Part shown: positions 1 through 64,000 of the stretch, in pieces | Layout of the letters: every line of letters begins with the position of its first letter | How positions within the stretch are numbered: the first letter of the stretch is position 1 | Origin: Thiomicrorhabdus indica | GTDB taxonomy: Bacteria > Pseudomonadota > Gammaproteobacteria > Thiomicrospirales > Thiomicrospiraceae | DNA length: 64,000 bases | Direction: 5' to 3' | Assembly (NCBI RefSeq): GCF_004293625.1 | Contig: NZ_CP033040.1 | Span: 2,743,001 to 2,807,000, forward strand | The notes under the pieces: model-generated | Database searches by the model: none | What the model saw: only the letters and a program-made list of their open reading frames with translations | What the model was told of the DNA's origin: nothing | Program-made: the position numbers and the translations under genes

Positions 1-775
1 GCAAAATGTCGTACCCTTTTTGGGTATGTTGTTTCATAATTTCAAATTCTTCTTCAGTCAACTTTCCAGGCTTGAGTAAAATTTCATCTGGTGTTGTGAT
101 TTTGCCAACATCATGCAGTGGTGCACATTTGGAAATAATCGCAATTTGGTTTTCCGTAATGCCTAATTCTGGATAATCTTTTGAAGCCTGTTTAGCGAGA
201 GCCTGTATGTAGAGTTGCGTGCGTTTGATGTGATACCCAGTCTCTTCATCACGAAACTCAGCTAAAGAGACCATTACCGACAAGGTTGCCTCTTGCAATT
301 GAACGGCATCTAACAACGTTTGCTCAAGTTTGAATTCCAAAGCGGAGTTTTCCGAGCGTAAAAAAGCTTGATAATCTTCCAAATGAAGCTGAGTTGAAAT
401 GCGAGATAGCAGAACTTCGGGGTTAATAGGCTTAGTAATAAAATCATTGCCACCTACACCTAATGCCATCTTTTCATCTTCAGGAGTGTTTTTTGCCGTA
501 ATAAAAATAATAGGTAAAAATTCTGTATGAGGTTGGCTGCGAAGAATCCGACAAACCTCAAACCCATCCATACCGGGCATCATCACATCAAGCAAAACCA
601 TGTGGATGTCTTTCGCTTGCTCAGAGGTTTGTAACAACTGTAATGCTTTCTCTCCACTATTAACTAATTTCACTCGGTAGCGTTCTTTAAGACATTCATT
701 GAGCAACATCAAATTCGCGGGCGTGTCATCGACACATAAGATAGTTTTCTTGAATTTGGAATGTGATTCGCTCAT
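1..775 (-). CDS. Response regulator with HD-GYP domain (3' end outside window)
   Basis: The gene reads leftward from an ATG at 775 and runs off the left edge, so about 258 residues are visible. The start translates as MSESHSKFKKTILCVDDTP, a receiver domain with the acidic pair near residue 16 and a phosphoacceptor Asp in the LLDVMMPGMDG motif. A linker helix follows, then the start of an HD domain with the metal-binding HDVGK motif (APLHDVGKITTPDEIL). This layout is that of RpfG-type cyclic-di-GMP phosphodiesterases. The GYP motif would lie beyond the window, so the HD-GYP assignment rests on the overall arrangement. It is probably cytoplasmic and lowers c-di-GMP, opposing the GGDEF protein encoded nearby. 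Confidence 0.85.
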   Translation of the reverse strand, partial: MSESHSKFKKTILCVDDTPANLMLLNECLKERYRVKLVNSGEKALQLLQTSEQAKDIHMVLLDVMMPGMDGFEVCRILRSQPHTEFLPIIFITAKNTPEDEKMALGVGGNDFITKPINPEVLLSRISTQLHLEDYQAFLRSENSALEFKLEQTLLDAVQLQEATLSVMVSLAEFRDEETGYHIKRTQLYIQALAKQASKDYPELGITENQIAIISKCAPLHDVGKITTPDEILLKPGKLTEEEFEIMKQHTQKGYDIL

Positions 776-875
776 AACAATTAAACCTACCGATTTTAGA
801 GGAATAAGTAATAGTGCCCAAGTGTATCTTGTCTAACAAGGGTGGTAAAGAATTTTACTCATTTCGAAAGAATTA

Positions 876-885
876 ACCGGCCGGT
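876..885. repeat. ACCGGCCGGT palindrome, intergenic
   Basis: Perfect copy of the over-represented decamer, between the HD-GYP and SRAP-like genes. Confidence 0.9.
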
Positions 886-1185
886 AGGGACATTGAACTT
901 ATCTTCTCTAATTAAAAACATTAATGGTTAGACTTTCTAAAAATGCCTATTTGATTGAGCAGTTTGTATCCCAATTAGTTGAAAACCATAAACACCTACT
1001 TTGATCAACTAAACGATAACTTTTTATGCCCAGTACGATCCGAATATTCAAAACATTCAACAGCTCACGGAAACCACTAAGTATCGTTTTTCATTGATCC
1101 CAAAAGAGACCTACGCCACAGCGTTGCAAAAGATGCATGTCCTGAATTCTCACTGTCAGAGCTTTTTTGTTTTTGTCGAAAAAAC

Positions 1186-1191
1186 TATAAT
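1186..1191 (+). promoter_or_regulatory. Possible -10 element for the SRAP-like gene
   Basis: A perfect TATAAT lies 34 bp upstream of the start at 1225. The upstream sequence is T-rich but has no clear TTGACA at the right distance, so this is a weak promoter call. Confidence 0.35.
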
Positions 1192-1224
1192 TCTCAGAAA
1201 ATTTTAGTGCTAAAGGGATAACCA

Positions 1225-1719
1225 ATGTGTGGAGGAGTGGAATATCAATGGAATGATCAGGCAATGCGTATCTATTTCCCGACCCCCAATGCACAGTTAC
1301 CAGTCATTCGAAAAGATGGTCAATTAGAACTCGTGACCTGGGGTCGACGTACTGAGGAAAACACCCCAGAAGCAGAGGGCTTTCCCGTCAATGGCTGGGT
1401 TCGGTATGAAAGCTACCTAAACCCTCAATCTTCTTGGCGCAACTTTCGTCATAAAGAGGTAAAAATTGCCGTTCCACATTTTATGGAAAAAGATCAAAAT
1501 GGGAAGTCCCACTGGTTTAGTTTGCAGTCCAATGAGTATATTCGCGGGCTATTGCTCATTATAGAGAATCGCTGGCGAGTCTATGTTATGACATCGGAAC
1601 CGCCAGAAGAGGCAACACCTTACCTTCAAGAACAAAGCTTTCATGATGACTTATTCGGAGCGATTCCTACCCGGCCGGTTGAAATCCATCATCGCTGGCC
1701 AATGACTGGAAAACTCTAA
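1225..1719 (+). CDS. Compact SRAP/HMCES-like (YedK-type) protein
   Basis: This 164-residue protein begins MCGG, so after methionine removal Cys2 would be the N-terminal residue, as in SRAP proteins (HMCES, YedK) that crosslink to abasic sites in single-stranded DNA. Other segments can be laid on that fold: PVIRKDGQLELVTWG near residues 27-41, GWVRYES like the conserved Asn-Ala-Arg-x-Glu region, and AVPHFMEKD like the segment carrying the catalytic Glu. The usual His-Arg-Met-Pro motif is not evident, and the protein is shorter than the typical 220 or so residues. The AAGGGA at about 1214-1219 supports the start. Membership is inferred from pattern only; it may be a divergent relative with another role. 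Confidence 0.5.
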   Translation: MCGGVEYQWNDQAMRIYFPTPNAQLPVIRKDGQLELVTWGRRTEENTPEAEGFPVNGWVRYESYLNPQSSWRNFRHKEVKIAVPHFMEKDQNGKSHWFSLQSNEYIRGLLLIIENRWRVYVMTSEPPEEATPYLQEQSFHDDLFGAIPTRPVEIHHRWPMTGKL

Positions 1720-1743
1720 GAACTGGTATCAAGCCTAGCCTTC

Positions 1744-3129
1744 TCAGCTTTTAACGGCGGGATACCATACATCTAAATTAAAATTTTTGACCGCCATGTC
1801 GAATAGCGTATGAATCGAAGTCGCCTGTTTTGCAAAGGCCTCTGTCACTTCGGCTGGCATCACAAAACCTTGCACATCAAATTGTTCCATCATTGACCAA
1901 TCTAAGGCCCAAGGGGTTTCTAATTCGCAAATCAACACCAACCCCATTTGATTGAATGTATTTAATTTATCAAGGCCTTGATTTGTGAGAACCTCCCATT
2001 CACTTTGCGATAGCATTACCGCCATATTTTCAGATGGATTTGACAAGATACTTGCCGAAAACTCTTCTGAATTCAACAAATCTGCATTCAAGCGCAACAC
2101 CACTTGATCTTCTTTACCGGCCGGTAATTGATCTAAATAAAATTGTGCGCTGTCCCATAACCATTGGCCGACTGCACGCTTGGGAATACAGTCAGTTTCC
2201 AGCAATGCCTTCAAAGCATCTTTTTCAGCCGAATGATCTGCTCTCACCTCAAGCAGCGACGAAGTTTGATTTTCCCAAACCTGAGAAGTCACCTTAAATC
2301 CAGTCAAATCCATATCTTCAGGTAAATGGTCTTCTTCTTTCACCTTATTAGGTAGCTGTTGATAGAAAAACGCCTGTTTTTTTCCTAAAGCTTTTGAGTG
2401 ATACAGCGCCTGATCGGCATAATTAATCAAATCGTTCGCAAATTTAGCGTCATCTGGATAAAGCGCAATACCAATACTGGTCGAAATTCGAATATCCTGA
2501 TTATCAATCCAGTAAGCACGACTCACCTCAGAAATAATTCGATTGCAGACCACTTTTAAATTTTCAATATGCGTTTCTGGAACAATAATGCAAAACTCAT
2601 CACCTCCTAAACGGCTGATAAAGTCTTCTTCGCGAACAGCAGACTGCAAACGCGCACTCACCAATTGCAATAGCTCGTCACCCACTTGATGCGAGCAGGT
2701 ATCATTAACGGCTTTAAATCCATCTAAATCCAAGAACAGTAACGCAAATTCTTCTTGCTTGGAATCCAAAATCGTTTCATGAAGTTTATGCTGAAAATGT
2801 GCTCGGTTTGGCAAATGCGTTAAAGCATCAAAATGCGCTTGACGATAATGCGACTGTGATCGCTGCTGTACAACATGATTAATATAGCTTTGAGTATCAT
2901 GACTGAATGCTGAAATAGCAAGTTCTTCGGACCGAACCTCATCAGACTGGCGGCGTTTAAAACTTAAATCCGCCGAACTTTTCTGCAAGCGTTCTTCATT
3001 CAGACAGTTTTTAACATTCATCGCATCAGGACATAACTCAATCAGACGATTAAGGTTGTAAAGATTACCTGTCACTGGTGGAGCAACTTGAATCACATCT
3101 GGAAAATCTAACACTTCTAATGCTGACAT
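1744..3129 (-). CDS. GGDEF diguanylate cyclase with degenerate EAL-like C-terminus
   Basis: The protein has 461 residues from the ATG at 3129, which has GAGGGAAAG upstream; a TTG at 3210 would add 27 residues. The N-terminal 90 or so residues are unrecognised. The central GGDEF domain carries DALTHLPNRAHFQ, LDLDGFKAVND and an intact RLGGDEF, and an REED motif five residues before GGDEF matches the inhibitory I-site. It should therefore make c-di-GMP and be feedback inhibited. The last 170 or so residues have the rhythm of an EAL domain (RAVGQWLWDSAQFYLDQL, VVLRLNADLLNSEEF) but lack an EAL motif and metal-binding residues. No membrane segment is seen, so it is probably cytoplasmic. It contains one ACCGGCCGGT copy. 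Confidence 0.85.
   Translation of the reverse strand: MSALEVLDFPDVIQVAPPVTGNLYNLNRLIELCPDAMNVKNCLNEERLQKSSADLSFKRRQSDEVRSEELAISAFSHDTQSYINHVVQQRSQSHYRQAHFDALTHLPNRAHFQHKLHETILDSKQEEFALLFLDLDGFKAVNDTCSHQVGDELLQLVSARLQSAVREEDFISRLGGDEFCIIVPETHIENLKVVCNRIISEVSRAYWIDNQDIRISTSIGIALYPDDAKFANDLINYADQALYHSKALGKKQAFFYQQLPNKVKEEDHLPEDMDLTGFKVTSQVWENQTSSLLEVRADHSAEKDALKALLETDCIPKRAVGQWLWDSAQFYLDQLPAGKEDQVVLRLNADLLNSEEFSASILSNPSENMAVMLSQSEWEVLTNQGLDKLNTFNQMGLVLICELETPWALDWSMMEQFDVQGFVMPAEVTEAFAKQATSIHTLFDMAVKNFNLDVWYPAVKS
2116..2125. repeat. ACCGGCCGGT palindrome in the GGDEF gene
   Basis: Perfect copy, encoding Leu-Pro-Ala-Gly in the degenerate C-terminal part of the GGDEF protein. Confidence 0.9.
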
Positions 3130-3332
3130 AACTTTCCCTCTTGGGGTCTGACTACAAAGAAGATTCGTTTTCATTCTTTGCAGTTTTTCTAATCTTTGTC
3201 GATTCAGCAACGCGACTTCTTATTTCTTAAGCCTTATAATATTGGGCTTATTTTCCACTTCTGGGAAAGTTTGGCTTGATTTGCGTTCTCGCCAGATCAA
3301 CACTATAGAAACTACCAAGCAAAGGAGATGCC

Positions 3333-4523
3333 ATGTCGAGCATTGGTACACCATTTTCCCCTACCGCAACCCGTGTTTTATTGTGTGGCTCAGGCGAGCT
3401 GGGAAAAGAGGTTGTTATTGAACTACAACGTCTTGGCGTCGAAGTCATCGCAGTTGATGCCTACGAAAACGCGCCAGCCATGCAAGTTGCGGATCGCTCA
3501 CATGTCGTTTCCATGCTAGATGGAGACGCACTTCGTGCAGTGATTGAGAAGGAACAACCACATTATATTGTTCCAGAAGTCGAAGCCATTGCCACTGATA
3601 CGCTTGCTGCATTGGAATCAGAAGGCTTTACTGTCATCCCAACCGCACGCGCCACGCAATTAACAATGAACCGCGAAGGGATTCGGCGCCTAGCCGCAGA
3701 AGAGCTTGACTTACCGACATCTAGCTACGAGTTCGCAGACAATTTAGAAGATTTCACCTCAGCCATCGAACGAATCGGTATGCCGTGCGTTGTTAAGCCA
3801 ATTATGAGCTCCTCCGGTAAAGGCCAAAGCATTGTTAAATCGAGAGATGACATTGAAAACTCTTGGAATTATGCACAAGAAGGCGGCCGAGCAGGAAAAG
3901 GCCGAGTCATTATTGAAGGCTTTGTCGATTTTGACTATGAAATCACCTTACTCACCGTTCGACATAAAGATGGCATTAGCTTCTGTGCGCCAATTGGACA
4001 CTATCAAGAAGACGGTGATTATCGAAAATCATGGCAACCTCATCCAATGAGTGACATTGCACTTAAAACTGCGCAGGATACAGCGGTAAAAATTACCGAT
4101 GCGCTTTGTGGAGAAACCGGTAGAGGTTTATTCGGCGTAGAGCTATTTGTCAAAGGTGATCATGTCTATTTCAGCGAAGTCTCACCTCGTCCTCATGACA
4201 CAGGATTGGTCACGTTAATCTCGCAAGATTTATCAGAATTTGCATTACATGTGCGGGCAATTTTAGGCTTAAGCATCCCTAATATCACTCAACATGGCCC
4301 AAGTGCATCAAGTGTCATTTTACCGACAGGCACCTCAAACCAGATGAATTTCGGTAATTTAGACCAGGCACTCAGCGAACCGGACACTCAAATCCGCCTA
4401 TTTGGCAAACCGAGCATTAGTGGCCGTCGCCGCATGGGCGTTGCGCTTGCTCGCGGCAGTTCTATTGATGACGCCATTGAAAAGGCTCAGAGAGCTTCGC
4501 GTGCTGTTAAAGTAGAACTGTAA
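3333..4523 (+). CDS. purT: Formate-dependent phosphoribosylglycinamide formyltransferase (GAR transformylase 2)
   Basis: PurT is an ATP-grasp enzyme that uses formate and ATP to formylate GAR, the third step of purine synthesis, without needing formyl-tetrahydrofolate. The 396-residue length matches the family. Visible features are the N-terminal Rossmann segment [19 protein letters not shown], the ATP-grasp region [16 protein letters not shown], and the metal-binding end [25 protein letters not shown]. An AAGGAG at 3322-3327 supports the ATG at 3333. It appears to be a single-gene unit. A formate-using enzyme fits an organism that makes formate from methylamine-derived formaldehyde (frmA and frmB at 32-34 kb), though that link is an inference. 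Confidence 0.96.
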
Positions 4524-4544
4524 ACGTCCTTTAGGATAAAACAT

Positions 4545-4554
4545 ACCGGCCGGT
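4545..4554. repeat. ACCGGCCGGT palindrome, downstream of purT
   Basis: Perfect intergenic copy, 22 bp after the purT stop codon. Confidence 0.9.
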
Positions 4555-4610
4555 AATTAGCCTGAAATAGAGGCTTATAACTCAAATAATAGAGCACTAC
4601 CTTTGCCGGT

Positions 4611-4651
4611 CTTGCCGCCTTTAAATCCCTACAAAAATTATGGGCGGCAAG
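4611..4651. repeat. Inverted repeat downstream of purT
   Basis: Perfect 9-bp arms CTTGCCGCC and GGCGGCAAG flank a 23-bp A/T-rich loop. There is no T-run after it, so it is a hairpin of unknown role rather than a classic terminator. Confidence 0.5.
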
Positions 4652-4902
4652 AAATTGCCGCATAAGGTATCGGCACACATTCTAAAACCTTTAGTTTTTC
4701 CATAAATTCCAGTTTCTTTTACACCGACCTCCACTTAAACCGCCTACAAATCACTTGCTCTTAGAAGATTCGTGCAAGCTCCAATCCAATCAACTAACTC
4801 AATTTGGCACACTTGGTGCTGTACGGCAGTTAATACAGAACTTTAGCTGTTTTCTTCAGACTGAAGTCACTAGTAACCTTCTTAAGTTTGCATCAGTGAA
4901 AA

Positions 4903-4920
4903 CACTCTCAATTTAGAGTG
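4903..4920. repeat. Short hairpin upstream of the fliS-like gene
   Basis: CACTCT and AGAGTG flank a 6-bp loop; outer TGAA/TTCA pairs could extend the stem past small mismatches. It lies about 120 bp before the start of the fliS-like gene. Confidence 0.45.
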
Positions 4921-5040
4921 ATTCATTCTTGCCAAGAGGGCCGCTAAACACACAAGGGAATTCGAGAGCGTTATCCACACAAGAAATCATTAAGTCATTT
5001 CGTTCTCACGATAATTCACAAGGGATATAAGGAGTCAACT

Positions 5041-5469
5041 ATGACACTGAATAATACTACGCCTGAAGAAGTCAAAGCACCGCTATTGGCAGACTATCAG
5101 CGCAATATGGAAGCTGAACAGCACCTAAAAGATAATCCAAAGCAAACAGTACTACTTTTGCTTCAAGGTGCCGTTGATAAAGGTAACTTAGCGAAAGTTT
5201 GTCACAAAAGCCAAGCTTGGGTAGAAAAAGGGTTTCACCTTGGACGTATGACAACCATCTTGGATGCCTTGCGTGACCGCCTTCACTTTACTCAAGATAC
5301 GCCTCTTGCTTATGACTTAGAAGAGCTATATCGTTATTCGGATCAATGCATTCAAGAAGCCGTAACAGAAAAAGATTTGACTTATCTGAATGGCGCAATT
5401 GATGTCATGACAGAACTGCGAAACGCTTGGTTAGAGATGCTTGTTCAAACAGGTGAAGTAGAAGAATAA
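5041..5469 (+). CDS. FliS-like protein (flagellin export chaperone family), isolated
   Basis: The 142-residue, helix-rich protein matches the pattern of FliS, which binds the flagellin C-terminus in the cytoplasm and prevents early polymerisation. Matching segments are QTVLLLLQGAVDKGNLAKVC, HLGRMTTILDALRDRLHF, AYDLEELYRYSDQCIQEAV and GAIDVMTELRNAWLEML, the last resembling the LRDAW-like C-terminal FliS signature. No flagellar gene lies next to it, whereas fliS usually sits beside fliD and fliC. It may be a paralogue with another partner. A strong terminator at 5500-5530 ends the transcript. Confidence 0.65.
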   Translation: MTLNNTTPEEVKAPLLADYQRNMEAEQHLKDNPKQTVLLLLQGAVDKGNLAKVCHKSQAWVEKGFHLGRMTTILDALRDRLHFTQDTPLAYDLEELYRYSDQCIQEAVTEKDLTYLNGAIDVMTELRNAWLEMLVQTGEVEE

Positions 5470-5499
5470 GCCTTTCTCTTTTCCAAAACATTCTACTCA

Positions 5500-5530
5500 A
5501 GCCAGAAAACTTAAGTTTTCTGGCTTTTTT
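5500..5530 (+). terminator. Rho-independent terminator after the fliS-like gene
   Basis: A perfect 26-bp palindrome, with AGCCAGAAAACTT as one arm, is followed by a run of T residues. Confidence 0.85.
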
Positions 5531-5623
5531 GTTTTGAATCGTAAAAAGTTTCCTTATTATGAAAACAGTCTGTCAAAAAACTTTCTTAATCAACTAACCC
5601 AATGGTTTTAAAAGTTTTTTTGT

Positions 5624-5629
5624 TATAAT
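5624..5629 (+). promoter_or_regulatory. Possible -10 element for rpoH
   Basis: TATAAT lies about 120 bp before the rpoH start in a T-rich stretch. No good -35 hexamer is visible at 16-18 bp, so the call is tentative. Confidence 0.35.
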
Positions 5630-5747
5630 AAAGGGCTATTGCGAACTTTTCTCAAAAGTTTTATATTTAAAGTATAGGCAGAATCTAATATGATTAAAGG
5701 TTCTGAAATTTTACAAACTCGTTTTTAAATTCTTTGTGGAGTTGAAT

Positions 5748-6677
5748 ATGTCTGCTGTCATTACTGCAAACAATCAAAGCTTGATGGAAACATCAAACAG
5801 CTTGGTGCCAAGCGACTCGGCAAAAAATACTTTGCCTGAGGTCGCGATTAACACGCAACAGCTATCGCCTGGGCAAAATTTAGAAACTTACTTGCGAACA
5901 GTTCAAACGATTCATCAATTGAACGCTCAAGAAGAAAAAACGCTTGCTGAACGTTTGTACTATCAAAAAGATTTGGAAGCTGCTCGTCAGTTAATTTTAT
6001 CTTCGCTACGCTATGTAGTGCCAATTGCACGCACCTACAAAGGCTACGGCTTACCACTAGGTGACATTATCCAAGAAGGAAATGTCGGCCTCATGAAAGC
6101 GGTCAAACGCTTTAACCCAGAAGAAAATGTTCGTCTAATGACGTTTGCAGTTCACTGGATCCGTGCTGAAATCAATGAATACGTAATTCGCAATTGGCGT
6201 ATTGTCAAAACAGCGACCACTAAAGCACAACGCAAATTATTCTTTAAACTACGTAGCACCAAAAAGTCCTTGGAATGGTTTGGTGACAAAGATGCCAGCA
6301 AAGTCGCCGATGAACTTGGGGTAACAACTAAAGACGTACTGGAAATGGAATCTCGCCTATACGGCAAAGACATCTCAGTAGATTTACCCGAAGATGATGA
6401 TAATCAAAACACCACCTTTCCGGTTTTGGTCAGCCAAGAAGCAGATCCAGCATTGCAATTGGAACAGCAAAACTATGCCGACTACCAACTTGGTAAAATG
6501 CAGAATGCATTGGCAACACTCGATGAGCGTAGTCGAGATATATTACAAAAACGCTGGTTAACCGATGATAAAATCGGGTTGAAAGAACTCTCAGAAGAAT
6601 ACGGTGTTTCAATGGAACGTATTCGCCAAATTGAAAAACAAGCGATGAACAAACTCAAAACACAGATGATGACTTAA
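5748..6677 (+). CDS. rpoH: RNA polymerase sigma-32 (heat-shock) factor
   Basis: The 309-residue sigma-70-family protein has the expected order: region 1.2 (LETYLRTVQTIHQLNAQEEK), regions 2.1-2.4 (YGLPLGDIIQEGNVGLMKAVKRFNPE, then MTFAVHWIRAEINEYVIRNW), the RpoH box region QRKLFFKLRSTKKSL, and region 4.2 with YGVSMERIRQIEKQAMNKL. The RpoH box separates it from RpoD and RpoS. The ATG at 5748 is preferred over the one at 5736 because GGAG lies at 5738-5741. It is monocistronic and is followed by a terminator. Confidence 0.96.
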   Translation: MSAVITANNQSLMETSNSLVPSDSAKNTLPEVAINTQQLSPGQNLETYLRTVQTIHQLNAQEEKTLAERLYYQKDLEAARQLILSSLRYVVPIARTYKGYGLPLGDIIQEGNVGLMKAVKRFNPEENVRLMTFAVHWIRAEINEYVIRNWRIVKTATTKAQRKLFFKLRSTKKSLEWFGDKDASKVADELGVTTKDVLEMESRLYGKDISVDLPEDDDNQNTTFPVLVSQEADPALQLEQQNYADYQLGKMQNALATLDERSRDILQKRWLTDDKIGLKELSEEYGVSMERIRQIEKQAMNKLKTQMMT

Positions 6678-6680
6678 ATT

Positions 6681-6708
6681 AAACCCGCTTTCACTGCGGG
6701 TTTTTTAT
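6681..6708 (+). terminator. Rho-independent terminator after rpoH
   Basis: AAACCCGC and GCGGGTTT form the stem, followed directly by a T-run. Confidence 0.88.
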
Positions 6709-6733
6709 TGTCTAAATAACTCAATCAAGCCTT

Positions 6734-6766
6734 CCTATTCAAACCCTATACAAAACCTATACAGAA
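6734..6766. promoter_or_regulatory. Three tandem 11-bp repeats upstream of ovoA
   Basis: The octamers CCTATTCA, CCTATACA and CCTATACA start at 6734, 6745 and 6756, exactly 11 bp apart, so they would lie on one face of the helix. They sit about 170 bp before ovoA. They look like an operator array for an unknown regulator. Confidence 0.5.
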
Positions 6767-6937
6767 CTGTGTTAAAATTTTCCTATTAAAATTCTAATGA
6801 ATCGCGAGAATGTTTTTCAAAAAACACCAAGTACACATAAATTCAAAATAGAACACCCACTGGATAACCATATTTTTTGAAAACCACTCTGGCAAAGACA
6901 TAAAACCTAAGCAAAACGACTTCCATAGGATTGGTAC

Positions 6938-9112
6938 ATGCAGACTTTCGCAATCGAGACTTTTGATAAAACTCAACCTATCTCACAACAAAAGCAACTG
7001 ATTAGTCATAACATCATTTTAAACAGGGGAGAGGTGGAAGAAAAACGTGCTGAAATCAAAGCTTATTTTAATCAAACCTTTGATATCTACGAAGCTCTGT
7101 TTGAAACTCTTGCCAATGATGATGCCTACTACATGCGACCTTGTAGCCTGCGCCACCCACTGATCTTCTATTTTGGTCACACCGCCACTTTCTTCACCAA
7201 TAAATTAGTGTTAGCAAAACTGCTCCCGAAGCGCATCAACCCAAAAATCGAATCCATGTGTGCGGTTGGGGTAGATGAAATGTCATGGGATGATCTAAAT
7301 GAAGCAAATTATGACTGGCCAACCGTTCAAGAAGTGCGCACCTATCGCAACCAAGTTCGCGAAGCAGTGAATGACCTGATTGATTCTGTTGAATTTTCCA
7401 TGCCAATTGATTGGCAAAGCCCTCTTTGGCCAGTGATGATGGGCATCGAGCATGAGCGTATTCACCTTGAAACTTCATCCGTGCTCATTCGTCAACTACC
7501 TATTGATACAGTCTTACCTAGCCCAATCTTTCCAATTTGCCCTGAACAGGACCCGAAAGCGCCAGACAATAGTTTGCTGACAGTTACTGCAGGTGAAGTT
7601 GTGATTAACAATCAAGATCCTGCGGAATTTTACGGCTGGGATAATGAATATGGACAACATCACACGTTTGTTGACGAATTCAAAGCTTCAAAATATTTAG
7701 TGAGCAATGCCGAATTTTTAGAGTTTGTCGAAGCCGGAGGCTATGAAACAAGTGAGTTTTGGGATGAAGAAGGCAATCGTTGGCGAGATTACTCTCCTGT
7801 AAAGCATCCAAGCTTTTGGATTAGAAAAGACGACGATTGGTATCTGCGCTGCATGACCGAAGAAATTGCTATGCCATGGAGCTGGCCTGCAGAAGTCAAT
7901 TTCCATGAAGCTGCTGCATTTTGTCGCTGGAAATCGAAAATGACCGGCAAATCGATTCGCCTTCCATCTGAAGATGAATGGTTACGTCTGCGGGATTTTT
8001 CAGGAGCAATGGCCTATCAAGACCAAGCTAATTGGAATTTGCAGAAATATGCCTCTTCAACCCCTGTAGATGATTCACCGGCCGGTGAATTCTTTGATAT
8101 CTTAGGAAACGTTTGGCAATGGACTATGACCCCCATTTACCCATTTGATGGCTTTAAAGTTCACCCTCTGTACGATGATTTCACGACACCAACTTACGAT
8201 AATCGCCACAACATTTTCAAAGGTGGTAGCTGGATTTCAACCGGCAATGAAATCAATGGCCTCTCGCGGTATGCCTTCCGCCGCCATTTTTTCCAACACG
8301 CCGGTTTTCGCTACATTGAATCGGATGCCGAAGTACAGACTGAATTTTCAACCTATGAAACCGATGTCACCGTCGCCAGAGCCTGTGATTTCCACTATGG
8401 CGAAGAAAAATTTGGCATTGCAAACTTTGCCAAGACTATTGCCGAACTGGCGCAAACAGCGATCTCTGAGGATATCGATCTAGCCAAACGTAATGATATT
8501 AAAGCTATTGAGGTCGGCTGTAGCGTGGGTCGAACCAGTTTTGAACTCTCGAAGCACTTTAATGAAGTCACAGGACTGGATTTTACCGCCCGCAATATTC
8601 GCATTGCTCACCAGCTACAAACCACCGGTTCGGTACTCTACACCATCGCTCAAGAAGGCGAAGTCATGAACTTTGAAGAGCGTACTTTAAGCGAATATGG
8701 TTTAGACAAATTCGCAACCAAATGCGAATTTTTACAGCAAGATGCGAGCAATATGAAACCGATCTTTACCGGTTACGACATAATGGTATCAGCCAACTTG
8801 CTGGAAAAGCTCTATGAACCCCAAAAATTCCTAACCGATATCGCTCACCGTTTAAACACTGGTGGTTTACTTCTTTTAGCATCGACGTATGATTGGAGTG
8901 AAAAAAACACCCCCAAAGACCGATGGCTAGGCGGCTTAAAAGATCCAAAAACCGGTGAAAACGTTGACAGCTTTGATACGATTGCAAAAATACTCGGTAC
9001 TGACTTTGAATTAGTGAAAGCTCCGTTTGATATTGAACTTGTGCAACGGCAAACCGCTCGAAAATTCGAACATAGCCTTTCAGAAGTCAGCATCTGGAAA
9101 AAACGTTATTAA
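6938..9112 (+). CDS. ovoA: Ovothiol synthase OvoA (5-histidylcysteine sulfoxide synthase/methyltransferase)
   Basis: OvoA is a non-haem iron enzyme that joins cysteine to C5 of histidine with oxygen to give a sulfoxide; its C-terminal domain later N-methylates the 5-thiohistidine to ovothiol A. The 724-residue protein has the three expected parts: a DinB-like N-terminal domain with the iron-binding H-x3-H-x-E (His172, His176, Glu178) and an earlier conserved His in YFGHTATFF; a formylglycine-enzyme-like middle (WLRLRDF, FDILGNVWQWT, FKGGSWISTGNE); and a SAM methyltransferase (AIEVGCSVGRTSFELSKHF, GLDFTARNI). The C-terminal methyltransferase and the neighbouring ovoB distinguish it from ergothioneine EgtB. 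Three tandem repeats lie upstream. Confidence 0.93.
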   Translation: MQTFAIETFDKTQPISQQKQLISHNIILNRGEVEEKRAEIKAYFNQTFDIYEALFETLANDDAYYMRPCSLRHPLIFYFGHTATFFTNKLVLAKLLPKRINPKIESMCAVGVDEMSWDDLNEANYDWPTVQEVRTYRNQVREAVNDLIDSVEFSMPIDWQSPLWPVMMGIEHERIHLETSSVLIRQLPIDTVLPSPIFPICPEQDPKAPDNSLLTVTAGEVVINNQDPAEFYGWDNEYGQHHTFVDEFKASKYLVSNAEFLEFVEAGGYETSEFWDEEGNRWRDYSPVKHPSFWIRKDDDWYLRCMTEEIAMPWSWPAEVNFHEAAAFCRWKSKMTGKSIRLPSEDEWLRLRDFSGAMAYQDQANWNLQKYASSTPVDDSPAGEFFDILGNVWQWTMTPIYPFDGFKVHPLYDDFTTPTYDNRHNIFKGGSWISTGNEINGLSRYAFRRHFFQHAGFRYIESDAEVQTEFSTYETDVTVARACDFHYGEEKFGIANFAKTIAELAQTAISEDIDLAKRNDIKAIEVGCSVGRTSFELSKHFNEVTGLDFTARNIRIAHQLQTTGSVLYTIAQEGEVMNFEERTLSEYGLDKFATKCEFLQQDASNMKPIFTGYDIMVSANLLEKLYEPQKFLTDIAHRLNTGGLLLLASTYDWSEKNTPKDRWLGGLKDPKTGENVDSFDTIAKILGTDFELVKAPFDIELVQRQTARKFEHSLSEVSIWKKRY
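8077..8086. repeat. ACCGGCCGGT palindrome in ovoA
   Basis: Perfect copy encoding Ser-Pro-Ala-Gly. Confidence 0.9.
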
Positions 9113-9151
9113 ATCATACAAGCCTTCAACTTGCTGCAAACACAAGCCAAA

Positions 9152-9181
9152 GCATCACGACTCATAATTGAATTGTGATGC
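9152..9181. repeat. Hairpin between ovoA and ovoB
   Basis: GCATCAC and GTGATGC form a 7-bp stem around a 16-bp loop in the 166-bp ovoA-ovoB gap. No T-run follows it. Confidence 0.5.
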
Positions 9182-9278
9182 ACTTTAAGCGCATAGAAGG
9201 ACAGAAACAAATTCATGATATCCTTTGGATACACTAACTGAAAATATCAGTTTCATTCATATCAATTTCGGAAAACTC

Positions 9279-10535
9279 ATGGATAATACCGAGTGGCAAA
9301 TTCCTCTTTCTACCGAGCAAATATCACATGCTCACCTTACCTATTTTGACCGGCCGGTAAATCGAGAAAACACTTTTTCAGAAAAGTATGATCTACGAGA
9401 AACGCTATTTGGCACCAAAGACGTGATACCTATGTGGGTCGCGGATATGGACTTGCCGACTGCACCATTTATTATTGATGCTCTCAAACAACGTCTTGAC
9501 CACTCCCTTCTTGGCTACAACCTCATGCCAAACACAGCCCTTGAAGCGATTATTGACTGGCAAGCACAACACAATTACACAGTGCACACCAAAGAAATCT
9601 GTTTCACACACAATGTTGCCAATGGATTTCACCTTGCTGTACAAGCGGTAACGGAACCAAAAGACTCAGTTTTGGTGATGACACCGGTTTACCCCCCTTT
9701 TATGCAAGCGGCTGAAAAAACTGGACGAAAAACGGTTTGTTTACCACTTTTAGAGACTCATACTGACAGCGTCATCGACTATCAAATGGATTTTGAAAAT
9801 CTTGAGAAATCGTTCAGTAGTGACAACATTAAAGCACTGTTATTTTGCCATCCTCACAACCCCGTTGGGCGTGTTTGGAGCAAACAAGAATTGTTAAAAC
9901 TGAGCCAGCTCTGTTTAGATTATGGCGTGGTAATAATTTCTGATGAAATCCATTCGGACTTAGTTTTGACCGGCCGGCATATTCCTATCGCAAGCCTGAG
10001 CGAAGAAGTTGCCCAAAAAACCATTACGTTAAGTTCTCCGGGCAAAACTTTTAATTTGGGCGGCTTGCAAATTGGTTATGCCATTATTGCCAACCCTTAC
10101 CTTCGCAAACAATTTGAAAAAGCCAGTCAAAGCGTTTCCATTCACGATTTAAACACCTTTGCACTGCACGCCTTAATTGCCGCTTATTCACCGGCCGGTA
10201 ACAATTGGACTTTGGCTCTTTTAGAGCACATTAAAAACAACTTCAATCAACTTCAAATATTTTTGAAGCAATATGCCCCAGAAATCAAAATCAACCGAGC
10301 ACAGGCAACTTATCTAGTTTGGTTAGATTTTTCAGCTTGGGGATGGCCACAAAACCAATTGAAAGACTGGCTCGTCAAGGAAGCCAAACTCGGACTAAGC
10401 AATGGAGACTCTTTTTTCCCGAAACAAATTCGGGACACCAGCAAGATGCGAATGAATCTCGCAGTCTCAACTGAAACCATGCAAAATGCCCTGAAACAGT
10501 TGCAACTGGCACTTGAAAAGAGAACAATCGAATGA
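9279..10535 (+). CDS. ovoB: PLP-dependent sulfoxide lyase OvoB (PatB/MalY-type fold)
   Basis: OvoB cleaves the histidylcysteine sulfoxide made by OvoA to release 5-thiohistidine. The 418-residue protein is a fold-type I PLP enzyme of the PatB/MalY C-S lyase group. Typical segments are PMWVADMDLPTAPFI, the YNLMP loop, HPHNPVGRVW, ISDEIHSDLVL and SSPGKTFNLGGLQ, whose Lys would bind PLP. The ATG at 9279 fits the usual N-terminus better than an in-frame TTG at 9225. Its stop overlaps the next start by 4 bp, so the two are probably translationally coupled. By sequence alone it could be an ordinary cystathionine lyase; the place next to ovoA argues for OvoB. Confidence 0.85.
   Translation: MDNTEWQIPLSTEQISHAHLTYFDRPVNRENTFSEKYDLRETLFGTKDVIPMWVADMDLPTAPFIIDALKQRLDHSLLGYNLMPNTALEAIIDWQAQHNYTVHTKEICFTHNVANGFHLAVQAVTEPKDSVLVMTPVYPPFMQAAEKTGRKTVCLPLLETHTDSVIDYQMDFENLEKSFSSDNIKALLFCHPHNPVGRVWSKQELLKLSQLCLDYGVVIISDEIHSDLVLTGRHIPIASLSEEVAQKTITLSSPGKTFNLGGLQIGYAIIANPYLRKQFEKASQSVSIHDLNTFALHALIAAYSPAGNNWTLALLEHIKNNFNQLQIFLKQYAPEIKINRAQATYLVWLDFSAWGWPQNQLKDWLVKEAKLGLSNGDSFFPKQIRDTSKMRMNLAVSTETMQNALKQLQLALEKRTIE
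9349..9358. repeat. ACCGGCCGGT palindrome in ovoB (first)
   Basis: Perfect copy encoding Asp-Arg-Pro-Val, near the start of OvoB. Confidence 0.9.
10190..10199. repeat. ACCGGCCGGT palindrome in ovoB (second)
   Basis: Perfect copy encoding Ser-Pro-Ala-Gly. An imperfect copy ending in C also lies at 9969-9978 in the same gene. Confidence 0.9.
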
Positions 10536-11512
10536 AGAACCCTATGGCCGCACAAATCGCTGAACAGTTGGAACAAAGTAAACACTGGGAACCTCTAAAT
10601 CGCGATACGATGGAATTTCATCGATTCGAAGGCACGAAACCCGAAGCGGAATTTAATCGTGAGCTTTTAGCACATTTAATAACTTTCGACCACTTCTATA
10701 AGAGGATTCAACACCGTTACGCCTGCGGTTTTGAAATTGAATTTTATCTAGTTCCAGAACAGATACCCTTTTTAGAGCAAACCATCGCCGCCTTACTTCC
10801 CAAATCACAAATGCTGCTGATTGATTTAAACAAGCCGATAAAAACCAATGGTCGGCATTTTTATTTAATGGCCGAAAACACAGGTAAAGCACCAGAAGGA
10901 CTAAAAAGCTATGAATTAGTAAGCCCGATTCTAGACCCAAAAAGCTTGCCGTATTTTTTAACCACACTCCTAGACACTTTAAACACTCTTCAAGCGCAAG
11001 ATAATCAACATCTAGGCTTTCATCTCCATATTTCGACTGAAGACCCCGATCCGATTTCACCGATTGCGCTGCTGTTTTTTTTGGATCAAAATCGCTGTTT
11101 TGATTGGCCTGAACGCCAGTTCACTCGTGATTTAGTGAGACAGTTTTTTGAGTATCCACCTCAAGACTGGCAACTCATTTTTGAAGAAATTACGCGTAAA
11201 TGCTATAACTTAAACCTTCTTCATTACCCTGAAAACAATCGAATTGAACTTCGCTCAGTCGGTGGCACAAGCTATCTACAACAAAGCAAAAAAATCATCG
11301 AAAATAGCTTAAATGCTTTAATTAGCTTTGAACAAGCAAAAAAAACACCGGTTCTTGAAATTGCTACACAAATCGAAAAGCGCTTTTCCCCGTCGAAAAA
11401 TATCCAACCTTTAAACCAGGTAGACTACCGAACCTTACTCAAGAGTTGTGACCAATCCAGAACCAAACAAATGTGGTTCTCGACTATCCGGCCTACAACG
11501 CATGAAGAGTAA
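10532..11512 (+). CDS. Amidoligase-like protein (glutamine synthetase/GCS-type fold) in the ovothiol operon
   Basis: This 326-residue protein is not a standard ovothiol gene. It carries the motifs of the amidoligase family related to glutamate-cysteine ligases: G-F-E-I-E at residues 66-70, SYELVSPILDP near residue 129, GFHLHIS with His164 and His166, YNLNLLHY, and R-I-E-L-R-SVGGT starting at Arg237. In this superfamily the Glu, His and Arg residues bind metal and ATP and the enzymes form amide bonds. Its start overlaps the ovoB stop in ATGA, so co-expression is very likely. An amide-linked ovothiol or 5-thiohistidine product is an inference. It has no signal peptide or membrane segment. Its stop lies 2 bp from that of the convergent gene at 11515. 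Confidence 0.65.
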   Translation: MKNPMAAQIAEQLEQSKHWEPLNRDTMEFHRFEGTKPEAEFNRELLAHLITFDHFYKRIQHRYACGFEIEFYLVPEQIPFLEQTIAALLPKSQMLLIDLNKPIKTNGRHFYLMAENTGKAPEGLKSYELVSPILDPKSLPYFLTTLLDTLNTLQAQDNQHLGFHLHISTEDPDPISPIALLFFLDQNRCFDWPERQFTRDLVRQFFEYPPQDWQLIFEEITRKCYNLNLLHYPENNRIELRSVGGTSYLQQSKKIIENSLNALISFEQAKKTPVLEIATQIEKRFSPSKNIQPLNQVDYRTLLKSCDQSRTKQMWFSTIRPTTHEE

Positions 11513-11514
11513 AA

Positions 11515-12033
11515 TTACAGGTCAAGCCTTAACAGATTGCAGCTTTGAAGATCGTCATTGCTGAGCAACCAGATTTGATTAAATGGATGCTGCTTTGGTG
11601 TTTCAATGAGATGTAAATGTTCAGCAAACATAGAGGTTTGCCACTTTGGGTTGAGGTTACGAATCACCAACCAGACGCTTTGCGATTCATAATGTTTTTG
11701 GGACTTACTGTGCAAAACACGGCTTAACGCTTCAAGCATTCGATGAGTCGGCGGTGTTTTATGCAAATGCTCTAAAGCTTGCAAAGTTTGCCCAGTCAAT
11801 GACTTGCCTAACAGCTGCTTAGCTTCCTCTGTCGAACCATAAAGGTGTGCAATTTCTAGGTCCAGACGCTTGCCATCCAGATAACAACTCACGTCTGGTT
11901 TACGCGGCTCATTATGCCAAATATGACGCATAGGTACGCCAAACATCTGCTCATAGCGACGCATGAAGAGTTTTGCCGCATCGTGTTCTAAACGGATTTT
12001 TTCCTCTTCACTGCTCACAGCTGCTTCCCACAC
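11515..12033 (-). CDS. Hypothetical protein, 172 residues
   Basis: I do not recognise this protein. It is rich in charged residues and His and Trp, with no signal peptide or membrane segment. A segment near residue 45 (RKPDVSCYLDGKRLDLEIA) has acidic spacing reminiscent of PD-(D/E)xK nucleases, but the catalytic Lys is missing, so no function is claimed. The called start is GTG at 12033; another GTG lies five codons later. It converges with the amidoligase-like gene, leaving 2 bp between the two, and a terminator upstream at 12060-12081 separates it from the mutarotase gene. Confidence 0.6.
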   Translation of the reverse strand: MWEAAVSSEEEKIRLEHDAAKLFMRRYEQMFGVPMRHIWHNEPRKPDVSCYLDGKRLDLEIAHLYGSTEEAKQLLGKSLTGQTLQALEHLHKTPPTHRMLEALSRVLHSKSQKHYESQSVWLVIRNLNPKWQTSMFAEHLHLIETPKQHPFNQIWLLSNDDLQSCNLLRLDL

Positions 12034-12059
12034 TCACTCACAAAACCCAAACGACGCTC

Positions 12060-12081
12060 AAAAAAGGTTTTAAATAAAACC
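12060..12081 (-). terminator. Rho-independent terminator after the mutarotase gene
   Basis: On the minus strand GGTTTT and AAAACC flank a 4-base loop and are followed by a run of six T residues. Confidence 0.8.
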
Positions 12082-12150
12082 ATTACCACTACAAAGTTAC
12101 TCGGTTCAAGCAGTCCCGACCATCAACTCTTTGTGGAGCTGTTTCCCTAT

Positions 12151-13098
12151 TTAGAGTCGACTATTATCGAAACAAAAGCTACTTACCGTCATTTTCATTG
12201 AATGCGATTGTTTGGCCGAGATAGAAACAGCATTATCCCAAACATTTCCCGCCTCCACACACAAATAGCCTGGCCAAGCATCATCTGGAATATCACTGAA
12301 GTCTTTGACAATTTCTGACCCGGGATTCCACACAATAGACGAAGCGCCATTTTTGGCAATCTGGATTCTTCGCTTCCAAGAAGAATCTGTTATTTCAGTT
12401 GTTTGTGTTTGATTGACAAATACCGAATCAATAGGTGAATGAATATCCAAAATGTCACCGGCCGGTGATCTTTCAGCCGGCTGTTGCAAAGTATCAATCG
12501 CTTCACTGCCAGCGAAACCTTTAACCTGCAAAGAATTAACTTCGCTAACCGCAAAATAAGAGTGTAGTGCTTCCGTAATTTCCATTTTCTTATCTGAACG
12601 GTTTTCAGTGATTAACTCCACCGTCAACTCTTTTCCGACTACCACAATCAGTTGCAACGCAAATTCATATGGCCAGATTGCCAGTGTTTGCTCATCTGAT
12701 TCAATCGAAAACACCAGCTTTGTAACCGTTGTAGCTGAAGTACCGGCCGGTAAAGTTTGAATGGAAGAAATCTGCCAATCACGATTACGCACAAAACCAT
12801 GCGCTGGATTGCCGTCTGTTTTGGATTGACCAAACCACGGCCAACACACTGGGATCCCACCACGAATTGCTTTTTTACCATCAAATATGGCCGTGGGGCT
12901 TTGCCACAAAACCGGCTTTTCACCGACTGGCTGAAACTGCAAAATAGTCGCACCAAATGGGGAAATGGTGGCTTTGCCTAAGGCATTTTCAACCTCTATC
13001 AGCACCACTTGGTCTTGTATACGAAAGCTCACACCTTCAACCGAAAACTGCTTTTGCAATGCCGCTAAGCGCAAACCGGAAACATCAAATTCAAACAA
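12151..13098 (-). CDS. D-hexose-6-phosphate mutarotase (YeaD family)
   Basis: The 315-residue protein fits the YeaD/aldose-1-epimerase family, cytosolic beta-sandwich enzymes that interconvert the anomers of glucose 6-phosphate. Visible family segments are ATISPFGATILQFQP, PVLWQSPTAIFDGKKAIRGG, PVCWPWFG, GFVRNRDW, TEALHSYFAV with the likely catalytic His, and the C-terminal VWNPG and YLCVEAGN. It carries two ACCGGCCGGT copies, giving SPAG and LPAG. A 33-bp hairpin lies between it and the stop of aroB upstream, and a terminator follows it. Confidence 0.9.
   Translation of the reverse strand: MFEFDVSGLRLAALQKQFSVEGVSFRIQDQVVLIEVENALGKATISPFGATILQFQPVGEKPVLWQSPTAIFDGKKAIRGGIPVCWPWFGQSKTDGNPAHGFVRNRDWQISSIQTLPAGTSATTVTKLVFSIESDEQTLAIWPYEFALQLIVVVGKELTVELITENRSDKKMEITEALHSYFAVSEVNSLQVKGFAGSEAIDTLQQPAERSPAGDILDIHSPIDSVFVNQTQTTEITDSSWKRRIQIAKNGASSIVWNPGSEIVKDFSDIPDDAWPGYLCVEAGNVWDNAVSISAKQSHSMKMTVSSFCFDNSRL
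12457..12466. repeat. ACCGGCCGGT palindrome in the mutarotase gene (first)
   Basis: Perfect copy encoding Ser-Pro-Ala-Gly on the minus strand. Confidence 0.9.
12742..12751. repeat. ACCGGCCGGT palindrome in the mutarotase gene (second)
   Basis: Perfect copy encoding Leu-Pro-Ala-Gly on the minus strand. Confidence 0.9.
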
Positions 13099-13126
13099 CT
13101 GAAAACCTTTAAAAATAATTGAATAG

Positions 13127-13159
13127 TTAGGAACCTCTGATTGAATCAGAGCTTCCTAA
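13127..13159. repeat. Near-perfect 33-bp hairpin between aroB and the mutarotase gene
   Basis: Arms TTAGGAA and TCTGATT pair with AATCAGA and TTCCTAA, with a one-base centre and 2-bp internal mismatches. There is no T-run. It lies 2 bp from the aroB stop and may cap or end the aroB transcript. Confidence 0.6.
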
Positions 13160-13161
13160 GC

Positions 13162-14247
13162 TTATGGTCGATATTCGGCAAGCGTTTTCGTTAGAAAATC
13201 GTGAGAATAATCCCCCGTCACATAAGCTTCCCCAATCGTTTTTAAAAGCACCAAACGAATGGTTCCGTTTTGTACTTTTTTATCACCAGCCATTAAGTCC
13301 AGATATTTGCCATCAGACATTTCAGCCGAGCTCGGTGGTAGGACAGGAAGCTTTGCCAATTCAAAAATTGCTTGTATACGATCTTGCTCTGCTTGGGAAA
13401 TGTTGCCCATGAGTTTCGACATATAAACCGCTTGCATGGTTCCAGCACTCACACCTTCACCATGCAACCAAGCACCATAGCCCATACCTGCTTCAATCGC
13501 GTGACCAAAGGTATGACCTAAATTAAACAAAGCACGCATTCCCGCTTCTTTTTCATCAAGCGCCACGATACGTGCTTTGTTTGCACAAGAACGCTCTATC
13601 GCTTCCGAAAGCGCTTCAGGCTCTCGTGCCAAAAGACGAGGAAGGTTGTCTTCTAACCATTCAAAGAAAGGATAATCGCCAATTAACCCATATTTGATGA
13701 CTTCGGCCAAACCGGCTGACAACTGGCGATCTTCCAAAGTATCAAGTGTTTTCGTATCAATCACGACGCACTGCGGCTGGTGAAAAGCGCCAATCATGTT
13801 TTTACCCAATGGATGATTGACACCGGTTTTTCCGCCAACCGATGAATCGACTTGCGATAAAAGCGTGGTTGGAATTTGGATAAAATTCACACCACGTTGA
13901 TAAGCTGCTGCCGCAAAACCTGTCATATCACCAATAACACCACCGCCTAAAGCAACCAGCGTACATTTGCGGTCAAAATGATTACCGATCAGTTTGTCGA
14001 AAATTTTATTAAGCTCTTCAAGCGTTTTGTATTGCTCTCCATCTTGCAAAATAACCGAGTCGACTTGGAAACCTGCAAAGGCTTGCTGACACTTTTCCAA
14101 ATACAGAGGCGCAACCGTTGTATTGGTGACAATCAATACCTGCTGGCCTTTGACAAACTCTTTGACCAGCTCTGGATTACCTAATAAATCTTCGCCAATA
14201 TAAATCGGGTAACTACGATCGCCCAAATCAACGGTTAATGTTTTCAT
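13162..14247 (-). CDS. aroB: 3-dehydroquinate synthase
   Basis: AroB converts DAHP to 3-dehydroquinate, the second step of the shikimate pathway, using NAD and zinc. The 361-residue protein shows [12 protein letters not shown] at the start, the nucleotide-binding [18 protein letters not shown], the substrate loop [19 protein letters not shown], and the zinc-binding [12 protein letters not shown] and LHGEGV. The ATG at 14247 gives the normal N-terminus and has a purine-rich GAGAGAAG before it. aroK lies 74 bp upstream on the same strand, the usual aroK-aroB pairing. Confidence 0.97.
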
Positions 14248-14321
14248 CTTCTCTCTCAATATTTTTTTGCTACGCTCTGCAAGCATTTAACAGACACTTT
14301 AAAGCCTTACCAAAAGCAGCT

Positions 14322-14846
14322 TTAAGCCAAATTCTCTTTTTTCAGCGCTTCAATAATCGTTTTCACCACCTTAAAAACCGAAGCTTGCTGGGTTTCGACG
14401 ACTAAATCTGCCATTTCTAAATAATGTGGTTCGCGACGCGCCATTAAGTCACGTAACACCTGCTCAGGGTTATCGTTTTGCAATAACGGGCGATTACGAT
14501 CATGCTTGGTTCGGGCAATCAAATTTTCAACTGGTGACTTCAAATAGACCACAAACCCACGTGAACGCAGATGCTGCCTATTGGATTCACGCTCCACAAC
14601 ACCGCCTCCTGTCGCTAAAACCGTATCATGCAACAGGGTTAACTCATCAACCACCGCTTCTTCACGATCACGAAATCCAGACTCACCCTCAATATCAAAA
14701 ATCGTTGGGATAGTCGTACCCGTTCGCTCTTCAATAACATGGTCACTATCGACAAACTCAAAGTGCAACTTTTCAGCTAAAAATTTGCCGACTGTCGACT
14801 TCCCTGCCCCCATGGGGCCAATTAAAAATATACTTTCTCTATGCAT
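14322..14846 (-). CDS. aroK: Shikimate kinase
   Basis: AroK phosphorylates shikimate with ATP. From the ATG at 14846 the protein has 174 residues and begins [18 protein letters not shown], a Walker A loop with Lys16. Other family marks are [23 protein letters not shown] with the magnesium-binding Asp, [10 protein letters not shown], and the lid region [11 protein letters not shown]. An ATG at 14855 would add three residues. Longer in-frame extensions to 15047 enter the region before gmk and are unlikely to be translated. Confidence 0.95.
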
Positions 14847-14923
14847 GGCAAACATTGTAATAGATTTGCGAAAAAGCGTCATTCGAATATCCATAACGAA
14901 TTGCACGAAACAGAGCAAACAAC

Positions 14924-14933
14924 ACCGGCCGGT
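14924..14933. repeat. ACCGGCCGGT palindrome between aroK and gmk
   Basis: Perfect copy in the divergent promoter region of aroK and gmk. Confidence 0.9.
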
Positions 14934-15080
14934 AGAATTTAATCCGAAAAAACCAAGCTTTGTTAGAATACCCTCATTAAACAAGACAGATTTGCTAAAA
15001 GTTTGCGTTTGCAACGTCTTATACCAAGCTGTACAACGACGCAGCAATTCTCAAAACAAGAATTAAATGGAGATAGCGTT

Positions 15081-15695
15081 ATGAGTGGTGCCCTTTATAT
15101 TATTTCCGCGCCATCAGGTGCCGGCAAAACGTCACTGGTCAGCCAATTAATTGAACTGGATAGCCACATTGTGGTTTCAGTTTCCAGTACAACACGACCA
15201 ATGCGTACCGGCGAGCAAAACGGCGTGAATTATCACTTTTTGACCGTTGAAGAGTTTGAAGTGAAAATTGCTGAAAATGATTTTTTGGAACACGCTAAAG
15301 TCTTTGACAACTACTACGGCACATCAAAATCTTCGGTGGAAGAGCAGCTCAGAAAAGGCAAAGACGTCATCCTTGAAATCGATTATCAAGGCGCTCAACA
15401 AGTTCGCAAAATTATGCCGGAAGCCACATCAATCTTTATTCTTCCGCCATCAAAAGAAGAGCTAAAACGCCGCCTAACCGGTCGCGGCACAGACAGTGAA
15501 GAAGTCATAGCTAAACGTTTAGCAGAATCAATGAATGAAATGTCGCATTACGATGAATTTGACTATTTAGTCATCAACAACCATTTTCAAACCGCGTTGG
15601 AAGAGTTGCACAGCATTTTTAAATCTGGTCGTTTGTTGAAAACCGCACAGGTCAATCAACACCAAAACCTGATTCAACAATTATTAGAAAGTTAA
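15081..15695 (+). CDS. gmk: Guanylate kinase
   Basis: Gmk phosphorylates GMP to GDP. The 204-residue protein starts [19 protein letters not shown], with a P-loop at residues 11-18, then has [19 protein letters not shown] (the GMP-binding region), [15 protein letters not shown], and [14 protein letters not shown]. The ATG at 15081 has GGAGA eight bases upstream and gives the family N-terminus; longer in-frame forms lack support. rpoZ and spoT follow on the same strand, the common gmk-rpoZ-spoT order, so GMP/GDP supply and stringent control lie together. Confidence 0.97.
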
Positions 15696-15737
15696 ACACC
15701 AGAAATAATCTAAGCCGACCGGTAGCAATCAAAAATT

Positions 15738-15747
15738 ACCGGCCGGT
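15738..15747. repeat. ACCGGCCGGT palindrome between gmk and rpoZ
   Basis: Perfect intergenic copy; the related GACCGGTA lies about 20 bp earlier. Confidence 0.9.
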
Positions 15748-15871
15748 CAGATTTCCCACTCAATCCACTTACTTTTTCACATTCCACCAATATTTTTAAA
15801 TTCATAGATGATTTTTGCCTGTTTTTTGTGGTAAATTAATCGTTTAGTTTAAATTTTATGGGTTAATAAAT

Positions 15872-16096
15872 ATGGCACGAGTCACAGTTGAAGATTGTTT
15901 GACACAAGTTGAGAACCGTTTTGAATTGGTTATTTTAAGCGCAAAGCGTGCGCGTCAAATTTCTCGCGGTGCAGAACCAACGCTTGAATGGGATAAAGAC
16001 AAGCCAACCGTAATGGCTCTGCGTGAACTTGCTGCGGATACCATTGATGCAAAAACCGTTATGGATGATCCAGACACGCCTCCATTCTTTAATTAA
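15872..16096 (+). CDS. rpoZ: RNA polymerase omega subunit
   Basis: The 74-residue protein begins [20 protein letters not shown] and contains the conserved LSAKRARQI and [10 protein letters not shown] segments of the omega subunit, which helps fold the beta' subunit and contributes a ppGpp binding site on RNA polymerase. It lies directly before spoT. Confidence 0.96.
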
Positions 16097-16130
16097 ATTT
16101 CTGTAAAGCTCAATCGAGCATTCAAATCAC

Positions 16131-16171
16131 GCCGAGACAAATCAAGTTTTCTTCAACTACCCTGTCTCGGC
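16131..16171. repeat. Hairpin between rpoZ and spoT
   Basis: Perfect 9-bp arms GCCGAGACA and TGTCTCGGC enclose a 23-bp loop. No T-run follows, so it may tune mRNA stability or read-through into spoT. Confidence 0.5.
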
Positions 16172-16227
16172 TAGCTGTAATAATTCCCGACTCTTCCGTC
16201 ATGATTGCTGAGGAACCTTAAAAACAC

Positions 16228-18372
16228 ATGGCAACACCAACTTCTACCGATGCGCTAATTGAAAAAGTCAGTACTTACCTAAATGCTGAGCAAGTTGCAC
16301 GCATTAAACAAGCCTTTGAATTTGGTCGTATTGCTCATGATGGTCAAAAGCGAAAAGCTGGCGGAGACTACATTTGGCACCCCGTCGCAGTCGCTGAAAT
16401 TCTTGCCGATATTCAACTCGATCAAGACAGCATTATCGCTGCTCTTCTTCACGATGTGATTGAAGACACGCCATACACCAAAGAAGACATTACTGAGCTG
16501 TTTGGCGAAAGTGTGGCTGAAATCGTTGAGGGCGTCACCAAGCTGACCAAAATGATGTTTTCCACCCCACAGCAGGCGAAAGCAGAAAACTTCCGTAAAA
16601 TGATTATGGCGATGTCTCGAGATATTCGCGTTATTCTTATCAAACTTGCTGATCGTCTGCATAACATGCGCACTTTAGGAGTCATGCGCCGAGATAAGCA
16701 ACGTCGTATTGCCGAAGAGACATTAGAATTTTTCGCGCCTATTGCCGGCCGGTTAGGAATTAACTCCATCCGTATTGAACTTGAAGACCTTTGCTTTAGA
16801 ATCATTTATCCAATGCGCCATGCTGCTCTCGAAAAAGCTTTGCTTAAAGCTCGCGGTCACCGCAACGAAATCATTGCACAAATCACCCAAACGATTGAAC
16901 ACAGACTGGAACAAGAAAAGATTCCTGGTCGAGTCTTTGGACGTGAAAAGCATTTGTACAGCTTATACAAAAAAATGAAAAACAAAGGTAAGCACTTCGA
17001 TGAAATTCTCGATATTTTTGCTTTCCGTGTCATTGTTGACTCCCCTGATAGCTGCTATCGCGCATTGGGAGCAATGCACTCGCTTTACAAGCCATTACCA
17101 AACCGTTTCAAAGACTATATTGCCATTCCAAAGTCAAACGGCTACCAAGCGCTTCATACAACCTTATTCGGACCTTTCAGCAGTGCTCGTTTAGAAATAC
17201 AAATTCGTTCCGAACAGATGCATGATGTTGCTGAACATGGAATTGCCGCACACTGGCTATACAAGCAACAAGATGACAATGAAAACAGTGCTTCATCAAC
17301 CGTAGACCAAAAAGCGCAAGAGTGGGTAAAAAATCTGCTTGAACTGCAAAAAAGCGCTGGGAACTCGCTCGACTTCCTAGAAAACGTCAAAATTGACCTT
17401 TTCCCTGACGTTATTTATGTTTTCACCCCAAAAGGTGACATTATCTCCCTGCCTCGTGGCGCTACCGCCCTTGATTTCGCCTATGCGGTGCACACAAATG
17501 TTGGACACTCAGCAGTCAGCTGTCATATTGATAATAAGTTACGCCCACTGCGCACAACGCTTCACAGTGGTAATACTGTCGATGTCGTTCGAGGTCGCTT
17601 GGAGAAACCAAACCCATCTTGGCTTCAGTTTGTCAAAACCGCGAAAGCGCGCACCCAAATTCGCCACTACATGCGCGACTTAGAGACAGAAGATGCGATC
17701 TTACTCGGTAAAGAAATTCTCAAACGCGCTTTACATCGTTTCAATATGCAGCTGGATGGCCTAAGCAATGAGCAAGAAGCAGATATTCTGCAAGCTTTGG
17801 AGCATGAAACCCTTAATCAACTATTTGAAGAGTTGGGAACAGGCAAGCGCTTGGCACCGCTAGTTGCTAAACAAATTCACGATATTATTCTTGGTCGGGA
17901 AGACACTGTTGAATCAACTGAATACCAACACGGAGAAGCCTTACCCATTACCGGAACGGAAGGTTTTGCAGTGCAGTTTGCCAACTGTTGTCATCCAATT
18001 CCCGGTGACGAAATCATTGGCTACCTCAGTGCAGAAAAAGGTTTAATGATTCACCGAGAAAACTGTACAAATATTCGCAAGATTAAAGCCCAGCCGGATA
18101 AATTGCTTGATGTTCATTGGGCAGAAGATGTACAAGGAAGCTTCTTGACAGAACTGCAACTTGAAGTGAAAAATGTTCGCGGTAGTTTAGCGACCATTGC
18201 CAGTGAGATCGCCTCAACTCAAACAGATATCGACAGTGTTACATCTGAAGATAAAGATGACCAATACAGTCTTATGAACTTTATTTTGCATGTCAGAGAC
18301 CGCAACCACTTGGCACATATCATTAAAGCCTTAAAGAAAAACAAACTGGTTGAAAAAATTCAACGGATGTAA
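16228..18372 (+). CDS. spoT: Bifunctional (p)ppGpp synthetase/hydrolase
   Basis: The 714-residue RelA/SpoT-family protein has a hydrolase domain with intact metal-binding residues (HDGQKRKAGGDYIWHPVAVA and LLHDVIEDT), a synthetase domain (HLYSLYKKM, RFKDYIAIPKSNGYQALHTTL), a TGS domain (VYVFTPKGDIISLPRGATALDFAYAVHTN) and a C-terminal ACT domain. The intact HD motif and its place in gmk-rpoZ-spoT argue for SpoT rather than RelA. It balances the alarmone during starvation. ridA follows. Confidence 0.95.
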   Translation: MATPTSTDALIEKVSTYLNAEQVARIKQAFEFGRIAHDGQKRKAGGDYIWHPVAVAEILADIQLDQDSIIAALLHDVIEDTPYTKEDITELFGESVAEIVEGVTKLTKMMFSTPQQAKAENFRKMIMAMSRDIRVILIKLADRLHNMRTLGVMRRDKQRRIAEETLEFFAPIAGRLGINSIRIELEDLCFRIIYPMRHAALEKALLKARGHRNEIIAQITQTIEHRLEQEKIPGRVFGREKHLYSLYKKMKNKGKHFDEILDIFAFRVIVDSPDSCYRALGAMHSLYKPLPNRFKDYIAIPKSNGYQALHTTLFGPFSSARLEIQIRSEQMHDVAEHGIAAHWLYKQQDDNENSASSTVDQKAQEWVKNLLELQKSAGNSLDFLENVKIDLFPDVIYVFTPKGDIISLPRGATALDFAYAVHTNVGHSAVSCHIDNKLRPLRTTLHSGNTVDVVRGRLEKPNPSWLQFVKTAKARTQIRHYMRDLETEDAILLGKEILKRALHRFNMQLDGLSNEQEADILQALEHETLNQLFEELGTGKRLAPLVAKQIHDIILGREDTVESTEYQHGEALPITGTEGFAVQFANCCHPIPGDEIIGYLSAEKGLMIHRENCTNIRKIKAQPDKLLDVHWAEDVQGSFLTELQLEVKNVRGSLATIASEIASTQTDIDSVTSEDKDDQYSLMNFILHVRDRNHLAHIIKALKKNKLVEKIQRM

Positions 18373-18482
18373 TGTCTTGATTGACTTTATGTTTTGAGAA
18401 AATGCATTCATCGTAATGCATGACTGAATTCATAAAACGGTTAAACATTACACCTTCAAAAATCGACTAAATGGATATTGAA

Positions 18483-18863
18483 ATGAAACAAATTATTGCA
18501 ACAGAAAAAGCCCCTCAAGCAATCGGTACCTATTCTCAAGCAGTTCGTCACGGAGATACAGTCTACCTTTCAGGTCAAATTGCCTTAATTCCTGAAACCA
18601 TGGAATTGGTTGACGGCGAAATTGATGGACGAATTCACCAAGTCTTTAAAAATCTATCTGCGGTATGTGAAGCAGCTGGAGGAAGTTTGCAAAATATCGC
18701 AAAGCTCAACATCTTCCTAACTGACATGAGCCATTTCGCAACCGTAAATGAAATTATGGCACAATATTTTGAACAGCCCTATCCTGCTCGCGCTGCAGTT
18801 GCTGTAAAAGAATTACCGAAAGGAACAGATGTTGAAATGGATGGCGTAATGGTCTTAGACTAA
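18483..18863 (+). CDS. ridA: RidA family reactive intermediate/imine deaminase
   Basis: From the ATG at 18483 the protein has 126 residues, the standard length, and begins [21 protein letters not shown]. The motifs [40 protein letters not shown] and [21 protein letters not shown] are typical of RidA, which hydrolyses reactive 2-aminoacrylate-type imines released by PLP enzymes. The Arg in PARAAV binds the substrate carboxylate. An ATG at 18471 would add four residues. Confidence 0.94.
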
Positions 18864-18886
18864 AGCTTCCTTCCTTTATTTCAGAA

Positions 18887-18910
18887 AGTGGGCTTTATCG
18901 GCTCGCTTTT
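18887..18910 (+). terminator. Terminator after ridA
   Basis: AGTGGGC pairs with GCTCGCT in plus-strand RNA, using two G-U wobbles, and is followed by TTTTATTT. It overlaps the 3' end of the convergent HAD gene. Confidence 0.5.
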
Positions 18911-19706
18911 ATTTGAAATTTTTACAAGATTGCAAATAATGTGCTACACCTTCTTCTGCGTTACTCTTTGCAACCTTCGCATTCGGAACCGATTTTTTGA
19001 GCAATGCATGCGCATTCTCCATTACGACAGGATGCCCTACCCACTGCAACATATCAATATCATTCAACCCATCCCCAAACGCCATCACTTCTTTTGATTC
19101 TATCCCTTTATTCGCACAAAGTTGTGATAACGCTTTGCCTTTGGAAACCCCAAGATTCATAACTTCAAGATAGATTTCAGTCGTAAAAGTAATGTAAAGC
19201 CGTGAACCAAGCGATGCGCGCAATTGATGCTCCAATGGCACGAGCTTGTTGTGTGAGGCATTAAAGTAGAATTTATCAATATGCGTATACTCAATCGCGT
19301 CAAAATCCACAACCGAATACTCAAAACCTGAGGCATGATGAATTTCAAGCAATGGAAGATTCGGCTCCTCAACCCACCACATATCTCCCTGATAAATATT
19401 TCGATGCACATCGAATTCTTCGGAAATCCTCAAAATCTCACGCGCTGTGTTCTCAGGAATGTGGTTCTCATATAACAACAGGCCTTCAGGGCTATGAATT
19501 CGTGCCCCGTTTGAAGTAATCAAGCTAACTGGCACATCCAGCTGTTGGGCCAAACAATAGACATCTTTAAAATGCCGGCCTGTCGCAATCATCAATTCCA
19601 TCCCTTGATGATGCAATTCCTGTAGAGCCTTTCGAGTCAAATCGCCAATAAGATGCTCACCATTTAACAAAGTGCCATCTAAATCAATCACTACCAATCG
19701 AACCAT
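18909..19706 (-). CDS. Cof-type HAD-superfamily phosphatase
   Basis: The 265-residue protein has HAD motif I VIDLDGTLLNG near the N-terminus, motif II ATGRHF, and motif IV EVMAFGDGLNDIDML, with a type IIB cap domain between. Such enzymes dephosphorylate sugar phosphates or related metabolites in the cytoplasm; the substrate cannot be told from sequence. It converges with ridA and is divergent from the HutZ-like gene. Confidence 0.9.
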   Translation of the reverse strand: MVRLVVIDLDGTLLNGEHLIGDLTRKALQELHHQGMELMIATGRHFKDVYCLAQQLDVPVSLITSNGARIHSPEGLLLYENHIPENTAREILRISEEFDVHRNIYQGDMWWVEEPNLPLLEIHHASGFEYSVVDFDAIEYTHIDKFYFNASHNKLVPLEHQLRASLGSRLYITFTTEIYLEVMNLGVSKGKALSQLCANKGIESKEVMAFGDGLNDIDMLQWVGHPVVMENAHALLKKSVPNAKVAKSNAEEGVAHYLQSCKNFK

Positions 19707-19774
19707 AGTGTTTTTCCAGAACGTTTAGAATGGTCGCAACTTTACCAGAAAAAACGATTACTGAGGAGCGCCCC

Positions 19775-20278
19775 ATGCAATCTGGTTCTTCCAATTCATC
19801 ACAAACGACTCAGAATATCAATTCACGCTTAACCGATGGCGAAGTGTTTAAGCAAATGCAACAATTAATCGACCAACAAGCGAGTGTGCACATAGCAACC
19901 GTAAATTCATCCGGTCAACCTGAAGCGAGTTACGCCCCATTTATTGCACGAGAAAAATCTGTCTATCTTTACTTGTCGAAATTAGCAGCGCATAGCCGAA
20001 ACTTGCAACAGAATCCAAAAATTAGCTTGTTATTTATTGAGCCCGAAGGCGAGTCTGTAGATGTATTTGCACGCAAAAGGGTAACGTGGAAATGTGAATT
20101 AGAGGCCATTCAAAGAGAAAGCGAACTATGGCAGGAAATAATGGATCAATTTGAAGTGAAACATGGAAAAACCGTTCAGCTGATTCGTCAACTTTCAGAT
20201 TTTACTTTGTATTGTTGCCGACCGGTCAAAGCCAACGTTGTATTAGGTTTCGCAAAAGCCTATACCTTAAGGTTTTAA
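19775..20278 (+). CDS. HutZ/HugZ-like pyridoxamine 5'-phosphate oxidase-fold protein
   Basis: The 167-residue protein has a split-barrel flavin-reductase-like fold with SVHIATVNSSGQPEASYAPF near the start, LAAHSRNLQQNPKISLLFIE in the middle and the C-terminal GFAKAYTL that resembles the HutZ signature. HutZ and HugZ bind and degrade haem. The ATG at 19775 has GAGGAG six bases upstream and is preferred over the in-frame ATG at 19730. No haem transport genes are adjacent, so a general pyridoxamine-oxidase-like role remains possible. Confidence 0.75.
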   Translation: MQSGSSNSSQTTQNINSRLTDGEVFKQMQQLIDQQASVHIATVNSSGQPEASYAPFIAREKSVYLYLSKLAAHSRNLQQNPKISLLFIEPEGESVDVFARKRVTWKCELEAIQRESELWQEIMDQFEVKHGKTVQLIRQLSDFTLYCCRPVKANVVLGFAKAYTLRF

Positions 20279-20506
20279 AATGTCGATACATCCCTTATCG
20301 AATTTGATTGAACTCTCACATTGGTAAATATAGCGTGTCTCTATAGATAAAAATAAACTCTTTGCATAATGGAGTTGCTGCTTTTTCTAGGTCATGCGAA
20401 CAATCTCATTGATGAATATCACTCCTCAATGATAAAAGCCCAAAGATTCAATTAAGTCAATTGAATCTTTGGGCTAGGGATGGGTTAACAATCTACATCA
20501 GACCCA
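20279..20506. other. Intergenic region holding the amtB operon terminator
   Basis: Apart from the 17-bp-stem terminator at 20431-20475, nothing was recognised. Confidence 0.6.
20431..20475 (-). terminator. Strong terminator of the amtB operon
   Basis: A perfect 17-bp stem (20437-20453 with 20459-20475) with loop AAGTC is followed on the minus strand by TTTTATC. It lies 32 bp after the stop of the small membrane protein. Confidence 0.82.
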
Positions 20507-20674
20507 TTATTGATAATCGATGTAACTATGATTCTCATGATAGAACGAGTACACAATAACACCCAAAGTCACCAAAACCGACAAACCGAATATAATTCCG
20601 ATCATTAGCGGATTATCTGCGAAAGTAAAGTAAGCCGTAGCACCTTCCCAGCTCGTAATTGGACTTGCATTCAT
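20507..20674 (-). CDS. Small membrane protein (55 residues) downstream of amtB
   Basis: This short gene starts with ATG at 20674 behind an excellent AGGAGA site, 16 bp after the amtB stop, and ends just before a strong terminator. The protein begins MNASPITSWEGATAYFTF and has one hydrophobic segment (about residues 23-42: LMIGIIFGLSVLVTLGVIVY), then a short polar tail with HENHSYIDYQ. I recognise no family. Its position suggests a partner of the transporter, perhaps an accessory or regulatory subunit; this is inferred only from context. Confidence 0.7.
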   Translation of the reverse strand: MNASPITSWEGATAYFTFADNPLMIGIIFGLSVLVTLGVIVYSFYHENHSYIDYQ

Positions 20675-20689
20675 AATGTTTTCTCCTAA

Positions 20690-22042
20690 TTATTTCGATT
20701 TAACCATGACAGGGCTTAATTCGCCTTCACTAGCACCATTTTGCGCAGGAACCGATTCCGGATAGGCTTTCATCGGTACTTCAACAATATCCAAGCCAGC
20801 AACTTCCGCTTTAGGCGGTACGCGCAACATTCCGAATTTCGCTAAGACAAACGACAGGACATAACCCGGGATAAAACCGAGAAGTGCCATAACAATCGCG
20901 CTTTGAAGCTGACCCATGAATGAGACAGCCGGCGCACCTTCTGCAATATTTGGGAAACCACTGAAAACTCCTAACATTAAAATACCAATCACACCACTCG
21001 CACCATGCACAGCAAAAGCACCAACAGGATCATCAATTTTGAATTTGGTTGTCATAAACTTATCAACCAGAGGAGCCATAGCTCCACCTAACATAGCGAT
21101 CATAAATGCTAGAGGCGGATAATAAAGATCAAGACCAGGCGCTGCTGAAACAATACCTGCAACCGCTCCAGAAAGCATCCAAAATGGCTGACGCGTAGTC
21201 AAATAAGCACCAATAATCCCACCAGCAATTGCCATAAGCGTATTAAAACTGATTGCTGAAAGAGTGGTTGGATTACCAAAAATCGATGTCCACTGCTCAC
21301 CCGGCATATAGATAATACAACCACCAAGGAAACCGAAGAAACCAACCACAATCATCATCAGACCAATCATACTCATTGGCGTACTATGCCCTGAAATCGC
21401 ATAGACTTCGCCATTTTTACCAAAACGACCTATACGAGCTCCGAGATTCAGCACCACACCTAGGGCAAAGAAACCAGCTACCATATGAACCGCGCCTGCC
21501 GCACCGAAGTCATGATACCCCCATTCCATAGTTAGCCATCCAGTTGGATGCCATCCCCAAGAAGCCGCTAGAATCCAAATTACCGATCCAAGAATCACAG
21601 CCAGAACAAGAAATGAACTCATTCGAATACGCTCAATAACCGCACCCGAAAAGATTGATGCGGTTGTCGCCGCGAACAACACAAATGCACCCCAGAAGAT
21701 ACCTGATGCATTATCAGTCAAGTTCGGCCCCATATACTCGGACCAAGGAAGGCCTGCTGCACCTGCTTCAAAATCAGGGACAAAGCCGTTATACATACTT
21801 AGATAAATCCACCATCCTATAAAAAAGAAGGAAGGAACCATAAACGCAAATGCGAGAATATTTTTTACGCCCGATGCTAAAGCATTCTTTAGTCGGGACG
21901 CGCCCATTTCATAAGCCAGAAACCCTACATGGATAATGACCATCAAAGCAGTACAGAACCAATAGAAAATTTCCATATTGACTGTATCCGACATCGTAAT
22001 CATTGTCTGTAAGCTTTCTAATGTAGCTGCTGATTGCTCCAT
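20690..22042 (-). CDS. amtB: Ammonium transporter (Amt family)
   Basis: The 450-residue protein has about 11 hydrophobic segments. Family landmarks are NASGIFWGAFVLFAATTASIFSGAVIERIR, GYHDFGAAGAVHMVAGFFALG with the first pore His, and DPVGAFAVHGASGVIGIL with the second. Amt proteins carry ammonium, and often methylammonium, across the inner membrane. An AGAGG site lies before the start. It lies downstream of tdm, across a 356-bp gap, inside the methylated-amine island, so uptake of methylammonium or recapture of released ammonia is plausible. No PII (glnK) gene is adjacent, which is less usual for amtB. Confidence 0.93.
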   Translation of the reverse strand: MEQSAATLESLQTMITMSDTVNMEIFYWFCTALMVIIHVGFLAYEMGASRLKNALASGVKNILAFAFMVPSFFFIGWWIYLSMYNGFVPDFEAGAAGLPWSEYMGPNLTDNASGIFWGAFVLFAATTASIFSGAVIERIRMSSFLVLAVILGSVIWILAASWGWHPTGWLTMEWGYHDFGAAGAVHMVAGFFALGVVLNLGARIGRFGKNGEVYAISGHSTPMSMIGLMMIVVGFFGFLGGCIIYMPGEQWTSIFGNPTTLSAISFNTLMAIAGGIIGAYLTTRQPFWMLSGAVAGIVSAAPGLDLYYPPLAFMIAMLGGAMAPLVDKFMTTKFKIDDPVGAFAVHGASGVIGILMLGVFSGFPNIAEGAPAVSFMGQLQSAIVMALLGFIPGYVLSFVLAKFGMLRVPPKAEVAGLDIVEVPMKAYPESVPAQNGASEGELSPVMVKSK

Positions 22043-22398
22043 AATTGAAACCTCTTAAAGTTGTAAAAAGTTGAGTAACAAACCCGTTTTTATTACCCGA
22101 ATAAGCCTTTCGTAACATTTGATAAACATTATTCGAACAAAAGTGAACTAGGTATGTCAGCAACCATTCCAATTCAGAACAATCTCTAAGCATACCCGCT
22201 CAAACTATCCTCAAAACAAGGACAAAATCACGCTGCTTGCTTTGTCTTAGGGGGAGACAGACATTGCTTGCAAACGTAAGTCCAAATCACAACGTCCGAA
22301 GACATTGCATCCAAATTTCAGCCACTTCTTCTATAAAAGAAAAAGCCACCGAGATATTTGAATTCTGTAAGTAGCACCCAAAAACGCTACAATTAAAA
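22043..22398. other. Intergenic region, 356 bp, between tdm and amtB
   Basis: I found no gene and no clear sigma-54 or sigma-70 promoter. The gap is long enough for amtB to have its own promoter. Confidence 0.5.
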
Positions 22399-24702
22399 TT
22401 AACTTCTGACTCGCGTTCTCTGCGGATCGTAAAATGGCAATGAAACCACTTTTGCAGGAATTCGTTTTTGCTGACCGTCCAGCTGCCCGACTTCCAAGTC
22501 AGTTCCTATCTCAGTAAAATCTGGCGCCAGACGACATAAAGCAATCTGCTTTTTCAAAACCGGTGAGAAAGTCGCACTGGTTACGACACCGACAGGAAAT
22601 CGCCCGTGATAGATTTCATCGCCATGATGAACTGGATCATTTGACTTCACCTCTAACCCCATCAATTTATGGCGGCTTTCAGGGGACTGACGTTCAATTG
22701 CTTGGCGACCGACAAAATCCTCGTCATTCGTTTTCAATGGCGTTGTAAAACCAATACCGGCTTCAAACGGGTTCGTGCGAGGACAAAATTCATGTTCGGC
22801 AAAAATCAATCCTGCTTCAATTCGTAACTTATCCAATGCATCAAATCCCATTGGAGCAATACCGTATTTCTGTCCGGTCTCCCAAATTAAATCCCACAAA
22901 TCACCAGCATCATCTGGGTGACACCAGACTTCAAATCCAAGCTCACCTGTATAACCGGTTCTCGATACCATAATCGGGAAACCTGTTGCTTCCTGAACAC
23001 GACCAATCGTAAAGTGGAACCAAGCCAGTTCTTCAACGGAGGTCTGATGCTCTGGCGTCCATACAATCTCTTGCAAAAGAGCACGACTATTCGGGCCTTG
23101 AACGGCAATATTATGAAGTTGGTCGGTCGACTCACGAACCTTAACGTTATGGCCTGTTTTCGCCGCCAATTCTCTTAGCCACTTACCTGTATAAGGGTCA
23201 CCACACACCCAACGGTATGCCTGATCGCTCATTTTGAATAATGTTCCGTCGTCAATCATTCCGCCGGTTTCATTACAAATTGCAGAATAAACAATCTCTC
23301 CAATAGACATACGTCGAACATTTCGAGTCACAGCGTATTGCATAAACACTTCGGCATCAGGACCAACAACCTCAAATTTACGAAGCGGAGTCAGATCAAT
23401 CATCGCCACCTTTTCACGGCAAGCCAAATATTCTGTATTTGCTCCCCAGCCCTCATATTCAGTGGCAACCCAATAGCCATGATATTCGGCAAAATGTTTG
23501 GTTAATTTCGTTGTCCGGCTATGGAAGCCGCTCTGTTTAGTCATTCGAGATAACTCCTCCGGTATGGTTCGATAAGCGATAGAACGAGGAAAAGATTCGC
23601 TGTCGTCATAAATTCGGACATGAATATCTGTTGGCTGCCAGCCATTGGCGGGATCAATGTCATCAGGGCAAGCTGAAGAAGCACACAGTAAATCCCGATT
23701 CGCACGCAAAAGCACATAATCTCCTGGGCGAGACCAAGGTTCGGCAAATCCGATCGTTCCACAGGGCTCTGCATAGGTATTAAAAAAGAAATTAATCGCT
23801 GGCCAGCCGGAACGTGGCGCTATTCCATAGGCTCTCAAGGCATTATTGAAATTTTCGGTACAACTAACATGGCCGAAATAACCCTGATCCTCATAATATT
23901 TAGGACTACAAGCAAACAAAAAGCTGTCATGGCGGCCAACAGTATCCTGAACCACCTCCAACATCGTCTGCTGGGACTGATCCAGGAACTTCGAAAACAA
24001 CCCTGGTTGAGGTAACGTCAACCCCATAACCGTTCGAGTTGCCGTACCATCAATCATCACCTCTTGTCCGTCTTTCAACTGAGCTTTATCAAACGCGATA
24101 AAATCAGAACTTTGCTTGCCCTGAACATCGATAATTTGAATCCATTGACCAGCCTTAACTTCATAAGTTCTGGCACTGCTATGTGGAACTCGAATTTCCT
24201 GAACAGGTTTAGCCAAAGGTTCCGGCAAACCACTCGAAGCATGAGCGTAATGAACCAAGTTCAACTCTGTAGGTGGTTGATGCTCATCAACAGCCATATT
24301 TTCTGCGGCAGCAACCATAACAATGACCGCATCCTGTAGAAAGGTCACTCCTGTGGGCAGGATTTCAGATGAAAAACAATAGGCGTTTTCCAACACCTTT
24401 TCGCCAACTTGCCAACGTTGCAAATTTTGCTTAAATTTGGCTCCTGCCTGTCCATCACTGTTTAACAGCTTTATTGATTGAATAGCTTGTGTCGGTAAAA
24501 CATCAATGTTGGAAGAATCTATGACAAACAAAGGTGCTTCAGGGTCAACCTGCGATACAACTAGCAACTCTCCCGATTGACAGCCATCTATGGAGTTCAC
24601 AGAAATAAACTCACCCTCTGCGACTTTTAAGCGTAAAGCCTCTTGGCCTGAAATTCGGTATTCGTTTATAAACTTAGTTGCTGTTTTTAACGATTCATAC
24701 AT
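22399..24702 (-). CDS. tdm: Trimethylamine N-oxide demethylase (DUF1989-GcvT fusion)
   Basis: Tdm splits trimethylamine N-oxide into dimethylamine and formaldehyde; its C-terminal domain can pass the formaldehyde to tetrahydrofolate. The 767-residue protein has the known two-part architecture. Residues about 170-380 form a DUF1989-type metal-binding domain with VSCTENFNNALRAYG, TYAEPCGTIGF and CASSACPDD, whose cysteines fit the zinc site of characterised Tdm. Residues about 400-767 are a GcvT-like folate-binding domain (EYEGWGANTEYLACREKVAMIDL, VQGPNSRALLQEI, SRTGYTGELGFEVW, FDALDKLRIEAGL). Context with tmm and the dimethylamine monooxygenase supports the call. It is the first gene leftward; a TATAAT and a split inverted repeat lie upstream. 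Confidence 0.88.
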   Translation of the reverse strand: MYESLKTATKFINEYRISGQEALRLKVAEGEFISVNSIDGCQSGELLVVSQVDPEAPLFVIDSSNIDVLPTQAIQSIKLLNSDGQAGAKFKQNLQRWQVGEKVLENAYCFSSEILPTGVTFLQDAVIVMVAAAENMAVDEHQPPTELNLVHYAHASSGLPEPLAKPVQEIRVPHSSARTYEVKAGQWIQIIDVQGKQSSDFIAFDKAQLKDGQEVMIDGTATRTVMGLTLPQPGLFSKFLDQSQQTMLEVVQDTVGRHDSFLFACSPKYYEDQGYFGHVSCTENFNNALRAYGIAPRSGWPAINFFFNTYAEPCGTIGFAEPWSRPGDYVLLRANRDLLCASSACPDDIDPANGWQPTDIHVRIYDDSESFPRSIAYRTIPEELSRMTKQSGFHSRTTKLTKHFAEYHGYWVATEYEGWGANTEYLACREKVAMIDLTPLRKFEVVGPDAEVFMQYAVTRNVRRMSIGEIVYSAICNETGGMIDDGTLFKMSDQAYRWVCGDPYTGKWLRELAAKTGHNVKVRESTDQLHNIAVQGPNSRALLQEIVWTPEHQTSVEELAWFHFTIGRVQEATGFPIMVSRTGYTGELGFEVWCHPDDAGDLWDLIWETGQKYGIAPMGFDALDKLRIEAGLIFAEHEFCPRTNPFEAGIGFTTPLKTNDEDFVGRQAIERQSPESRHKLMGLEVKSNDPVHHGDEIYHGRFPVGVVTSATFSPVLKKQIALCRLAPDFTEIGTDLEVGQLDGQQKRIPAKVVSLPFYDPQRTRVRS

Positions 24703-24788
24703 GATTTAGTTGCCTTGTTTAAAGAAACAGCACCCAAACATCCATTTTGGTGCATATTCTCTTATTTGCTTAATTTCAGTGCAAAAAT

Positions 24789-24845
24789 AAGCCGTATTAT
24801 AGAAACAGACAGTCTCACTATTTGATATACGGCTTTATATATTTA
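24789..24845. promoter_or_regulatory. Split inverted repeat AAGCCGTAT/ATACGGCTT upstream of tdm
   Basis: Perfect 9-bp half-sites at 24789-24797 and 24837-24845 are separated by 39 bp. The left half overlaps the predicted -10 and start point of the tdm promoter, so binding of a dimer or a looped complex could block tdm. Confidence 0.5.
24796..24801 (-). promoter_or_regulatory. Candidate -10 element of the tdm promoter
   Basis: A perfect TATAAT on the minus strand, about 95 bp before the tdm start. No consensus -35 is visible, which suits an activated promoter. Confidence 0.4.
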
Positions 24846-24848
24846 TTC

Positions 24849-24878
24849 TTTACAAGAAATAAAATTTACTGATATGAT
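24849..24878 (+). promoter_or_regulatory. Candidate sigma-70 promoter of the kinase-regulator operon
   Basis: TTTACA at 24849-24854 and TATGAT at 24873-24878 are 18 bp apart and point toward the kinase gene, giving a leader of about 140 bases. Confidence 0.45.
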
Positions 24879-25023
24879 TTATTATTCAAGCACTTAACAC
24901 AATACTTCATTGGCAGTATCTCCAAAGGAGTAACACTTAGTTAAAGCCAACGGCATAGTTGATGCTTAAAGATCTGTGTTGGGTATAGATTGAATAATTG
25001 TTGAAATAACAGGGCGGCTAAAA

Positions 25024-26196
25024 GTGCTAAATCTAGATCACTTTTTATCGATTAACGTTTTTGCTTACTTTGGCAAGTTCAAGCGTTCTTGGTGTAAAAC
25101 TGTCGCTGCAGAAATTGACTATTCTGAAATAGCGTTTACGCTTGCCCAAAGCGACTCAATTTCTGAATCCCTCTCCTCTGTGCTAGCGCAACCCAAACTC
25201 CATAAAGCAGGCCAACAAGTCTTTCCCAACTTTCAAGAGTTGTTTGTGTTAATGACAGAATCAAGCGATAAATATGTTATTCATTGCGCAGGTTCTGTTC
25301 GATCAACCTCCCCTGTAAAAAATCATCTCAGTGCTTTTCAAATCAATGTCGACACGATGAATAATATTCAGCCTTTTTTGCAAAAAATTGATGACAGCAA
25401 CTTCCTTTTTTGCCCTGTTTTCAATGAAAACCAAGACGCTATGGCTTACTTGGTAATCGCCTTTAAGGGCCATATCAAAGATCAGACTCAAGTCGATTTT
25501 TACACCTCCTCACTAACCCGAGCGATTCAAAGAGGACTTCAGGCCTACCAAAAAAGGCATGCAGATTTAAAGCGAGCCATTAATAACGAACGCATGTCGC
25601 AAGCAGCAGACTTACATGACTCGATTGCTCAAGTACTAAGCTATCTGAAATTACGCTCATCGAGCTTGAAAGCCTACCTTTATGAAACAGATACCGTAGC
25701 CGATGACACTATGTTGAAATTTGCCAATGAAATCGACAATCAGGTTGGTTTTGCACACCGACTTATTCGAGAGCTCATCACCTCCTCACGACTCAGTTTT
25801 TTACAAACTGACCTTGCCGATGCTATTCAAAATTCTATGCAAGAATTCGAACAGCTTTCCGGTGTAGTTTTTGACCTTGATAACCGAGCAAATGAAGCCT
25901 TAAAAAAACTGCCTTATCAAAGTGAGATTCTTTTCATTATCCGAGAATCACTCTGTAACTTAGTCCGTCATTCTCATGCGAGCCATGCTCGAATAGTCAT
26001 CACTCAACAAAGTCAAAATCTACAAGTTTTAATAGAAGATAACGGTATAGGCATTCAGCCGGAAAGCAAACGCCCAGACAGTTTTGGACTCTGCATTATG
26101 GAAGAACGTGCGCGAAAAATGGATGCAGAACTCATAGTCGAAAACAGAAAACAGGGCGGTACCCGCGTACAACTGTCCATTCCAAGAGAACATTAA
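25024..26196 (+). CDS. Cytoplasmic sensor histidine kinase (NarX/HisKA_3 type)
   Basis: The 390-residue protein has no clear membrane segment. Residues 1-175 form an unrecognised, possibly GAF-like sensor. The HisKA_3 box ERMSQAADLHDSIAQVLSYLK carries the likely phosphorylated His198. The ATPase domain follows, with FIIRESLCNLVRHSHASHARI, EDNGIGIQP and FGLCIMEERARKM. The start is GTG at 25024. The regulator gene starts 1 bp after its stop, so they form a pair. Lying between the divergent tdm and tmm genes, it probably senses a methylated amine or a product of its oxidation. Confidence 0.88.
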   Translation: MLNLDHFLSINVFAYFGKFKRSWCKTVAAEIDYSEIAFTLAQSDSISESLSSVLAQPKLHKAGQQVFPNFQELFVLMTESSDKYVIHCAGSVRSTSPVKNHLSAFQINVDTMNNIQPFLQKIDDSNFLFCPVFNENQDAMAYLVIAFKGHIKDQTQVDFYTSSLTRAIQRGLQAYQKRHADLKRAINNERMSQAADLHDSIAQVLSYLKLRSSSLKAYLYETDTVADDTMLKFANEIDNQVGFAHRLIRELITSSRLSFLQTDLADAIQNSMQEFEQLSGVVFDLDNRANEALKKLPYQSEILFIIRESLCNLVRHSHASHARIVITQQSQNLQVLIEDNGIGIQPESKRPDSFGLCIMEERARKMDAELIVENRKQGGTRVQLSIPREH

Positions 26197-26197
26197 C

Positions 26198-26902
26198 ATG
26201 GCAAATTCAAAAGTCGTTAAAGCCGTTGTGGTTGACGATCACCCTCTTTTTCGACGAGGAGTCGTTGAACTACTGAACGAAAGCGCACAGTTTGAGGTGA
26301 TAAAATCTTTTGGCTCTGCTGAAGAGCTGCTGAAATCACTTCCAACGCCTCCGCCAGATTTGATTCTGCTTGATCTTCAAATGCCTAAAATAACTGGAGT
26401 TGATGCCTTGAAAAAGCTTCGCCCACAGTGGGTCGAAACGAAGTTTGTCATTTTGACTTTTTCAATGGATTCAAAAAACTTGATGGATGCTATCAGTTAC
26501 GGCGTAGATGGTTTTTTGCTTAAAGACAGCTCATCCGAACAGATTCTTTCACAGCTGATTTCGGTAATGCAAGGCAAAATAACGATTAACGAATCAGGCA
26601 TCACTTTATTAGCAGAAACAATCCGAACTCAGGGCATTCCTAGCGAAAAATCCTCACTCTCAGACAACTCAACCAAACAAAATACGATTTTTGATGATTT
26701 AACTGAACGTGAAAAACAGACTCTGGAATTAATTTCTAAAGGACTCAGTAATAAACTGATTGCTCGAGAACTAGGTATCAGTGATGGTACTGTTAAGGTG
26801 TATGTCAAAAGCCTTTTGCGAAAACTGGAATTGAATTCTAGACTTGAACTAGCCGCTTGGAGCCACACTCACCATGCTTTCAGCTCGGATGAAAATGCAT
26901 GA
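26198..26902 (+). CDS. NarL/FixJ-type response regulator
   Basis: The 234-residue protein has a receiver domain (VVVDDHPLFRRGVVELL; phosphoacceptor Asp59 in LLDLQMP; Lys in LLKDSS) and a C-terminal LuxR-type helix-turn-helix (LTEREKQTLELISKGLSNKLIARELGISDGTVKVYVKSLLRKL). It should bind promoter DNA when phosphorylated by the kinase encoded just before it. Repeated TACCC motifs upstream of tmm resemble the heptamers bound by NarL-type proteins and are possible targets. Its stop overlaps the next start by 4 bp. Confidence 0.92.
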   Translation: MANSKVVKAVVVDDHPLFRRGVVELLNESAQFEVIKSFGSAEELLKSLPTPPPDLILLDLQMPKITGVDALKKLRPQWVETKFVILTFSMDSKNLMDAISYGVDGFLLKDSSSEQILSQLISVMQGKITINESGITLLAETIRTQGIPSEKSSLSDNSTKQNTIFDDLTEREKQTLELISKGLSNKLIARELGISDGTVKVYVKSLLRKLELNSRLELAAWSHTHHAFSSDENA

Positions 26903-27687
26903 AATGGTTAAACAATATAATTGCAACATGGTTTCAATCACGACTGCCTATCAAAGCAAATCGTATTATGAACAGTTTGAGCGATGCAATTATTATCGTC
27001 GAAAAAGGCAATCGCCTTAAGTTTGCCAATCATCATTGGACCGAACTCACTGGCTATCCACTAAAAAGCAGTTACCAAAAAACGTTTCTTGACTTTATTC
27101 ACCCTGAAGACCGTATCTCTTGGCAAGAGGCTTTTCAAAAGTTTTACCATTCTAATCACACTCAGCTACTGTGGCTGCGCTTACTTGATCAAAAAGAAAT
27201 GGTGCATTGGTGCGAAATACGCGTGCAACCGGTTTTTAAAAATCGATCTTTTCCAGTCAGTGCAACCTTATGTGACATTACGCCACAAATTCGCTCTGAC
27301 CAGATTAAAGAAGCACGATATCGTAGCTTAAATAGTTTAATCAACCGTGTTCCGGGAATGCTTTATCGCTCACGCAACAATATCAACTGGACCATGGAAT
27401 ATGTCAGTGAAGGTTGCAAAGAATTAACGGGATATAAACCCGATAAAATGATTAATAATGCTGAACTTTCTTATGGCTCTCTTATTCATATAGATGACCA
27501 AGCAGACGTCTGGCGTAATGTTCAAGCGGCGATACAATCTAATCAAAGCTTTGAAATCTCCTATCGACTGATACATGCCAGCGGTGAAATTCGACAAGTG
27601 CATGAAAAAGGCTGCGCAATCTATTCCGACACCGGTGCCATTCTTGGTATAGAAGGCATTATTTTTACACTAAACCTACCTATTTAA
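26899..27687 (+). CDS. Tandem PAS-domain protein without an output domain
   Basis: The 262-residue protein consists of two PAS folds: about residues 20-130 (SDAIIIVEKGNRLKFANHHWTELTGY, FIHPEDR, HWCEIRVQPVF) and about residues 140-260 (NWTMEYVSEGCKELTGY, LIHIDDQADVW, SYRLIHASGEIRQVHEKG). No kinase, GGDEF or DNA-binding domain follows and there is no membrane segment. Its ATG overlaps the regulator stop, so it belongs to the same operon. It may be a sensing partner that modulates the kinase. tmm starts 168 bp later. Confidence 0.8.
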   Translation: MKWLNNIIATWFQSRLPIKANRIMNSLSDAIIIVEKGNRLKFANHHWTELTGYPLKSSYQKTFLDFIHPEDRISWQEAFQKFYHSNHTQLLWLRLLDQKEMVHWCEIRVQPVFKNRSFPVSATLCDITPQIRSDQIKEARYRSLNSLINRVPGMLYRSRNNINWTMEYVSEGCKELTGYKPDKMINNAELSYGSLIHIDDQADVWRNVQAAIQSNQSFEISYRLIHASGEIRQVHEKGCAIYSDTGAILGIEGIIFTLNLPI

Positions 27688-27780
27688 CCCAATACTTTAC
27701 CCCCACCGCTTAGAAACTACCCTTTTAGGGTTACTAACTCTTAGGAATACCCAAAACGGCGAAAATACTTTAACTTACCC
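27688..27780 (+). promoter_or_regulatory. TACCC repeats upstream of tmm
   Basis: TACCC occurs at 27698, 27718, 27748 and 27776, all on the plus strand, with TAACCC at 27685 and GGGTTA at 27728. Spacings of 20, 30 and 28 bp are close to whole helical turns. They resemble half-sites for NarL-type regulators such as the one encoded upstream. Confidence 0.45.
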
Positions 27781-27855
27781 CTAACAATTTAAGAAAAAAA
27801 AGTTCTTATTAGGAAACTTAGTAAGGTTTCAAATATATAGTTAGGAGATCGCAAC

Positions 27856-29253
27856 ATGACGCAAACAAATTTAACTCCGCGAGTAGCCATTTTAGGAGCA
27901 GGACCAAGCGGTTTAGCACAACTACGCGCCTTCCAATCTGCTCAAGCCAAAGGAGCGGCAATTCCCAAATTAGTCTGTTTTGAAAAACAAAGTGATTGGG
28001 GTGGACTTTGGAACTATACCTGGAGAACGGGTCTGGATGAAAATGGCGAACCAGTTCATGGAAGTATGTACCGCTACCTTTGGTCAAACGGACCGAAGGA
28101 GTGTTTGGAGTTCGCAGACTATACCTTTGAAGAACATTTCGGGAAACCAATTGCTTCCTATCCTCCTCGAGAAGTTCTTTGGGACTACATTAAGGGGCGT
28201 GTTGAAAAGGCTGGCGTTCGCGACTATATCCGCTTTAGTACAGCTGTTCGCAATGTCTCTTATGATGAAGTAACCGACACCTTTACCGTAACCGTTCACG
28301 ACCATAAAGAAGACAAAATCTATTCCGAAGAGTTCGACTATGTCATAACTGCTACCGGACACTTCTCAACGCCAAAAGTACCCGAATTTGAAGGCTTCAA
28401 AACGTTTGGAGGCCGCATTCTTCACGCTCATGACTTTCGAGATGCGCTTGAATTCAAAGACAAAGATATCCTATTGGTCGGCGCTAGCTACTCTGCTGAA
28501 GATATTGGTTCGCAATGTTATAAATATGGTGCAAAGAGCATTACCAGCTGTTATCGCACCAACCCAATGGGCTTTAAATGGCCTGAAAACTGGGATGAAA
28601 AGCCGAACCTACTGAGAGTTGACACTGATCATGCATATTTTGCAGATGGTAGTTCTAAAAAAATTGATGCCATTATTCTGTGTACGGGTTACTTGCATCA
28701 CTTCCCATTTCTAAATGATTCACTGCGCTTGGTAACAGACAATCGTCTATGGCCACTGGATTTATATAAAGGCGTCGTGTGGGAAAACAACCCAAAACTC
28801 TTCTATCTTGGTATGCAAGATCAATGGTATACCTTCAACATGTTCGACGCGCAAGCTTGGTATGTTCGAGACATCATTCTTGGACGCATCGCTCTGCCAG
28901 AAAAAGAAGAAATGACCGCTCATTCCATGGAATGGCGTGAAAGAGAGCTGGCTTTAGTGACCGCGGAAGAGATGTACACCTACCAAGGCGATTACATTCA
29001 GGAACTGATTGATGCGACCGACTACCCGAGCTTCAATATTCCGGAAGTTAATAAAACTTTCCTAGAATGGAAACATCACAAGAAAGAAAACATCATGACT
29101 TTCCGAGACCATTCATACCGCTCAATCATGACGGGCACCATGTCACCAAAACATCATACCCCTTGGATTGATGCACTGGATGATTCTCTTGAAGCCTACC
29201 TTTCGGAATCATCAGAAACTATTAACGATATGAAAATGGCCGCCAATCAGTAA
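27856..29253 (+). CDS. tmm: Trimethylamine monooxygenase (flavin-containing monooxygenase)
   Basis: Tmm uses FAD, NADPH and oxygen to oxidise trimethylamine to trimethylamine N-oxide in the cytoplasm. The 465-residue protein has the FAD-binding GAGPSG at residues 14-19, the FMO signature region [11 protein letters not shown], the second dinucleotide fold [13 protein letters not shown], and [11 protein letters not shown] near the C-terminal third. The overall sequence is of the bacterial Tmm type known from Methylophaga, including [14 protein letters not shown] near the end. An AGGAG lies before the start. It heads an operon with the three dimethylamine monooxygenase genes. Tmm enzymes can also oxidise dimethyl sulfide or indole, so the substrate range may be broad. 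Confidence 0.95.
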
Positions 29254-29276
29254 GAGCTCTGACAAGGAAATTCTTT

Positions 29277-29852
29277 ATGCAAGCAGAACCTACAACCAAA
29301 AGCCGACCAATCTACCCGCCGGTAGAAATCGATAAGGATGTAGCACAGCACCTGTTCATTGCTGAAACCGGTGCTTTCTCCGCCTTATCCAAACTTTACG
29401 AATCCTGTTCATCGGAACGCTCTTGCTGGATTGTCGGAGAACCAGAAGCCAATAGCTTAGGCAAATACCCGAAAGGTTGTCACTTTGTCCGACCAGCGGA
29501 TATGTCAGATGTTTTCAGTAAGCTATTCTCTGAGTTGCCCATTTCTAGCAGTCTATACCTGAGTGCTTTCAGAGAGTCTTTTATATGGGATATGCATAAT
29601 CTGGCCATCAAAGCAGGAATGGCGGACGAACAGATCAAAAAACTTAAACCTTTAAGTAATGAACGTCGACTTTTCTGCACGCACTGTTACACCCTCACAG
29701 AAGGCGTGACCCACACACCATTCCAGTGCCCCGGTTGCGACCGTCTGCTCTTGGTGAGAGATCATTTTTCTCGAAACCATGGTGCTTATGTCGGTGTACA
29801 GATTAATGCAGAAGACCCGAACGACATTCCGGAAACGCAGGAGTTAAACTAA
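29277..29852 (+). CDS. dmmA: Dimethylamine monooxygenase subunit, DmmA-like
   Basis: The 191-residue protein fits the DmmA-like family: an N-terminal alpha/beta domain (CWIVGEPEANS, SSLYLSAFRESFIWDMHNLAIKAGM) and a C-terminal segment with two CxxC pairs (CTHCYTL and CPGCDRLL) that may bind metal, ending DHFSRNHGAYVGVQ. It lies between tmm and the reductase gene, sharing one base with the latter (TAATG), so translation is coupled. In known systems the protein is an essential part of the enzyme that demethylates dimethylamine. The exact subunit letter is less certain than the complex. Confidence 0.72.
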   Translation: MQAEPTTKSRPIYPPVEIDKDVAQHLFIAETGAFSALSKLYESCSSERSCWIVGEPEANSLGKYPKGCHFVRPADMSDVFSKLFSELPISSSLYLSAFRESFIWDMHNLAIKAGMADEQIKKLKPLSNERRLFCTHCYTLTEGVTHTPFQCPGCDRLLLVRDHFSRNHGAYVGVQINAEDPNDIPETQELN

Positions 29853-30802
29853 TGAGTCAGACTGCAATAACCGTTAAAGTGAGCAACATTCGGAAAGTTG
29901 CTCCTACCATTCGCGAATTCACCTTGACACCAGTTGACGGAGATTTCTTTCCTTTTTCACCCGGGTCGCACGTGGTAGTTGAAATGCCTGCCGAAGGTAA
30001 AAAAATCCGCAACGCATATTCACTTTTAAGTGATCCTCGAGATCCACAAAGCTACCGCATTGCTGTGCGCTTACAGCCAGAGTCTCGAGGCGGTTCAATT
30101 TACATGCACGAAAAGGTTCAACTCGGTGACGAGTTAATTATCACACCGCCATCAAACCTGTTCGCACCAGACTGGCGAGCAAAAAAACATCTGTTTTTTG
30201 CTGGTGGTGTCGGCATTACCCCATTTATGTCCTATATACCGGAAATGCTTCGCCAAAATGCAGATTTTGAGCTTTACTACATGTATCGAAGTACACAAAC
30301 CGGTGCCTATATCAATGAACTAAAAGAAATGTTGAGCAATCGACTTCACGCTTATGATTCCGCTGTATCTAACCGCGCCGATATTGCAAAAATCATGGCC
30401 GAGTGCCCACAAGGAACCCATATTTATATCTGCGGCCCAGAATCTTTGATTGAAACAATTCTTAAGATTGGCGAAAAAACCGGCTGGCCTAAATCTCACA
30501 TTCATTATGAAGCTTTTGCGGCTCCAAAACCTGGAAAACCATTCGTTGCGGAACTCAAGAAATCAGGTAAGACCGTCTATGTCAGCGAAGACCAATCGTT
30601 GCTTGAAGCACTTGAAGCAAACGACGTCGAAATCCCTAACCTTTGCCGAGGCGGAGTCTGTGGTCAATGTATGTCAACCGTTATCGATGGAGAAGTAGAA
30701 CATCGAGACAACTTTCTATCGGCGGAAGAAAAGGCTAGCAATTGCTGCATCATGCCTTGTGTTTCCAGATCTAAAACGGGCCGCTTAAACCTAGATATTT
30801 AA
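29852..30802 (+). CDS. Dimethylamine monooxygenase reductase subunit (PDR/VanB type)
   Basis: The 316-residue protein is a phthalate-dioxygenase-reductase-like electron carrier: a flavin domain (IRNAYSLLSDPRDPQSYRIAVRL), a NAD(P) domain (FAGGVGITPFMSYIPEM, IYICGPESLIETI) and a C-terminal plant-type 2Fe-2S domain (CRGGVCGQC plus a distal Cys in CIMPC). It would pass electrons from NAD(P)H to the oxygenase. Immediate overlap with the dmmA-like gene and 12 bp to the haem-subunit gene support a role in dimethylamine oxidation. Confidence 0.88.
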   Translation: MSQTAITVKVSNIRKVAPTIREFTLTPVDGDFFPFSPGSHVVVEMPAEGKKIRNAYSLLSDPRDPQSYRIAVRLQPESRGGSIYMHEKVQLGDELIITPPSNLFAPDWRAKKHLFFAGGVGITPFMSYIPEMLRQNADFELYYMYRSTQTGAYINELKEMLSNRLHAYDSAVSNRADIAKIMAECPQGTHIYICGPESLIETILKIGEKTGWPKSHIHYEAFAAPKPGKPFVAELKKSGKTVYVSEDQSLLEALEANDVEIPNLCRGGVCGQCMSTVIDGEVEHRDNFLSAEEKASNCCIMPCVSRSKTGRLNLDI

Positions 30803-30814
30803 AAGGAATTAACG

Positions 30815-31834
30815 ATGAGAATCGCTCCAAAACCTATAGAGACTTTTCGAGATACATTCACCTACACTAACAGCGATGAAGCCATACAACGTTTTCCATT
30901 TCCCTTTCCGGAAGATGAGTATATGTATTCGGTCAATATCGAACCGCACACACTACCTGGACCAGAAGGAAGCATTTACGAACACCTTTTCGACATCGAC
31001 GAGCATTACCTGTCCGAAATGGCCGAACGAAAAATCGTACTTGAGGAAAATCCAAAACGCTGTATAGCGATGGAACACATGGACTTGGCCTGCTGGGATT
31101 TTATTGACCGTGCGATGAGCACTCTCTCTGTCGATTATCCAGATTATTTTTCACTGCAAAAAGACGGTGACACTTGGTCATGGGAAAACAAACTACTCGG
31201 CATTAAGGACACTTTCACCTTTGGCGATAGTAGCACTCTGCCACAGCCGCCAATGGAATATATGGGATGTCAGGTACAAGGCGATATCGCTTTGCTCGAT
31301 CAACGGGATAATGATCTGTTTTTAGATGCAGGAGTTGTGACTTGTCCGGCTGACTGGTCTTTGGCATTTGATGCAGGAATGAGTTTCTCGCAATGGCACG
31401 GGCCTGTTCCACTTGCGCATGAAGCTGGAATTTTTGATCGTGCTTTAAAGTATCTTACAGCTATTCCTGTTGGTCAGCCGGTTCGACGCCTTAATTGGAC
31501 CTTAACCATTAACGCTCGAATGGATACCTCACCAGAAACCTATCCAGACTGGGGGCATGAACGTGACACAGTGACAGAAGAAAATGTCGGTGAAAAAGTT
31601 TACTTAAGAGTGGAATTACAGGTTCTTGATCGTATGCCTCGAAGTAATGCGCTCATGTTCAGTATCCGTACCTTCCTAATCAGCATGGATGACCTAGTCA
31701 AAAATAAAGATTGGGCTCGTCGCATGCATCGCGTTATGAAAACATTGCCAGAAGAGTTGATTGAATATAAAGGGCTATCACGTTACCACCCAACCTTGGT
31801 GACCTGGCTCAAACAATTTGATCCAGAGAATTAA
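30815..31834 (+). CDS. Haem-dependent oxidative N-demethylase subunit (DUF3445 family)
   Basis: The 339-residue protein matches the DUF3445 family, whose members include the haem-containing catalytic subunit of dimethylamine monooxygenase. Characteristic segments are FPFPFPEDEYMYSVNIEP, RCIAMEHMDLACWDFIDRAMSTL, GALL-like VQGDIALLDQRDNDLFLDAGVVTCPADW, and PVRRLNWTLTINARMDTSPE. The product would be methylamine and formaldehyde from dimethylamine. It is the last gene before a strong terminator. No gene for methylamine use (gmaS, mgs, mgd or mau) lies in the window. Confidence 0.85.
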   Translation: MRIAPKPIETFRDTFTYTNSDEAIQRFPFPFPEDEYMYSVNIEPHTLPGPEGSIYEHLFDIDEHYLSEMAERKIVLEENPKRCIAMEHMDLACWDFIDRAMSTLSVDYPDYFSLQKDGDTWSWENKLLGIKDTFTFGDSSTLPQPPMEYMGCQVQGDIALLDQRDNDLFLDAGVVTCPADWSLAFDAGMSFSQWHGPVPLAHEAGIFDRALKYLTAIPVGQPVRRLNWTLTINARMDTSPETYPDWGHERDTVTEENVGEKVYLRVELQVLDRMPRSNALMFSIRTFLISMDDLVKNKDWARRMHRVMKTLPEELIEYKGLSRYHPTLVTWLKQFDPEN

Positions 31835-31851
31835 ATTATAGCCTTTCCATT

Positions 31852-31876
31852 AGCGAGGAAATTTCCTCGCTTTTTT
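31852..31876 (+). terminator. Terminator of the tmm-dmm operon
   Basis: AGCGAGGAAA and TTTCCTCGCT form a perfect stem followed by a T-run. Confidence 0.88.
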
Positions 31877-31999
31877 AATCTGATGATATTACACAAACTA
31901 AAATCTGTTCTGATTCTCAAACGCCCATCTATTGTCAGTTATTTTGTTTTTCGTTATTCCCTCCATTCAAAGTTTACATGTAACACCGCATGTAGAAAT

Positions 32000-32034
32000 C
32001 CATTTAGAGGTACTCCTTTAGAGGAATGGTTTTT
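32000..32034 (+). terminator. Hairpin plus T-run upstream of frmA
   Basis: CCATT pairs with AATGG and an inner AGG with CCT, followed by five T residues. It lies about 115 bp before frmA and could be a second terminator or an attenuator in the frmA leader. Confidence 0.45.
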
Positions 32035-32148
32035 CTTGAGGTTTTGTCGAAAATACCGGACACAATCAGCGAGTAAGGACTATTGTTTTATACACTTTTA
32101 AGATAGCATGTCCCCTCCCTGCTCCACTATTAAAAAGGACTTAAAACT

Positions 32149-33258
32149 ATGAAATGCAAAGCAGCCGTCGCTTGGGCACCAAAACAACCTTTAGAAATTG
32201 AAGAAGTGGAGGTTGAAGGTCCAAAAGAAGGAGAGGTCTTACTAAAAGTTATTGCATCAGGAGTTTGTCATACCGATGCTTTTACCTTGTCTGGAGATGA
32301 TCCAGAAGGCGTTTTTCCAGCGATATTAGGGCATGAAGGTGGCTGTGAAGTAGTCGAATGTGGACCAGGTGTAAAAGATTTAAAACCTGGCGATCACGTC
32401 ATTCCTCTCTATATTCCAGAATGTGGTGATTGCGAATACTGTAACTCAACCAAAAGTAATCTATGCCAATCGATTGCCGGCACAGTTTGGACTGGCTACA
32501 TGCCTGACGGTACACGTCGTTTTTCTAAAAATGGCAAACCAATTTATCATTACATGGGCTGTTCGACCTTTTCTGAATACACCGTAGTACCTGAGATTGC
32601 CTTAGCTAAAATCAACAAAGCAGCACCACTCGATAAAGTCTGCTTACTAGGTTGCGGTGTCACAACAGGCATTGGTGCAGTTTTAAACACTGCCAAAGTT
32701 GAGCCAGGATCAACTGTAGCGGTGTTTGGTTTAGGCGGAATCGGTCTATCATGTATTCAAGGTGCTGTAATGGCAAAAGCTTCGCGTATTATTGCCGTAG
32801 ATTTAAACCCAGCGAAATGGGAAATGGCCAAAGCACTCGGTGCAACCGACTTTGTCAACCCAAGAGCTGTAGATGGCAAAGTTAGCGAGTACATTTCGGA
32901 ACTAACTAAAGGTGGCGTTGATTACTCCTTTGAATGCATTGGTAATGTTGAAGTTATGCGTGATGCACTTGAATGTACCCGCATGGGCTGGGGGGTTTCG
33001 ACAGTCATTGGAGTGGCTGGAGCGGGTCAAGAGATTTCCACGCGTCCATTTAACTTGGTTGTTGGCCGAACTTGGAAAGGTAGTGCATTTGGTGGCGTAA
33101 AAGGTCGCACTGAATTACCTGGCTATGTAGATCGTTACATGAATGGCGAAATTGAACTGGATGCGTTTGTCACCCACACAATGGGATTGGAAGACATCAA
33201 CAAAGCATTTGATTTAATGCATAGTGGCGAAAGTATCCGCTCAGTCATTATTTTCTAA
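32149..33258 (+). CDS. frmA: S-(hydroxymethyl)glutathione dehydrogenase (class III alcohol dehydrogenase)
   Basis: FrmA oxidises the formaldehyde-glutathione adduct to S-formylglutathione with NAD. The 369-residue zinc enzyme shows catalytic zinc residues in [10 protein letters not shown] and GHEGGCEV, the structural zinc cluster CGDCEYC plus a later Cys, the coenzyme fold [14 protein letters not shown], and the class III segments [18 protein letters not shown]. It lies directly after the amine demethylation operon and is followed by the formylglutathione hydrolase, so it serves to detoxify and oxidise formaldehyde from Tdm and dimethylamine oxidation. Confidence 0.96.
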
Positions 33259-33322
33259 CCACTTTGTTTACAACTGCTTGTTAAACAGAAAACAAATTGA
33301 AAAACACGAAGTGAATGAAACC

Positions 33323-34168
33323 ATGAAACAAATAGAAAGCATTAAAGAGTTTGGCGGATTTCTCAACCGCTACACTCACTTCTCGGATGCCTGCCAATGT
33401 GAAATGACATTCTCAGTCTACTTACCGCCACAAGCAGAAACACAGTCCGTCCCAGCTTTATATTGGCTATCTGGATTAACCTGCACGGATGATAACGTCA
33501 GAGTGAAAGCTGGTGCGCAACGTTATGCGGCTGAACATGGTATTGCATTAGTCATGCCAGATACCAGTCCACGCGGAGAAGAAGTGTCTGATGAACCTGA
33601 TCGTTATGATTTAGGAAAAGGCGCTGGGTTTTATGTGAACGCTACACAAGAACCTTGGAGCAAACATTATCAGATGTTCGACTATGTGACCATTGAATTG
33701 CCAAATCTAATTGAACAAAACTTGCCGGTACTGGCTGGAGTCAAGTCTATTAGCGGCCATTCAATGGGGGGACATGGTGCTTTAATTTGCGCTCTCAAAA
33801 ACCCAGAGGATTTTCGATCGGTATCGGCATTTTCTCCGATTTGTCATCCAACGCAATGTGGCTGGGGACAAGGTTGTTTCTCAGCTTATTTAGGCGAAAA
33901 CAACCAACAGGACTGGGCAACTTATGATGCCGTTGAGCTCATTGCCAATGGCGCTTATTTCGAGCAGATTTTAGTTGACCAAGGTACTGCGGATGAATTT
34001 TTAACCGAAGGCCAATTACAACCAGAAAGCCTTCAAAAAGCTTGTGATGATAAAGGAATTCGCTTGCAACTTCGAATGCAAGAAGGCTATGACCATAGCT
34101 ATCACTTTATCGCCACCTTTATTGGTGAACATATCGCCTACCACGCGAAGGCGCTTTTACAAAAATAA
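33323..34168 (+). CDS. frmB: S-formylglutathione hydrolase
   Basis: The enzyme splits S-formylglutathione into formate and glutathione. From the ATG at 33323 the protein has 281 residues, near the family norm, and starts MKQIESIKEFGGFLNRYTH. The catalytic triad can be placed with Ser in SGHSMGGHGAL, an Asp in VDQGTADEFL, and His in GYDHSYHFI. A GTG at 33311 and a longer frame overlapping frmA are possible starts but less typical. It follows frmA closely and completes the formaldehyde-to-formate route. The fghA name is also used. Confidence 0.95.
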   Translation: MKQIESIKEFGGFLNRYTHFSDACQCEMTFSVYLPPQAETQSVPALYWLSGLTCTDDNVRVKAGAQRYAAEHGIALVMPDTSPRGEEVSDEPDRYDLGKGAGFYVNATQEPWSKHYQMFDYVTIELPNLIEQNLPVLAGVKSISGHSMGGHGALICALKNPEDFRSVSAFSPICHPTQCGWGQGCFSAYLGENNQQDWATYDAVELIANGAYFEQILVDQGTADEFLTEGQLQPESLQKACDDKGIRLQLRMQEGYDHSYHFIATFIGEHIAYHAKALLQK

Positions 34169-34264
34169 CTAGCATCCACCTGGCAGAGTTAATTTACAAA
34201 ATCGACTCTGCCCCATCTGCTCACTGATTTTCCCTCTTATCGAACAATCTTCCATCAAAACTTA

Positions 34265-34274
34265 ACCGGCCGGT
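34265..34274. repeat. ACCGGCCGGT palindrome upstream of recG
   Basis: Perfect intergenic copy, the first after a 17.5-kb stretch without the octamer core. Confidence 0.9.
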
Positions 34275-34368
34275 AAACCTTTGATAAAATTTGCATTCTC
34301 GATCAACTAATTTGAGCTACGTTAAGGTCTGTTAAAAATTCAAAAATGGCTTTAGCAGATACTAACTT

Positions 34369-36612
34369 ATGAAGTTTCAACAGCCCCTAGAAACCACTAC
34401 CATCGACTCGCTGAAAGGCGTTGGCCCTAAAATGTTAGAAAAGTTAGCCAAATTACATTTACATAATTTGGGAGACTTACTACTTCATTTGCCGCTTCGC
34501 TATCAGGATAAAACTCGCATTGCCCCAATTGATTCACTGTTGGTGGGTGTCGAAGCGCAAACCGAAGGGACAATTATTTCTCAAACCATGACCCGTGGCG
34601 GTCGTAATAGTTTATTAGTGGTGATTCAATCCGACAGTGGCGCTTGCATTACTTTGCGTTTTTTCCATTACCACTTCCGTCAAGCGCAAAGCTTCACTCG
34701 CGGCAAAACCTTACGCGTTTTCGGCGAAGTTCGTTCAGGTCCAAACGGACTAGAAATGGTTCATCCAAGCTACCAATTTGTAAATTTGGAAAAACCTCCA
34801 GCACTGGAAACCACTCTAACGCCTGTTTACCCAACCACTGAAGGCTTAGGACAAGCCAGCCTCATTAAATTAATCGACCAAGCGTTAAAATCACTGGAAA
34901 TAAATCCTTTACCCGAAATGTTACCGGCCGGTCTTTTAGATGAAGTGCAATTACCCAGCCTTCAAGATGCCATCCGAACGTTGCATCAACCGCAAGCTTC
35001 TGACGATTTAGTTGCCATCAAACAGTTCAAACATCCTGCGCAACAACGATTGATTCTAGAAGAACTTATCAGTCAACAGATTGGCCTGCAACAGCTCAGA
35101 CAACAAGAACAAAAATGCCTAGCGCCGAAATTTCCATCCAGCCAAAAGGTCAATGAGTTGCTTGCTAGCTTACCGTTTTCACTGACCGGCGCTCAACAAC
35201 GAGTTTTAGCTGAAATCCAGCAAGACCTTCAGCAAACGCATCCCATGCAACGTCTGGTTCAAGGAGATGTCGGCTCCGGTAAAACAGTCGTGGCAGCAAT
35301 CGCTGCAATTCAAGCAGCTGAAGCAGGCTTTCAGGTCGCAGTTATGGCACCCACAGAAATCCTCGCCGAGCAGCATTTGCATGCATTTCAAGAGTGGCTT
35401 GAGCCATTAGAAATTTCTGTCTCTTGGCTTAATGGTCGAATGAAAGCCGCTGAACGCCGTTTTCGGCTGGCTGAAATTGCCAATGGCGAAGCCAAGATTA
35501 TTGTTGGCACCCACGCCCTATTCCAAGAGGCTGTGAATTTCAATAATTTGGGGTTGGTGATTATTGACGAACAACACAGATTTGGGGTACACCAAAGGCT
35601 CGCTCTTCAACAAAAAGGCCAAAGCATAGTTCTTGAAGGTGAAGAAAATATTGACACGAATCCAGACGAAACTAATTTGCTAGAGTCCGAGACTCTTGAT
35701 GGAGCCGAAGCGCAGTTGGCTGATAGTGCCAATGGGTATCGAAAGCCTGGGAGCAACAAAGAAATCGAGCAAAATAGACTGTCTGAAGTGCATCCACACC
35801 AATTGATTATGACCGCGACGCCTATTCCCAGGACTTTAGCAATGACCGCTTACGGCGATTTGGATTTATCTATTATCGACGAGCTACCACCTGGCCGAAA
35901 ACCGATTGAAACCGCTGTCATGAGCAATAGCAAACGATTTGAGCTCATGGAACACTTGTATGCTAAATGCAAGCAAGGGGTACAAGCCTACTGGGTCTGT
36001 CCGTTAATTGAAGAATCCGAACTGTTGCATGCACAAGCGTCTGAAGTCACCGCTACCCAGTTTACCGACCACTGGCCGGATTTGCGTGTCGGGCTAGTAC
36101 ATGGACGACTCAATGGTGAAGACAAAGCCAGAGTGATGAATGCGTTTAAAAATCATGAATTGGATTTATTGGTAGCGACCACGGTGATTGAAGTTGGCGT
36201 CAATGTCCCCAATTCAAGTTTAATGATTATTGAAAATGCAGAACGTTTGGGATTAGCGCAACTTCACCAACTCCGAGGACGAGTCGGCCGAGGTGATAAA
36301 CAGAGCCATTGCGTATTACTTTACCAATCGCCACTTTCTGCAACAGGTAAAGCGCGTTTGAATATCATGCGAGAAACTAATGATGGTTTTGTAATTGCTG
36401 AAGAAGATATGAAAATCCGCGGACCTGGTGAAATCCTAGGCACGCGCCAAACAGGCGGTTTACAATTGCGCATTGCCGATCTTCAACGCGATGCCCAGTG
36501 GATACCCCTTGCTCAAGAATGGGCAGAGAAGCTTTTAAATTCTACACCGAACGTCGTGGATACCTTACAGCAGCGCTGGATTGGAGAAAAAGCAGAATAT
36601 CGTAAAGCTTAA
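34369..36612 (+). CDS. recG: ATP-dependent DNA helicase RecG with an inserted acidic segment
   Basis: RecG remodels stalled replication forks and branch-migrates Holliday junctions. The 747-residue protein has the wedge domain (LKGVGPKMLEKL, then an OB fold), helicase motif I QGDVGSGKTVVA, motif II DEQHRFGVHQR, motif III TATPIPRTLA, and motif VI QLRGRVGRGDKQSH. It exceeds the usual 690 or so residues because about 55 residues, rich in Asp and Glu, lie between QQKGQ and HPHQLIMTATP (about residues 419-474). The reading frame is intact, so this is an insertion rather than damage. One decamer palindrome lies in the gene. Confidence 0.95.
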   Translation: MKFQQPLETTTIDSLKGVGPKMLEKLAKLHLHNLGDLLLHLPLRYQDKTRIAPIDSLLVGVEAQTEGTIISQTMTRGGRNSLLVVIQSDSGACITLRFFHYHFRQAQSFTRGKTLRVFGEVRSGPNGLEMVHPSYQFVNLEKPPALETTLTPVYPTTEGLGQASLIKLIDQALKSLEINPLPEMLPAGLLDEVQLPSLQDAIRTLHQPQASDDLVAIKQFKHPAQQRLILEELISQQIGLQQLRQQEQKCLAPKFPSSQKVNELLASLPFSLTGAQQRVLAEIQQDLQQTHPMQRLVQGDVGSGKTVVAAIAAIQAAEAGFQVAVMAPTEILAEQHLHAFQEWLEPLEISVSWLNGRMKAAERRFRLAEIANGEAKIIVGTHALFQEAVNFNNLGLVIIDEQHRFGVHQRLALQQKGQSIVLEGEENIDTNPDETNLLESETLDGAEAQLADSANGYRKPGSNKEIEQNRLSEVHPHQLIMTATPIPRTLAMTAYGDLDLSIIDELPPGRKPIETAVMSNSKRFELMEHLYAKCKQGVQAYWVCPLIEESELLHAQASEVTATQFTDHWPDLRVGLVHGRLNGEDKARVMNAFKNHELDLLVATTVIEVGVNVPNSSLMIIENAERLGLAQLHQLRGRVGRGDKQSHCVLLYQSPLSATGKARLNIMRETNDGFVIAEEDMKIRGPGEILGTRQTGGLQLRIADLQRDAQWIPLAQEWAEKLLNSTPNVVDTLQQRWIGEKAEYRKA
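34923..34932. repeat. ACCGGCCGGT palindrome in recG
   Basis: Perfect copy encoding Leu-Pro-Ala-Gly. Confidence 0.9.
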
Positions 36613-36717
36613 TCAACTTAAAGCTCAATCTATCAAAGACACTATTCATAAAATGGCCGGAATTCTTCCTCTTTTCCTAACCAACTCTTTAGAAGTAACC
36701 CACCTAATTAACGATTT

Positions 36718-37431
36718 CTAAAACTTTTTGTAACCCCAGCCTTGCTGCATTTTTTCCACGATAATATCCAAAGCCAGTCGGTCAGACGCGACAGCTGGAA
36801 TTAATTTTACGGCTTTGCCCTGTTCCTGCTTTCTTTCAATTGCTCGACTACAGGCAATCAATTTGACATTATCGTAGCGTGAAAGTAGCGCAAGAATTTC
36901 TTCTTTATGAGGATTATTTTCAGCAAAAAATTCAATACCTAGGTCATTGGTAATAATTTCAAGCGTCTTAGGTCCAAGCTCGGGAGAAAGGGAGCTTTGC
37001 TCTAAAAGCAAACGTGCTTCTTGCAATAATCTCTCGCCTCGCTCTTCCTGATTAGTATCCAGATGCAGTACAACATTCTTTCCAGATTTTGTCTGCTGAG
37101 AAGCGGCGGCTGTCTGTTGCTGAGAGGTGTATGCAGAGGAATCAGTCATAGAGTGCCCGCCCCAAAAGCCTACAATGACTGCCAAAAATAAACTGGCGGC
37201 ATAAACCGTTGATTTAAAACTCCCTGTACGGCTGACAGAAACAGACGACTTAGGAGGTGCAGGAATCGACTTGTAATAGCGCTGTATATCCTGTTTAACT
37301 CGAGCCATTGCATTAAGTTCTTCGGCTAATTCCTTATCCTGTTTTAAGGCCGCTTCAAACGTACGCTGATCAGATTTGGATAATTCTCCGTCAAGATACA
37401 AATGTAGATACTGTTTAGGATCAAATACCAT
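36718..37431 (-). CDS. Anti-sigma factor-like membrane protein with periplasmic DsrE-like domain
   Basis: From the ATG at 37431 the protein has 237 residues. The N-terminal part (MVFDPKQYLHLYLDGELSKSDQRTFEAAL) resembles cytoplasmic anti-sigma domains but lacks the zinc-binding His and Cys residues. One membrane segment (AASLFLAVIVGFWGG) follows near residue 85, then a Thr/Ser/Gln-rich linker. The remaining 115 or so residues (VVLHLDTNQEERGERLLQEARLLLEQ, DNVKLIACSRAIERK, DRLALDIIVEKMQQGW) have the alternating pattern and Cys position of DsrE-like sulfur-relay domains. Its start overlaps the sigma gene stop by 11 bp, so the two are coupled. The DsrE reading is an inference from pattern. Confidence 0.7.
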   Translation of the reverse strand: MVFDPKQYLHLYLDGELSKSDQRTFEAALKQDKELAEELNAMARVKQDIQRYYKSIPAPPKSSVSVSRTGSFKSTVYAASLFLAVIVGFWGGHSMTDSSAYTSQQQTAAASQQTKSGKNVVLHLDTNQEERGERLLQEARLLLEQSSLSPELGPKTLEIITNDLGIEFFAENNPHKEEILALLSRYDNVKLIACSRAIERKQEQGKAVKLIPAVASDRLALDIIVEKMQQGWGYKKF

Positions 37432-37990
37432 GAGCTTTAAACTCCACCACTTTGGAAGTACCGAGATTGGCTTCACTTCTTTCTATTAATTGACGAATAT
37501 GTTTCCGTGCCCGAGACAAACGACTCATAACAGTTCCAATCGGAACCTGCAAAATATCGGAAACTTCTTGGTAACTATAACCTTCCAAGTCAACCAATAG
37601 GATGACTTGCCGATATTCGACCGATAAACGGCCAATCGCCTGATGAACATTCTCGCAAGTTTGATGAAGAATATAAACCTGTTCGACACAGGTAGAACAC
37701 AGATCAACTTCCTGGTCGAGCACGTCCATTTCTACCCACTTTTTATTTTGACGAAGATAGTCAAGAAACTGATTATGCATGATCTTAAACAACCAACGAT
37801 CTGCCCCTTCAAAGTTGTGAAGTTGATGGCTTTTTTCTAGTGCCTTCACCACTGTATCTTGCACTAAATCTAGCGCCACATGTCGACTTTGAGACCAACC
37901 ATAAGCAACACGATAAAGAGTGTCGTACTGAGTTTCCAAAACCGCCTTCACTTTTTTCTGCTGGCATAAGCCAGACCATTTTTTAAACAT
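37421..37990 (-). CDS. ECF-type RNA polymerase sigma factor
   Basis: The 189-residue protein has sigma region 2 (TLYRVAYGWSQSRHVALDLVQDTVVKAL, then RWLFKIMHNQFLDYLRQ) and region 4 (LSVEYRQVILLVDLEGYSYQEVSDILQVPIGTVMSRLSRARKHI), the ECF pattern. The linker between them carries a CSTC pair and another Cys (HQTC), which could sense redox state or bind metal. The ATG at 37990 has AAGGAG upstream. It forms an operon with the anti-sigma gene and is divergent from a secreted DsrE-family gene, a likely target. Confidence 0.9.
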   Translation of the reverse strand: MFKKWSGLCQQKKVKAVLETQYDTLYRVAYGWSQSRHVALDLVQDTVVKALEKSHQLHNFEGADRWLFKIMHNQFLDYLRQNKKWVEMDVLDQEVDLCSTCVEQVYILHQTCENVHQAIGRLSVEYRQVILLVDLEGYSYQEVSDILQVPIGTVMSRLSRARKHIRQLIERSEANLGTSKVVEFKAHGI

Positions 37991-38153
37991 AAAAAACTCC
38001 TTTTTTCCATAATAAAGGTATTTTTCAAATCTTTGCAAGTGATTGTTGTATAAGGATTTTCTTAAATAAACACAGCCTATAAAGAGATAAAAACTTTATC
38101 CAAAGAAAATGGGAATAAAACCGGAGGCTATTTCGTTTAAAGATTAAGTAAGC

Positions 38154-38189
38154 GATTACGACATAGACATATTAAATGTCGCGGTAATC
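38154..38189. promoter_or_regulatory. Inverted repeat between the sigma gene and the DsrE-family gene
   Basis: GATTAC at 38154-38159 pairs with GTAATC at 38184-38189, and an inner GACAT pairs with ATGTC at 38176-38180. It lies in the 312-bp divergent gap and could be an operator or an RNA hairpin. Confidence 0.4.
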
Positions 38190-38302
38190 TAAATTTTAAA
38201 AATGCAAAACAGGAATATAAACCTAAAACAATTCCCACTAGAACAATTCTGCTCACAAGAAAAATAAGCTACAAAGCCTTAATCACAATTGGAGAAAGTA
38301 CA

Positions 38303-38797
38303 ATGAAACATTTCGCTCATACAATAACTTTACTAACAACCGCTTGCTTACTGATGGCAAGTGCTTTTCAAACGGTACAGGCCAAAAGCGAACGCTACGC
38401 CGAACAAAAAGTGGTTTATCACATTAACTACGACGACCCTAGCAAACAATCTAGCACGCTTAGAAACATCCAAAACCATGTTAACGCTCTGGGTGCCGAT
38501 CACGTTAACATTAAAGTCATTCTTCACGGAAACGGTCTTTCTTTATTGCTAAAACCCGAAGCCCTCGCTAATGTTCCAAAATTCAAAACTGGAAATGCCG
38601 ACACCTCTCTTCAACAAAAAATAGACAGCTTGAGAATGCAGGGAGTACAGTTCAATGTTTGCTCCAATACCGTTAAAGGACGAAACGTAAACATTGACAG
38701 AGATTTATATGAAGTGGAAAAAAACGACGTTGTGCCAAGCGGTGTTGCAGAGCTCACTTACCTTCAACAAAAAGGTTACCTATATTTGAGACCTTAA
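38303..38797 (+). CDS. Periplasmic DsrE-family protein
   Basis: The 164-residue protein starts with a signal peptide (MKHFAHTITLLTTACLLMAS, then VQA before the mature part). The mature domain has the DsrE pattern: KVVYHINYDDPSKQSSTLRNIQNHV, HVNIKVILHGNGLSLLL, SLRMQGVQFNVCSNTVKGR with the single conserved Cys, and VPSGVAELTYLQQKGYLYLRP. DsrE-family proteins take part in sulfur transfer or bind thiols or metals. It faces the sigma/anti-sigma pair, whose anti-sigma factor may carry a similar domain. A folded intergenic region follows. Confidence 0.83.
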   Translation: MKHFAHTITLLTTACLLMASAFQTVQAKSERYAEQKVVYHINYDDPSKQSSTLRNIQNHVNALGADHVNIKVILHGNGLSLLLKPEALANVPKFKTGNADTSLQQKIDSLRMQGVQFNVCSNTVKGRNVNIDRDLYEVEKNDVVPSGVAELTYLQQKGYLYLRP

Positions 38798-39333
38798 GAT
38801 TTCACACTTAAGTAACAGAGGAACAGATAGATTCCTCTTGAACCAAACCTATTTTTTGGAAGTTCCCAACAATGGGGACTCCCTCTAATTATTTTTGCTA
38901 AGGCAAAATACCTTCTCTCCTCAAGAGGCCTGTTAATTCGGTTTGACAAGTAATGAAGCACAGAGACTTTCATTTTCCAGACGGAAAGCGTTATCTCTCG
39001 ACCTCATTACTTGTCGAGTCGGATTAACACTTTTACTTTATCTCAATCGTCAACAAGTTACATTTTTCAAAAGAAACCCTAGCCTAGGGTTGAACTTTGG
39101 ATCATTTTCAATAATCACTCAATCTTCAAACAAACTTAATTGAACAGCATTTAGCAGTGTTCTTTACGCCCTCAATGCTAAAGCTTTATAATTCTCATAG
39201 CATTTTTAAATAAACCAGCAATACAACGATAGAGATAGTCTTACGAGCCGGAGAAATACCATATTAAAAAACTGAGCGAACTAAGAAAGACAGTCTCTTT
39301 TCCACCGAAATTTTATAACCGATACAATCTTCA
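38798..39333. other. Intergenic region, 536 bp, with strong secondary structure
   Basis: No gene is supported. Hairpins lie at 38817-38838, 38861-38880 and 38919-38928, followed by a large stem at 38932-39028. The remaining 300 bp before ubiC show nothing recognisable. Confidence 0.6.
38817..39028 (+). ncRNA. Candidate structured RNA downstream of the DsrE-family gene
   Basis: Four hairpins follow one another. The last has arms 38932-38958 and 39002-39028: 26 of 27 positions pair in plus-strand RNA, four as G-U wobbles that would be A-C mismatches in the other strand. Inside it AGAGA pairs with TCTCT and CTTTC with GAAAG. The second hairpin also uses a wobble in the same sense. This asymmetry suggests that the plus-strand RNA is what folds. 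It may be a long 3' end of the DsrE mRNA or an independent small RNA; no promoter of its own was identified. It matches no RNA family I know. Confidence 0.45.
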
Positions 39334-39891
39334 ATGACCATTCAATGGAAACCAGAAAAGTTGATTCACCGTATTCATCCAGATAGAGCTATTCAAATCT
39401 GGTTGAAAGACGATCAATCATTAACTGCAAAGCTTCGCTGCTTTTGCCCTGGAATAAATGTGGAAATTCTAAACGAAGCCATTGAAAAACCCCTGAAAAG
39501 CGAAGCTGACTACCTTGGTTTAACAAAAACTCAAAAAGTCTGGGTACGTAGTATCGTTCTGAAATGCCATGAAATACCCTTAATTTATGCGCGCACTGTC
39601 ATTCCTTACCTAGATGAAAATAATCCTTGGCATAACTTGCAAAACCTTGGCACAAAACCTCTAGGAGAAATCCTTTTTGATCCCAAACAACCTGCTATTC
39701 GACGCTTGCCATTTCGTTTCGCAAGAACAAAACTTTCCCAATTGCCCTATTTGTTGAAACAATTCCCGAATATTCAAGAAGGTTTTGGCCTTGCTCGCCA
39801 ATCAGTCTTTTTACAACATCAAGCGCCTTTACTGCTGACGGAAGTTTTCCTGCCTGATTTTTGCACCTACCCTAAAGAGAACATTAACTAA
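39334..39891 (+). CDS. ubiC: Chorismate lyase
   Basis: UbiC converts chorismate to 4-hydroxybenzoate and pyruvate, the first dedicated step of ubiquinone synthesis. The 185-residue protein shows VWVRSIVLKCHEIPLIYARTVIP, with the Arg residues that hold chorismate, then NLQNLGTKPLGEILFDP and IRRLPFRFAR. ubiA, the next enzyme of the pathway, lies 3 kb away on the opposite strand, so the two are not in one operon. No strong ribosome binding site is seen before the start. Confidence 0.87.
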   Translation: MTIQWKPEKLIHRIHPDRAIQIWLKDDQSLTAKLRCFCPGINVEILNEAIEKPLKSEADYLGLTKTQKVWVRSIVLKCHEIPLIYARTVIPYLDENNPWHNLQNLGTKPLGEILFDPKQPAIRRLPFRFARTKLSQLPYLLKQFPNIQEGFGLARQSVFLQHQAPLLLTEVFLPDFCTYPKENIN

Positions 39892-39892
39892 C

Positions 39893-39946
39893 AAGTAAGT
39901 GCATTTCTAACTGCATCAGTAAAGCTGGATGTGGCTTACTGAATAC
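39893..39946 (-). pseudogene. Remnant copy of the 3' end of the 40371-41432 gene
   Basis: On the minus strand this stretch reads FSKPHPALLMQLEMHLLVS and a stop, nearly the same as the C-terminus FSKPHPALLLQLEMHFYR encoded at 40371-40430. The similarity fades upstream. It looks like the leftover of a local duplication or rearrangement. Confidence 0.6.
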
Positions 39947-40052
39947 TTTAGAACCCAAACAAACATCGATTTTGGAAAATTGAAAGAAACAAAAGAGATT
40001 AAAATTTTGGTCATTGTAGGCATCAATAGCTCACAAGAATCCCCCAAAACTT

Positions 40053-40364
40053 TCAGCTTATAACCAAAGCATCTCGGATCTGCATAAAAGCGATTAGAAA
40101 TTCAAACAGCATTCGCCAGAAGAGTTCCATCAACAAAAAAATCACCACAAACATCAAACCTAATTTTAAGCGTGAAGAAAAACTCAAACGGGCACTTAAT
40201 TGCGCCTGCGTAATCGTTAAAAACGCTTGCAAACTTGGAGATACTCGAACCAATTTTCGCATGGATAAAAATAGAAAAATAGGCATGATCACCGCGCCCA
40301 AATAGTAAAAGACAATCAGAGCTTGCTGACTAATTAAAGTTTGAAAACTGAGGAACTCGAACAT
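40053..40364 (-). CDS. Small membrane protein, DUF4282-like
   Basis: The 103-residue protein has two hydrophobic segments, about residues 15-35 (ALIVFYYLGAVIMPIFLFLS) and 68-92 (LGLMFVVIFLLMELFWRMLFEF), followed by a short tail. The start MFEFLSF and the LFWRMLFEFLIAFMQIRDAL end resemble DUF4282 proteins, whose function is unknown. It lies 6 bp downstream of the exported-protein gene on the same strand and is probably cotranscribed with it. Confidence 0.65.
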   Translation of the reverse strand: MFEFLSFQTLISQQALIVFYYLGAVIMPIFLFLSMRKLVRVSPSLQAFLTITQAQLSARLSFSSRLKLGLMFVVIFLLMELFWRMLFEFLIAFMQIRDALVIS

Positions 40365-40370
40365 AATCCT

Positions 40371-41432
40371 TTACCGGTAAAAATGCATTTCTAACTGAAG
40401 CAGTAAGGCCGGATGCGGCTTACTGAACCCCTCCGAATTATAGCCAGTAATTCTTGGCTCAAATTCAGCAAACAAGCGTTCTTTGTAGAGTTTCTCTCGC
40501 CAGTTAAAACCAATCGCTGCATTTTCAATGGTTTGATGACGACTATCCAAGCGCCAATCTCCATCAATAAAATAAGCATAAAAACGATGGTCTGAAATTT
40601 TGTCAAACCAAGTAAAACGTTGGTTAATGATGTAATCTTTATCCCTATGCATCCAAGTACCGGTTGTCTGACTTCTCAAAAGATCGCCCTTGTTTAAGGG
40701 CTTGGAAAACGTTTGGCGTGATTCCAACATAAACCCACGTACATGCTCAAAAATCGCATTATTCGTGGTGGTACTTAACCATGATTCTCCAAATCGAGCG
40801 TTCACTTGATAGTTCAGCAAAACATAAGGATTGGGCTTCACCAATTGCTGAAATTTCAAACCGCTTTTTAATTTCAACACCTGGTTGGTTTCTTTTAAAA
40901 ACTCTTTTTGCAAACTAAAAGAAACTTCTGTATTGGCCTCTCGATTCTCATCTGATTGTTCAAATTCTTTGAGCTGAGTACCGGGAGTCCGGTTATCGGG
41001 CGAATCGATCGAAGTCTCATCAAACGACGAAATCATTAACTGCCAGCGATCCTTACTTCGAGGTAGGTCAATCGATGCCCTAAATTTCAAACTACTTTTC
41101 GAGTTTCCAGCCTTTTCGAAGGTCGATGGAAAATACAAAATAAACCGACTCTGCTTTCGCTTCACCTCTTCTTCAGATCCGCCTAGAAACCGGTCAAGAT
41201 TGTCGACATAACCATCTAAAGTAGCACCAAATTCACTTTGCCAGGCCTCAAGCGCTTTTAAACCGTTATGCAACGGGCCACTTTGCACATCTTCAAAAAA
41301 GAATTGTTTGTTTTGTTGCGAAACATCCTGAGACTCAGCGGAAGCATTTAACGCTGCGCTTAACAACAAGCCAATTGACAAGCTTTGATACAATATCGAC
41401 TGACAAAATAGAGAAGTGCGACTAATAAACAT
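40371..41432 (-). CDS. Exported protein of unknown function, possibly outer-membrane
   Basis: From the ATG at 41432 the protein has 353 residues and an N-terminal signal peptide (SIGLLLSAALNASA, then ESQD). The mature part is rich in aromatic residues in alternating patterns (RFILYFPSTFEKAG, KDRWQLMISSFDE, RLFAEFEPRITGYN) and ends HFYR with an aromatic residue near the C-terminus, as in many beta-barrel outer membrane proteins. I recognise no family. Its start codon abuts that of the divergent gene at 41433. A decayed copy of its 3' end lies at 39.9 kb. Confidence 0.7.
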   Translation of the reverse strand: MFISRTSLFCQSILYQSLSIGLLLSAALNASAESQDVSQQNKQFFFEDVQSGPLHNGLKALEAWQSEFGATLDGYVDNLDRFLGGSEEEVKRKQSRFILYFPSTFEKAGNSKSSLKFRASIDLPRSKDRWQLMISSFDETSIDSPDNRTPGTQLKEFEQSDENREANTEVSFSLQKEFLKETNQVLKLKSGLKFQQLVKPNPYVLLNYQVNARFGESWLSTTTNNAIFEHVRGFMLESRQTFSKPLNKGDLLRSQTTGTWMHRDKDYIINQRFTWFDKISDHRFYAYFIDGDWRLDSRHQTIENAAIGFNWREKLYKERLFAEFEPRITGYNSEGFSKPHPALLLQLEMHFYR

Positions 41433-41942
41433 ATGAGCAACCAAATTAACCAAATCCAAGCAAGTTTTGATGCTGTGGAAGACAGAATACTCCTAAAATT
41501 CAAAACCAACAACGGGGATGTTTACCTAACATGGCTCAGTAGACGCTATTGCAAACTGTTGATTCCGGTCCTACATGGCAGGCATCCTAAATCTGGAGAG
41601 CAGTTATTAACCGATGAAACCTCAATTGAAAAGCAATTTGAAAAAGAGAAGGCTCAATTGGAAGGTGACTATAGCAGCCCCTATGAAAAGCCTGAAAACC
41701 CCCAGTACCCTCTTGGAGAAGAGCCCATATTACTGGCACAAATTAGTTTTAAAAACATGAATACAGATGCTCCCTCTATCAGTCTTGAACCGAATAAAGG
41801 GCCTGGCGTATTACTGCCTTATCATCCACAGCTATTAGGCCCTATGCTAAAAATTATAACCACTGCGATAGAAAAGACAGATTGGAATTTAGGCGATGAG
41901 ATCTTATTTCAATTGCCGGGTTCTGAAACAGCCATTCACTGA
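41433..41942 (+). CDS. Hypothetical protein, 169 residues
   Basis: I do not recognise this protein. It is soluble, acidic in the middle (EKQFEKEKAQLEGDYSSPYEKPENPQYP) and has beta-rich ends (DRILLKFKTNNGDVYLTWLSRR; DEILFQLPGSE). Its start abuts that of the divergent exported-protein gene in the sequence CATATG, so its ribosome site, if any, lies inside the other gene. It converges with the PAP2 gene across a 24-bp palindrome. Confidence 0.7.
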   Translation: MSNQINQIQASFDAVEDRILLKFKTNNGDVYLTWLSRRYCKLLIPVLHGRHPKSGEQLLTDETSIEKQFEKEKAQLEGDYSSPYEKPENPQYPLGEEPILLAQISFKNMNTDAPSISLEPNKGPGVLLPYHPQLLGPMLKIITTAIEKTDWNLGDEILFQLPGSETAIH

Positions 41943-41943
41943 C

Positions 41944-41967
41944 AAACTTTACCGGCCGGTAAAGTTT
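41944..41967. repeat. 24-bp palindrome with ACCGGCCGGT core between convergent genes
   Basis: The decamer at 41951-41960 is extended by AAACTTT and AAAGTTT into a perfect 24-bp palindrome. It lies between the stops of the 169-residue and PAP2 genes and could act as a two-way terminator, though T-runs are short. Confidence 0.7.
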
Positions 41968-42799
41968 ATGATTGCCGAATCTTACCTTTGAACGTTCTGG
42001 ATTCGGCTTGTTTGAATAAATTGCCATGTAAAACCATTTTCTGAATCAATAAAATGCACAGCCATGCCCAAATCATACTGGTTAGGGTGTGGCTAAAAAA
42101 GTGGTCACCAATAAGCATTTTGTAGATACCAAGTGTCCACCCCAAACCTAACGCAAAACTCAAAGCTAACCACTGTTGTTTTCGCCCAGAAAATAAAAAG
42201 AACAACGACAATAAAGCAAACGCTCCGCTAGCATGACCAGCCGGATAACAGCGAATATTTGTATTTTGCGAAAAGTTAGCAGGATAATCGTTAAGTAGCG
42301 TTTTATGAGGATATGTTCCTTCAAATGTTTGCAGGTTTTTAGGACAAGGAATGTGAGTACTTGCTTTTAAACCATTGACGGTTAGAGGAACTACGATGCA
42401 AGACAAAATCACAATACTTATTTTTTGTCGAAGAAAATGTGTTTCTTTAAATTTGAAACTAAAAAGCCACAATGCGATTAACGAAAGTAAGAAAATCCCA
42501 AAAACGACTTTCACACCATTATAAAAAACCAGCTTAGTCAGCGCATCGTTTCGATCTAGCCACCACTGATGACTTTGGAAATCGTACAGCGGTGTTTGAA
42601 TCCAAAAATCTAAAGCCGACCATTCAAACAAACTTACACTGACCAGTAATGCACAGAGAGTAAAGAACAAACTCTTCATAAACGCTATGTTTGCAGGCGG
42701 CTTGTTCAATTTATGAAAAAAAGAACCTTTCGATGCATCGGTAGCTTGAGAGCCGGCCTTTGCAGTTACCGAAGATTTAGGGGGGATGACTGTAAACAT
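41966..42799 (-). CDS. PAP2-family membrane phosphatase
   Basis: The 277-residue protein has about six hydrophobic segments and PAP2 motifs: a first motif KASTHIPCP (a variant of KxxxxxxRP), the second CYPAGHASGAF, and the third GDHFFSHTLTS, with the active-site His. Such enzymes remove phosphate from lipids such as undecaprenyl pyrophosphate, phosphatidylglycerol phosphate or lipid A at the outer face of the inner membrane. The first motif has Cys-Pro where Arg-Pro is usual. AAGGAG lies before the start. The substrate cannot be told. Confidence 0.87.
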   Translation of the reverse strand: MFTVIPPKSSVTAKAGSQATDASKGSFFHKLNKPPANIAFMKSLFFTLCALLVSVSLFEWSALDFWIQTPLYDFQSHQWWLDRNDALTKLVFYNGVKVVFGIFLLSLIALWLFSFKFKETHFLRQKISIVILSCIVVPLTVNGLKASTHIPCPKNLQTFEGTYPHKTLLNDYPANFSQNTNIRCYPAGHASGAFALLSLFFLFSGRKQQWLALSFALGLGWTLGIYKMLIGDHFFSHTLTSMIWAWLCILLIQKMVLHGNLFKQAESRTFKGKIRQS

Positions 42800-43017
42800 G
42801 GACTTCTCCTTTCGAAGAAGTATGGTGCTATCAAGTTATCAACGCATCGGACATTTGCCCGAATAGTCCACAATCATTAACAAATGCGGCACGCTTAAGG
42901 GGGGTAGAACAATTGACCGATTTAATTTTTACTGAATCGTCACTAAGCCACTCATTTAAATTTTCTCAGCTCTTTGCCGAATTCTTTCTCTGGCTAAACC
43001 AAAAAACAACCTAGTTT

Positions 43018-43872
43018 TTAAATCACGTAATGGGCAATTATCCCCAATAAAACAATGGCGCCAATCCAATGATTATCTAAAAAAACTTTAAATGCTTGTT
43101 CAGGACAGCCTGTGGCGATTTTCTCAAGATCGCGAGCAAACCACCAACCGACAACCAAAAGACTTAAATAGTAAGGCGCTTGCAATTCGAATGCCCAGCC
43201 CATCGCAATCAGCAAGCTCAGCATAACGAGCTGGAAAAATGCAATCCAGCCTACAATCTTGTCACCAAACAAAATCGCTGTCGACTTAATTCCCGCCTTC
43301 AAGTCGTCCGGCTTATCACCTACCGCATAGGCAGTGTCATAAATCAAAGACCAAACCATAGTAGCCGCAAACACAAGCCAAGCTGCGGCAGGTAAAGTTC
43401 CGGTAACCGCAGTAAAGCCCATTGGAACCGCCCATGCAAAGGCAGCACCCAAAAATGCTTGTGGCCAATGAGTGTGACGCTTCATAAATGGATAAAGTGC
43501 AGCTAAAAATAATGCACCGAGAGATAAGGCAATTGTTTGCCAGTTCAGCATTAAAACTAAGCCAAAAGAAATAAGACACAAAATACCAAAAAAGACGAGT
43601 GCTTCTTTTTCAGTTAAAACACCCGTTGCTAAAGGCCGACAACAGGTTCGAGCCACTTGGCCATCAAAGTGGCGATCCGCATAATCATTAATGACGCAAC
43701 CCGCAGAGCGCATAAGCACCGCACCGGCAATAAAGACCCCAAGAACCCATAACTCTGGCACACCTTCAGCAGCAATCCACAGAGCCCAAAGTGCTGGCCA
43801 AAGTACTAGATAGATTCCAATCGGCCGGTTAATTCGTGTTAAATCAATGTAAGCTTGAATTTTGGAAAGCAT
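43018..43872 (-). CDS. ubiA: 4-hydroxybenzoate polyprenyltransferase
   Basis: UbiA attaches the polyprenyl tail to 4-hydroxybenzoate in ubiquinone synthesis. The 284-residue membrane protein begins LTRINRPIGIYLVLWPALWALW and has the first Asp-rich motif NDYADRHFDGQVARTCCRPL and the second YDTAYAVGDKPDDLKAG, both binding prenyl pyrophosphate through magnesium, with about eight hydrophobic segments. It follows the 82-residue gene by 14 bp on the same strand. Confidence 0.95.
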   Translation of the reverse strand: MLSKIQAYIDLTRINRPIGIYLVLWPALWALWIAAEGVPELWVLGVFIAGAVLMRSAGCVINDYADRHFDGQVARTCCRPLATGVLTEKEALVFFGILCLISFGLVLMLNWQTIALSLGALFLAALYPFMKRHTHWPQAFLGAAFAWAVPMGFTAVTGTLPAAAWLVFAATMVWSLIYDTAYAVGDKPDDLKAGIKSTAILFGDKIVGWIAFFQLVMLSLLIAMGWAFELQAPYYLSLLVVGWWFARDLEKIATGCPEQAFKVFLDNHWIGAIVLLGIIAHYVI

Positions 43873-43886
43873 AAAACCGCTAACAA

Positions 43887-44135
43887 TTAAGCCGCTAAAA
43901 ACGTATCAATTTCTGATCTGGCCGCAGGCGAGAGTTCAAGGTTAGCCATCTCTTTGCCTTGACGATCTTCATAGTGTAAATGCACTTTTTGATCTTCTTT
44001 CGCCCAGTGAATCACATAGCCATAGCCACACAGTTCGGTTTGGCCGACATCTTGGTGTTTAAGCTCCCAACCGTTTTCTGTCATAAAGGTACGCAAAGCC
44101 TCGCACTTTGCCGGATCCATTTGTAAATATTGCAT
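43887..44135 (-). CDS. Hypothetical protein, 82 residues
   Basis: A small soluble protein with no recognised family, beginning MQYLQMDPAKCEALRTFMTENGWELK and containing GYGYVIHWAKEDQKVHLHYED. An AAGGAA site lies before the ATG. It sits between glmU and ubiA on the same strand, with a 14-bp gap to ubiA, and so is likely translated from a common transcript. Confidence 0.7.
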   Translation of the reverse strand: MQYLQMDPAKCEALRTFMTENGWELKHQDVGQTELCGYGYVIHWAKEDQKVHLHYEDRQGKEMANLELSPAARSEIDTFLAA

Positions 44136-44168
44136 TGTTTTTTCCTTTTATTGAAATCATCGCCGATA

Positions 44169-44198
44169 TTTCGTGTGTCTTTGAAAAGACACACGAAA
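44169..44198. repeat. Long hairpin between glmU and the 82-residue gene
   Basis: TTTCGTGTGTCTTT and its complement form a 14-bp perfect stem with almost no loop. The minus strand has no T-run after it, so it is a transcript hairpin of unknown role; termination after glmU is possible. Confidence 0.6.
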
Positions 44199-44211
44199 AC
44201 ATTGCGGACTA

Positions 44212-45570
44212 TTATTTCTTATCCGGTTTTTGCCAACCTTTCATGGTCACTTGCTTTGAACGCGATAGTGTTAATTCACCGGCCGGTGAATCTTTGGTAA
44301 TGGTCGACCCCGCCCCAATTGTCGCACCATCACCAATTTCAACTGGGGCGACAAGTTGACTATCTGAACCAACAAACACCTTATTTCCAATTACAGTCTG
44401 GTGTTTATTCACACCATCGTAATTACAGGTAATGCTGCCAGCCCCAATATTACAACCCTCACCCATCAGAGTATCGCCAATATAACTCAAATGATTCACT
44501 TTTGAACCAATACCGATTTTGGCTTTTTTAGTTTCAACAAAGTTACCAATACGAACGCTATCAGCCAACTCTGTCCCAGGACGCAAGCGAGCATAGGGCC
44601 CAATATTGGCATTTTGTCCAACCACACAATCTTCCAAATGACTAAACGGGTGAATTTGCGTACCTGTAGCTATGATGACATTTTTCAAAATGCAGTTAGC
44701 ACCCACTTTCACACCATCGGCCAACTTCACTGCTCCTTCAAGAATCACATTCACATCGATTTCCACATCCTGACCAACCTCAACCGATCCTCGAATATCC
44801 AAACGCGATGCATCGATAACCGTCGCCCCCTGAACCATTAATTCATTCGCCAATTGCATCTGATAATCACGTTCCAGACTTTGCAGTTGGCACTTATCAT
44901 TGACCCCCAACACTTCAATCTCTGCTTGCGGTTGTGTGGTTTGCACAGCAAAGCCATCTGCGACGCACATGGCAATAATATCCGTCAGATAAAATTCACC
45001 TTGTGCGTTGTTGGATTCAAGTCGAGATAACCAACCTTTAAGTTTCGCACCTTTGGCAGCTAAAATTCCGGTATTCACCTCAGTGATTTTGAGCTGTTCA
45101 GGATTTGCATCTTTTTGCTCAACAATCGCCTGCACTGCCAAATGCTGGTCTCGAATGATACGCCCATAACCGCTTGGGTTATCCAAATTAATCGTTAATA
45201 ACCCCAAAGGGTGCTCATCGGAAACTAAATTCAACAAATCATCCAAAGTGGATTTCGCAGTTAAAGGTACATCTCCATACAACACTAGCACTGTGTCATT
45301 ATCGGTAATCTCAGGAATTGCCTGTTGCACCGCATGACCTGTTCCTAGCTGTTCAGTTTGGGCGACAAAATCGACACCTTGATCAATCATCGCCTCTTCA
45401 ATCAAATGAGACTGATGGCCTACAACCGTTAAAATTTGCTCAGCATTGAGTTCCTTCGCCGTATCCACCACATGCTGTAATAGGGTTTTACCAGCTAATG
45501 GCTGCAGAACCTTCGGTAAACTGGAACGCATACGAGTGCCTTTACCGGCCGCTAAAATCACAACTTTCAT
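44212..45570 (-). CDS. glmU: Bifunctional UDP-N-acetylglucosamine pyrophosphorylase/glucosamine-1-phosphate N-acetyltransferase
   Basis: GlmU makes UDP-GlcNAc for peptidoglycan and lipopolysaccharide. From the ATG at 45570 the protein has 452 residues. The N-terminal uridyltransferase has VVILAAGKGTRMRSSLPKVL and VLVLYGDVPLT; the C-terminal part is a left-handed beta-helix of hexapeptide repeats with RLRPGTELADSVRIGNFVETKK, GSKVNHLSYIGD and NIGAGSITCNYDG. AAGGAAAG precedes the start. It lies beyond the ATP synthase operon, a usual neighbour, but here an RND pump operon lies between. One decamer lies near the C-terminus. Confidence 0.97.
   Translation of the reverse strand: MKVVILAAGKGTRMRSSLPKVLQPLAGKTLLQHVVDTAKELNAEQILTVVGHQSHLIEEAMIDQGVDFVAQTEQLGTGHAVQQAIPEITDNDTVLVLYGDVPLTAKSTLDDLLNLVSDEHPLGLLTINLDNPSGYGRIIRDQHLAVQAIVEQKDANPEQLKITEVNTGILAAKGAKLKGWLSRLESNNAQGEFYLTDIIAMCVADGFAVQTTQPQAEIEVLGVNDKCQLQSLERDYQMQLANELMVQGATVIDASRLDIRGSVEVGQDVEIDVNVILEGAVKLADGVKVGANCILKNVIIATGTQIHPFSHLEDCVVGQNANIGPYARLRPGTELADSVRIGNFVETKKAKIGIGSKVNHLSYIGDTLMGEGCNIGAGSITCNYDGVNKHQTVIGNKVFVGSDSQLVAPVEIGDGATIGAGSTITKDSPAGELTLSRSKQVTMKGWQKPDKK
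44278..44287. repeat. ACCGGCCGGT palindrome in glmU
   Basis: Perfect copy encoding Ser-Pro-Ala-Gly near the C-terminus; flanking TTC/GAA extend it to 16 bp. Confidence 0.9.
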
Positions 45571-45636
45571 AACTTTCCTTTTAGAAGCACGATTAATCTC
45601 GCTTCTATTCATTCTTTAGCCTTGCTATTGAACTTA

Positions 45637-45765
45637 GCTCAAAACTCGCTAGGGCGTTAGCGAAAAAGGCTTTTTTCGAGAAGTGTAGCGCAGTTTACAC
45701 GAAGTAAATGAGCAACGCATCGCAGAAAAAAACCTTTTGCAGTTTGCCATAATAGAGTTTTGATC
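45637..45765. repeat. 129-bp imperfect palindromic element between glmU and the RND pump gene
   Basis: Two 62-bp arms (45637-45698 and 45704-45765) are imperfect inverted copies, with outer ends CAAAACTC/GAGTTTTG, middle AAAAGG/CCTTTT blocks and an inner TTTAC/GTAAA around a 5-bp loop. The right end overlaps the pump stop codon. It resembles a palindromic repeat or MITE-like insertion; no second copy was seen in the window. Confidence 0.5.
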
Positions 45766-48700
45766 AAGTTCTGACACTTAGACGATATAGCAATGGGATT
45801 GTGAAGAGTGTCAACAGAGTTGACACAAAAATTCCCCAAACAATCGCTGTCGCCACAGGGCTAAACATAAGTGAATGACCACCTGATCCCAATGCCAAAG
45901 CCATTAAGCCGGACATCGTTGTAGTGGCAGTAATAATAATCGGTGTTAAGCGGCGGCGAGCGGCATAGACAATGGAGTGCAAAATACTCATCCCTTGAAT
46001 ACGACGCTCATTAGCTGCCGCAATCAACACAATTGCTGAATTCACTGCAATTCCAGACAGCGCCACCACCCCATAAAGAGTGTAAAGACTCAGCGGATTA
46101 TTACTCAACCACAATCCGTAAGCCACACCGGTAAACGCCATTGGAATGGTTACCAAAATGATGAGAGGCTGAAGATAACTATTAAACTGCGCTCCCAAAA
46201 TCAGATACATAATCCCAATACCTAGAATAAAGAGATATTGCATTGCCTCAAGCGATTCGTTGATTTCATCTAGTTCGCCCGAAAAATCCAAATTAATCCC
46301 CGGATGCTGCGACTGAATTTTCGCCCATTCATCCTGTAGAATTTGGTTAGCAACTAATGTATCGGTTTGCGTTTTATCCAAATCGGCTTCTAAGGTAATA
46401 GCTCGACTAAAGTTGTGGTGCTTCAAGGTCACAAAGCCTTGCCGCACTTCAGCTTCTAGCAACTCCGATAAGCTAACCACCCCTTTTGGGGTCGCGATTG
46501 GCGTGTTCAACCAGGTATCGATATCCGAGCTGGAACGTGTGTCGCTTTGGATTCGTAAGTCCACCTCTTGGCCATCATTATTCAATTGCGCGACCACTTC
46601 ACCATCCGCCATAAGACGTAAGGTTCTAACCACAGTTAAAGGATCTAACCCTGTTGCACGTATCGCAGGCATGTCCAAATGAGTAATCAGTTGTTGCGAC
46701 CCTAGACTCGCATCATTGGTAATATCCGTTGCGCCGGGAATCTGTTCAAGAATTTGAGTTAAATCGCCAATGGCTGCCAGAATTGTTTCGTAATCTTCAC
46801 CACGCACTTTTACACTAATCGGCTTGGAACTGGGCGGCCCACCTGACATTTTCAACAAACTGACTTTTGCACCGGCCGGTGCAATTTGTGGAAGCTTCTC
46901 TCGCAGAACTTCAATTATCTGATTCACATCGGTGGAGTTTTCAGTAGGCTCCGCCAAACTGACAAACAACTGACCATATTGATCACCTAGCTTGGGTTCG
47001 GTTTCCGTAAACATCTGTCCTGAATAAGCAGTAATGGAACGAATATCTTCAGGCTTGGTCAGGCCGCGTACTTGATGCTCTACCTCCTTGACCTTTTGCA
47101 AAGTGGCTTCGAGTTCAGTGCCGGATGGCATTTCAACATTGACATAAAAAATACGCAAAGTATCGCTGGCAAAGAAGTTGGTTTCGATTTTTCCAGAAGC
47201 CATTAGCCAAACCGAAGAGCCGACTGCACTCAATAAAAATCCGATGGTTAACACTGGGTGTCGAAAACTTTTAATCAGAAGTTTGCCATAAGTATTACGC
47301 AACTTCATAAGCAAGCGTTCACGCGGTGAAGTGAGATGATGACTTTGCGATAAGCTCAGGTGCAATAAATGCGTTTGTGATGGCAAAATCCAAAAAGCTT
47401 GAATTAAGCTAATGGTTAACGCAATCGCTACAACCAGAGGCACCACTCGCATGAAATCGCCCAAAATCCCCGGCATTAACATCAGCGGTAAAAAGGCAGC
47501 AATCGTGGTTAACACTGCGGCAAAAATCGGCCAACCAATCTCTTTCATAGCTTCCAATGCTGCATCAATGGTATTTAACCCCTGATGCAATCGATACAGC
47601 ATCGCCTCCACCATAACTACCGCAACATCGACCAACATACCTAATGCAATCACCACACCGAGCAATACAGTCAAATTCAGCGTATCACCACTAAAATATA
47701 ACACTGAAAACACGCCAGCCAGTGCAAATGGGATGGCCAAGCCAACTAAAAGTCCTACACGCCATCCCAAAAATAGCCAACTAACCAACAGAACTAAAAT
47801 CAATCCCTGCAAAGCATTGTTTTCCATTAACGAAATTGCGTTTTTCGTCGGTAGAGTTTGATCGTCTGCCAAAATGGCAGTGACACCTTCGACACTACTC
47901 TGTGCGTTGTAGATTTCTAAATAGCTGTCAATCTCTTGAATCAATTCAATGGTATTACTTCGGTCTTTTTTCATCACTGCCAGCAACACCGCTGGTTGAT
48001 CTTCAAAAGAGACCTGCTGTGCAGCACGCTCTTGACCAAATGTAATTTGAGCAACTTGCGATAAGGATAATTCGGTTTCTCCTAATGGAATCTTTAAATG
48101 CGCCAAGTCTTCCGGCGCAATACTTTGCCCTAAATGACGCACCAACCAGTTTTTTTCTGCAATCGAGATTTTCCCAGCGGCGGTATCCTGCCATTGCGAG
48201 GCGACAATATCGGCCAACTGTGCAGGAGTGAGCCCATGATTCGCCAAAGCGGCTGAGTCAATGGTGACTTGTAGCTCAGGATCATTCAGGCCGACCGTAT
48301 CGACGCGATCAATGCCTTCAATTCGTTCAAGTTCACGTTGCAAAAGATACGAATTTGCACGCAAGATTTCATCATAAGCTTGACCCTTAAGCACTACCAT
48401 TGCACTTGGATAAGCATTCGCACTCGTGATTTCAAGAATAGTGGGGTCAATGGTATCTTCGGGCAATTCGGATTGTTTATTTTGAATTTCTCGACGAAGG
48501 TCGTTAACCCTTTTATCAAAGGTTCGAGTATCAATATCCTCAAAGCGCAATAAGATGTTCGACAAACCGACACGGGACGTTGATGAGACGAAATTAACAT
48601 CTCGCACTTTTCTCAGTGCATCTTCCAATGGTTGGGTCACTCTCTTTTCGATATCTTCTGCACTTGCACCAGGTAAAGCTGTAACAATCACAATCCAATT

Positions 48701-48820
48701 GAAGTTAATCGTAGGGTCTTGCTGGCGTGGCATATTTTGATAGGAGAACAACCCAATCGCTAGCACTAGAACAAATACTAAATTAGTAAGAACCGTGTTG
48801 GAAAGTAATGCTCGCATCAA
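45764..48820 (-). CDS. RND-family efflux transporter (inner-membrane pump)
   Basis: The 1018-residue protein is of the AcrB/MexF class: an N-terminal membrane helix (NTVLTNLVFVLVLAIGLFSY), a periplasmic domain (PGASAEDIEKRVTQPLEDALRKV), a block of helices with the proton-relay Asp in LGVVIALGMLVDVAVVMVEAM, a second periplasmic domain, and a final helix block (GVVALSGIAVNSAIVLI). It exports toxic compounds by proton exchange, together with the adaptor encoded 10 bp upstream. No TolC-like outer membrane channel gene is adjacent. The substrate cannot be told. Confidence 0.93.
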   Translation of the reverse strand: MMRALLSNTVLTNLVFVLVLAIGLFSYQNMPRQQDPTINFNWIVIVTALPGASAEDIEKRVTQPLEDALRKVRDVNFVSSTSRVGLSNILLRFEDIDTRTFDKRVNDLRREIQNKQSELPEDTIDPTILEITSANAYPSAMVVLKGQAYDEILRANSYLLQRELERIEGIDRVDTVGLNDPELQVTIDSAALANHGLTPAQLADIVASQWQDTAAGKISIAEKNWLVRHLGQSIAPEDLAHLKIPLGETELSLSQVAQITFGQERAAQQVSFEDQPAVLLAVMKKDRSNTIELIQEIDSYLEIYNAQSSVEGVTAILADDQTLPTKNAISLMENNALQGLILVLLVSWLFLGWRVGLLVGLAIPFALAGVFSVLYFSGDTLNLTVLLGVVIALGMLVDVAVVMVEAMLYRLHQGLNTIDAALEAMKEIGWPIFAAVLTTIAAFLPLMLMPGILGDFMRVVPLVVAIALTISLIQAFWILPSQTHLLHLSLSQSHHLTSPRERLLMKLRNTYGKLLIKSFRHPVLTIGFLLSAVGSSVWLMASGKIETNFFASDTLRIFYVNVEMPSGTELEATLQKVKEVEHQVRGLTKPEDIRSITAYSGQMFTETEPKLGDQYGQLFVSLAEPTENSTDVNQIIEVLREKLPQIAPAGAKVSLLKMSGGPPSSKPISVKVRGEDYETILAAIGDLTQILEQIPGATDITNDASLGSQQLITHLDMPAIRATGLDPLTVVRTLRLMADGEVVAQLNNDGQEVDLRIQSDTRSSSDIDTWLNTPIATPKGVVSLSELLEAEVRQGFVTLKHHNFSRAITLEADLDKTQTDTLVANQILQDEWAKIQSQHPGINLDFSGELDEINESLEAMQYLFILGIGIMYLILGAQFNSYLQPLIILVTIPMAFTGVAYGLWLSNNPLSLYTLYGVVALSGIAVNSAIVLIAAANERRIQGMSILHSIVYAARRRLTPIIITATTTMSGLMALALGSGGHSLMFSPVATAIVWGIFVSTLLTLFTIPLLYRLSVRT
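46871..46880. repeat. ACCGGCCGGT palindrome in the RND pump gene
   Basis: Perfect copy encoding Ala-Pro-Ala-Gly; flanking GC bases extend the palindrome. Confidence 0.9.
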
Positions 48821-48830
48821 ATTTACCTAT

Positions 48831-49811
48831 TTATTCAATCCGATCGCCATCTTGCAGACCCAGCTGACCTTCCACCACGATATTCAATGATTGCCAACCG
48901 GCTGGCAGTTTTGCAGCTCGTCCAATCTGAGCGACTTCAATTACTTTAAATTTAGCAACCTGATTTTCAACGACAAATACCCCGACTTGCTTATGCCTTT
49001 GCACTAAAACATCTGCAGGTAAATATGAAATCGATTCTTGAACCAGCACTACGCCTTGTTGGCCTAATAATAAATCTTCAGGTGCCTTATACCAAACGTG
49101 TAGCATTTTTGACTGGGGATCAAGGGCTTTTGATTGTCTAAGAAGTCTTAGCCTAGTGGTTGAGTCGTCGATATTTAGCCAAACGGCATTGGATAAAGTT
49201 TTTACATTGTTAATAGCCAATGGAATGCGTACTTCAATTTCTGCCTGTTCCAGCTGTTTTATTGAAACAATAGGCGAACCGGGGTTGAGCCAACTGCCTA
49301 CGCCAGTCATTTTTTCAACAATCACACCTTTAAAAGGTGCTTTGATTGTGCAACGTTCAATGTTACGTTTGTGCATTCGTTGCTGTAGTTCCAAGGAATT
49401 AAGTTGTGCTTCCAGAACTTGTTTCCGAGCAAGTGCTTCATCTCTAGACGCGTCTGAAGTCAAACTACGGTTTTGTAAGTTTTTTAATCGCTCATACTGC
49501 AACTCAGCCAAATGTAAATTTGCCAATAATTCATTTCGAGAAATTTTAGTTAACGCTAATTGGTCTTCAAAATCACGACAATCCAATCTCGCAATAACTT
49601 TACCGGCCGGTAAAACTTCACCTTCCTTAATAGACAACTCTTTCAATTGGGCACTCAACTGAGAACTAATTTGACTTGTTGATTGTGAAATGACTTCAGC
49701 GCTAAATTCATACACAGGAAAAAATACTAGGTCTTGAATTGGCCGTGTTTGAACGCTTTGAGAAAAGCTTAAAGACGAGTAGAAAAAAGAAAGTAATAGC
49801 AACCAACGCAT
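48831..49811 (-). CDS. RND efflux periplasmic adaptor (membrane fusion protein)
   Basis: The 326-residue protein has an N-terminal signal sequence (MRWLLLLSFFYSSLSFSQS), a lipoyl-like half-motif (EGEVLPAGKVIARLDCRDFE), a coiled-coil hairpin (residues about 85-150, ELLANLHLAELQYERLKNLQ onward), the second lipoyl half (CTIKAPFKGVIVEKMTGVGSWLNPGSPIVSI) and a beta-barrel end. Such adaptors bridge the pump and the outer membrane channel. It is upstream of the pump gene with a 10-bp gap. A decamer codes for LPAG at the lipoyl turn. Confidence 0.9.
   Translation of the reverse strand: MRWLLLLSFFYSSLSFSQSVQTRPIQDLVFFPVYEFSAEVISQSTSQISSQLSAQLKELSIKEGEVLPAGKVIARLDCRDFEDQLALTKISRNELLANLHLAELQYERLKNLQNRSLTSDASRDEALARKQVLEAQLNSLELQQRMHKRNIERCTIKAPFKGVIVEKMTGVGSWLNPGSPIVSIKQLEQAEIEVRIPLAINNVKTLSNAVWLNIDDSTTRLRLLRQSKALDPQSKMLHVWYKAPEDLLLGQQGVVLVQESISYLPADVLVQRHKQVGVFVVENQVAKFKVIEVAQIGRAAKLPAGWQSLNIVVEGQLGLQDGDRIE
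49602..49611. repeat. ACCGGCCGGT palindrome in the adaptor gene
   Basis: Perfect copy encoding Leu-Pro-Ala-Gly in the lipoyl domain. Confidence 0.9.
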
Positions 49812-49884
49812 CGCTTTAACCCTTTGAAGAGGAAATCTTATTGTAGCGATTGATGAGTGTCTTAAAAGAAAATTTAGGGCATAA

Positions 49885-49910
49885 AAAAAGCGAGCCGAAG
49901 CTCGCTTTTT
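49885..49910. terminator. Bidirectional terminator after the ATP synthase operon
   Basis: AAAAAGCGAG and CTCGCTTTTT form a perfect stem around CCGAAG; on the minus strand it ends the atp transcript, 18 bp after the atpC stop. Confidence 0.88.
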
Positions 49911-49927
49911 CAGTACAGGGGTAACAA

Positions 49928-50362
49928 TTAAGCCATCCCAGTCTTTTGTAGGCGATCACGCAACTTAGTCAGTGCTTGAATTTGACCTACGGCTTCGGCT
50001 AATTCAATCTGAGCACGAGCGATGTCGGTTTCTGATTGTGCATTTTCCATAGCCTCTTCAGCTGCACGTTTTGCTTCTTCGGCTTGTGCTTCATCCAAAT
50101 CCGCTGCACGAATTGCTGTATCCGCAAGGATAGTGACAACTGATGGTTGGATTTCGATAATGCCACCGTTGACGTAGAAGATACCTTCTTCGTCACCAGA
50201 AACAACGCGAACTGCGCCCGGTTTTAGCGAGCTTAAAAACTGGGTGTGGTGAGGTAGGATGCCTACTTCACCATCGGCAGCCTGTGCGAAAACTTGCTCT
50301 GCTTTACCAGAGAAGATTGAACCTTCCGCACTTACAACATCTACTTGCATTGTGACTGCCAT
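49928..50362 (-). CDS. atpC: ATP synthase F1 subunit epsilon
   Basis: The 144-residue protein has the N-terminal beta-sandwich ([49 protein letters not shown]) and the C-terminal helix pair ([23 protein letters not shown]). The subunit links the rotor to F1 and can inhibit ATP hydrolysis. It is the last gene of the atp operon and is followed by a terminator. Confidence 0.97.
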
Positions 50363-50368
50363 AATAAA

Positions 50369-52643
<2,275 letters not shown>

Positions 52644-52659
52644 GGCCTACTCCTTACTC

Positions 52660-54201
52660 TTAGTAAACGCCGTTTGCTTTGAACTCTTCAATAGCTGCTT
52701 TCATGTCTGCAGCAATATCATCGTTCCACTTACCACCATCATTGATGGTTGCAACTAGGTCAGTTTTACTTGAGTTTAGGAAAGCATGCATAGCAGCTTC
52801 GAAATCTAGTACTTTTTCAACTTCGATATCGTCTAGGAAACCTTCGTTAGCAGAGAACAAAGAAGCAGCCATCTCAGCGATTGTTAGCGGAGAGAATTGC
52901 TTTTGCTTCATTAGCTCAGTGACACGCTTACCACGTTCCAACTGTGCTTTAGTTGCTGCATCTAGATCAGAAGCAAACTGTGCGAAGGCCGCAAGTTCAC
53001 GGTACTGAGCTAGGTCAAGACGGATACCACCACCAAGTTTCTTGATCGCTTTAGTCTGAGCTGCACCACCAACACGCGATACAGAAAGACCAGCGTTAAC
53101 CGCAGGACGGATACCTTGAGAGAACATTGCTGTTTCAAGGAAGATCTGACCATCAGTGATCGAGATAACGTTAGTTGGAACGAAAGCTGATACGTCACCG
53201 GCTTGAGTTTCAATAATTGGAAGAGCAGTCAATGAACCAGTCTTACCTTTTACTTCACCGTTAGTGAAACGCTCTACATAGTCCTCAGATACACGAGCAG
53301 CACGCTCAAGTAGACGAGAATGAAGATAGAAGATGTCACCTGGGAATGCTTCACGACCTGGTGGACGACGAAGTAGTAGTGAAATCTGACGGTAAGCTTG
53401 CGCTTGCTTAGATAAATCATCATAAATGATCAAAGCATCTTCACCACGGTCACGGAAATACTCACCCATCGCACAACCAGCGTAAGCCGCTAGGTATTGT
53501 AGTGCTGCTGGATCAGATGCATTCGCTGCAACAATAACCGTGTTATCCATCGCACCAGTTTCTTCTAGTTTACGACGAACGTTGTTAACAGTAGATGCTT
53601 TTTGACCCATCGCTACGTAAACACACTTAACACCAGTGTCTTTTTGAGAGATGATTGCGTCGATTGCAATAGCTGTTTTACCAGTCTGACGGTCACCGAT
53701 GATCAACTCACGCTGACCACGACCTACAGGAATCATTGAGTCGATAGACTTAATACCTGTCATCATCGGCTGATCAACTGATTTACGATCGATTACACCA
53801 GGAGCGATACGCTCGATTGGTGAAGTAACCTTAGTGTCGATTGGACCTTTACCGTCGATTGCACGGCCTAGACCGTCAACAACACGACCCATCATTTCTG
53901 GACCGACTGGTACTTCAAGAATTTTTCCAGTACAAGTAACTTTTGCACCTTCAGAGATGTGCTTGTATTCACCAAGAATTACCACACCGATTGAATCACG
54001 CTCTAGGTTAAGCGCCATACCGAATGTAGTTTCATCAAATTGAACCATCTCACCATACATTACGTCTGAGACACCGTGAACACGTGCGATACCATCAGCG
54101 ATGCTAACGACTGTCCCTTCGCTGCCAGACTCAGCCGCACCGTCAAAACCGGCAATGCGGTCTTTAATTAGGCTGCTGATTTCAGAGGCATTCAATTGCA
54201 T
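52660..54201 (-). CDS. atpA: ATP synthase F1 subunit alpha
   Basis: The 513-residue protein begins [19 protein letters not shown] and has Walker [16 protein letters not shown], Walker [13 protein letters not shown], the [14 protein letters not shown] segment and [14 protein letters not shown]. It forms the non-catalytic nucleotide sites of the F1 hexamer. Confidence 0.98.
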
Positions 54202-54216
54202 GTTTGTTCCTCTCCA

Positions 54217-54753
54217 TTATTGGGCGATTGCTGCGCCAAGTTTATTCAGTTGGGATTGTGCTGAGCCATCTAGCGCCCAGTCACCGACCATAATCTTAAT
54301 GCCGCCGACCAATGAAGCATCTACTTCATATGTGATCTCTACTTCGGCATCAAACTTAGCATTTAAAGCAGCACTTAATTTATTCTTCTGCTCATCCGTT
54401 ACGTCAAAAGCGGATACAACCGTTGCACGCACACGTTTTTCTTCTTCGGCCTTCAAAGCTTCATATTGCCCTGATACTTCAGTTAGTGCTTGTAAACGTT
54501 TGTTTTCTGCCATTGCAGCTAACAGGTTTTTACCTTGTGTGGTCAGTTTGTCACCCATCACCGCTTCAAATACAGAAAGAATTTCTGCTTGGCTGCGTGA
54601 AGGATCATCCATTAAAACTTGCATAGCTTGATCTGCAGCAATTGCAGATAAGTTTGCAAGTTGGTCTGACCAAGCTGCTAGGCTTTGCTCTTCTTTCGCA
54701 AGAGCAAAAACTGCTTCAGCGTAAGGTCTTGCAATTTTCATTAATTCTGCCAT
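54217..54753 (-). CDS. atpH: ATP synthase F1 subunit delta
   Basis: The 178-residue protein has the N-terminal helical bundle (IARPYAEAVFALAKEEQSLAAWSDQLANL) and the C-terminal part VDASLVGGIKIMVGDWALDGSAQSQLNKL typical of subunit delta, which holds F1 to the peripheral stalk. Confidence 0.97.
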   Translation of the reverse strand: MAELMKIARPYAEAVFALAKEEQSLAAWSDQLANLSAIAADQAMQVLMDDPSRSQAEILSVFEAVMGDKLTTQGKNLLAAMAENKRLQALTEVSGQYEALKAEEEKRVRATVVSAFDVTDEQKNKLSAALNAKFDAEVEITYEVDASLVGGIKIMVGDWALDGSAQSQLNKLGAAIAQ

Positions 54754-54765
54754 AGAGTCTTACCC

Positions 54766-55236
54766 TTAGATTTGTTTTACTAGGGCTTCTAGCATGTCGT
54801 TATGCGCAGCAGCGTTAACTTCTTTTCCTAGAATCTTCTCTGCACCAGAGACTGCAATTGTCGCCACTTCTTGACGTAATTGCTCTCTTGCACGACTTAC
54901 TTCTTGCTCTATTTCTGCTTGGGCGGAAGCTTTGATACGTTCTGCTTCTTCGGTTGCTTTTACTTTCGCATCTTCTACGATTTCAGAACCGCGCTTTTCA
55001 GCTTGACTTAGAACGTTTTGAGCTTGAGCTTTAGCATCTTTAAGCACATCTTTGGCTTTTTGTTCAGCTAGCTCTAACTCATGCTTACCTTTCTCAGCAG
55101 CCGAAAGACCATCAGCAATTTTCTTCTGACGCTCTTCCATTAACTTCGAAAGTGGCCCCCACAGCACTTTGTTCACAAACCAGATCAATAGCACAAATGC
55201 AATAATCTGGATGAGAAGCGTTGCGTTAATACTCAC
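54766..55236 (-). CDS. atpF: ATP synthase F0 subunit b
   Basis: The 156-residue protein has one N-terminal membrane helix ([22 protein letters not shown]) and a long charged coiled coil ([20 protein letters not shown] onward), the form of subunit b of the peripheral stalk. Confidence 0.97.
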
Positions 55237-55303
55237 AGTGGTTACCTCGCCATTCGTTAGTAATTATTTAATCAATAATATGGTTACAAGTTACTACTTG
55301 GGA

Positions 55304-55588
<285 letters not shown>

Positions 55589-55682
55589 TTAGATTACTCC
55601 TTAAAGTTTAAAGTTAAAGTTAAAAAAAGCTTTTTACTCAGGCATTCCTAAGAACGCTTAAGTAGGTGCGCTTAAACCCTTT

Positions 55683-55708
55683 TAAAGCCCCTCCGAAAAG
55701 GAGCTTTA
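55683..55708 (-). repeat. Hairpin between atpB and atpE
   Basis: TAAAGC and GCTTTA with inner CCT/AGG pairs flank a short loop in the 144-bp atpB-atpE gap. Such a stem may affect processing and help raise expression of atpE relative to atpB. Confidence 0.5.
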
Positions 55709-55732
55709 GATTTCATATTGTTTATCGAGGGA

Positions 55733-56914
<1,182 letters not shown>

Positions 56915-56922
<8 letters not shown>

Positions 56923-57184
56923 CTTTCTTCTCTGGTTCGTAATGATCTAAACGTTGAGTCACACGAATCACTTTCTGGATACCACCAATAAAGCCCAACA
57001 ATGCACACGCCAACATAAAGATCGGGCGTGTGTCAAAAACTTCATCCAGTGCATAACCGACTAAAAAGCCAGCAACGATCATCGAAGTAAAAATGGAACC
57101 GGCGCTTAGCATAAGATAATTTGCTGCTGGGCCTGGCGCACCGTTTGGTTTCTTTTCGTTTGATGAACCTTCCGGTGTTGACAT
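56915..57184 (-). CDS. atpZ: AtpZ/AtpI-type small membrane protein
   Basis: The 89-residue protein has two membrane helices (LMLSAGSIFTSMIVAGFLVGYALD and PIFMLACALLGFIGGIQKVI) after a Gly/Pro/Asn-rich tail, the AtpZ pattern. It heads the atp operon and overlaps atpI. AtpZ proteins have been proposed to form a channel or gate with AtpI, possibly for magnesium or calcium; that role is not shown here. Confidence 0.82.
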
Positions 57185-57471
57185 CCAAATTCCTCGGCTA
57201 GTCGTTATATTTCATGCACAGTATTACGTAGGTCATTTTGATTTCTAACCTAAACGGTCGCATATGTTAATGTTTTATTCGAATAATTGCTAGCTGTATC
57301 GGGCTGATTTTTAAGCTTTTTTAAAGCCTGGCATTTCCACCTAATTCCGTTCTAGTAGTCAGCTAACGCATCAAAAACTATTTGTTGTGATTTTATGCAT
57401 GGAAATCACTATATAAGCTTTTTATATCGACATATATTAGCTTTTACTTATTCTTTACCGGCAGGTGACAT

Positions 57472-58353
57472 TTAGGATTGTAAGTAATTTAAAACTTTTA
57501 AAAATTCATTTTGATCTTGGAATCGGATCTCAATTTTTCCTTTCCCATCTGCCTTCTGAGAAATTTTCACTTTTGAACCGATCAAACTGTGTAAATGTTT
57601 TTGCTGGGTATTAATATATTCTTTTTGCTGTTCACTCAATTCATCTGGCTTTGATGTCTCAGCTGATTCTTCAATCTGTAAGACTTTTTGCGCAGCCTCT
57701 TCCATTTGACGCACAGACCATGAATTTTCAATGGCTTTAGAAATCAGGTCTGTTTGCAGATCTTCTGGAAAGCTAATTACGCATCGCGCATGCCCCATTG
57801 AAATTTGACCGTTGTGAAGTGCATCTTGGATAGATTGGGGAAGTTTGAGAAGGCGCAATAGATTAGAAACGGCAGAACGTGAGCGACCCACGGCTTCAGC
57901 AACCGCTTGCTGGGTTAAATCAAATTCTTTAATTAAACGTTTTAAACCTAGTGCGGTTTCAATTGGATTTAAATCTTCACGTTGAATATTTTCAATCAAC
58001 GACATGGCCAATGTTGTTTGTGCATCTGTGGTACGAATAATGACGGGAACTTTTTCTAGTCCTGCCAATTTTGACGCACGCCAGCGACGTTCACCAGCAA
58101 TAATTTCATACTTATCTTCATCAATTTCACGCACAATAATCGGCTGAACGAGACCTTGAGCTTGAATGGAGTCCGCTAGCTCTTGAAGCGCGCCATCATC
58201 AAAGGTTTGACGAGGTTGATATTCACCGGGTTGTAGTTGGCGAATCGAGAGCTTATCAACACGCTGTTCATTTTGGCTGTTTTGACTTTTCTGCTTAGCG
58301 CCAAGCATGGCCTGAATACCACGACCACCCATTCCTGAACGTTTTTTTACCAC
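57472..58353 (-). CDS. parB: Chromosome partitioning protein ParB
   Basis: The 293-residue protein shows the CTPase/Noc region IRQLQPGEYQPRQTFDDGALQELADSI, GERRWRASKLAGL, the helix-turn-helix LTQQAVAEAVGRSRSAVSNLLRLLKLP and GHARC. ParB loads at parS sites and slides on DNA to organise the origin. No consensus parS was seen in the window. parA lies upstream. Confidence 0.96.
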   Translation of the reverse strand: MVKKRSGMGGRGIQAMLGAKQKSQNSQNEQRVDKLSIRQLQPGEYQPRQTFDDGALQELADSIQAQGLVQPIIVREIDEDKYEIIAGERRWRASKLAGLEKVPVIIRTTDAQTTLAMSLIENIQREDLNPIETALGLKRLIKEFDLTQQAVAEAVGRSRSAVSNLLRLLKLPQSIQDALHNGQISMGHARCVISFPEDLQTDLISKAIENSWSVRQMEEAAQKVLQIEESAETSKPDELSEQQKEYINTQQKHLHSLIGSKVKISQKADGKGKIEIRFQDQNEFLKVLNYLQS

Positions 58354-58506
58354 GGTTGAATCCTCGTTTAATTTGGTAATTTGTTTTTATTGAAAATCAC
58401 CCAACTCTTTAATCAAAAGCGTTTAAATCCTTGAATGGCCGACTAGAGCAATCTTGGAGTTTAAATCACGTTTTTTGCAAGAACTTAGATGACTAAAAAC
58501 AGCCGA

Positions 58507-59274
58507 TTAGACTTTAGTTTTCCGAATAATTTCATTGGCGAGTGCCAAATAAGCAATCGCACCATTAGACGCGATGTCATATTCCAAAATCGGCTCTCCG
58601 TAACTCGGTGCTTCTGCAAGGCGCACATTTCGCGGTACAATCGTTTGCAACACTTGCATTCCAAAATGACTGACTAACTGGTTTGAGACATCATTTGCTA
58701 AATTGTTACGGCGGTCATGCATAGTACGAAGAAGACCATCAATTTGTAATTTGCCATTCAATTGCTCTTGAACCGTTTCAATCGTATCCATTAAGGCCGA
58801 CAAACCTTCCAAAGCAAAAAACTCACACTGAACCGGCACAACAATTCCGTCTGATGCCGTCAGAGCATTGATGGTCAACATGTTCAAAGTCGGAGGGCAA
58901 TCAATCAAAATCACGTCATATTGCGTTCTGACTTTCTTTAGAGATTTACGTAGACGCTTTGGCCCCATATCCTCTTCAAGCAAAGCTACTTCGGCTGCGG
59001 TCAAGTCAGCATTCGCTGGTAACAAATCCAGATCCGATGCTTCAACATGCAGCACACATTCTTTAAAACGTGCTTCACCAATGAGTAGCTCAAAAACAGA
59101 AATAGGCAGTTGTTCTTTATCCACGCCAACCGAAACGGTCGCATTGCCTTGTGGGTCAAGATCCACCAATAAAACCTTCTTTTTTAAGCGCGCCAAGGCA
59201 GCGGCTAAATTGACTGCGGTAGTTGTTTTGCCAACGCCCCCTTTTTGATTGGCAACTGCAATGACTCTGCCCAC
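58507..59274 (-). CDS. parA: Chromosome partitioning ATPase ParA (Soj)
   Basis: The 255-residue ATPase begins MGRVIAVANQKGGVGKTTTAVNLAAAL, the deviant Walker A motif, and has VLLVDLDPQGNATV and VILIDCPPTLNML. The start is GTG at 59274, 2 bp after rsmG. It moves ParB-bound origins on the nucleoid. Confidence 0.96.
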   Translation of the reverse strand: MGRVIAVANQKGGVGKTTTAVNLAAALARLKKKVLLVDLDPQGNATVSVGVDKEQLPISVFELLIGEARFKECVLHVEASDLDLLPANADLTAAEVALLEEDMGPKRLRKSLKKVRTQYDVILIDCPPTLNMLTINALTASDGIVVPVQCEFFALEGLSALMDTIETVQEQLNGKLQIDGLLRTMHDRRNNLANDVSNQLVSHFGMQVLQTIVPRNVRLAEAPSYGEPILEYDIASNGAIAYLALANEIIRKTKV

Positions 59275-59276
59275 TA

Positions 59277-59915
59277 TTAACCCTTTGTGTTTTCGGTTTT
59301 TATTAGTTTTATCAAACGTCGCTCAGCATTTAATCCTGGAACGTTTAATTCAATTTGTTCATCCAGCTTTGCATTTTGCGGCAAAATATCCAAAGGTTCA
59401 AAATCTTTTTGTGCTTTCATCGCCCACCAAACCCCACCGGCCGGTAACAAATCATTGGTCCAATAAAGCATATCTTCTAAAGCCGCAAATGCTCTAGAAA
59501 TCACCGCATCATAAAGAGGTTCAGGATGATGCTCTTCAACGCGACCATGAATCACTTGGGTATTCACCAACCCTAATTCGGCTTTGGCTTGAATCAAAAA
59601 ACGGGTTTTCTTACTATTACTGTCCAGCAAATCAATTTGCGCATCTGGGTAACAAATCGCTAAAGGAATTCCTGGCAATCCGCCCCCAGTACCAACATCA
59701 ATTAACCGTGTCGGTTGAATATGAGGCACCACCGCCAAAGAGTCTAATAAGTGCTTTACGAGCATTTCTTGCGGATCTCGAATGGCTGTGAGGTTATAGA
59801 CCTTATTCCACTTCTGTAAAAGTTCAAGATATTGCAACAGCTTGGTAACTTTTTCATTCGCCAATTCCAAGCCTAATTGCTTTAAACCATCTCTAAGCTG
59901 ATTCTCTAAACTCAT
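59277..59915 (-). CDS. rsmG: 16S rRNA (guanine-527-N7)-methyltransferase
   Basis: The 212-residue SAM enzyme (formerly GidB) has LIDVGTGGGLPGIPLAICYPDAQIDLLDSNSKKTRF and ISRAFAALEDML. It methylates G527 of 16S rRNA; its loss gives low-level streptomycin resistance in many bacteria. The start overlaps the mnmG stop by one base (TAATG). One decamer lies in the gene. Confidence 0.96.
   Translation of the reverse strand: MSLENQLRDGLKQLGLELANEKVTKLLQYLELLQKWNKVYNLTAIRDPQEMLVKHLLDSLAVVPHIQPTRLIDVGTGGGLPGIPLAICYPDAQIDLLDSNSKKTRFLIQAKAELGLVNTQVIHGRVEEHHPEPLYDAVISRAFAALEDMLYWTNDLLPAGGVWWAMKAQKDFEPLDILPQNAKLDEQIELNVPGLNAERRLIKLIKTENTKG
59436..59445. repeat. ACCGGCCGGT palindrome in rsmG
   Basis: Perfect copy encoding Leu-Pro-Ala-Gly. 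Confidence 0.9.
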
Positions 59916-61849
59916 TATGCCAATTTCTCCGCCTGACTCTGCGGCTGCCCCTGAGTTTGGCCTTTCGTAGAACGATGCTTTTTAATCTCAATCAGCAAAA
60001 TCGAAATTGCTGCCGGCGTAATTCCTTGAATACGACTCGCCATACCCAAATTCGCCGGCCGGTGATCGCGTAACTTCTGCTTGACCTCATTCGATAATCC
60101 AGAAATTTTATCCAAATCCAAGTCCTCAGGAATTTCGACTTTTTCGGAACGCTGAACCTTTTCAATCTGTTCCATTTGACGAGCAATGTACCCAGAGTAT
60201 TTAGCATCAATTTCGACTAATTCAACCACCTGCGGACTTTTTAATCCGTCACCAAACACTTCGAGTTCTGACATGGCGGTATAGCTGACTTTTGGACGCT
60301 TCAATAAATCATAAAGCGTTTGCTCTTTGGATAAAGGCAGTTCCATTAACTCTTCCGCGCGCTTAGCATCTTTGTGCGCGGGATAAATCCACGTTTCTTT
60401 TAAGCGCTGCAACTCTTGTTCCAACGCTTCATATTTCGCCTCAAAAGTCGCCCAACGAACATCATCAATTAGCCCCATTTCTCGTGCTTTAGGCGTTAAA
60501 CGCTGATCGGCATTATCTTCACGCAACATCAAACGGTATTCCGCACGCGAAGTAAACATTCGATAAGGTTCATTGGTTCCCATGGTAATCAAGTCATCAG
60601 CCAATACGCCCAAATACGCTTTGTCACGAGTTGGATACCACTGTTCATTGTCTTGCGCACGACGCGCGGCATTCATCCCCGCAAGCAATCCTTGCGCAGC
60701 GGCTTCTTCATAGCCAGTAGTGCCATTGATTTGACCGGCAAAAAACAGACCGTTAATTGCGCGTGTTTCCAACGTCGGTTTTAAGCCGCGTGGGTCAAAG
60801 TAATCGTATTCAATTGCATAACCTGGACGCATAATGCGCGCATTTTCCAAACCATCCATTGAACGAACAATTTGCATTTGCGTTTCAAATGGCAAACTGG
60901 TGGAAATCCCGTTTGGATAAAGTTCAGTGGTGTTCAAACCTTCTGGCTCAATAAACACTTGATGCTTGTCTTTATCCGCGAACCGCATGACCTTGTCTTC
61001 AATCGATGGGCAATAGCGCGGGCCAACTGAATCAATCTCACCTTGATCAGAATACATCGGCGACTGATCCAGTGAATTCATAATCGCTTCGTGGGTTTTC
61101 GGATTCGTGTAAGTTATGTAGCAAGGAATCTGCTCTGGGTGCATATCACGATTCCCCATATAGGAAAATACTGGTGCCGGATTATCTCCCGGTTGCGCCT
61201 GCATTTTTGAGAAATCAACCGTCTTAGCATCAATCCGTGGCGGTGTTCCGGTTTTTAAACGTCCAACCGGTAAGTCGAGCTCTCGCAACTTCGCAGCCAA
61301 ACGATTGGCTGGTTCATCTCCTGCACGACCGCCTTCGTAGTTTTGCAAACCAATATGAATCCGGCCGGCTAAAAAAGTTCCTGCCGTTAACACCACATTT
61401 TGCGAATAGAACTTTAAGCCCATTTTGGTGACCACACCACTGACCTGTTCACCTTCTAGCAGAATATCTTCTACCGGCTGCTGGAATAACGTTAGATTCG
61501 GTTGATGCTGCAGAGTTTCTAAAATCGCTGCTTTATACAACAAACGATCGGCTTGCGCCCGCGTTGCCCGAACCGCTGGGCCTTTGGATGCGTTCAGGGT
61601 ACGAAATTGAATTCCAGCCTTGTCAGTTGCCAGTGCCATTGCACCACCCATTGCATCGACTTCTTTTACCAAATGGCCTTTACCAATACCACCAATGGCT
61701 GGGTTACAAGACATCTGCCCAAGCGTGTCAATATTGTGGCTCAATAATAGCGTCTTTTGACCCATTCGCGCTGCCGCCAAGGCCGCTTCAGTTCCTGCGT
61801 GGCCACCGCCAACAACAATCACATCATAATGTGTAAACTGATTATCCAT
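59915..61849 (-). CDS. mnmG: tRNA uridine-5-carboxymethylaminomethyl modification enzyme MnmG (GidA)
   Basis: MnmG, with MnmE, modifies the wobble uridine of certain tRNAs using FAD. From the ATG at 61849 the protein has 644 residues, starting [30 protein letters not shown], an FAD-binding motif. [23 protein letters not shown] and [18 protein letters not shown] are diagnostic. An ATG at 61873 would add eight residues. It is the first gene of mnmG-rsmG-parA-parB. Two imperfect copies of the palindrome lie in it. Confidence 0.97.
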
Positions 61850-62006
61850 ACTCAACACTCTTACCCTGCTCATTACAGACTTTTCGCTAGAAAAATCTTA
61901 CCATTGGTCGCATAATTGACGTTCTACAACCTTGTTGTATAAAACTCAGCAAACGTACTATTTTACCATAGACAATTTTTTTACAGCCATGCTCTGGAGG
62001 TTTTCC

Positions 62007-62573
62007 ATGCATAAAACCAAATTTTTTAGTGGGCTAATTACCAGTCTTGCAATCATAGGTTTGTTTAGCGCCTGTTCAAGTGCTCCGCCAAGTCACATGA
62101 TGAATATCAAACAAGGACAAACTTTTGAGCTCAAAGTGCCAATTGATATTCCAGCAGGAAGTGCAAAAACATATATACAATTTGGCAAAGTTACCGGCCG
62201 GTCCTTTAACCAAACTGAGCAACATTGTCGAATTGAAATTAATGAACTGCAAAATCAAACCACCACAATTCAACCTGAGCAATTCAAAATTTCAAATGTA
62301 GAGATTGGCGAAGAACAAATTGCCGCAAAAACTTTACCGGCCGGTGGAATTCAATTGGCGTTTGTTGGCAACGCGATGGCTTTTGGCGATAATCAACGCC
62401 CAGAAACCATGGATTATGTTCATTTTTACTTAGACTCAACTCAGCAGCCAAATGTTTTAAGACTGACCTGCTCTGGAGCGCTCAGTAATGGTAACCCATT
62501 TGATGAGCCTAGAAGCCATCGACCACAAAGAGAACAAATCAATCAAATCCTTGGGACAATTGGTCAAATGTAG
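62007..62573 (+). CDS. Lipoprotein of unknown function
   Basis: From the ATG at 62007, with GGAGG seven bases upstream, the protein has 188 residues and a lipoprotein signal peptide with lipobox LFSAC. The mature part starts SSAPPSHMMN and appears beta-rich (FELKVPIDIPAGSAKTYIQFGKVTG; GGIQLAFVGNAMAFG). I recognise no family, though similar proteins of unknown function occur in related bacteria. It contains two decamer palindromes within 150 bp. Confidence 0.78.
   Translation: MHKTKFFSGLITSLAIIGLFSACSSAPPSHMMNIKQGQTFELKVPIDIPAGSAKTYIQFGKVTGRSFNQTEQHCRIEINELQNQTTTIQPEQFKISNVEIGEEQIAAKTLPAGGIQLAFVGNAMAFGDNQRPETMDYVHFYLDSTQQPNVLRLTCSGALSNGNPFDEPRSHRPQREQINQILGTIGQM
62193..62202. repeat. ACCGGCCGGT palindrome in the lipoprotein gene (first)
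   Basis: Perfect copy encoding Thr-Gly-Arg-Ser. Confidence 0.9.
62336..62345. repeat. ACCGGCCGGT palindrome in the lipoprotein gene (second)
   Basis: Perfect copy encoding Leu-Pro-Ala-Gly. Confidence 0.9.
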
Positions 62574-62821
62574 CATTTTCACCAAGTAAAAATACTTCAC
62601 CTCAAGAAACTACTACAAATTTGCTTTTCCTGAATCATGCTCCAGAGCCTATAAAAATAGTCGCTGGAGCAATCTTCAAGCCTCTAATCCTCTAAAAACC
62701 GTCCTTGAATCCCTTTTCCCGCCTGTGGTAGGGTTAAAAACAACTTAATTTTACGTTGTTGTCCGATTATCTGTATGAGAAACCAGAATCTCTCAAAATA
62801 GTCGCTTCCAAGGAGTTTGTT

Positions 62822-63862
62822 TTGAAAAAACTATTACCACTGTCTATTGCTGCCATCATTGCGCCTGGAACAGTAATGGCCGAATTAACTATAGATGCTT
62901 ACGGTTCATTACGTGTTCAAGCGGAATCAGTATCCGTTGATCGACTCAGCGCCACCTCTCAAAGCTTGGGAGACGACGACAGCTATACAGGCATTAGAGA
63001 TGCCTATTCTCGCTTTGGAGTTTCGGCGAACTACCCTCTAAACAATGGAACTACCCTTGGTGCAAACATTGAAATCCCCTTCAACTCAGCAGAATTGAAA
63101 ATCAATGATCCAACAGGGTTTGCCGCCTATTACAAAGAGCCAAATTCATTGGATAATAACTATCCTCGACTTTACACTCTCACGGCTTCTGGTGATTGGG
63201 GTTCAGTTGCGATTGGTAAACAGTGGCTCACCTTCTACAACTATGTCGCCTACCCAGTCGATTACTTCAGTTCTTTCTACTCAGGTTGGTCAACTTATGC
63301 CTATTTCCGCCGTGAAGCCGTTACCTATACCTCCCCTAGCTTTTCTGGATTTAGCTTTGCCGCTTCAGCCGTCGACATCAGCGACTCTCGAGACTCAAGT
63401 TATCTAGACACCATGCAGTATGCTCTATCTTATTCCGCGGATGGGTTCACTATTTCCGCAGCAATGGAAGATAAAGAAGAAGAAATTGGTGGCGCCCAAA
63501 CCTACGGTCTTTCTGCCTCTTATACAACAGGTCCTTGGCGCTTCGCTACGAAATACGAAGAAACTGAACACAACGTTTCTATTTACAACCTTTATGGCTC
63601 TTACAACATGGGGAAATACACTTTCAGAGCTCATGTATCTGAAGGTGATGAGGGAGGTTATGCGCCAGGCACAGTAATTCATTTAGGAACTGACTACCAA
63701 TACACGAAAAACCTTAAAGTATTTGTAGAATATTTCTCTGAAGATACTGGTTATGCAGTCCTACCTGACAAAGACATTGGTGACTACTTAGCTGACAATG
63801 GCTACGCTTCCTATGGTAGAGACACTCAGGCCATTGCAATCGGTGCACGTTACGACTTCTAG
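62822..63862 (+). CDS. Gram-negative porin
   Basis: The 346-residue protein starts with TTG at 62822 behind AAGGAG (62810-62815) and has a signal peptide (LLPLSIAAIIAPGTVMA, then ELTID). The mature part is a beta-barrel with porin features: LTIDAYGSLRVQAE, SRFGVSANYPLNNGTTLGANIEI, GSVAIGKQWLTFYNYV, and a C-terminal strand ending GARYDF with terminal Phe. proV begins 7 bp later, so the porin could admit compatible solutes for an ABC transporter; this is an inference from spacing. Confidence 0.92.
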   Translation: MKKLLPLSIAAIIAPGTVMAELTIDAYGSLRVQAESVSVDRLSATSQSLGDDDSYTGIRDAYSRFGVSANYPLNNGTTLGANIEIPFNSAELKINDPTGFAAYYKEPNSLDNNYPRLYTLTASGDWGSVAIGKQWLTFYNYVAYPVDYFSSFYSGWSTYAYFRREAVTYTSPSFSGFSFAASAVDISDSRDSSYLDTMQYALSYSADGFTISAAMEDKEEEIGGAQTYGLSASYTTGPWRFATKYEETEHNVSIYNLYGSYNMGKYTFRAHVSEGDEGGYAPGTVIHLGTDYQYTKNLKVFVEYFSEDTGYAVLPDKDIGDYLADNGYASYGRDTQAIAIGARYDF

Positions 63863-63869
63863 TATTGAT

Positions 63870-64000
63870 ATGAAACCTGCAAAATTAAAAGTCGAAAACG
63901 TTTTCAAAGTTTTCGGCGATAATCCCAAGGGCGCTCTTGATCTTGTGGCAAAAGGTCTTAACAAAGATGAAATCTTTGCTAAAACCGGCCATACAATTGG
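63870..64000 (+). CDS. proV: Glycine betaine/proline ABC transporter ATP-binding protein (5' end)
   Basis: Only the first 43 codons are in the window. MKPAKLKVENVFKVFGDNP, then ALDLVAKGLNKDEIFAKTGHTIG, is the N-terminal signature of ProV/OpuAA-type ATPases, which precedes their Walker A motif. The protein would energise uptake of betaine or related osmolytes. Being 7 bp after the porin gene, it is likely in the same operon. Confidence 0.85.
   Translation, partial: MKPAKLKVENVFKVFGDNPKGALDLVAKGLNKDEIFAKTGHTI

Follow-up and report, generated by a model that had tools for sequence, protein, structure and literature searches.

An ovothiol operon with an amidoligase-like third gene suggests a possible amide-linked 5-thiohistidine

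Known synthesis of the antioxidant ovothiol proceeds without a ligase, through OvoA, whose C-terminal methyltransferase domain is also named OvoC, and OvoB. In the literature we found, only OvoA, OvoB and 5THNAT are known to take part in the chemistry of 5-thiohistidine. The last of these is an ovoA-linked, acetyl-CoA-using GNAT N-acetyltransferase that acts on the alpha-amine of 5-thiohistidine before methylation; ovothiol A is not a substrate, and some of its OvoA partners have no methyltransferase domain (PMC12631010). 5THNAT is the closest precedent we found for the operon described here, which shares with it the linkage to ovoA and, in our proposal, the same target amine. In contrast to the 5THNAT system, the predicted enzyme here is a glutamine-synthetase-like ligase, and the methyltransferase domain of its OvoA partner is kept but altered. 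Our literature search found no description linking ovothiol with an amidoligase, and the titles and abstract openings of work on ovothiol, OvoA, ligase and glutamine synthetase mention no such enzyme. The search likewise found no described ovothiol amide, in line with the first-pass annotation of this DNA.

The window, a stretch of 64,000 nucleotides, comes from the complete 2.83 Mb genome of the sulfur-oxidising bacterium Thiomicrorhabdus indica. We use lig for the third gene of its ovo operon and for the homologues of that gene, and lig-less for genomes without it. The features of the operon are as follows.

ovoA, 6938..9112, + strand: 724 residues, N-terminal sulfoxide synthase plus methyltransferase domain (TIGR04344, TIGR04345)
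OvoA methyltransferase domain, 8330..9109, + strand: about residues 465-724, placed by motif comparison
ovoB, 9225..10535, + strand: PLP-dependent PatB-type C-S lyase (TIGR04350)
lig, 10532..11512, + strand: 326 residues, predicted Amidoligase_2 (glutamine-synthetase-like) ligase (PF12224, profile match, fold search, synteny)
GFEIE motif of lig, residues 66-70, 10727..10741, + strand: putative metal-binding ExE
ELVSP motif of lig, residues 128-132, 10913..10927, + strand: from sequence and homologue alignment
GFHLH motif of lig, residues 162-166, 11015..11029, + strand: from sequence and homologue alignment
RIELR motif of lig, residues 237-241, 11240..11254, + strand: from sequence and homologue alignment

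A two-domain OvoA together with a C-S lyase defines an ovothiol operon, and both are present here. OvoA scored 680 bits against TIGR04344 and 286 bits against TIGR04345, and OvoB scored 472 bits against TIGR04350, the PatB-type C-S lyase model. Both proteins are full length and lie far above the curated cut-offs, as in the known pathway. The operon differs from that pathway in having a ligase gene embedded in it and in an OvoA methyltransferase domain without the canonical DR, SPY and FVIRET motifs. All three open reading frames lie on one strand, and the stop of ovoB overlaps the start of lig in ATGA; the coordinates and sequence thus bear out the original reading of ovoA, ovoB and an overlapping third gene at 6938-11512. 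The ovoB frame has 436 codons when counted from the TTG at 9225, but from the sequence translation more likely begins at the in-frame ATG at 9279.

The first-pass annotation had called the third protein 'amidoligase/GCS-type' on the strength of its four motifs, whose positions were exact to the residue. A Pfam search gave Amidoligase_2 (PF12224) as the sole family match, at 24.9 bits (E 2.3e-5), only just above the cut-off of 22. Amidoligases of this kind were reportedly described by Iyer et al. in 2009, as cited in PMC4431377 and PMC6478659. The family motifs ExE, E(L/I)VSP, HxH and IExR-G are all present in lig, in order. Across the six homologues, which share 39-47% identity, residues E68, E70, E128, H164, H166, E239 and R241 are invariant, and residue 237 is R or H. 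Because the only Pfam family match has this E value and all six homologues adjoin ovoA, the motifs are not a chance observation. We also compared a profile of the six lig homologues with one of 12 phage-type Amidoligase_2 proteins from phage and bacterial loci. The two matched with 97.3% probability (E 2e-11, residues 64-247), with GFEIE, ELVSP, GFHLH and IELR-GG of lig coinciding with the phage motifs, while 20 column-shuffled control profiles reached at most 0.3% against the phage-type profile. Membership of lig in Amidoligase_2 is therefore established. The phage-type proteins have the same four motifs in the same order and spacing, but they and most bacterial members are unlinked to ovoA. 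The bacterial 'FGLHLNPE'-type Amidoligase_2 proteins are distant relatives of lig only (hhalign 19%), and none occurred in the ovoA neighbourhoods that we read. In three phage records (L190, L191 and L192), the amidoligase is flanked by genes for a glutamine amidotransferase and/or a gamma-glutamylcyclotransferase, which suggests a phage-encoded gamma-glutamyl conjugation.

An AlphaFold2 model of lig built from the six sequences was of moderate quality (pLDDT 71, pTM 0.72). Its best 50 matches in the PDB were glutamine synthetases and their relatives, including the GCS2-type 1tt4, and they were weak (best E 1.3e-3, TM about 0.3); a sequence search of the PDB gave no match. The structure prediction on which the family assignment had been made to depend thus has glutamine synthetases as its nearest folds, with match values that are weak on their own. 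Taken with the family assignment, the model makes a glutamine-synthetase-like fold likely.

The second half of the label 'amidoligase/GCS-type', taken narrowly as a glutathione GCS, is not supported. No Pfam match linked lig to the glutamate-cysteine ligase families PF04262, PF08886 or GCS2; PF12224 was the only hit. Lig-bearing and lig-less genomes alike carry a PF08886 GshA and a GshB, and in the window's genome the GshA gene adjoins gshB. As both enzymes are encoded separately, lig is not the glutathione ligase of these genomes, and we rejected that role. EgtA and GshA are gamma-glutamylcysteine ligases that belong, at fold level, to the same superfamily. They resemble lig as ligases of thiol pathways, but differ in that lig has no GCS-family match and stands beside a separate PF08886 GshA in the genome.

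The first-pass annotation had also asked whether the gene recurs beside ovoA. We found lig homologues in 6 of the 63 genomes from the host family (OvoA itself in 44 of the 60 searched for it), and in all six lig touches ovoAB. Three gene orders occur: ovoA-ovoB-lig (the window), ovoA-lig-ovoB (two genomes) and lig-ovoA-ovoB (three genomes). Ovo loci with otherwise conserved flanks occur without lig. In the OvoA tree the six lig genomes fall into three lineages, each surrounded by lig-less relatives; because the branches concerned are well supported, three separate changes in lig presence are required. The constant linkage to ovoAB supports the tie of lig to the ovothiol pathway well. Some glutamine-synthetase-like amidoligases modify proteins, and the family match alone is silent on substrate, so lig could in principle modify OvoA, OvoB or some other peptide unconnected with the pathway and simply be carried along with the operon. 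We regard this as very unlikely: linkage in six of six cases across three gene orders, together with co-evolution specific to the methyltransferase domain (see below), points to a small-molecule pathway, and no candidate peptide gene was seen.

Searching genome contigs with the window's lig protein alone gave no matches, and the six-sequence lig profile returned three loci, each among the known six. Scans of the class (369 genomes) and phylum (398 genomes), of viral contigs, of plasmids and of phages gave no further member of the lig subfamily, which is therefore narrow: among the genomes searched, it was seen solely in the Thiomicrospira/Thiomicrorhabdus family, beside ovoAB. Two lig-bearing genomes, L055 and L060, have recently exchanged ovoAB. 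Their ovoA and ovoB differ at about 0.2 of fourfold sites, compared with 0.53-0.64 for the adjoining lig and upstream genes. The high synonymous divergence of lig had raised the alternative that lig was replaced, which we rejected because the flanking genes show that it is ovoAB that is unusually similar. Within the family, ovo loci differ in their third gene; lig-less L042, L043 and L044 have a short-chain dehydrogenase-like gene after ovoB. In the Thiomicrospira-like genus, just downstream of ovoAB in L050, L059 and L070 and also near it in L055 and L060, are selD-like (selenophosphate synthase) and/or selU-like (tRNA 2-selenouridine synthase) genes, named from reading the sequences alone; a selenium link to ovothiol synthesis is possible.

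We then compared OvoA from lig-bearing and lig-less genomes, column by column, taking otherwise conserved columns that have changed in two or more of the three lig lineages, a threshold chosen after inspection. Eight columns differed, all eight in the methyltransferase domain and none in the sulfoxide synthase domain. Part of these shifts are the same substitution: D623 became E in all three lineages and Y482 became A in two, while P650 became T, T or D. In none of the three lineages is the FVIRET segment intact. Where most of the OvoAs compared have the canonical NL[IL]DR, SP[YF] and FVIRET, the window's OvoA has NLLEK, STYDW and ELVQRQT. Among random lineage triples, 2 of 1500 reached as many same-residue columns. 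Between the window's OvoA and its nearest lig-less relative, identity is 82% for the N-terminal domain but 62.5% for the methyltransferase domain; for two lig-less sisters the values are 83% and 84%. Ranked by excess methyltransferase change on fixed-topology domain trees, a measure not normalised for branch length, the three lig-gain branches come 1, 4 and 9 among 73; random branches would give so low a rank sum with a probability of 0.0007. The tree of the methyltransferase domain keeps each lig lineage with its own lig-less relatives, so the changes arose separately. The same tree does not support a spread of methyltransferase domain and lig as one transferred block.

The position of these changes bears on a role like that of EgtA, which in mycobacterial ergothioneine synthesis makes the gamma-glutamylcysteine used as sulfur donor. 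Lig would, on such a scheme, supply gamma-glutamylcysteine to OvoA, as its glutamine-synthetase-like family and its place beside a sulfoxide synthase might lead one to expect. We consider this the least probable of the readings weighed here, since GshA is already present in the genomes, we saw no gene for an EgtC-like amidohydrolase in the operon, the sulfoxide synthase domain has no convergent change, and the change that did occur sits in the methyltransferase, which never meets the sulfur donor.

Low dN/dS (about 0.07-0.08 for both lig and the methyltransferase, in lig-bearing pairs with unsaturated synonymous sites; 0.2 for the methyltransferase of one close lig-bearing pair) and an intact SAM-binding segment indicate that the methyltransferase domain is constrained; on the dN/dS values we rejected a decaying methyltransferase. 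The canonical methyltransferase motifs are also missing from the OvoAs of five lig-less members of the family (L054, L062, L076, L078 and L080), and no ligase was found near their ovoA. The association between lig and the altered methyltransferase is consequently strong yet not exclusive; in these five, a different modifying enzyme may be encoded elsewhere, or the alteration may have arisen for an unrelated reason. In L054, genes for a solute-binding protein and an ABC transporter lie downstream of ovoAB. Together with a Pfam score barely above cut-off, these five OvoAs could also fit a lig that is a degenerate enzyme or regulator, a fold without catalysis, with the methyltransferase divergence reflecting lost ovothiol methylation. 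That account is improbable in view of the seven motif residues kept invariant at 39-47% identity, the constraint on lig and methyltransferase alike and the intact SAM-binding segment.

A second association came from more distant OvoAs. Those of L148-L163 keep the canonical methyltransferase motifs, while those of L164-L166 do not, and directly upstream of ovoA in each of these three is a gene for a protein of roughly 375 residues. The genes of this second family, and the PLP enzymes that follow ovoA in L164-L166, are listed in the coordinates of their own records.

Second-family gene, L164, 8238-9365, - strand: directly upstream of ovoA
Second-family gene, L165, 3493-4617, + strand: directly upstream of ovoA
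Second-family gene, L166, 3511-4656, + strand: directly upstream of ovoA
Second-family gene, L200, 8188-9327, - strand: directly upstream of ovoA
PLP enzyme after ovoA, L164, 4721-5983, - strand: best models GntC/VioD/PRK07324-type aminotransferases
PLP enzyme after ovoA, L165, 6728-7870, + strand: best models GntC/VioD/PRK07324-type aminotransferases
PLP enzyme after ovoA, L166, 6802-7956, + strand: best models GntC/VioD/PRK07324-type aminotransferases

The second-family protein has no Pfam or NCBIfam match, no sequence match in the PDB and no detectable sequence similarity to the window's lig. Its motifs are VHFELEGC, VHIPNAIQ-NVS and AR-EHRLGAAS--Y, the last of which we take to resemble the R-x-E-x-R signature of glutamine synthetases. 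A model built from three sequences (pLDDT 66) matched glutamine synthetases, GmaS and 1-naphthylamine GS in the PDB, with E values down to 5.6e-9, probability 1.00 and TM about 0.5. On this modelling, the proteins appear to be previously undescribed glutamine-synthetase-fold ligases. The genome G726, chosen solely for an equally low OvoA methyltransferase score, has a second-family gene at the same place; its ligase was predicted from the methyltransferase domain before the locus was read, and it is the fourth gammaproteobacterium with this family. Counting both families, all 10 of the 10 ligase-linked OvoAs have a non-canonical methyltransferase, compared with 6 of the 52 others (Fisher 7e-8, with no correction for relatedness). 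The best models for the PLP enzymes of L164, L165 and L166 are not PatB, and these clusters may have swapped their C-S lyase partner.

Our model, to which we give a probability of roughly 60%, is that lig is an ATP-dependent amidoligase of glutamine-synthetase fold dedicated to the ovothiol pathway, which would conjugate 5-thiohistidine before methylation. The N-terminal domain of OvoA would join histidine and cysteine; as this domain has no convergent change, the free amino acids presumably remain its substrates. OvoB would release 5-thiohistidine, and lig would form an amide between it and a partner molecule. Most likely, the gamma-carboxylate of glutamate would be activated and attached to the alpha-amine of 5-thiohistidine, and the product would then probably be gamma-glutamyl-5-thiohistidine, an analogue of gamma-glutamylcysteine. 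The remodelled methyltransferase of OvoA would then methylate the conjugate. It is the convergent change in this domain that suggests an action of lig before methylation, and we propose that the methyltransferase was retuned because it meets a different substrate. Glutamate is the favoured donor because of superfamily precedent and because phage relatives lie beside gamma-glutamylcyclotransferase and glutamine amidotransferase genes. This scheme refines the first-pass proposal that ovothiol or 5-thiohistidine is joined to an amino acid or amine. The operon adds a predicted ligase to the known ovothiol pathway, and its thiol product is plausibly new.

The direction of the amide could also be reversed: lig would then act on the carboxyl group of 5-thiohistidine or ovothiol and couple it to an amine, for instance a polyamine or an amino acid, in the manner of glutathionylspermidine-type thiols. 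The family, synteny and methyltransferase evidence fit this too, the glutamine-synthetase-like fold is adaptable to other acceptor amines (GmaS and 1-naphthylamine GS are among the best matches of the second family), and the transporter genes downstream of ovoAB in lig-less, non-canonical L054 count in its favour. We nevertheless find it unlikely, since to our knowledge every characterised ligase of the glutamine synthetase superfamily (GS, GCS, EgtA, PuuA, GmaS, PafA) activates the gamma-carboxylate of glutamate, and the phage relatives are co-encoded with gamma-glutamyl-handling enzymes.

Returning to gamma-glutamyl transfer onto 5-thiohistidine, we tentatively suggest, at a little under even odds, that amide-conjugated (gamma-glutamyl) 5-thiohistidines form a further class of histidine-derived thiols. 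This class would have arisen several times through at least two sequence-unrelated glutamine-synthetase-fold ligases, each with re-targeting of the methyltransferase. If true, this would mirror the extension of cysteine to gamma-glutamylcysteine and glutathione. The state of the methyltransferase motifs offers a sequence marker for thiohistidine-modifying enzymes, one that already predicted the ligase locus of G726. From the repeated acquisition of a dedicated ligase, with an accompanying methyltransferase change, we predict that sulfur-oxidising and other marine bacteria contain cellular thiols of a new class.

Follow-up and report, generated by a model that had tools for sequence, protein, structure and literature searches.

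The window, i.e. the whole 64,000-nt stretch of DNA that was analysed, contains a three-gene locus encoding an ECF sigma factor, a membrane anti-sigma with a predicted periplasmic DsrE-fold domain, and a secreted DsrE-family protein (Table 1). We consider it reasonably probable that these three proteins form a sulfur-responsive periplasmic switch acting on the ECF sigma factor, for which we infer the ligand, the direction of the response and the mode of release. A broader claim, to which we give an even chance, is that the locus belongs to a widespread and so far undescribed class of sigma/anti-sigma pairs. Such pairs would read periplasmic sulfane sulfur via a tethered DsrE domain and would be the switch through which Sox thiosulfate oxidation is controlled at the level of transcription in much of the sulfur-oxidising Gammaproteobacteria; a secreted copy of the sensor domain would serve both as target and as feedback partner.

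Table 1. Features of the three-gene locus, in window positions
Feature	Position	Strand	Basis
ECF sigma factor, 189 aa from ATG, regions 2 and 4 only	37421..37990	-	Pfam, neighbour counts
Membrane anti-sigma with C-terminal DsrE domain, 237 aa from ATG	36718..37431	-	
Putative N-terminal anti-sigma domain, residues 1-58, without HxxxCxxC	37258..37431	-	Sub-threshold zf-HC2, predicted helices
Predicted single transmembrane segment, ~residues 73-93	37153..37215	-	Hydropathy
Predicted periplasmic DsrE-fold domain, residues 117-237	36721..37083	-	hhalign, PDB profile search, AlphaFold, Foldseek
Codon of invariant Cys194 (anti-sigma)	36850..36852	-	102/102 relatives; aligns with secreted Cys120
Secreted DsrE-family protein, 164 aa, N-terminal signal sequence	38303..38797	+	Pfam DsrE, model, Foldseek
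Codon of invariant Cys120, C-x-x-T (secreted DsrE)	38660..38662	+	45 aligned members
Predicted ECF promoter GGAATAAA-N14-CGTTTA, driving the secreted DsrE gene	38112..38139	+	Motif common to divergent intergenic regions

The sigma/anti-sigma pair and the two DsrE domains

The locus is flanked by recG on one side and by a chorismate lyase gene on the other. Its sigma factor matches Pfam Sigma70_r4_2 (E 5.4e-18) and Sigma70_r2 (E 1e-10), scores 77.5 bits against TIGR02937 (cut-off 42.9), and with 189 aa and regions 2 and 4 only it falls into the ECF group (group 4); no NCBIfam equivalog was matched at or above its cut-off. The sigma stop and the anti-sigma start overlap by 11 nt, and this overlap, together with an adjacent sigma gene in 94 of 102 relatives, fits the anti-sigma of an ECF sigma factor, whose gene is expected beside the sigma gene and co-transcribed with it. 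The preliminary description had also given a role to the CSTC motif in the sigma linker, which did not hold up. This motif is private to the window sequence: among 28 aligned sigma factors, C98 is Cys in 3, whereas C101 is Cys in 11 and Ser in 12. The linker cysteines were rejected as a sensor because of this poor conservation.

The N-terminal part of the anti-sigma has no zinc motif, as had been proposed from the window protein: HxxxCxxC occurs in none of 102 full-length anti-sigmas, and a zinc-binding anti-sigma (ZAS) was rejected for this reason. Against Pfam, the sole match of the window protein is a sub-threshold zf-HC2, a model that matches 33 of 41 family members (E up to 0.1), and the NCBIfam antisigma model reaches E 1.3e-6, which is under its cut-off. 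The AlphaFold model has three helices at the N terminus, with a weak Foldseek match to RslA (3hug; E 0.44, prob 0.99). RseA_N is not matched by the window protein and is matched weakly by 5 of the 41 relatives, at E 7.5e-4 in the best case. Hydropathy peaks at 1.58 in the window protein and at 1.6 or more in 87 of the 102 relatives; the hydrophobic segment sits in the link between the N- and C-terminal domains, which is modelled by AlphaFold without confidence.

The C-terminal part of the window anti-sigma has no match to Pfam DsrE, which 6 of the 41 relatives match at E up to 0.1. When the 41 relatives were aligned and their profile compared with the PDB, MTH1491 was found at E 4.4e-17. hhalign comparison of the C terminus with 45 secreted DsrE proteins, partly gathered by iterated profiles, gave Prob 99.2, E 2e-19 and a score of 113. 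The highest score among 50 column shuffles was 25, and the N-terminal part scored 15.5; the window's own secreted protein passes Pfam alone. As assessed by AlphaFold, the C terminus has a pLDDT of ~92-98 (the N-terminal helices are also of high confidence), and Foldseek aligns it to 1l1s with a TM(target) of 0.89, to DsrEFH chain C with 0.65, and also to 2pd2. Structure prediction, which might have returned an unrelated fold, thus returned a DsrE fold. As judged from profiles and models, the extracytoplasmic part of the anti-sigma is a true DsrE-fold domain. The divergently encoded neighbour matches Pfam DsrE (PF02635; E 2.7e-11, 44.1 bits vs a cut-off of 22.7), and its model (pLDDT 93) is matched by Foldseek to 2pd2, 3pnx and DsrEFH. 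The preliminary reading of these two proteins, i.e. a DsrE-like extracytoplasmic domain with one Cys next to a secreted DsrE protein with a conserved Cys, is therefore upheld.

Cys194 and Trp232 are the two residues invariant in all 102 full-length anti-sigmas. In the profile alignment, Cys194 is in register with Cys120 of the secreted protein, itself invariant in 45 aligned members, and it is also in register with a Cys of MTH1491 and ST0148. These are the closest solved structures, and their PDB entries say no more than hypothetical protein or unknown function. Relative to the catalytic Cys of true DsrE/TusD, Cys194 is in register locally, in a non-significant alignment (hhalign Prob 1, E 0.05). 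A tree of DsrE domains has a single split (support 0.957) with every anti-sigma domain (90) on one side and every secreted domain (106) on the other, and because of this split the fusion of DsrE and anti-sigma looks like a single old lineage.

Distribution and gene neighbourhoods

Nearly full-length matches to the anti-sigma were found in 12 of 24 loci, with Thiomicrospira, Thiomicrorhabdus, Thiogranum, Thiohalobacter and a Thiotrichales MAG among them; the other loci match mainly the N-terminal part. Of 369 genomes sampled evenly across the class Gammaproteobacteria, at least 66 encode the full-length protein. SoxY or DsrA is present in 64 of these 66 carriers (among the matches listed) vs 137 of the 303 other genomes (Fisher p 6e-17, which ignores phylogeny), i.e. 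almost every carrier is a sulfur oxidiser as judged by marker genes. In a sample of the phylum (249 genomes), the full-length protein was found in two genomes, both Gammaproteobacteria, and matches in the other classes cover the DsrE part only.

Gene neighbourhoods were tallied in 40 stretches from 41 matching genomes out of 95 (one stretch each, two for some genomes, and with a few weak matches omitted) and in 60 stretches from the 66 full-length genomes. These 100 stretches yielded 102 full-length anti-sigmas, after exclusion of L071 with its split anti-sigma. The survey of three-gene co-occurrence suggested in the preliminary description came out in its favour. A sigma gene adjoins the anti-sigma in 94 of the 102 relatives, and 78 of them have a gene for a secreted DsrE protein no more than 3.5 kb away; among the 24 anti-sigmas that miss a DsrE neighbour, five are less than 1.5 kb from the end of the fetched stretch. 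The genes travel together, and since the loci were chosen by their anti-sigma match, these counts speak of neighbours only. In a tally of 106 DsrE neighbours, in which genes beside two tandem anti-sigmas enter twice, 83 are divergent, i.e. upstream and on the opposite strand. The remaining neighbours are downstream, 19 of them on the same strand and 4 on the opposite one. A porin-like gene, identified as Porin_O_P (PF07396) in the one representative checked, occupies the opposite (divergent) strand in 62 of the 100 loci; there is no porin gene in the window locus.

The 2.83-Mb genome, which is a single contig, contains five DsrE-like frames, two of which adjoin its two anti-sigma loci. The second locus (~154.8 kb; G000:C1:154811-155533, L004/L070) comprises sigma, anti-sigma, DsrE and porin genes. 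Its anti-sigma is 29% identical to that of the window, and the whole system is a diverged copy, in which the porin gene lies behind the DsrE gene and the secreted DsrE protein is of another type than in the window.

Several loci depart from this arrangement. Full-length anti-sigma genes occur in tandem pairs in L150 and L170, each with its own sigma gene, and a third secreted DsrE gene is found on the far side of the anti-sigma in two loci (L066:7723-8253 and L068:6821-7324). A rhodanese-domain protein (PF00581) is encoded downstream of one anti-sigma, on the opposite strand (L145:2361-2783). A SoxB-like metallophosphoesterase gene is divergent to sigma in three loci where no DsrE gene was found (L155:4494-6626, L151:4286-6460 and L135:1-1362). 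The L155 protein scores 180 bits against TIGR04486, which is below the cut-off of 550, and two further relatives were seen in L163 and L187.

A common promoter element and the sox genes

Intergenic regions between the sigma gene and the divergent gene share an ECF-type promoter, GGAATAAA-N-CGT(C/T)T, which was found in 60 of 92 regions. Most families have CGTC(T) as its -10 part; in the window's family this part reads CGTTTA or CGTTAT. Sites point toward the divergent DsrE/porin side in 49 regions and, in many families, also toward sigma (29 regions); for the former direction, 200 mononucleotide shuffles averaged 1.6 and never exceeded 5. The predicted promoter of the window locus lies 164 nt before the DsrE start and is the sole match to GGAATA-N(14-17)-CGTT(T/A) in the 64 kb. 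Across the genome, GGAATA-N(14-16)-CGTYTA has five matches, the dsrE promoter included, and one match in the reversed control, so that the four others may be due to chance. The element is assigned to this sigma factor, putatively, by position only.

Eight carrier genomes were scanned with the promoter pattern and served as a discovery set. Two of these genomes have a site before soxB, and sites were also seen upstream of a SoxX-like gene and of a gene for a sulfur transporter. The element lies 301 nt before the last of these (L202:1802-3028; Sulf_transp PF04143, with weak TsuA matches). It also precedes a gene for a small secreted protein (L218:1576-2055), which is DsrE-like by eye and has no Pfam/NCBIfam match.

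For scoring, we used a matrix derived from sigma-DsrE regions only (47 sites from 32 loci). Sites of at least 15 bits precede soxX in 11 of 40 carrier loci vs 1 of 40 non-carrier loci (p 0.003, phylogeny unmatched), and at 18 bits the counts are 9 of 40 and 0 of 40. Ten of the soxX sites are 590-893 bp upstream of the SoxY domain and one is at 1174 bp. Behind them lie soxX, soxY, soxZ and soxA-like frames, in that order; NCBIfam confirmed SoxX in three loci and SoxA in one, the rest being identified by eye and by the SoxY match. Two carrier soxX loci with ~150 bp upstream each (L228 and L242) were counted as misses. For soxB, sites were found in 11 of 28 carriers and in 0 of 27 non-carriers (p 3e-4, phylogeny unmatched), all of them 84-199 bp upstream of the profile match. 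Loci with profile starts above 5 were dropped from this test (A+, L369 and L370; A-, L395, L399 and L401); the second G212 and second G102 places and further G074/G230 places were unusable, and G113, G194 and G373 had no match. When the eight discovery genomes were left out, the counts were 10 of 31 vs 1 of 40 for soxX (p 7e-4) and 8 of 20 vs 0 of 27 for soxB (p 4e-4). The reversed-sequence and opposite-strand controls for sox sites gave no site.

In total, sites before soxX and/or soxB occur in at least 16 anti-sigma-carrying genomes, from 11 families by the labels of the search tool. A strong site is absent from 29 of the 40 soxX and 17 of the 28 soxB carrier loci, and the link to sox therefore holds for part of the lineage only. 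For the family to which the window belongs, sox control was sought in 16 SoxY loci of 13 genomes and no credible site was found, so that the visible target there is the DsrE gene; weak regex matches in two loci (L272 and L274), with poor -35 or spacing context, were not counted. The preliminary description had named sulfur species, thiols or metals as possible signals, and of these it is the sulfur branch that gains from the element before soxX/soxB in other lineages and from carriers that are nearly all sulfur oxidisers. The porin partner, the common promoter, the second copy in the genome and the link to sox go beyond that description.

The predicted switch, its relatives and the alternatives

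In the switch that we propose, the DsrE domain of the anti-sigma would face the periplasm, where Cys194 would take up sulfane sulfur, with thiosulfate, polysulfide or sulfide as source, in the form of a persulfide, like Cys78 of DsrE. Once Cys194 is loaded, the cytoplasmic domain would loosen its hold on sigma. The freed sigma factor, which would recognise the GGAATAAA-CGTC/TT element, would then fire GGAATAAA promoters, i.e. those of DsrE genes, often of a porin gene and, in several lineages, of Sox genes. The secreted DsrE protein, which would be made by the switch itself and resembles the sensor in fold and Cys, probably deals with the same kinds of sulfur and would thereby either feed or quench the sensor; the preliminary description had suggested that it may signal to the anti-sigma domain or compete with it. 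As far as the available text of PMC3397948 goes, DsrE-Cys78 carries a persulfide in A. vinosum and DsrEFH is unable to take sulfur from thiosulfate, from which it follows that the sensor may need a donor.

An ECF sigma factor with a membrane anti-sigma is a known chassis; what is new, as far as we searched, is the domain that serves as sensor and the set of targets. Literature searches, with most subscription papers outside their coverage, turned up neither a DsrE-domain anti-sigma nor an ECF sigma factor for sox. RseA and the RslA/RskA-type anti-sigmas have the layout predicted for this anti-sigma, with a cytoplasmic anti-sigma domain, one membrane span, an extracytoplasmic sensor and an operon shared with sigma, whereas here the sensor has a predicted DsrE fold, the zinc motif is missing and RseA_N is matched by few members (5/41). 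The sulfurtransferases DsrE/DsrF and TusD (PF02635) share the fold and have one conserved Cys that may be placed alike, but they are subunits of cytoplasmic heterohexamers, whereas the present locus has a secreted domain and another that an anti-sigma tethers. Among ECF sigma factors tied to sulfur metabolism, RpoE1/RpoE4 (ECF26) of Sinorhizobium meliloti, with their anti-sigma partners, are switched on by thiosulfate and taurine, with sulfite as the probable mediator, and control the sulfite dehydrogenase sorT (PMC3511301). By that description they differ from the present pair, being alphaproteobacterial with a sulfite signal, and the available text of PMC3511301 mentions neither a DsrE domain nor sox targets. 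Sulfane-sulfur control of sox by cysteine modification is described for SoxR/sHdrR of Hyphomicrobium denitrificans (PMC10451225). In that account, these are ArsR-type repressors that bind DNA in the cytoplasm and use two cysteines, with no sigma/anti-sigma pair and no periplasmic sensor. The same source, in its available text, describes the sensing of thiosulfate and related compounds by sulfur oxidisers as little known (PMC10451225). With a sulfur-carrier fold on the outer side of the membrane, a cell could read sulfur at the site of the Sox enzymes, before it reaches the cytoplasm. Such a switch would also offer a role for a family of secreted DsrE proteins, among whose closest solved relatives no function is known. 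Because it names a Cys, a promoter element and target genes, the idea is directly testable.

It is unlikely that the pair is an envelope-stress switch, in which the DsrE domain would be a protein-binding module that senses porin (misfolded or free) or else the secreted DsrE protein itself, with a ligand other than sulfur. The frequent porin-like divergent gene (62/100 loci), a target that suits general envelope stress, would fit such a switch, as would the secreted DsrE gene nearby (78/102) and the weak RseA_N matches. Against it are the invariance of Cys194 (102/102) and its presence in the secreted protein as well, the promoter element before sox genes, and the predominance of sulfur oxidisers by marker genes among carriers (64/66, among the matches listed).

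Quite unlikely, too, is a thiol/redox or metal sensor, whose single Cys would react with oxidants, thiols or soft metals while the secreted DsrE protein acts as scavenger. A reactive Cys is general among DsrE-fold proteins. The one conserved Cys of the predicted periplasmic domain would suit such a sensor, and so would the reactivity of Cys residues in this fold, exemplified by the persulfide on DsrE described in the available text of PMC3397948. On the other hand, there is no second conserved Cys or His cluster in the anti-sigmas, CxxC occurs in 1 of 102, and the targets found are sulfur-oxidation genes, not genes of metal or peroxide defence.

In the sulfur-responsive switch, the element would belong to this sigma factor, and we regard it as very unlikely that the GGAATAAA-CGTC element is owned by another sigma factor common to sulfur oxidisers, with this pair merely under its control: such a reading could draw on the positional assignment and on a genome without the anti-sigma that has a site before soxX, but the element is commonest in this pair's own intergenic regions, often in both directions, and is almost absent before the sox genes of non-carriers. 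The genome in question (G122, locus L310), in which no full-length anti-sigma was detected, has a 17-bit site before soxX; it is a draft of ~220 contigs, and the anti-sigma gene may therefore be missing from the assembly or have been lost.
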